From IMG/VR virus record IMGVR_UViG_3300021964_000704, positions 1-20,637 of that record: 20,637 nucleotides of DNA. The stretch is one strand, 5' to 3'. The stretch's first letter is position 1. Each line of letters opens with the position of its first letter. This document shows, piece by piece, positions 1-20,637 of this stretch. The position numbers were made by a program, and so were the translations under genes. The DNA is from a virus. The notes under the pieces are model-generated. The model did no database searches. It saw only the letters and a program-made list of their open reading frames with translations, and was not told the origin of the DNA.

Positions 1-122
1 AGGTCGGCCGACCACCTTGTCATACGGCTCTAATACTCCTGTTATAGTGTGCCGTGTAGCACTTCTACTCTGTGTTACGGCTAACGCAAATGCTGACGCA
101 ATGGAGTGTATCCTCGAGCCAA

Positions 123-389
123 TTAGGCTGGCTCCCACTCCAAAACCTCTGGCTCTAACACCTCATAGCCATCGAAACCTCCAAAGTGCCACACCATCTT
201 CTGGTTCTTGCTGTTACGACAGGTTATCTCTGAATCGTCTGTGTGCTCACACCTGAAAGCACCAATGTTGAGACCCGTGTCCCTTTCGTAGTCTCTTTTG
301 ATGTATTGCTTGATCCAGGCCAGTGATCTCACCTTTTCAACAGGCTTGCCACTGTCATCTTCAACCCGGAATGTTATTGTTCTTGCCAT
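123..389 (-). CDS. Small conserved-style hypothetical protein, 88 aa
   Basis: I do not recognise the family. The protein is small, charged and probably globular, beginning MARTITFRVEDDSGKPVEKV and ending in an acidic stretch (EVLEPEVLEWEPA). It has two cysteines (in RCEH and TCRN) and an aromatic patch (VWHFGGFDGYEVL). No signal peptide or membrane segment is seen. The ATG at 389 is supported by a GGGAG ribosome-binding site about 7 bases upstream and by a strong promoter at 429-456, so this is a one-gene transcription unit, or the first gene of one running off the left edge. The leader is nearly identical to that of the metalloprotease gene upstream, which suggests the two are expressed at the same time. 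Real gene: likely. Function: unknown. Confidence 0.75.
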   Translation of the reverse strand: MARTITFRVEDDSGKPVEKVRSLAWIKQYIKRDYERDTGLNIGAFRCEHTDDSEITCRNSKNQKMVWHFGGFDGYEVLEPEVLEWEPA

Positions 390-428
390 TGTGTTTTCTC
401 CCTTTTGTTGTTGTGTTGTTCATACTAC

Positions 429-456
429 ATTGTAGCACGTGTTGGTAATACGTCAA
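429..456 (-). promoter_or_regulatory. Sigma70-type promoter (copy 2) for the 88-aa gene
   Basis: On the minus strand TTGACG (456-451) and TACAAT (434-429) are separated by 16 bases, with TGC just before the -10 (an extended -10). The 3' part of the spacer, the -10 and the start of the leader (ACCAACACGTGC, TACAATGTAGTATGAACAACA) are identical to the promoter at 1381-1408. The -10 sits inside an 11-base inverted repeat, CTACAATGTAG, which could be an operator. Confidence 0.75.
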
Positions 457-457
457 C

Positions 458-1348
458 CTAACGCAACAGCCACGCCATGTCCTGATCCTGTAATTTCTGA
501 CGGATTTTCGGTCTGCTGTGTGTGATCTGCGGCCATACCTGTTTCTGCCATACCCCCCGCAGTTGTGATCTGGGCGATCCCGTGAGCTCATGGTGGCGGA
601 TCAGGTTCAGTATGCTCTGGAGCAGGCCGTGTGTGGTGCAGTAGCCCTCCAGTGTGCCTGGTGTCATGCCCCGTGTCCTGCACATCTGTTCATGCACGAA
701 CCATTCGCTACCATGGTTGGCGTAGGCACGCCATTGGTCCAACTCCGCCGTCATTGATCTCCACACGATCGCGGCTGTTGGGCTCCTCAGGGTCTCGCCA
801 GTAAGGGGGTTGTAGCCCACCTCTCGTTGGAATGCAATCTCGCCGGCGCTCTGGGCCCGTTGTTGGTCAACACCCAGGGGTGTCATGTTCCTGATGTTGC
901 TGTGATTACCCATCTGGTCTATCATGTGCCACGTCTCGTGTTCGATGATGTCCGTCAGTTTCTCGTCCTCGTCCACATCGGCCAATCTGCCCAGGTTGAT
1001 CTTTATGAGGTTGATCTGCGTGACCTCCTGTGGGTTGTCCATTAGATCGATGTATTCACTGAACACGTCATGGTCTTCGTCTGGCACACACGAGAAGGCA
1101 CCCAACCAATTGGCGTTGGGTAGCCATGTCGGCATCACCAGGCACACGCTGGATTGGTCTGGTGCGAGATTACGGCTGATTGCCACGCCCACCTGTCGCA
1201 TTATCTGTTCTCTGACGTCTTTGTAGAATTCGTGTCCGGGGGTCAACACACTGAAATGGTGCTGGCCCACGGGTGCGTGTGTCTGCGTCATATCATTATA
1301 CTGATAATCGTAGATCTCCCGCATTTGGTCTGGTCTGAATGTGTTCAT
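458..1348 (-). CDS. Putative zinc metalloprotease (HExxH), 296 aa
   Basis: The protein carries HETWH at residues 137-141 in the context IIEHETWHMIDQMG, a textbook HExxH zincin helix (two His ligands and the catalytic Glu). A downstream acidic helix, TAELDQWRAYA (about 200-210), could supply the third zinc ligand. The C-terminal 60 residues are basic (RPKIRQKLQDQ). No signal peptide or membrane segment is visible, so it would act in the cytoplasm, in the virion or after lysis. Substrate is unknown. It is not beside the capsid genes, so a head-maturation role is unsupported. An in-frame TTG at 1408 lies inside the -35 box and cannot be the start; ATG 1348 has GGGAG at 1360-1356 and is preferred. 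ATG 1375-1373 is also in frame, near the predicted transcription start, giving a 9-residue longer alternative. Confidence 0.75.
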   Translation of the reverse strand: MNTFRPDQMREIYDYQYNDMTQTHAPVGQHHFSVLTPGHEFYKDVREQIMRQVGVAISRNLAPDQSSVCLVMPTWLPNANWLGAFSCVPDEDHDVFSEYIDLMDNPQEVTQINLIKINLGRLADVDEDEKLTDIIEHETWHMIDQMGNHSNIRNMTPLGVDQQRAQSAGEIAFQREVGYNPLTGETLRSPTAAIVWRSMTAELDQWRAYANHGSEWFVHEQMCRTRGMTPGTLEGYCTTHGLLQSILNLIRHHELTGSPRSQLRGVWQKQVWPQITHSRPKIRQKLQDQDMAWLLR

Positions 1349-1380
1349 TTGTTTTCTCCCTTGTTTGTTGTTCATACTAC

Positions 1381-1408
1381 ATTGTAGCACGTGTTGGTCG
1401 TGCGTCAA
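1381..1408 (-). promoter_or_regulatory. Sigma70-type promoter (copy 1) for the metalloprotease gene
   Basis: Minus-strand TTGACG (1408-1403) and TACAAT (1386-1381) with a 16-base spacer ending in TGC, an extended -10. Predicted start of transcription is near 1375, giving a leader of about 27 bases with GGGAG before ATG 1348. It is a near-duplicate of the promoter at 429-456. Confidence 0.75.
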
Positions 1409-1616
1409 CCGTCAGAAAAGCGGCATATCTTGGGGGTTTTTAGGGGTGTCGCACAACCTGTGCGTGAGATCTACTAGGGGAAATGGGACCTGACTCGTTA
1501 GGATTATGGCAAAACAATACAGACAATGCAGGTCCCGGTTGACCAGATGTGCCTTATAAGTCACACGTGCAAGGAGTGTCTTCACATCCGGACATGGATA
1601 TTTACTCACAAAGGGC

Positions 1617-1646
1617 TTGACCTCATGGGTTCTTGGCGTATATAAT
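1617..1646 (+). promoter_or_regulatory. Sigma70-type promoter for the plus-strand pair
   Basis: TTGACC (1617-1622), an 18-base spacer and a consensus TATAAT (1641-1646). Transcription would begin near 1653, so the leader is only about ten bases and consists almost entirely of the ribosome-binding site AAAGGAGAG followed by ATG at 1664. Confidence 0.7.
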
Positions 1647-1663
1647 AAAAAAAAGGAGAGATT

Positions 1664-2323
1664 ATGGCGACAAACAATAACAACATTAACAACATAATAA
1701 CAACAAATAAACACAAGTTAAAGATCGTTCCTGATGGACGATCACTAAAGGAGATTGACTCCGTCAAGGAGGGAAAGGCAGAGAAAATCAACCATTGTAG
1801 CCAAGACCTGCCCGCTGACTGGAGTTGGGTCAAACTGGACCTGTTCGACAAGGAGACCAAGACCGGTGAGGCAAGGCACAAGTTAAACATCGCGGTGTGT
1901 AAGAAGCACCAGATCAAGAACTTCAGGGCGTTGTTGAATTCACCATGGACACATTTCCGTAGGAACCTGACCGCAGAGGAATGGGCCGCACCTCACTACG
2001 AGTTGGTCCGTCAGACCAGACAGCAGTTGAGGAACGCGGGCTACCGTGCCACTGACATCTGGGCCAGCAAGTGCTACCTGCCAGGCTACAAACAGGGCAA
2101 GGGAGACACGGTCAAGGATCTCAGCGTGATCAAGGTCGATGAACAGCAGGCCCACAGATACACCGTGATAGTGATAGCGAATGATCACAAGATCATCGTG
2201 CCGCTCAAAGGTGAAGCGGGTTACCTGTCAGAGCGACAGCGGGAACACGGCATGATAGCCACTGGCACGGCCAACACCGTGTTGAAGACCAGCGTTGGCG
2301 TGAGATTGGATGATGTGCTGTAA
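1664..2323 (+). CDS. Hypothetical protein, 219 aa, plus strand
   Basis: A clear gene: strong promoter, AAAGGAGAG ribosome-binding site 5 bases before ATG, and TAATG overlap with the next gene. I do not recognise the family. The N-terminus is a low-complexity Asn/Thr tract (residues 2-16, from AAC/AAT/ACA codons) that would keep the mRNA start unstructured. The body (about 50-219) mixes basic helices (ARHKLNIAVCKKHQIKNFRA; ELVRQTRQQLRNAGYRA) with hydrophobic strands (YTVIVIANDHKIIVPL) and looks like a soluble globular protein. No catalytic motif, signal peptide or membrane segment is seen. It is transcribed against the structural operon, so it is probably an accessory gene with separate timing. 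Function is not inferable from sequence alone. Confidence 0.85.
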   Translation: MATNNNNINNIITTNKHKLKIVPDGRSLKEIDSVKEGKAEKINHCSQDLPADWSWVKLDLFDKETKTGEARHKLNIAVCKKHQIKNFRALLNSPWTHFRRNLTAEEWAAPHYELVRQTRQQLRNAGYRATDIWASKCYLPGYKQGKGDTVKDLSVIKVDEQQAHRYTVIVIANDHKIIVPLKGEAGYLSERQREHGMIATGTANTVLKTSVGVRLDDVL

Positions 2324-2544
2324 TGGCACGCGGTTTCAATTGGACCAAGATCGCCAAACAAGATCAGATGAGGCGTAATGGCACCCGCGACGTGGAGGCC
2401 CTCACCAAGAAGTGGCTCAAGAGGTTGAAAAGGAGCCGAAAGAAAGTCAAGAGAAAAATGATTAAGACCACATCTGGTCGGGTCAGGTCTGGACCAAAAA
2501 CGCCAATCGTGTTTGTATGGGATCCACCTAGATCCGCGGAATAA
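2323..2544 (+). CDS. Small very basic hypothetical protein, 73 aa
   Basis: Starts at the A shared with the upstream stop (TAATG), so it is translationally coupled to the 219-aa gene. The middle is extremely basic (KKWLKRLKRSRKKVKRK, about residues 29-45), which suggests nucleic-acid binding. The N-terminus (ARGFNWTKIAKQDQMRRNGT) resembles short phage proteins of unknown role, from memory only. The C-terminus is Pro/Trp-containing. No cysteines or membrane segment. It ends facing the convergent tail operon. Likely a nucleic-acid-binding or assembly partner of its neighbour, but that is inference. Confidence 0.75.
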   Translation: MARGFNWTKIAKQDQMRRNGTRDVEALTKKWLKRLKRSRKKVKRKMIKTTSGRVRSGPKTPIVFVWDPPRSAE

Positions 2545-2559
2545 CACACCTATAAACGC

Positions 2560-2617
2560 ACACAGAGCCCTGTGTATGGCTGATCAGGTGCTGATCACTG
2601 TCAGTGTGCCCTGTCAG
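2560..2617. repeat. Convergent intergenic repeats: hairpin and two direct repeats
   Basis: Contains a perfect 6-bp hairpin with a 4-base loop (ACACAG/AGCC/CTGTGT, 2560-2575), a direct repeat GCTGATCA at 2579-2586 and 2590-2597 (11-base period, one helical turn), and CTGTCAG at 2598-2604 and 2611-2617. The hairpin could slow transcription from both sides but has no U tract. The phased direct repeat looks like a protein-binding site. No role is proven, and the last repeat overlaps the end of the doubtful 61-aa ORF. Confidence 0.35.
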
Positions 2618-2786
2618 TCCTTGTGAGTGCGTGTGTGTGTGATTTGATCCGGGGACGGAATTCAAAGCGACAACTGTGTATGGGTCCACCAGCACATTTC
2701 ACCGTGCCTTTGCCCTTGGCCCTGCCCACCTCACAACGCCACTCTCCGTGTGCCTTCAGTAGTCGGAGGAATCTGTCCTGTGGCAT
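2601..2786 (-). CDS. Possible small hypothetical protein after the hub gene, 61 aa
   Basis: The only support is position: its ATG overlaps the stop of the hub gene as TAATG, the junction this operon uses almost everywhere. The protein is basic with three cysteines (WRCEVG, VKCAGG, HSCRFEF) and is not recognised. The ribosome-binding site is weak (GGTGA, no AAGGAG), and the tail of the ORF runs into the repeat-rich convergent region. It could be a real last gene of the operon or a chance reading frame. Confidence 0.4.
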   Translation of the reverse strand: MPQDRFLRLLKAHGEWRCEVGRAKGKGTVKCAGGPIHSCRFEFRPRIKSHTHALTRTDRAH

Positions 2787-5149
2787 TAGGTCACCGTGTA
2801 TGTTGCCACCGTGGCGTAGTCGCTCCGCCTGTCCAACTCATTACGTGACGCCACCCTGACGTCCCATTGATCACCGGAACTGACAGGTCCCCAAAGGAAT
2901 TCGGTGTCATTGGTTATTCCTATGGTGTAGAAAGTGGAATCCGCGGCCCTCTTGACCTGCACTATGTATTCGGTGGTGAATGGATCAGTGGATGCCGTCC
3001 AGGTGATGTCCAGTTGCTCGTCGGCCGTGTATCCACTGCCGCTCAAGGCGGTGCTCTGTGTGACGGTCAAGTTGGTTGGTGCTGAGACCAACAATGGATT
3101 AGGTAGATTTATTGTTGGCTTGGCGGCCGCGGCCGCGTGTCCGTCCAACACGTAGTCATTGGGGTTGTGTTCGGTGGCCACGAATCCAAGATCACCAGAT
3201 GCGTTGAGGTTCATGCTCTCGATCCTGAAGATGCCACTGAAATTCAAATTCTTGTTCTGTATGCTGACCAGATCACCCACGCTGACGTTGGTGACCGCTG
3301 AAGTGGTGCTGAACTGCACAACCATCTTGTTACGGCTGGTCTTGACCAAGGTCTCCGCTATGTTCAGTGCCCTCTCCCTGTTGGTGCAGTGTGGCATTGC
3401 CAACTGTTTGTCAAGCGGTATGCTGTTGTCCTCGGTCAGGTATGTGCTATACACACTGCTACCCGAGTCTGGCCAGAAAACGTCGTTGGGTTGGTAGTCC
3501 GCGTCTGGGTCCGTGTAGGTCACACGCAGTTGGTTGATCTTGCCTTTCTTGCTCTCGCCCTGTATCTTCAATCCGCCGATCAGATTGTCCTCGTTGATTA
3601 TCTGCACAACCGGTGGTGGATTTGGTGCGGCATCGATGTCTGCGAGATTGCCTCCGTGGTGCAGTTTCAAGAAATATCGTCCCGCTTGGTATGGCATCAT
3701 GCCATTGAAACTGGCCAAGATACTCCTCACGTTGTTGAGTAGGCTCTCCGAAGTCTCCAGCACTCCGTCAAACACACTGAATTTGCCCGTGGTTGATGTG
3801 GTGTATGGCACCGTCTGATCACACTGCTGTGCCGCCAATGCAATGCTGTCCCAGTCGAAGTAGTCATTGCTCAGTCCTTTTCCGTAGGTGGGATTTCTAA
3901 GGTAGTCCACCAATACGTTGACCGGGTTGTTGTTGTATACCTCTGTTTCATTGTCATAAGTGGTTGTGTGTGTCAAAGTGCTGGTGGTCGGTAGTTCAAC
4001 AGACCAAGAAATCGATCCACAAGGATCTGGTCCCTGTGCCTTCAACCAATCAGAAGGCCCAACGAACGAGTTGAAATATATTTCATAAGTGCCAATAGAT
4101 GGCAACACCACTTCTTCATTAATATAAACAGTGGCCGGCGTGCTATCAGTTGTTGTAGCGGAATTATAAGGCCTACCATCAGTGTTTGAATTGATGATTG
4201 TCTGTCCTGGACTGCCAGATTTATACACTTGATAATGTGACACAACCGTGAGAAAATCACCAGAACTATTGTCCCTGGCACTGGCGGTGTTGACACAATT
4301 TATTTTCAACACTGCATTGGCTTCCGTTGTGGTAACGAAAACACTGCCCAAGTATGACTCTCCTGAACCTTGCGGTGGTCTTGTAACGTTGGTGCCGCTG
4401 GCATAATTGGAAGTGTTTCCAACTGTGTTGGTTGTCCCACTTGGACCAGCGTTGGTGGCATTGGTGATACCGCCTTGAAAATCCTGTGTGTAACCTGTGA
4501 GCACGTTGAATATCTTCCTGCCCTTGATCCGCACCTGTATCTTTGGTATGCCTGACCTGTAAGGATTGTTGTCGGCGTCCTCTTGGTTCTCTATCTTCTT
4601 CCACCTAAATCTACACGCTAGGTAGGCAACGCCACGTAATCTATGGTTCGAACCCCAACCTGGTGCCGCGTCCAACAATGACGAGACGGTCTGGTCGTCC
4701 CTGCCGTCGAAGAATTGTGTGATCAACCTATCCTGATACGGACCAGAACTTGGTGATCCCTCGACCCCGTGGGCGTAACTGCTGACCGCCACTTCCTCGT
4801 CGTCGATGTAAATCTTGTCTATGCCTTCTACCTGTCCCTCACAGATGGCCAAAGCCACATAAAGGTATTCATTGTCCGTGCCATTGGTTGAAACGAACAC
4901 ACGATAACCGCCAACCCTACGTTCACCATAGATCACCGGTATGTTGCCAACACCCGAATCCTTGTTCAACAATGGACCTAGGATCTGTTGATTTACCTGT
5001 GCTCCTGTGCCATCACCGCCACCCATGTCAGGCATGGCGAAAGGTGCGGCCACTATGTCAACAACCGCCTTGACCGTGTCAGTGACAAAATCTATGGCAT
5101 CATCAACAAAATCTTTTAGTTTATCAAAAAATTTCTTATGGAAGGGCAT
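2786..5149 (-). CDS. Tail tip / central hub protein, gpJ-like, 787 aa
   Basis: Homologue of the lambda gpJ-type hub that closes the tail tip and helps determine receptor binding. Visible parts: an N-terminal amphipathic segment (1-40, FVTDTVKAVVDIVAAPF), then the hub signatures IPVIYGERRVGG (70-81), LRGVAYLACRFRW (171-183) and IPKIQVRIKGRKI (201-213). NPVNVLVDYLRNPTYGKGL (408-426) begins the second hub part. SVGDLVSIQN lies near 623-632. An Ala-rich linker (672-676) leads to a C-terminal fibronectin-III-like domain (about 688-787, ITWTAS, TEYIVQVKR, WDVRVASRN). Residues about 222-405 are a Ser/Thr/Asn-rich insertion between two normally close hub signatures. At 787 aa it is shorter than lambda gpJ (over 1100). 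Overlaps its upstream neighbour by TAATG. Confidence 0.9.
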   Translation of the reverse strand: MPFHKKFFDKLKDFVDDAIDFVTDTVKAVVDIVAAPFAMPDMGGGDGTGAQVNQQILGPLLNKDSGVGNIPVIYGERRVGGYRVFVSTNGTDNEYLYVALAICEGQVEGIDKIYIDDEEVAVSSYAHGVEGSPSSGPYQDRLITQFFDGRDDQTVSSLLDAAPGWGSNHRLRGVAYLACRFRWKKIENQEDADNNPYRSGIPKIQVRIKGRKIFNVLTGYTQDFQGGITNATNAGPSGTTNTVGNTSNYASGTNVTRPPQGSGESYLGSVFVTTTEANAVLKINCVNTASARDNSSGDFLTVVSHYQVYKSGSPGQTIINSNTDGRPYNSATTTDSTPATVYINEEVVLPSIGTYEIYFNSFVGPSDWLKAQGPDPCGSISWSVELPTTSTLTHTTTYDNETEVYNNNPVNVLVDYLRNPTYGKGLSNDYFDWDSIALAAQQCDQTVPYTTSTTGKFSVFDGVLETSESLLNNVRSILASFNGMMPYQAGRYFLKLHHGGNLADIDAAPNPPPVVQIINEDNLIGGLKIQGESKKGKINQLRVTYTDPDADYQPNDVFWPDSGSSVYSTYLTEDNSIPLDKQLAMPHCTNRERALNIAETLVKTSRNKMVVQFSTTSAVTNVSVGDLVSIQNKNLNFSGIFRIESMNLNASGDLGFVATEHNPNDYVLDGHAAAAAKPTINLPNPLLVSAPTNLTVTQSTALSGSGYTADEQLDITWTASTDPFTTEYIVQVKRAADSTFYTIGITNDTEFLWGPVSSGDQWDVRVASRNELDRRSDYATVATYTVT

Positions 5150-5610
5150 TATGGCAGAATCCTATACATTGTGGTTGGCTCGCCCATTATCTTGATTGCC
5201 TGTTCAAAAATCTCACAGTCATTGCTCAAAGTCCAATTGTCCGTGGTTTTTATGTCCGTGATTTGTAGTTTTGCCATCAAGTCAGTCATACATCGCAGTA
5301 ATTTACAATAATTTTCCACGGTCCTGAACTCAGGTGACAAATACACACTTTCAACTATGGCCGAACCATTGTCATTGTGTGACCTCGAGGACACATCGCT
5401 GAAAACATAACCTATCAAGGTATTCATCTTGAACAGTCCATAATCAAAACTTTGGAAACGCTTGACCAAACCGTTTTTCAACTGAGTCATCAATATGTCA
5501 TCACGGATTTTCTCAACACCCCTCTCCAACAAGGACATCTTACACAATGCAAACAATTGAATGATGTCTTTTGCCCCTATTCTCCTTGCCCTGATGTCAT
5601 CCACTATCAT
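5149..5610 (-). CDS. Small tail-operon protein with GNAT-like features, 153 aa
   Basis: Sits between the gpL-like and gpJ-like genes, where lambda-type phages place the tail peptidase gpK, but no NlpC/P60 or JAMM motif is visible. The middle (IGYVF, then SAIVESVYLSPEFRTVENY) followed by a helix (CKLLRCMTDLMAKL) and a strand (ITDIKTT) recalls the core of GNAT acetyltransferases. The usual acetyl-CoA loop (R/Q-x-x-G-x-G/A) is degenerate, reading R-T-V-E-N-Y. A structural use of a GNAT fold is therefore as likely as catalysis. Three cysteines are present. Both ends use TAATG junctions with AGGA-type ribosome-binding sites. The GNAT assignment is tentative; membership in the tail operon is firm. 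Confidence 0.8.
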   Translation of the reverse strand: MIVDDIRARRIGAKDIIQLFALCKMSLLERGVEKIRDDILMTQLKNGLVKRFQSFDYGLFKMNTLIGYVFSDVSSRSHNDNGSAIVESVYLSPEFRTVENYCKLLRCMTDLMAKLQITDIKTTDNWTLSNDCEIFEQAIKIMGEPTTMYRILP

Positions 5611-6191
5611 TACGTCCTACCCCATTTTATGTCTGTTTGTATCTGTGGTGAGAATTCGAAACCCACGTCTCCACTGAAAAATCTCTGTTGGCTGTCGCTG
5701 TTGGTCCTCCTACCAGAAATTTTGGCGAAATCAGCGAACTGACTGCCAACGTTGAAAGCAAGTGTGGCAGTTTCTTTAGATTCACTGATGTTGAAATCTT
5801 TTATCCTGCCGTCGAAGTATTGGAAAACCTTGGTGCTGTCTATGGCATAGTTGTCATCCAACACGGCCCTGTATACAACCACCCGCCGGTCAATGTATTC
5901 ATTGTTCAACACATAGCCCAGTGTGGTGTAGTCCACTGCCGTGAAGGCGATGTTCATTGTTCCAATCTTGAGGTCCTTGGTCTCCTGCACGTTGCCCAAT
6001 CCAATGAATTGACCTTGTGCCAGATAGGTGTTCGCCCCGGCGTCGGGTGCTGAAACACTGTCATAGGTGAGATCTACGAAACTGGTGTTGAAATAGATTG
6101 GCGTGCTCAGGTGTATCTCGATCAAGTCGGCAACGCGAATTTGCCTGCCTGATAATGATGTTATCAATCCTGACGAAAGATTCCTAGGCAT
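5610..6191 (-). CDS. Tail tip adaptor, gpL / DUF2163-like, 193 aa
   Basis: Matches the tail-tip protein family that links the distal tail ring to the gpJ hub. Diagnostic strings are NTYLAQGQFIGLGNVQET (54-71), YFDGRIKDFNISES (125-138) and GRRTNSDSQQRFF (160-172), followed by GDVGFEF and an ending KWGRT. Lambda gpL carries an iron-sulfur cluster bound by C-terminal cysteines; this protein has no cysteine, so that cluster is absent. It is also shorter than gpL (193 against 232 aa). Start ATG overlaps the upstream stop as TAATG. Function by family and by position is well supported. Confidence 0.85.
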   Translation of the reverse strand: MPRNLSSGLITSLSGRQIRVADLIEIHLSTPIYFNTSFVDLTYDSVSAPDAGANTYLAQGQFIGLGNVQETKDLKIGTMNIAFTAVDYTTLGYVLNNEYIDRRVVVYRAVLDDNYAIDSTKVFQYFDGRIKDFNISESKETATLAFNVGSQFADFAKISGRRTNSDSQQRFFSGDVGFEFSPQIQTDIKWGRT

Positions 6192-6781
6192 TAATGGTCC
6201 TCTGCTACTTGTATTTCAATAACACTCGTGCCATCCACGGCTGTCGTTGTAGTCAAACGGTCAGTCATCAGCATGACCTTGAACGGCACATTGTTGTAGA
6301 TGATGGTGGTAGTGTTGTCAACTTCGTGTTCCAGTCGAGGGGTGAACTCGAAAGTGTCCTCTGAACTTAGATCTTGATTGACATCCGCGGTCAACATGTA
6401 TATCTTGTCGTGGTTTGAAAATTTTATGAAATCACCCGCGTGTAGGGTGCCGCCACCTAGGTTGGCTCGCACACTGGATAAACCAGCATCATAGGTCTGT
6501 GTCACTGTGGGTGTGCCAGTGGCATTGGTGCTTCTGGTGGATCCATATATGGGTGGCACTACTGTGAAATTGCCAAACATACCTTCTTGCTTGGCAAGGA
6601 AAGCAAATAGTTCTCCCTGTTCTGCCCTATCCAAAGGTTTGGTCCCAAGGGTCATCAGCCAGTGCTGTGCACCAACCGCCCTCCTGAACGTTATACCACT
6701 GAGACTTTCACTTATCCTCGTGGTTGTCTCACTTGTAATTGTTGCATTTTGGAAATAATTTGTTGAAAGTGATCCACTCAT
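6191..6781 (-). CDS. Distal tail-like protein, 196 aa
   Basis: First gene after the tape measure, the usual place of the distal tail (Dit/gpM-type) protein that forms the ring at the tail tip. The segment TFRRAVGAQHWLMTLGTKPL followed by RAEQGELFAFLAKQEGMFGNF (about 31-72) is a pattern I associate with siphovirus tail-tip proteins, from memory. The rest is beta-rich (FIKFSNHDKIYMLTADV; TTIIYNNVPFKVMLM), with no cysteine. GAGGA precedes the next gene's start, and TAATG overlaps exist at both ends. Exact equivalence to lambda gpM or to Dit cannot be settled by eye. Confidence 0.75.
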   Translation of the reverse strand: MSGSLSTNYFQNATITSETTTRISESLSGITFRRAVGAQHWLMTLGTKPLDRAEQGELFAFLAKQEGMFGNFTVVPPIYGSTRSTNATGTPTVTQTYDAGLSSVRANLGGGTLHAGDFIKFSNHDKIYMLTADVNQDLSSEDTFEFTPRLEHEVDNTTTIIYNNVPFKVMLMTDRLTTTTAVDGTSVIEIQVAEDH

Positions 6782-8868
6782 TATACTAGACTCCTTTGAC
6801 CGTTTTCATTTAGTGCTTGATTTATGACACCAACGATGGTGTCTCGTCTTTCTACCAATAGGTTATCGAAACTGGAAGCATCCACTGTGTTGATGTTGAA
6901 GTTGACATTGACCTCTGTTCGTCCGCCGGACTGGCTGTGTGGTGTAATCATGCCTGTGGAACTGGGTGTGAACGTCTCTTCGCCAGATTCCCCAACCCTG
7001 TATGATTGACCCGCCATGACCTGGCCACCAAATTTCCTACCAGGATACTGTTGTGATCTTATGGCGTTGACCTGTGCCATACCTGCGGCCACTATCAGTG
7101 CTCCTGTGATGAATCCAAATATACCGCCCTGTGCGAATGCTTTGGTGGCACCCAAGTAGGTGTTCTGTATGGCTTCAGCGATCTTGACCGCCTTCTGCAG
7201 TTCAAAGAATTTCTTGTTCTGTGATGCCAATATGTCTAGAGTCTGACGTCCCTGCGTGACGGCGATCTCCTTCATCTCCTCCTGTGTGGCTTTGGTGAGG
7301 TCAAGGTTTTTGAAATTGCCCTGTTTTATCGCGGTCAGGTTGTTGTCTCTTCTCTGTTTCTCTTTTTCTAATGCTTGTGCTTGGATCTGGGCTCTCTGAT
7401 TGGAATATTTCAAGGCTATGGAGGTCAAGGCCTTTTCATATTCCTCGTAGTTGATGGCCCCTATTGCCAACGATGCTTCTTGCTGGTTCCTCTCTTCTTG
7501 TTCTTTTCTGAGGTTGGCTTCCAGTTCAGATTCGTTGTATAACAACACCTCCTCATATTTCTGCCTCATATTTTTTATTAGATCTTCTTGTGCCTTGTTC
7601 TGTGATCCAGTGGCTATGGCATTGTCGTATTTGAATCCGGTGTTCTTTTTTATCTCCTCCGAGTTGGTGGCGATCTCTGCGGTGGCCATTCTATAAGCAT
7701 CATTGCTGGTGAACAATGCCTTGCTGTTGGTATCTACCGTTTGTGTGGCCTGTTCAACCGTGGCAGTGAATTGCGTGTATGCCTCATCGCTGGTGAACAA
7801 CGCCTTGGTGTTTTTGTGGGTTGCCTCTGTGACCTCGTCGGTCTTGCCACCAAACCAACCAAACTTGTCTCCGACCAATACCACGCCCGCCGCCAACAGC
7901 GACGCTCCCGCGATGATTGGGTTGGCCCTCGCCGCCACCGTCATTATTTTGATAGCCGTGGTCAAGGCAGTTATGCCTGTGGCCAATCTTCCAAAACTGG
8001 CTATCAATGATCCCAATGCCAATGCGGCCAATACCTTGGTCAATAATTCAAAATTGTCTCTGACGAACAGAATCGCTTTACCGAGATTCTCACCCAGTTC
8101 CCTGGCCAGGTGTTTGTTCTCCTTGGTCAGAGAAATGATATCTCTGGTCACTTGTGTAAGTGCGTCAGTCAATCCACCCTCGCCAATCTCGTTGGCCAAG
8201 ATGGCGAATTCGTCTTTCATGTTGGAAATGGCACCAGTCAGTGTCTGTGATTGTCTCTCGATAGATCCGGCAAATTTAACCCTACCTATCTCACTCAAGA
8301 AATCAATGATTGATTGACCATCGTTGGCTATGTCATAGGCAATTCCCCTGAAATTTACCGTGAGCCTGTCACCTTCAGTCTTGACCTTGATACCCAACTG
8401 TTTGAGCATCTCGAATTCACCTGTGGTGGCGTTGAACACTGCCTGGGACACTTCATCTATACGTTTTCCCATACCCGCGGCAATGTTACCAATATTGGTC
8501 ATAAAGTCTGCGGTTGGGTTCAGTCCAGCATTCTTGAATGTGATGAACGCATTGGTCACCTCACCCAATTGGAAAGTGGTGCCCGCGGTGAATTCTCTGA
8601 TTAGATCAAAAGATTCCGCCGCCTTTTGGGCGTCACCCTCTATGGTTATAAGTGTCTGTCTTAGATCTTGGAATTGTCTGATGGTGTTGACCACATTGCC
8701 TACCAGCCTTGTGAAACCAATGGCGGCAAATGCCGTTGCGGCTATCTTGGCCGCCGAGCCCAGACCGAGTGTAGCGGTCTTGGCCCTGCCGAGGCTTCTC
8801 TCCAGTTGTGCGATCCTCTTCTGGTTCGAAACAACTACATCTACATCTATCCTGGCCTTGTCTGCCAT
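6781..8868 (-). CDS. Tape measure protein, 695 aa
   Basis: Sets tail length and spans the tail lumen. Evidence: largest minus-strand gene after the hub, directly downstream of the G/T chaperone genes. The N-terminal helix begins MADKARIDVDVVVSNQ (a usual tape-measure start), with a Gly/Ala helix (35-55). The core about 70-160 includes TAGTTFQLGEVTNAFITFKN and FNATTGEFEMLKQLGIKVK. Hydrophobic segments lie near 278-300, 315-335 and 582-600. The region 425-560 is charged and coiled-coil-rich. The C-terminal domain has GGQVMAGQSYRVGESGEETF (614-633). By the 1.5 angstrom per residue rule the tail would be about 100 nm. ATG follows AGGAG and abuts the T-extension stop. Residues 354-364 and 382-392 repeat the motif KALFTS(D/N)(E/D)AY. 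Confidence 0.92.
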   Translation of the reverse strand: MADKARIDVDVVVSNQKRIAQLERSLGRAKTATLGLGSAAKIAATAFAAIGFTRLVGNVVNTIRQFQDLRQTLITIEGDAQKAAESFDLIREFTAGTTFQLGEVTNAFITFKNAGLNPTADFMTNIGNIAAGMGKRIDEVSQAVFNATTGEFEMLKQLGIKVKTEGDRLTVNFRGIAYDIANDGQSIIDFLSEIGRVKFAGSIERQSQTLTGAISNMKDEFAILANEIGEGGLTDALTQVTRDIISLTKENKHLARELGENLGKAILFVRDNFELLTKVLAALALGSLIASFGRLATGITALTTAIKIMTVAARANPIIAGASLLAAGVVLVGDKFGWFGGKTDEVTEATHKNTKALFTSDEAYTQFTATVEQATQTVDTNSKALFTSNDAYRMATAEIATNSEEIKKNTGFKYDNAIATGSQNKAQEDLIKNMRQKYEEVLLYNESELEANLRKEQEERNQQEASLAIGAINYEEYEKALTSIALKYSNQRAQIQAQALEKEKQRRDNNLTAIKQGNFKNLDLTKATQEEMKEIAVTQGRQTLDILASQNKKFFELQKAVKIAEAIQNTYLGATKAFAQGGIFGFITGALIVAAGMAQVNAIRSQQYPGRKFGGQVMAGQSYRVGESGEETFTPSSTGMITPHSQSGGRTEVNVNFNINTVDASSFDNLLVERRDTIVGVINQALNENGQRSLV

Positions 8869-9045
8869 CTATCTACTCCTCTTTTGTTTCATAGCACTGC
8901 GTTTTGCTTCAGCCTGTTCCACCTGATAAAGGGCGGCCCAGAGATCTAATTCCAGCGTTGTCATTTCAAGCACTTCCGCCACAGACTTTTTCAGTCTGTC
9001 GGCCAAAACAAGGAAGAACCTCAGATCACCGCCGGTCTTTATTCC
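8869..9045 (-). CDS. Tail assembly chaperone T-like extension, reached by -1 frameshift (58 aa)
   Basis: This frame opens after a TGA at about 9069-9067 and runs without interruption to TAG at 8871-8869, one base before the tape measure ATG. The reading includes RFFLVLADRLKKSVAEVL, then EMTTLELDLWAALYQVEQAE and a basic end (KRSAMKQKRSR). This is the look of phage tail assembly chaperone T domains (R-x-x-x-S-V-x-E-hhh-M-x-x-x-E-L-x-x-W-x-A-h-h). It is in the -1 frame of the upstream G-like gene and has no start codon with a good ribosome-binding site, so production as a G-T fusion is the natural reading, as in lambda. Reinitiation at the internal ATG (in LEMTTL) is the alternative. Confidence 0.8.
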   Translation of the reverse strand, partial: GIKTGGDLRFFLVLADRLKKSVAEVLEMTTLELDLWAALYQVEQAEAKRSAMKQKRSR

Positions 9046-9386
9046 TTTGCGAGTGCCTCCGTATCAACCCTCTGCTCGAAGTTGTTGATGGCACCTGCAA
9101 CCTTTGTGATAACGGCAGGATCGGCTTCATGCATCAGTGAGGTCTTGTCCAGATCCGCAAAGATTCTTTTACCGTCTTTGTCAAGTGATTTGATCACCAA
9201 ACTTTCAACAAGGGCTTCCACCGTCTTGCCTTTGGCTTGTAATTCAACCACTCTAGCCTCGTCCTTGAAGGGATAGGTTTTCCTACAATAGATATCCATA
9301 TCCCATTCAGGAACGTTTATTTTCATCATTTCACCACCGATCGCTGATCTGTAGTGTTCGTTTATTTTCTTCATTGTTGAAGACAT
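9039..9386 (-). CDS. Tail assembly chaperone, G-like, 115 aa
   Basis: Upstream partner of the T-like frame and directly before the tape measure, the conserved place of gpG-type chaperones that coat the tape measure during tail assembly. The protein is acidic to neutral and mixed alpha/beta: INVPEWDMDIYCRKTYPFKD (24-43), then EARVVELQAKGKTVEALVESLVI and ITKVAGAINNFEQRVDTEAL. Such proteins usually begin with a beta part and end in helices, as here. ATG 9386 has AAAGGAG nine bases upstream; an ATG four codons later is also possible. The stop TAA follows the slippery region described separately. Confidence 0.85.
   Translation of the reverse strand: MSSTMKKINEHYRSAIGGEMMKINVPEWDMDIYCRKTYPFKDEARVVELQAKGKTVEALVESLVIKSLDKDGKRIFADLDKTSLMHEADPAVITKVAGAINNFEQRVDTEALAKE
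9041..9060 (-). other. Candidate -1 programmed frameshift window
   Basis: The shift must happen between the -1-frame TGA near 9067 and the zero-frame TAA at 9041-9039. In this window the zero frame reads ACG GAG GCA CTC GCA AAG GAA TAA. The best slip is A AAG (9048-9045), where the AAG tRNA can re-pair with AAA, giving K followed by GIKTGG. GGAGG (9060-9056) lies 7 bases upstream and could act as the internal Shine-Dalgarno stimulator known from dnaX. It is not a canonical X_XXY_YYZ heptamer, so the exact site is uncertain. Confidence 0.55.
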
Positions 9387-9391
9387 ATTTT

Positions 9392-9682
9392 CTAACTCCT
9401 TTTGTTTAGAACTTCCCTAATGGCAGGTCGTGTTATACCACGAGGTGATTGTTTTGAGTAGCCTTGGTTAAGACGTCCGATGTAAGGAGTTTTGTTGGTT
9501 GCCCTGAATTCTCCTTTTGATCCCGTCAACCTCCAATTGGATCTAGCACGACCAGATCTTTTTGGAGTATATCTTTCCAGTGTCTGGAAAGTGTCCTTGG
9601 CCACTGAGGCGACCTCCTGATCTATATCACGTCTGAGACCAGCGATTGCCTGTTTGGCGTTTATCAATTTGACCTTTAACAA
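9392..9682 (-). CDS. HK97 gp10-like neck/tail completion protein, 96 aa
   Basis: Basic small protein with the family-typical strings YTPKRSGRARSNWRL (38-52) and TPYIGRLNQGYSKQSPRG (65-82), the hallmark of the HK97 gp10-like family that joins head and tail. An N-terminal strand (LKVKLI) and helix (AIAGLRRDIDQEVASVAKDT) fit that fold. In lambdoid order it usually precedes the tail tube; here it follows it. The start is unclear: the open frame begins with TTG at 9682, seven bases past the tail tube stop and without a Shine-Dalgarno site. TTG at about 9667 has AAAGG 5 bases upstream but would remove the first strand. Coupled translation from the tail tube gene would explain the weak start. Confidence 0.8.
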   Translation of the reverse strand: MLKVKLINAKQAIAGLRRDIDQEVASVAKDTFQTLERYTPKRSGRARSNWRLTGSKGEFRATNKTPYIGRLNQGYSKQSPRGITRPAIREVLNKRS

Positions 9683-9688
9683 AATAGA

Positions 9689-10120
9689 TTATAAATTTGT
9701 TTTAGTCAAACCGTTTCCTGAACTGTCTTTTACCCCCTGAAAACTAACAGAGGCCTCGACCATGCCGTCAAAATTTGACGAGATTGAGAAACCTGTTATT
9801 ATGACGTCTCCAGAAAGTTTTACACCAGTTGAAATACCCGATGGGTATACTTCGATGCTGGCCGCACCTGCACCTATGCCTGCGAATAAGGCGTTGGCCG
9901 CGGTGTCGTCATCTCTGAAATACACATCCAGTGATCCTGAAAATTGTGATAAACTTGGAAGATAACTTCTTACGGCATCTCCCATTACCGTGTTTTCCAA
10001 AGTAGCCTGTTCCTGGTCTATGGTAAAACCACGGATTTCTGCTACCGCTTCCATTGTTCCTGAAACGTCGTATTTCACCACGCCCAGTTCACCTGTGTAA
10101 GTTGCTGTGTTTGTAGCCAT
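9689..10120 (-). CDS. Major tail tube protein, 143 aa
   Basis: The repeating ring subunit of the tail. Evidence: start MATNTATYTGELGVVKYDVS, then AVAEIRGFTIDQEQATLENTV, and SQFSGSLDVYFRDDDTAAN followed by GVKLSGDVIITGFSISSNFDGM and VEASVSFQG. This order (GFTIDQE, a SGSLDVYF strand, then a final SFQG) is typical of tail tube proteins of this length. No cysteine. The start has AAGGAG just upstream (minus strand, near 10131). It lies one base from the end of the upstream 67-aa gene, two genes before the chaperone. Confidence 0.9.
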   Translation of the reverse strand: MATNTATYTGELGVVKYDVSGTMEAVAEIRGFTIDQEQATLENTVMGDAVRSYLPSLSQFSGSLDVYFRDDDTAANALFAGIGAGAASIEVYPSGISTGVKLSGDVIITGFSISSNFDGMVEASVSFQGVKDSSGNGLTKTNL

Positions 10121-10121
10121 C

Positions 10122-10325
10122 TTACTTCTCCTTGTTGTTTAGATCTTCTTTTGGAAGATCTGTTGATTTAACTTCGCCCTCGGCAGTGATCTTGTCCTTG
10201 CCGTGTTTGAATGCTTCCTTTGATTGTGACTTTTGTGTAAAAGTCCAACCATCTTCCAGATGCTGACGCACATCTCTGTTGTCAACTATCTCTGAAACTT
10301 TTCCTTTATACATTTGAATCGCCAT
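10122..10325 (-). CDS. Small charged tail-operon protein, 67 aa
   Basis: No recognisable family. The N-terminal half (MAIQMYKGKVSEIVDNRDVR, then LEDGWTFTQ) looks like a small folded unit. It resembles the short domain of phage proteins that sense position by a WTF or GW motif, but this is only an impression. The C-terminal half is lysine- and glutamate-rich (KSTDLPKEDLNNKEK) and probably disordered. Coupled to the tail terminator gene by TAATG with AAAAAAGGAG upstream, and one base before the tail tube gene, so it is probably co-translated with them and involved in tail-head joining or tube assembly. Confidence 0.8.
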   Translation of the reverse strand: MAIQMYKGKVSEIVDNRDVRQHLEDGWTFTQKSQSKEAFKHGKDKITAEGEVKSTDLPKEDLNNKEK

Positions 10326-10762
10326 TATAGCACTCCTTTTTTGTATCTGTAGATCACATCCACGGTCACTATGACTTCGCCCAAAGGCAGTGCCCTCTCG
10401 ATCACGTCTACTCCACTTATCCTTGTGGTGACGTTGTGTATGTTGTCCACGCTTGATGTTATGTCCCTGTTCCTCGAAAGTTCTAGTGTTTCTTCTATAC
10501 GTTCCACGATCTCGTTCCTAAGGGTGTCTATCTCCGTGCCCCTGACGTAACACTTGAGTTGGTATTGCAGTGTGCTCTCCCTAAGGCCCATTGATATGTC
10601 TTCCCTGATCTCGTTGCCAGTCACCATTAATATGGCCGGGAACTGTGTGATGGCCAGTTTGGTGACCTCGAAGTCAACCCTGGACACCTTGCCCGGTGCT
10701 GGGTCAGTCATGTTCTGCAACTGTTCTATGATGTTTTTTGCTATATCTTCTCTGGCTGACAT
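10325..10762 (-). CDS. Tail terminator (gpU-like), 145 aa
   Basis: Fits the tail-terminator family that caps the growing tail tube and joins it to the neck. An N-terminal helix (SAREDIAKNIIEQLQNM) is followed by FEVTKLAITQFPAILMVTGNE. Then come an alternating strand (LQYQLKCYVRGTE), a long helix (LRNEIVERIEETLELSRN) and paired strands (VTTRISGVDVIERALPLGEV, IVTVDVIYRYKKG). That helix-strand-strand order and length (about 130-150 aa) are typical. It lies between connector and tube genes, as usual. TAATG junctions occur at both ends. Confidence 0.8.
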   Translation of the reverse strand: MSAREDIAKNIIEQLQNMTDPAPGKVSRVDFEVTKLAITQFPAILMVTGNEIREDISMGLRESTLQYQLKCYVRGTEIDTLRNEIVERIEETLELSRNRDITSSVDNIHNVTTRISGVDVIERALPLGEVIVTVDVIYRYKKGVL

Positions 10763-11211
10763 TATCTGATCAATCTACCGTTATAAAATGATTTTTTCTC
10801 CCCGTCCTCGTATGTGCCTGAGCTGTCAATGTCGTAATGAACGCCAGCCCTGAGGATCAAATCAAACTCTTCTTCAAATTTTTCTTTGTAATATACCCTC
10901 TTGTTCGTGAAAACATCTGTTTCTTCGAAAGTTGATAATTTCGGATAGATGTAGTAGGCCAGTGTGTGATAAACCGCGGCCCTGACAAACTGACTTGGGT
11001 CAAGTTTGGTGGTGTCTAACTTCAATTGTGTCGTGCTTGATATGGTGAGATCATAACGACCAAAATCAGTGGTTGGGAACCATCTTATATTCAGTAGACG
11101 GACGATGTCTTCGTAAGTCTTCTCGTGTTCTGTTGTGTATTCGGAAATTCCAAATTGTTTTATTTGGGGTTCGTATTCCAATAGATCTGCATCTGTGGCG
11201 AATGTTGGCAT
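10762..11211 (-). CDS. Head-tail connector protein, 149 aa
   Basis: First gene after the capsid gene, before the terminator protein gene: the slot of the gp6/gp15-type connector that binds under the portal. The sequence is helical and acidic, with FATDADLLEYEPQIKQFG near the start, a central SQFVRAAVYHTLAYYIYPKLS (about 85-105) and a helix YYKEKFEEEFDLILRAG (about 110-126). The C-terminal SSGTYEDGEKKSFYNGRLIR is probably extended and packs into the portal or tail. AAGGA lies upstream of the ATG at 11211. The assignment rests on position and on general look; a head-completion role by another fold is possible. Confidence 0.75.
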   Translation of the reverse strand: MPTFATDADLLEYEPQIKQFGISEYTTEHEKTYEDIVRLLNIRWFPTTDFGRYDLTISSTTQLKLDTTKLDPSQFVRAAVYHTLAYYIYPKLSTFEETDVFTNKRVYYKEKFEEEFDLILRAGVHYDIDSSGTYEDGEKKSFYNGRLIR

Positions 11212-11238
11212 GCTACAAGTCCTTCTTATTAGTTTCTG

Positions 11239-11255
11239 GTAGAGTCCTTCTCTAC
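11239..11255 (-). promoter_or_regulatory. Perfect hairpin with AAGGA in the loop, upstream of connector gene
   Basis: Minus-strand GTAGAG, loop AAGGA, CTCTAC: a 6-bp perfect stem presenting a ribosome-binding-like loop. The true ribosome-binding site (AAGAAGGA) lies between this hairpin and ATG 11211. It may stabilise or process the mRNA 5' end after the terminator. Confidence 0.4.
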
Positions 11256-11265
11256 ACGATTATTT

Positions 11266-11290
11266 ACCGCATCGCTGTATCGCGGGCGGT
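11266..11290 (-). promoter_or_regulatory. Imperfect GC-rich hairpin after the terminator
   Basis: ACCGC (11266-11270) pairs with GCGGT (11286-11290) and CGC (11273-11275) with GCG (11282-11284), an 8-bp stem with a small internal bulge. It stands between the intrinsic terminator and the connector gene and forms part of a structured intergenic segment. Confidence 0.35.
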
Positions 11291-11292
11291 CT

Positions 11293-11325
11293 AAAAAAAA
11301 GCCCTATGTTTCCACAGGGCTTTTT
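11293..11325 (-). terminator. Intrinsic terminator after the major capsid gene
   Basis: Minus strand: AAAAAGCCCT, a short loop, AGGGCTTTTTTTT. The GCCCT/AGGGC core (11320-11316 with 11305-11301) can extend by flanking A/T pairs and a G-T pair, and the descending strand ends in eight T residues. It lies about 35 bases after the capsid stop. It should lower transcription of the tail genes relative to the capsid gene, and could also terminate in the plus direction. Confidence 0.85.
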
Positions 11326-11359
11326 AATGACTGAGGGGTCGCCTCCTTAGTTGTCGGGA

Positions 11360-12223
11360 CTACTCGATTGAAGAATCAAAAGATCCTCTTACGCCAGCCA
11401 AGTCTTGTAACTCACCTGTTCCGTATACAGCAGTTCCCATGATGTCAAAACCTCTCAATGTAACCTCTCTCTGAGATTCGATCTTGATGTCTTGCATCAT
11501 TGCTAAACCAATTGCTTCTTTGTGGAAGATACCGCAACCATAGTCACCTACAGTTGAACCATCTGCTAATGGAACTAAAGATGATTGGTATACTGGAACC
11601 CCACCTAGTGTGCCCATGAAGCCATTTTTCAAAGCATCATTACCAACTGCTGAAGCCGGAGCCGCAAAAGTTGAAGTAAGAGTTGATGCGATGTCGTAAG
11701 CGATGTTCGGGTGTAACACGATCGCACAATCGTTTGATGTGTCGTAACCTTGAGATCTGATCTTAGCGATTGCTTGGAATAACATAGCCGGTGTCGCTGT
11801 TGGACTTGCACCTTCGCCTACTCCGCCAACCACTTGTGAGAAGTTGTTGAAGTTAGCCATTAGGTCAGAGTCCATTTTTCTTGCTATCGCTTCACCAAAT
11901 AATTTTCCAATGTCCGCAACAACGTTAGACGCTGATGCTTGGATTGAAAGATCTGAAACAGTTGCTCTGATACCTACTTCTGATACTGTTAGAGCCGCTG
12001 TTGATGGAGTGATTGCTGTTGCTGTTGGAGCCGTTGCTTCTGTTAAACCCGCCGCCGTTTGTTTTGCGTAGATCGGCACGTTCACTGTTAATCCACTTGA
12101 AGGTGCTAATGTGTAGTTCTTAACTAGACCTTTCATGATAGATTTCTCAGATGCTTGGTATAACGCCTCTGCAACGATTGATGGCAATAAATTTGCCAGT
12201 GTTGTTGTGTTTGTTAGAGCCAT
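11360..12223 (-). CDS. Major capsid protein, HK97-fold type, 287 aa
   Basis: Forms the icosahedral shell. Evidence: follows the scaffold gene, precedes terminator and connector, and has capsid-like order. An N-terminal helical part (LLPSIVAEALYQASEKSIM) leads to VNVPIYAKQTAAGLTEATAP. Then AITPSTAALTVSEVGIRATVSD and IGKLFGEAIARKMDSDLMA (the spine helix) follow. The A-domain-like end includes VLHPNIAYDIAS, GTLGGVPVYQSSLVP, YGCGIFHKEAIGLAMMQDIK and REVTLRGFDIMGTAVYGTGEL. No extra N-terminal delta domain is evident. Codon choice looks different from neighbouring genes (many TTA/CTA Leu, AGA Arg, T- or A-ending Ala/Thr), as expected for the most highly made protein. AAGGAG precedes the ATG. Confidence 0.92.
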   Translation of the reverse strand: MALTNTTTLANLLPSIVAEALYQASEKSIMKGLVKNYTLAPSSGLTVNVPIYAKQTAAGLTEATAPTATAITPSTAALTVSEVGIRATVSDLSIQASASNVVADIGKLFGEAIARKMDSDLMANFNNFSQVVGGVGEGASPTATPAMLFQAIAKIRSQGYDTSNDCAIVLHPNIAYDIASTLTSTFAAPASAVGNDALKNGFMGTLGGVPVYQSSLVPLADGSTVGDYGCGIFHKEAIGLAMMQDIKIESQREVTLRGFDIMGTAVYGTGELQDLAGVRGSFDSSIE

Positions 12224-12265
12224 TGTGATGGTTCTCCTTTGTTATTGTTAGTTGTTAAGGTTAGC

Positions 12266-12973
12266 CTACAAGCCCATTGTTTTACGATGTTCTGCGTAGA
12301 GCTTCCTGTGTTCTGGATTGTTGAAGTCCAGTTTCTCAACATCTATCTGTTTCGCACCAGCCGTGCCAGTGTTCGATGTAGAACCACCTCCCGGTTGTCC
12401 TGCTGTAACAAAGTGTGGGTTTGATTGTAAGAATTCTTCTACCAACCCGTCTATGTTCAGAGGATCACCATTGTCAGTGTATCTGGTCTGCCCTGTTTTA
12501 AGATCAATGACCTCAACCTCTCCCGTGTCTGACATCTTGATGTTCTCCCTGACCAGTCTCGCGACTTGTTCTGGATTGATCGCTTTCTTGGTTGACGCGG
12601 CATTTATCAATGCTCCATCCACCTTGATCTTTGTCAGTTCAGAAGTGAGTGATGAGATCTTGCTGTTAAACTTCTCAGCATTCTCTTTCAACAGTTTCTC
12701 GAACTCCGACTTCTCCTGTGCCTTGGATATCTTCTCAGATTCCTCTTTGGCAGTGAGAGTTTTGTAGTGCTCAACGTCTATACCTTCAAACTTCTTTGCG
12801 AGTTTGGCTTCTGCTTTTCTTCTTACTTCAGCCGCCACAGCATCAAGTTCCGCCTGCGTATAGACTTTCGCGGGTTGATTGTCCGCTGTGTCCTGTGTGG
12901 TGTTTGTGTTAGAGACTTGATCTGGTGCCACAGTGGCAGTTTGACCCGTGTCTTGCGATGTTTCTTGACTCAT
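12266..12973 (-). CDS. Capsid scaffolding protein, 235 aa
   Basis: Guides capsid assembly and is then lost from the head. Evidence: directly upstream of the capsid gene and very hydrophilic. The N-terminus is Gln/Thr/Asp-rich and disordered (1-35). Long charged coiled-coil helices follow (38-125, AELDAVAAEVRRKAEAKLAK and KSEFEKLLKENAEKF). A folded part INPEQVARLVRENIKMSD (132-149) with VEVIDLKTGQTRYTDN is seen in DUF4355-like scaffolds. A Gly/Ser linker (193-206) leads to a short basic C-terminal helix (FNNPEHRKLYAEHRKTMGL), similar in place to the capsid-binding tail of other scaffolds. ATG has AAGGAGG nine bases upstream. No protease domain is fused to it. Confidence 0.88.
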   Translation of the reverse strand: MSQETSQDTGQTATVAPDQVSNTNTTQDTADNQPAKVYTQAELDAVAAEVRRKAEAKLAKKFEGIDVEHYKTLTAKEESEKISKAQEKSEFEKLLKENAEKFNSKISSLTSELTKIKVDGALINAASTKKAINPEQVARLVRENIKMSDTGEVEVIDLKTGQTRYTDNGDPLNIDGLVEEFLQSNPHFVTAGQPGGGSTSNTGTAGAKQIDVEKLDFNNPEHRKLYAEHRKTMGL

Positions 12974-12990
12974 CGTAGTCCTCCTTGTTG

Positions 12991-13018
12991 TTAATACGTG
13001 ATTAGGATATGCTCACAA
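12991..13018 (-). promoter_or_regulatory. Possible sigma70-type promoter for scaffold and capsid genes
   Basis: Minus-strand TTGTGA (13018-13013), a 16-base spacer and TATTAA (12996-12991), each 4 of 6 to consensus. Transcription would start near 12984, just before AAGGAGG of the scaffold gene. It would make scaffold and capsid a separate unit ending at the terminator at 11293-11325. Confidence 0.35.
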
Positions 13019-13034
13019 TCATATTTATCCGTTG

Positions 13035-13505
13035 TTAGTAGAACATACTACTATCAGGGTCAAGACCCCAAGACAGATAATAATCAGTTTTTCGTAATCG
13101 TTGTTGTGCATTTTTCAATTTATTTAGATCCTGCACCATTATCAACGGACATTTCTGGAAACTGAAAGACACGCCTTTGTGTAGGCCGTCATTGTCAGGA
13201 TGGTCATACAGGATGGCACTGTTGGGATTGTTCTTGTGAGAACGTCTGCATATGCTGGCCAGTTTACGCTCTGTTATCGGTTCGTTGAAATAGAAAATAA
13301 CAATATCGAGATTAAGCACATTAAAAAGATCGCAACACTGATCAATCTGAGCCAACACATTTGGCGTCGCAGGCGTGATCTGTATCTTGCGATCTTCGAA
13401 TGTTCTTTTTGCAAACGGACAGACAGGCTGTTTACTCGCCTTATGAGTTTTGATAACAACCTGTCTGATCCATTTCTCAATGTCTTTGCTATCTACGTCT
13501 GCCAC
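13035..13505 (-). CDS. Accessory protein with CPFAK motif (DUF1415-like N-terminus), 156 aa
   Basis: The start of the protein (IEKWIRQVVIKT, then PVCPFAKRTFEDRKIQI; C29-K33) resembles the opening of DUF1415 proteins, where a helix W-x-x-x-V-I precedes L-C-P-F-A-K. The later part has FNVLNLDIVIFYFNEPITE, SAILYDHPDNDGLHKG, and a basic helix LNKLKNAQQRLRKTDYYLSWG. No enzyme is assigned. GTG 13505 has no clear ribosome-binding site. An in-frame CTG at 13523-13521 lies 7 bases after AAAGGA and would add AEENP and adjoining residues, so the true start may be a rare CTG. Position between portal and scaffold is where many phages keep a capsid protease, but no protease motif is visible. Confidence 0.75.
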   Translation of the reverse strand: MADVDSKDIEKWIRQVVIKTHKASKQPVCPFAKRTFEDRKIQITPATPNVLAQIDQCCDLFNVLNLDIVIFYFNEPITERKLASICRRSHKNNPNSAILYDHPDNDGLHKGVSFSFQKCPLIMVQDLNKLKNAQQRLRKTDYYLSWGLDPDSSMFY

Positions 13506-13525
13506 TGGGTTTTCTTCTGCCAGAC

Positions 13526-13825
13526 TTAGATCCTTTGTTCTTTTTCTTTCTCTTGTCCATCGTGATCCTCCTTGATCCTGTGCTTGGTTGGGAACTTCTC
13601 GGGTCTGCCCTCGTTCCTTGATGGGGCATACAAGTCCAGCAGTTCAACGCCCCTGGCGTGAGCCACCCTCTTCAACAACACACAGGCCTTCCTGGCACGT
13701 GTGGCGTTGGTCTTGCTTGGATGCTTCATCAATTTCTCGTAGTGTGTGAAGTAGTCGAGGCACAACTGTTTCATCTGCCTGTGCCTGGCCGTCTCCTCTG
13801 GTAATCTGTATAGTTTCCTAATCAT
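13526..13825 (-). CDS. Small basic helical protein, 99 aa
   Basis: Rich in Arg, Lys and His with a helical core: RQMKQLCLDYFTHYEKLM (about 17-34), then a conserved-looking NATRARKACVLLKRVAHARG (about 40-59) and ELLDLYAPSRNEGRP. The end is highly charged and disordered (DHDGQEKEKEQRI). It resembles short phage proteins of unknown function with an R-A-R-K-A-hhh repeat, from memory only. ATG overlaps the stop of the 57-aa gene upstream by four bases (ATGA). It could bind nucleic acid or a head protein; I do not assign a function. Confidence 0.75.
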   Translation of the reverse strand: MIRKLYRLPEETARHRQMKQLCLDYFTHYEKLMKHPSKTNATRARKACVLLKRVAHARGVELLDLYAPSRNEGRPEKFPTKHRIKEDHDGQEKEKEQRI

Positions 13826-13995
13826 AATCGGTAGTGTGAGTTGACACTGATCCTTATATCACTGTCACAGGTCAAGTCACGCTCTTCCCTATAGGGTTTG
13901 ACGTGCGATTTTTTTATTTTGTCAAACAATTCATACTTGTCATGGAACTCCGTGTCCTGTAGGTCAAATGTCGTGGCACCTTTGTCAAATTGCAT
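13822..13995 (-). CDS. Small hypothetical protein, 57 aa
   Basis: Short gene fitting exactly between two others: ATG at 13995 overlaps the SpeD-like stop as TGATG, and its TGA overlaps the next start as ATGA. No other frame fills this 170-base gap. The protein is acidic at the start (MQFDKGATTFDLQDTEFHDK), then KYELFDKIKKSHVKPYREER and LTCDSDIRISVNSHYRL. One cysteine, no membrane segment. Unknown family. The double stop/start overlap is the main evidence that it is real. Confidence 0.75.
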   Translation of the reverse strand: MQFDKGATTFDLQDTEFHDKYELFDKIKKSHVKPYREERDLTCDSDIRISVNSHYRL

Positions 13996-14429
13996 CACGT
14001 GTTCTCCGCTTGTAGATTGTATTGTGCGGCATCTAACACACTGAACTGATTATCAGCCAGTGTTGTGAATCCCTTTTCTCTGTCTAGGTATTTGTAATCC
14101 AATCTCTCGATGTCGAATTGTGCCAACCAAGTGAACACGTCCTTTATCCTGAAGTCCTTACAACTGTAGACGTCCAACTGTATCACGCCGGTCTCTGACC
14201 AAGAATGGAAAGTTATTGAACTGGTGGTGATTATGGCCGTTGAACTCCAACCCAGGTTGCCAGTGTCAAGGCAGTAGGCCGAGTGTGGGCCTGACAGGAT
14301 CTCCATGTCTATCTTTCTGATGAGGCTGGCGATCTCGGCGTCCATACGCTCTTGTGTGAAATCGTTGAGCGGTGGCGAATTGACTTCGGCCCTAATCAGT
14401 AGGTGTTTGTGTTGGAGATGTGGATGCAT
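13995..14429 (-). CDS. speD: S-adenosylmethionine decarboxylase homologue (SpeD-like), 144 aa
   Basis: Bacterial SpeD is a self-cleaving, pyruvoyl-dependent enzyme that makes decarboxylated AdoMet for spermidine synthesis. Here TTSSITFHSWSETG then LDVYSC (68-90) aligns with the family core (ESH-I-S-I-H-T-W-P-E, then D-x-F-T-C). S70, H75 and C90 have the same spacing (5 and 15) as Ser63, His68 and Cys83 of the Thermotoga maritima enzyme. Length 144 fits the short bacterial form, and it starts with HKHLLIRAEV as expected. Deviations: the Glu and His around the cleavage Ser are Thr69 and Ser71, and the Pro of TWPE is Ser78. Homology is strong. AdoMet specificity is not certain, since related homologues are reported to decarboxylate arginine or ornithine. 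ATG lies inside the portal gene end (38-base overlap). Confidence 0.75.
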   Translation of the reverse strand: MHPHLQHKHLLIRAEVNSPPLNDFTQERMDAEIASLIRKIDMEILSGPHSAYCLDTGNLGWSSTAIITTSSITFHSWSETGVIQLDVYSCKDFRIKDVFTWLAQFDIERLDYKYLDREKGFTTLADNQFSVLDAAQYNLQAENT

Positions 14430-15951
14430 TGTTCAAATTTAATAACTCTTGTTTAGCCGCGGTTATGTCTGCTTGACTGATTTCTGAATGCATCTGTAGG
14501 ATCTGCTGATCCGTGTAAGATTGCATTATCATCTCTTGAATGTGTTGTGATCTGTTCGCAGGAGTGGTGACTGGATGTTGCATCTCCTGTATTTCTTCAT
14601 CGTCGTCTGCCAGCAGTTCGACTATCTTGTTGTCCAACATTGTTTTGACCTTTGGTGTCGCCGTCGCACTGTCTCTCTGGGCCACTGCGGCTTTCTGTAT
14701 GATCTCCATGTCGATGTTCTTGTCTTTGATGTGGAACGCTGTGGGATATTTTATTTCACCATCCCAGGCCTGTCCTTGCCATAGTCCAAACAGTCTGAAG
14801 ATGTTCTCTTCCGACAGTTCGAGATTCTTGGCCTTCTCTGATAGTTTGGCGTCCAAGAGCATGTATTCTGATTGCATGGCTAGACCACTCATCTGTCTTG
14901 TCTCAACTGCCCTGATCGCTCCAAGGTGTGCCATCCTGTCGATGGACTTGACTGTGTTCTCCATCGTCTCTAGGATTGCTTGTAGGTTACCACCTGATGG
15001 CTGAAGCAAGAACGGCTTAAGGTTACCGTCAAGTTCTTCTGGCATGGTTATTATGGCACCGGCACCTGCTGATGCCTGCACTGAATTCGTTTTGACCAGT
15101 GATGGGTGATTGGTCAGTCTTATCAACTGCTCCGCCTCACTGTTCAGTGAGTGAAGGAATCTCTGACTCTGTGCGATGTCGTTGATGTCTGAAACACCTA
15201 TGCCCCTGATTGGTCCCCTGTTGGCATATACCCAAACAGCAGGCACCTTGCCCAGCGTGTTTGGTCTCTCATTGATCAATTGTAAATTTTGTTTCTCGTC
15301 CGTGTTGAATGCTTCCAGTGTGATCTTGTCTTTGGTCCAAGTCCTCACGTAAAATTCTGCTGACTGTTCCCACATTCTGTCATCCTCTTCAAGGAACTTG
15401 ACCATCTCTAATTCGTAGTGCCCATTTGGCTGTCGGATGAATTTCCAATCTAACACGTTCTCTGGTGTGTAGATAGTCACGTATGGTCTGATGTCTTGTG
15501 CCAATTCTTCGGCCCTTGTGCCCACCTGCATTTCAGGTCTGTCAACGAGAACCACGCAGTGTCCGTAGATAGAACTCTGTAGATTGGCCTCCCTCATGAA
15601 TGAATCCCAACTCCTTCCTTCCAGATCGCAATCTTTCAAGAAATTTTCCATCTCTGGTGTGTTCTGTAACCAACCGAAATCCCTCTTTGGTTCTTGCCTG
15701 TATAGGAAACTGTTGTAGATGTGACAAACGCTCCTACAATGATTGTCTACGGCAGATTGATCCAACCTGTTGAAGTATTCGCTGTCTGACTCATATTGAT
15801 ATTTTGTTAGGTATTGTCCCTGTTTGTATTCGTTGCCACCTAGGTAACTTCTCTTTAGGAATCTGTATTGGTCAATGTAGTTGTCGTAATCTTTGTGTGT
15901 GGGCAATCCTTTGACACTGCCGTTGATTGTTGTTTGGTGGTAGTTGGCCAT
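14392..15951 (-). CDS. Portal protein, 519 aa
   Basis: Forms the dodecameric ring at the vertex through which DNA is packaged and exits. Evidence: directly downstream of the large terminase and upstream of head genes, with portal-like length. Landmarks are YDNYIDQYRFLKRSYLGG and EYFNRLDQSAVDNHCRSVCHI near the start. The wing or stem has RPYVTIYTPENVLDWKF (about 152-168) and LGKVPAVWVYANRG. The helical stem has SDINDIAQSQRFLHSLNSEAEQ followed by a basic-to-polar ATTP-rich segment. LGAIRAVETRQMSGLAMQSEY is like SPP1/DUF4055-type portals. The C-terminal tail is Thr/Pro-rich (STSPTQTPTD) and disordered. TAATG joins it to terL. Confidence 0.9.
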   Translation of the reverse strand: MANYHQTTINGSVKGLPTHKDYDNYIDQYRFLKRSYLGGNEYKQGQYLTKYQYESDSEYFNRLDQSAVDNHCRSVCHIYNSFLYRQEPKRDFGWLQNTPEMENFLKDCDLEGRSWDSFMREANLQSSIYGHCVVLVDRPEMQVGTRAEELAQDIRPYVTIYTPENVLDWKFIRQPNGHYELEMVKFLEEDDRMWEQSAEFYVRTWTKDKITLEAFNTDEKQNLQLINERPNTLGKVPAVWVYANRGPIRGIGVSDINDIAQSQRFLHSLNSEAEQLIRLTNHPSLVKTNSVQASAGAGAIITMPEELDGNLKPFLLQPSGGNLQAILETMENTVKSIDRMAHLGAIRAVETRQMSGLAMQSEYMLLDAKLSEKAKNLELSEENIFRLFGLWQGQAWDGEIKYPTAFHIKDKNIDMEIIQKAAVAQRDSATATPKVKTMLDNKIVELLADDDEEIQEMQHPVTTPANRSQHIQEMIMQSYTDQQILQMHSEISQADITAAKQELLNLNNASTSPTQTPTD

Positions 15952-17192
15952 TATCTTATAACTCCTGTTTTGACTGCAAATCTTTCGTTTGGTGTTGGCT
16001 CATACAAGGTCTTGATTGGGTATAAAAATGATATTTTGTAACCAAGACTGTCGGTGAAATGATCATATCCTTGTGTTTTATCAGGCAAAGTTGTTCCCTC
16101 TTTGTAAATCTGTTTCGCTATGCTATTTAACATATTCTTGCACTTGGGGTCAATATAGATATCTCGCTTGCCTGACGCTGAACACAACTTGGCATTGACA
16201 GAATTGATCCTGTCCCTGACTGCCATGTGCCTCGGCATCACTTTGCAAATGAAGCCCGCGTTCTGAAGGATTGATAGGTCCGTCCTGCCTCCGGCTGATG
16301 TCTTCCTGGCCCTGGACGCTGGATCCGGATACACGAATATCTTCTTGCCTGGATATCTACGATGTATCTCCTGACACATCTCGTCAGTGTTCGAACTCCA
16401 GATCTGTATCTCATCAAAGATGTTTACCACATCATTATGTATGTAACTGACCACTGCACTCATCGGGTCAAGGTTGAAATCCATTCCGATGTGTATTATG
16501 TTGTTGTCCAACGGTGGTATGATCTTCTTGACGTTTTCTTTCATGCTAAAATTATAGATCACCCCAGAATAGGATTCCCACGTGGCCTCATATTCTTGCC
16601 TATAGGTCTTGCTGTCGAGGTCACTTTTGGCCTGTTCTATCTCCTGCTGGTCAACCCAACCACCCTGCACTGTGGTGTATTGATAACTTGACCATTCTTC
16701 CTCGGTCTGATCCTGACCCCGCTGGTAGAGATCATAGAACCAGTTCATTCCTTTTGGTGTGCCAATGAACATGGCCTTGCCTTTGGTGTCTGACAGCGTG
16801 GGACGGAGAACTTCGGTGAATGCACTCTCTTGGATATCAGCACACTCATCTAAGACTAGAAAATTTATACCAACGCCACGCAGGGAGTCAGGATTGTCAG
16901 CACCCCTTAGACAGATCCTTGATCCGTTTTTTAATATCACTGTGAGTTCTGCCTCGTTGATGTTCTTGACCCAACGTAGGTCTTTCAATATTTTTTTAAG
17001 TTTGATCCATGCTATCTGTTTGGCCTGTCTGTATGAAGGTGCCACATACCAACAAACCTTGCCTGGATCCCGGGCGTAGTAGCAAAGTTCTCTGATGGCC
17101 AGTGTGGTCTTGCCTACCCTTCTTCCCGCCACACAGACACGGAACCTGGCCGGGTCATCCGCAACTGCACGTTGTGGTCCTGATAGTTTCAT
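15951..17192 (-). CDS. terL: Terminase large subunit, 413 aa
   Basis: Packaging ATPase and DNA-cleaving nuclease. Walker A VAGRRVGKTT is at 21-30, Walker B FLVLDE at 111-116 (catalytic Glu116) and the coupling motif IGTPKG at 143-148. RNase H-like nuclease residues follow: D238 in GMDFN, D290 in VYPDP and D378 or D381 in HFTDSLGY. All parts are intact, and 413 aa is short but complete for the family. The Q-motif region is brief (PQRAVADDP). ATG lies 33 bases after the terS stop, with no strong AAGGAG but with an A/T-rich leader. Confidence 0.95.
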   Translation of the reverse strand: MKLSGPQRAVADDPARFRVCVAGRRVGKTTLAIRELCYYARDPGKVCWYVAPSYRQAKQIAWIKLKKILKDLRWVKNINEAELTVILKNGSRICLRGADNPDSLRGVGINFLVLDECADIQESAFTEVLRPTLSDTKGKAMFIGTPKGMNWFYDLYQRGQDQTEEEWSSYQYTTVQGGWVDQQEIEQAKSDLDSKTYRQEYEATWESYSGVIYNFSMKENVKKIIPPLDNNIIHIGMDFNLDPMSAVVSYIHNDVVNIFDEIQIWSSNTDEMCQEIHRRYPGKKIFVYPDPASRARKTSAGGRTDLSILQNAGFICKVMPRHMAVRDRINSVNAKLCSASGKRDIYIDPKCKNMLNSIAKQIYKEGTTLPDKTQGYDHFTDSLGYKISFLYPIKTLYEPTPNERFAVKTGVIR

Positions 17193-17225
17193 TATATGTA
17201 GTTATTTGGGTTGTAGAAACAACCG

Positions 17226-17534
17226 TTATTTCTCTTCCCAAGGAAGAGGTGCTGTGTTCTCTTCGTTGGTTGGCTGGTCCGCTTGGTCTAGATATTGTTT
17301 GCCCATCCATATAAGCATCCTGACATCGCCCTGAAGTGCTTTCTCCATCTGGGCTCTCCTTAAGGATCTCTTGCCTTCCGCCCTGCCCTTCTCGATCAAG
17401 TTCTTGAATCTCTTCTCCAGCGTGGCTATTGATGTGCCGGCTATCTCTGCTATCTCTGTGTATGAACAGTGTATTGACGCCAACTTGAATATCAAGTCGT
17501 GGTCTAATTTGTATGATTTCTTTGATGCGTCCAT
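17226..17534 (-). CDS. terS: Terminase small subunit, 102 aa
   Basis: Recognises packaging DNA and loads TerL. The N-terminus holds a helix-turn-helix: IHCSYTEIAEIAGTSIATLE followed by KRFKNLIEKGRAEG (about 21-54). The oligomerisation helices RSLRRAQMEKALQGDVRMLI and WMGKQYLDQ follow. The end ENTAPLPWEEK is a free acidic tail that may touch TerL. Position directly before terL confirms it. Strong AAGGAG precedes the ATG, and TAATG overlaps the previous stop. Confidence 0.92.
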   Translation of the reverse strand: MDASKKSYKLDHDLIFKLASIHCSYTEIAEIAGTSIATLEKRFKNLIEKGRAEGKRSLRRAQMEKALQGDVRMLIWMGKQYLDQADQPTNEENTAPLPWEEK

Positions 17535-17881
17535 TATAAAGTTTTCTCCTTGACGATGATCCGGAATGATCTCGAATCAGTGTCACCAAGGTTGGTGGTT
17601 ATCGTGGTCTTGATTGTGTAGATGTTATTGACCGTGCCGCCTTCGAGCCTGATGTTGACCAGAACGCCTCCGGTCACCAGCACGTCGGTGGCCGCGTTGG
17701 TGGGGTGTTGTAATGGTGCGGCATCACCCGATATGGTCTCTATGGTCACTGTCGCTCCTGTGACGCTGTCACTGGCATTAAGGTAGTCTGTGAAATCTAA
17801 ACCATACTGCACATTGGCATCTGGAGATTTTTCTATATAGAGGCCATCGTTATCTCTTTTAAATCCGGTTAAATTGGCCAT
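17534..17881 (-). CDS. Small Ig-like beta-sandwich virion protein, 115 aa
   Basis: The sequence reads as one Ig-like domain: YGLDFTDYLNASDSVTGAT, then VTIETISGDAAPLQHP, a Gly strand (LVTGGVLVNIRLEGGTVNN) and a final strand pair IYTIKTTITTNLGDTDSRSF then RIIVKEKTL. Small phage proteins with this layout are seen next to fiber genes and serve as adaptors or decorations; that link is from memory. It sits between the repeat-rich adhesin and terS, with TAATG at both ends and AAGGAG before the ATG. No cysteine. Confidence 0.8.
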   Translation of the reverse strand: MANLTGFKRDNDGLYIEKSPDANVQYGLDFTDYLNASDSVTGATVTIETISGDAAPLQHPTNAATDVLVTGGVLVNIRLEGGTVNNIYTIKTTITTNLGDTDSRSFRIIVKEKTL

Positions 17882-19908
17882 TACTGTGAACTCCTTACTC
17901 TTGGAGTTGAGAATCTATTACTGAATGGTGGTATTCTCAATTTGATACTCCTTGTTTCTTGTGGGACCAGATAGTCTCCTGTTTCTTGTGTGATAGTATT
18001 TAACCTGTTTTCTGCCATTACCAATGTTTGCCTATTTTCTTCCGGCAACACAATACGCCTGATCTCCTGTGATATCTTAGTGGTGTTGTATGGATCTGCC
18101 GAATAGAAGATCCTACCGACCGTGAGTGTGCCCGCAGAGGCCACCATGTCGGAGAACCCAGCAGGTTTGAATGTTGGAGAAAGATCAAATTCAGTAGCGG
18201 TAGTGATCGTTGCTTGACCTGAAGGTTTGAATGTTGGTTCAACCGCGAATGTAAAGGCTACATCAATGTCAGCAAATGTGTCTGTTATCGCATTCGCGGT
18301 TAAAACTGGTGTGAATGCACCGGTTATGACAATAGGTGTGTCATCTAATGAGTATGATATGTTGGCAGTCAGTGATGGTGCGAATGCACCAGATAGGTCT
18401 GCTTCTACATCTATCACGCCCGATGCTGTGAAATTGGTAGTGAACTGTGCGGTCAGCCCTGCCTGTGACGCCTGCTCAAACGCTGAGTCCTCGTCAAAAG
18501 TGAATGTGCCAGTGTAAGTGACCACATCTCCCAGTATGAAACTTGGTATGGTGATGAGACTGCCAGCGGTGCCAATGATGTAGGGTTTCTCCCACACATC
18601 GTCCGGCCAGTTGTCCCAGGTCTGCTCGTTGCCCAACCAGGTTGAAACGGGCCAACTGTCCCAATCTGCGTCCGCCAGGAAGTTCCAGGTGTATTCACCC
18701 TGGTCAAGTGCGAAGTTGTCAATTGAGTAGCCAGGTTCAAAATAACTGTTGAGGTTGAATGAGTCCCAGGTGTAGTCACCCGTGATGTCGTAGATAAGGC
18801 CCGCTGATGTTGATGTTGACACCTGTGCGGTGAGTTCATCAGTGATGCCAAATATTACATGGCCATCTGAGGCCTGCGTGGTGGCGGCCTGCAGTGTGGC
18901 ATCAGCCAGTTTGAGGTTGGCTGTAGATGCTATTAAATCCGCTGTTGTGGTGATATCTTGATCTATGCCCAGTTTAAATGCGATTTGTTTTTCAAAAACA
19001 CTGTTGATAGAAATCTCACACTGGCCAAAAATTTGATTGAAACTTAATTCCTCTACAGCAGTTGTCGTTGATAAATTTTTTGAGATATCGTATTTGTAAT
19101 TGGCTTCACAGGTCAATGTGCTTGATACTGATATTGGATCAATTGAATCATTGCCAACCCCATCAATGGCGAATAGGTTGGCTTCCCAACTTCTCTGCAC
19201 TGTTCCAAGGAAGTATAATCTTGGTTCTTGTGAACCTGCGGGATTCACCCTTGGATCAATTTGAAAAGTGGCACCTCGCCAGCCTGACTGTCCTGGTGCG
19301 TAGATATCTAGATCCCAACCAAGATCTGTGTGTGGGGTCTGCTCACCACCCGTTACCGCGGAACCAGTGGAAGTGAAGGTGACTGTGCCGCCACCAAACC
19401 CATCCATTGGATCATCTGCAGTGATGTAACTGCCCCTATCTGAAAGATTGTATTGCTGTGAGAAATCATTGCTACCACTGAGATTCTCGTTGTAATCAAT
19501 TGAGTAGTAGTGCGGATGACCAGTGTTTGTGTTGCCCTCAAGTATTTGTAATTTTGGAACATACTGTCCTGTCACTGCCGCCTTACATTTATCAACGGTC
19601 AGAACACTGTCATAACCAGATCTTGGATCACCGTGTGAAAGATCACAGACTAATTTATTGATACCACTCTGGCTACTGTTTATTCCACCTGATGCCTTGG
19701 CCAACTCAGGTGAACCTGTATACCAAGTGATCTGCCAAGCAGTGCCGTCGCTGGGTCCATTGGTAAGAGATGATTTCCTGAAAGTGGCGTATGGCGGGAC
19801 TATCTGTGTGCCATATCCAACAGAACTGACACCAAAAGTTTCAGATGTTGGCGTGGTTGTTAGGTTACCATTCGCATCTTTGTATACGAATTGTTTTGTG
19901 TCTGACAC
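17881..19908 (-). CDS. Repeat-rich virion adhesin or fiber protein, 675 aa
   Basis: Probably a tail fiber-type structural protein. N-terminal 1-270 is Gly/Ser/Asn-rich with aromatic residues (VGYGTQIVPPYATFRKSS, then DGFGGGTVTFTSTGSA). Residues 379-441 are Trp-rich (YTWDSF, DADWDSWPVSTW, QTWDNWPDDVW). Residues 490-580 alternate beta-rich repeats (ITGAFTPVLTANAITDT; PTFKPSG at 558-564 and PTFKPAG at 578-584). Residues 613-653 hold five exact 9-residue repeats (E615, E624, E633, E642, E651, mostly E-N/T-R). Start is GTG 19908, with AGGAGG in a small hairpin just upstream. Trp-rich and ENR-type repeats remind me of marine phage virion proteins. Receptor is unknown. Confidence 0.8.
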   Translation of the reverse strand: MSDTKQFVYKDANGNLTTTPTSETFGVSSVGYGTQIVPPYATFRKSSLTNGPSDGTAWQITWYTGSPELAKASGGINSSQSGINKLVCDLSHGDPRSGYDSVLTVDKCKAAVTGQYVPKLQILEGNTNTGHPHYYSIDYNENLSGSNDFSQQYNLSDRGSYITADDPMDGFGGGTVTFTSTGSAVTGGEQTPHTDLGWDLDIYAPGQSGWRGATFQIDPRVNPAGSQEPRLYFLGTVQRSWEANLFAIDGVGNDSIDPISVSSTLTCEANYKYDISKNLSTTTAVEELSFNQIFGQCEISINSVFEKQIAFKLGIDQDITTTADLIASTANLKLADATLQAATTQASDGHVIFGITDELTAQVSTSTSAGLIYDITGDYTWDSFNLNSYFEPGYSIDNFALDQGEYTWNFLADADWDSWPVSTWLGNEQTWDNWPDDVWEKPYIIGTAGSLITIPSFILGDVVTYTGTFTFDEDSAFEQASQAGLTAQFTTNFTASGVIDVEADLSGAFAPSLTANISYSLDDTPIVITGAFTPVLTANAITDTFADIDVAFTFAVEPTFKPSGQATITTATEFDLSPTFKPAGFSDMVASAGTLTVGRIFYSADPYNTTKISQEIRRIVLPEENRQTLVMAENRLNTITQETGDYLVPQETRSIKLRIPPFSNRFSTPRVRSSQ
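17935..18072 (-). repeat. 9-residue repeat array inside the adhesin C-terminus
   Basis: In protein residues 613-658 a Glu recurs at exact 9-residue spacing (615, 624, 633, 642, 651), followed by I-R, N-R, N-R, T-G and T-R. Between them lies a hydrophobic strand (RRIVLP, QTLVMA, LNTITQ, DYLVPQ, SIKLRI). This suggests a short beta-strand stack or solenoid. The last repeat precedes a basic end (NRFSTPRVRSSQ). Confidence 0.7.
18586..18774 (-). repeat. Trp-rich segment of the adhesin
   Basis: Residues 379-441 include several copies of a T/D-W-D/N-x-W/F pattern (TWDSF, TWNF, DWDSWP, TWL, TWDNWPDDVW). Spacing is irregular, so it is a motif cluster rather than a tandem repeat. Possible carbohydrate-contact or trimer-core region; no function is demonstrated. 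Confidence 0.45.
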
Positions 19909-19923
19909 AGGAGTTGTCCTCCT
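19909..19923 (-). promoter_or_regulatory. Hairpin covering the adhesin ribosome-binding site
   Basis: Minus strand AGGAG, loop GACAA, CTCCT, ending next to the GTG start at 19908. The strong AAAGGAGG site is half of the 5-bp stem, so translation of the adhesin may be lowered or depend on ribosomes coming from the upstream gene, whose stop is 19 bases away. Confidence 0.45.
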
Positions 19924-19926
19924 TTA

Positions 19927-20400
19927 TTAAGCGAGACTGATGCTTAGGTTTCCAGTTGATACTGTGAATTGGTCTCCGCTTGAAACTGTCTTAGATGTTG
20001 TCAATGCTCCGTAGAACAGGACATTTCCACCTGTGCTGGCGTCCATGATGGCGATGTGAGTCACAACCTGTCCAGTTGAACCTGCCGTGTCGTAGTTGGC
20101 AGTGGCCACTGGGAATGATACCGTGGCGTTGGTCTCAATGGTTCCTGTTGTTGTCGTTCCCGCCGCCGCGAAAGTCACTGACTGTCTTGCATATGATCCG
20201 TTGTTGATCTCAAAGTATCCCCAGTTCGCTGTGCTGGCTGATGCGTTGGTTCCTGACTCTAATGCGTCTCCGGCGTCGTTGGTGCCGTTGTCTGCGAATA
20301 GGGCCACATACACAGTTGATGGTGGATTGTAATCTCCAGCCGTCTGTCTAAGTGTATGGTCTAATAATTTGTCTTCTAAGTAGTTTGATGCCGCTGACAT
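19927..20400 (-). CDS. Small virion protein, fiber-associated type, 157 aa
   Basis: The N-terminal helix (MSAASNYLEDKLLDHTLR) is followed by STVYVALFADN, then beta-rich Thr/Ala/Ser/Gly segments (YARQSVTFAAAGTTTTGTIE, VVTHIAIMDASTGG, FYGALTTSKTVSSGDQFTV). This opening plus VYVALF is a pattern I know from phage tail-fiber-associated proteins of unknown mechanism; no formal family is assigned. No cysteine, signal or membrane segment. Strong AAAGGAG precedes ATG 20400. It ends just before the adhesin gene, and the product is probably part of the same fiber or baseplate set. Confidence 0.8.
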   Translation of the reverse strand: MSAASNYLEDKLLDHTLRQTAGDYNPPSTVYVALFADNGTNDAGDALESGTNASASTANWGYFEINNGSYARQSVTFAAAGTTTTGTIETNATVSFPVATANYDTAGSTGQVVTHIAIMDASTGGNVLFYGALTTSKTVSSGDQFTVSTGNLSISLA

Positions 20401-20414
20401 AATTTGTTTCTCCT

Positions 20415-20428
20415 TTGTAAATTTACAA
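20415..20428. promoter_or_regulatory. 14-base palindrome before the 157-aa gene
   Basis: Perfect palindrome TTGTAAATTTACAA overlapping the ribosome-binding site region (AAAGGAGA, 20416-20409 on the minus strand). It could be an operator or a small hairpin affecting translation start. No promoter boxes are clear next to it. Confidence 0.35.
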
Positions 20429-20441
20429 TGTTATTTATTTG

Positions 20442-20637
20442 TTAGGTTGCTGTTATCCTGAACGTCACTGATGGTGCTCCCGCACTGAATCCCCCATTCG
20501 TGACATCGGCATGGAACATCAGTCCTTTGGGATTACCTGATCCTCCAAACGTCACACTGCCTAAATTGTCTGGGAAACTGGGCAAGGTCAGTGTTGATGA
20601 TGTGGTGCCATCACCGCTGTAAGACCTATAAAGATGA
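20442..20637 (-). CDS. C-terminal 64 residues of a virion protein, cut by window edge
   Basis: Open frame from the right edge to TAA at 20444-20442. Residues are beta-rich and Gly/Ser/Thr-rich (YRSYSGDGTTSSTLTLPSF, DNLGSVTFGGSGNPKG, FSAGAPSVTFRITAT), typical of a structural or fiber protein. The N-terminal part is outside the window. It belongs to the same operon and direction as the next gene, 41 bases on. Family not recognised. Confidence 0.75.
   Translation of the reverse strand, partial: HLYRSYSGDGTTSSTLTLPSFPDNLGSVTFGGSGNPKGLMFHADVTNGGFSAGAPSVTFRITAT

Follow-up and report, generated by a model that had tools for sequence, protein, structure and literature searches.

We describe a gene of the S-adenosylmethionine (AdoMet) decarboxylase family, SpeD, that lies between the portal and capsid genes of a virus and recurs in structural gene blocks of marine phages. 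Judged from its sequence, the protein is in all likelihood a SpeD-derived pyruvoyl-dependent decarboxylase of changed specificity, for which arginine would be the most likely substrate, ornithine a less likely one and AdoMet none, and whose product would enter the host polyamine pathway. Such enzymes have been described from phages before; what is mainly new is the conserved and recurrent place of the gene in structural gene blocks. In the open literature that we searched we found no report of SpeD beside portal or capsid genes. Our analysis extends the set of phage enzymes that channel arginine or ornithine of the host into polyamines by a large branch found in head operons (194 relatives in viral contigs, the best 80 of them examined). 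It also suggests that many marine-phage genes labelled 'AdoMet decarboxylase' are mislabelled, and it points to a sister group in marine Gammaproteobacteria that resembles their missing arginine decarboxylase.

Gene layout of the window

The window, by which we mean the whole stretch of DNA analysed, is the virus record IMGVR_UViG_3300021964_000704 (20,637 bases, GC content 47%). This GC content argues against a SAR11 host, since the compared pelagiphage loci have about 31-34%. Terminase, portal, the SpeD ORF, three small unknown genes, scaffold, major capsid and tail genes follow one another on the minus strand (Table 1). The initial annotation had placed the gene between portal and capsid genes and overlapping the former, and this holds: the last 38 bp of the portal gene overlap the start of SpeD, and portal, scaffold and capsid are all called by PHROG or Pfam. 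SpeD begins a tight gene run that ends with scaffold and capsid; the nearest structural gene downstream is the scaffold, four genes on, with the capsid after it. Because the SpeD stop codon overlaps the start of orf57 (TGATG) and the orf57 stop overlaps the start of orf99 (ATGA), these three genes look translationally coupled, and the gene overlaps suggest that SpeD would be co-transcribed with the head genes.

We found no PHROG match for orf57. The gene, which starts on the SpeD stop codon, carries the motif FDKGATTFDLQD; a homologue lies beside SpeD in a phage with different portal and tail genes (L027:3039-3287). Pfam matches of neighbouring genes to an SPP1 portal and to DUF1415 were below cut-off and were not used.

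Table 1. The SpeD-family gene and its neighbours in the window
Feature	Position	Strand	Product	Evidence or remark
SpeD-family protein	13995..14429	(-)	144 aa; predicted pyruvoyl-dependent arginine/ornithine decarboxylase	Pfam/PHROG, structure, residue counts, tree, dN/dS
SpeD residues			predicted self-cleavage between Thr69 and Ser70; putative catalytic His75, Cys90	family markers Thr69, Gln84, Tyr88
Portal protein	14392..15951	(-)	519 aa	PHROG 145 portal, E=3.5e-65; 46.5% identity to pelagiphage HTVC111P portal
orf57	13822..13995	(-)	57 aa; no known family	sequence, tblastn, motif search
orf99	13526..13825	(-)	unknown; conserved downstream neighbour	overlaps orf57 (ATGA)
orf156	13035..13505	(-)	unknown (PHROG 10325)	downstream neighbour conserved in many relatives
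Head scaffolding protein	12266..12973	(-)		PHROG 206, E=1e-14
Major capsid protein	11360..12223	(-)		Pfam PF25209, E=3e-9; PHROG 267
Terminase large subunit	15951..17192	(-)	start of head block	Pfam PF03237, E=4e-20; PHROG 2

Homology to SpeD

The ORF is intact and matches Pfam PF02675 AdoMet_dc (E=3.3e-11, 43.9 bits against a cut-off of 25) as well as PHROG 3125 'S-adenosylmethionine decarboxylase' (E=4e-10). Its predicted structure (pLDDT 88, pTM 0.82; model from 46 related sequences) matched best, among solved structures, the AdoMet decarboxylases (AdoMetDCs) of T. maritima and A. aeolicus (E about 1e-6 to 1e-5, probability 1.00). The top match was the T. maritima enzyme 1vr7/1tlu (E=2.4e-6, probability 1.00, TM 0.76-0.77 by target length), at an identity of about 17-18% in the structural alignment. 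With the portal overlap left out, dN/dS against close relatives was 0.05-0.14; the protein is therefore under purifying selection. Profile, structure and phylogeny thus make the ORF a SpeD homologue at the family level, as first proposed, and two of the checks named in the initial annotation, a profile search and a structure overlay, returned this family, so that the refuting outcome of no match by profile or structure did not occur.

The residues on which the first proposal was built (Ser70, His75 and Cys90, with Thr69 and Ser71 on either side of the serine) are present in the sequence. Their spacing does equal that of Ser63-His68-Cys83 in T. maritima, but this is no family trait: from His to Cys it is 15 in the window and T. 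maritima, whereas HTVC201P and the majority of family members have 17. With this loop longer by two residues in those proteins, the equality is uninformative and was dropped as evidence of likeness to the T. maritima enzyme.

Residues and tree set the protein apart from AdoMetDCs

At the level of NCBIfam TIGR03330 the match is weak, 30.7 bits against an equivalog cut-off of 75.65. We aligned 72 family members (30 from window-type phage contigs, 5 from pelagiphage-type phages and 37 from cellular assemblies) with 8 AdoMetDC-type sequences. The equivalents of Ser70, His75 and Cys90 are kept in 72/72 family sequences. The residue before the cleavage serine is Thr in all 72 family rows and Glu in 8/8 AdoMetDC rows (Glu62 in T. 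maritima, Thr69 in the window). Two further replacements, Ala77 to Gln and Phe81 to Tyr in T. maritima numbering (Gln84 and Tyr88 in the window), are likewise found in 72/72. The proline after His-x-Trp, Pro71, which we take here as the one that distinguishes AdoMetDC from arginine decarboxylase, is lost in all 72 and kept in 7/8 AdoMetDCs; the window has Ser78. This marker is not absolute, because the validated AdoMetDC of phage YS40 also lacks it. A second conserved proline, Pro51, is absent from the window protein too. Ser71, standing where AdoMetDC has His64, is special to the window subclade (24/72).

In the tree the AdoMetDCs (97/87) lie across a long branch from a group made up of the window clade (97/99), the proven arginine decarboxylase of phage HTVC201P and the cellular relatives. 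Because its columns are few and several of its branches long, we use the tree only for the split between AdoMetDCs and this family, and we read from it no branching order inside the non-AdoMetDC group, where HTVC201P is the one enzyme of proven activity. For the proven ornithine decarboxylases of a Lake Baikal phage and of freshwater phages no record was found in the phage collection searched, and the SpeH1 protein of Microcystis phage MaAM05, tried as a proxy for an ornithine decarboxylase, sat on a long branch at an unsure position.

Residues, TIGR03330 score and tree together led us to discard a true AdoMetDC as a candidate, and on these grounds the window protein is probably not one. A bona fide enzyme feeding spermidine synthesis, as in cyanophages, would explain the profile and fold matches to the AdoMetDC family; cyanophage SpeDs are common, that of S-PM2 is functional (PMC9992855), and family genes adjoin speE in some bacteria. 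We nevertheless regard this reading as very improbable, given a score far under the equivalog cut-off, the replacement of Glu62, His64 and Pro71 and the position apart from AdoMetDCs in the tree. Moreover, three cellular bins hold a separate SpeD of bona fide type beside the family member, and a strong SpeE match is missing from several of the bins that carry the family gene.

Arginine or ornithine as substrate

HTVC201P, to which the window protein is 37% identical, is the one group member with assay data that we found. Its enzyme decarboxylates arginine, not ornithine or lysine, and restored no spermidine in speD-deleted E. coli (PMC9992855). A decarboxylase of changed specificity was the better of the two ideas in the initial annotation. 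It is well supported by this arginine decarboxylase without AdoMetDC activity (PMC9992855), by the loss of the AdoMetDC signature residues and by the arginine decarboxylase gap in cellular relatives described below.

A point against arginine is that specificity is labile in this group, and identity to the assayed arginine decarboxylase is just 37%. The same mechanism might act on L-ornithine (SpeDC-type), yielding putrescine directly and requiring no additional host enzyme. Among the phage AdoMetDC homologues that resemble HTVC201P, five are ornithine decarboxylases, and some phage homologues have both activities (PMC9992855); a published tree places HTVC201P itself within the ornithine decarboxylase (SpeDC) clade, which is recognised by diagnostic Gln, Thr, Phe and Tyr residues (PMC10407285). 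Judged by residue type, the window protein has candidates for all four (Gln84, Thr69, Phe74 and Tyr88). Yet the corresponding region of HTVC201P shows these residue types as well, and that enzyme has no ornithine activity. The cellular relatives, too, occur in genomes with AguA/AguB-like enzymes, which are meaningful only downstream of agmatine. Because the cellular members read as missing arginine decarboxylases, and so bracket the window protein together with HTVC201P, arginine is the favoured substrate, about twice as probable as ornithine; we hold ornithine to be possible, if rather unlikely.

Cellular relatives and an apparent gap in the polyamine pathway

Cellular relatives came from one genome scan, and their genomes were then searched. 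In marine gammaproteobacterial bins of about 1 Mb (L088, L089, L099, L117 and similar small genomes) the family gene is divergent from speE, and most of them have an aguA-like/aguB-like pair elsewhere. Ten of these bins hold the two genes next to each other, a pair that would turn agmatine into putrescine; most aguA/aguB matches fall short of the NCBIfam cut-offs, and the bins are incomplete genomes. In the same ten bins LysA is the only match to the PLP-type ornithine/arginine decarboxylase family, and neither PF01276 nor PvlArgDC proteins were found there. With no other arginine or ornithine decarboxylase detected, the family gene of these Gammaproteobacteria is likely an unrecognised arginine decarboxylase. 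For the cellular family members as a whole, the simplest reading of the gene content would be that they are the missing arginine decarboxylases.

A separate weak SpeD match, in a reading frame about 250 aa long that may encode a class 1a AdoMetDC, is present in six of the ten bins as well. In three bins of Deltaproteobacteria (L106, L110, L111) a family SpeD, a SpeD of bona fide type and SpeE stand in a row. In a Parcubacteria bin (L092) and a Pacearchaeota bin (L107) the family SpeD lies among phage-type replication genes, in the latter with a clamp-loader-like AAA protein by Pfam, so both look like misbinned phage contigs. Plasmids were searched for SpeD homologues as well, and none were found.

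A recurrent place in the head operon

Among the best 80 of the 194 relatives from the IMG/VR scan, a homologous portal gene lies just upstream of SpeD in 53 of the 66 loci with enough flank, and a homologous scaffold or capsid gene just downstream in 47/61; 50 loci have both. Many of the compared loci are close copies, so these counts are not independent. A second phage group (L023-L027, L048, L052, L061, L064, L066-L068) has a different portal, and no homologue of the window portal was found in it. In those of its loci that we examined, SpeD of the same subclade lies upstream of T7-like tail genes and of a major head protein unlike that of the window; in L027 SpeD is followed by an orf57 homologue (73%). 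The placement noticed in the window is hence real and recurrent, with about 50 related contigs and a second phage group.

The position might be no more than a hot spot where cargo genes insert, functionally unrelated to packaging, and we lean towards this view. HTVC111P, HTVC112P and DSL-LC06, cultured relatives of the portal, are without SpeD and have other, unrelated genes in the slot, while SpeD homologues of pelagiphages adjoin DNA-replication and ribonucleotide reductase genes and those of L079-type phages also lie in replication/nucleotide modules; the slot thus behaves as a cargo position. Nor does SpeD identity track its neighbours: at L009:3792-4223 SpeD is 90% identical to that of the window, the portal 57% and the terminase 64%, so the gene has been exchanged between diverged phages. 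Against a mere hot spot, two phage groups that differ in their portal and tail genes both carry this one SpeD subclade among their structural genes, a hint that late expression may matter. This reading concerns placement and is compatible with a decarboxylase of changed specificity. The conserved place between portal and scaffold, and the replaced residues on both sides of the cleavage serine, would also fit a SpeD-fold protein that has lost catalysis, or moonlights, and serves in head assembly. We find this highly doubtful, since Ser, His and Cys are kept in 72/72 sequences from many phages and bacteria, and HTVC201P, the one assayed relative, whose gene lies outside a head operon, is enzymatically active. 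Cultured relatives of the same portal do without the gene, which makes a core role in assembly unlikely.

Proposed mechanism and role

We picture the protein as a small pyruvoyl-dependent decarboxylase that descends from AdoMet decarboxylase and has the SpeD class 1b fold. On the model of T. maritima AdoMetDC and HTVC201P, its proenzyme would cleave itself between Thr69 and Ser70; the serine would become a pyruvoyl group, to which the alpha-amine of the substrate would be joined as a Schiff base, and His75 and Cys90 may assist processing and catalysis. The Thr69 and Ser71 flanks make cleavage at Ser70 less certain, although the Thr is shared with the active HTVC201P enzyme. L-arginine would most likely be turned into agmatine, or less likely L-ornithine into putrescine; AdoMet would not be used. 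During infection the product might feed the host polyamine pathway and meet needs such as translation, replication or the neutralisation of packaged DNA. The analysis itself shows the fold, the catalytic triad, the lost AdoMetDC signature residues, the place in the tree, purifying selection and the conserved gene order; self-cleavage, substrate, expression timing and physiological role are given here as we infer them.

Phage JG004 depends on the spermidine synthesis of its host, for which the authors of that work propose a role in balancing charge as DNA is packaged (PMC3120641). A DNA-packaging role for the SpeD product, the other idea in the initial annotation, is possible. A stronger form would be that the head-operon branch became fixed in at least two unrelated marine phage groups because late, local agmatine or putrescine neutralises DNA during packaging, with orf57 as a partner; this we consider improbable. 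Should late, capsid-linked timing prove functional, the old question whether phages make polyamines for packaging their DNA could be approached directly.

Comparison with known systems

The closest known system is the pyruvoyl-dependent arginine decarboxylase of HTVC201P (AXH71538; Li et al. 2023, PMC9992855). It has the fold family and the Ser/His/Cys triad in common with the window protein; both have Thr before the Ser, the Gln and Tyr markers and no Pro after His-x-Trp, and both belong to marine phages. HTVC201P differs in a His after the cleavage Ser (Ser71 in the window), in a His-Cys loop longer by two residues and in having no C-terminal extension. Its gene lies between exonuclease-side genes and ribonucleotide reductase, whereas that of the window lies in the head block. 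The 'S-adenosylmethionine decarboxylase' proteins of HTVC115P, HTVC103P and HTVC104P are the closest annotated phage proteins (46% identity) and share the family markers; we found no published activity for them. Unlike the window gene, that of HTVC115P is in a replication/ribonucleotide reductase region. SpeDA and SpeDC of bacteria and archaea (PMC10407285) are SpeD homologues that occur without or beside a true SpeD and have conserved processing residues, as does the window protein, whose substrate is predicted. T. maritima AdoMetDC (TM0655; 1tlu, 1vr7) shares the fold, and its Ser63/His68/Cys83 are the equivalents of the window triad; its Glu62, His64, Pro71 and Ala77 are all replaced.

Two annotated phage genomes gave further observations. 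In HTVC109P (L131, AXN54088.1) the annotated SpeD start, locus base 400, lies about 100 bases inside the homologous region, which runs from base 301, so the annotated gene start looks wrong. Microcystis phage MaAM05 (L130, MW495066.1) has two SpeD homologues followed by speE. The second of them, SpeH1, has no Pro after His-x-aromatic and a divergent pocket region, and for these reasons may be another enzyme of changed specificity.
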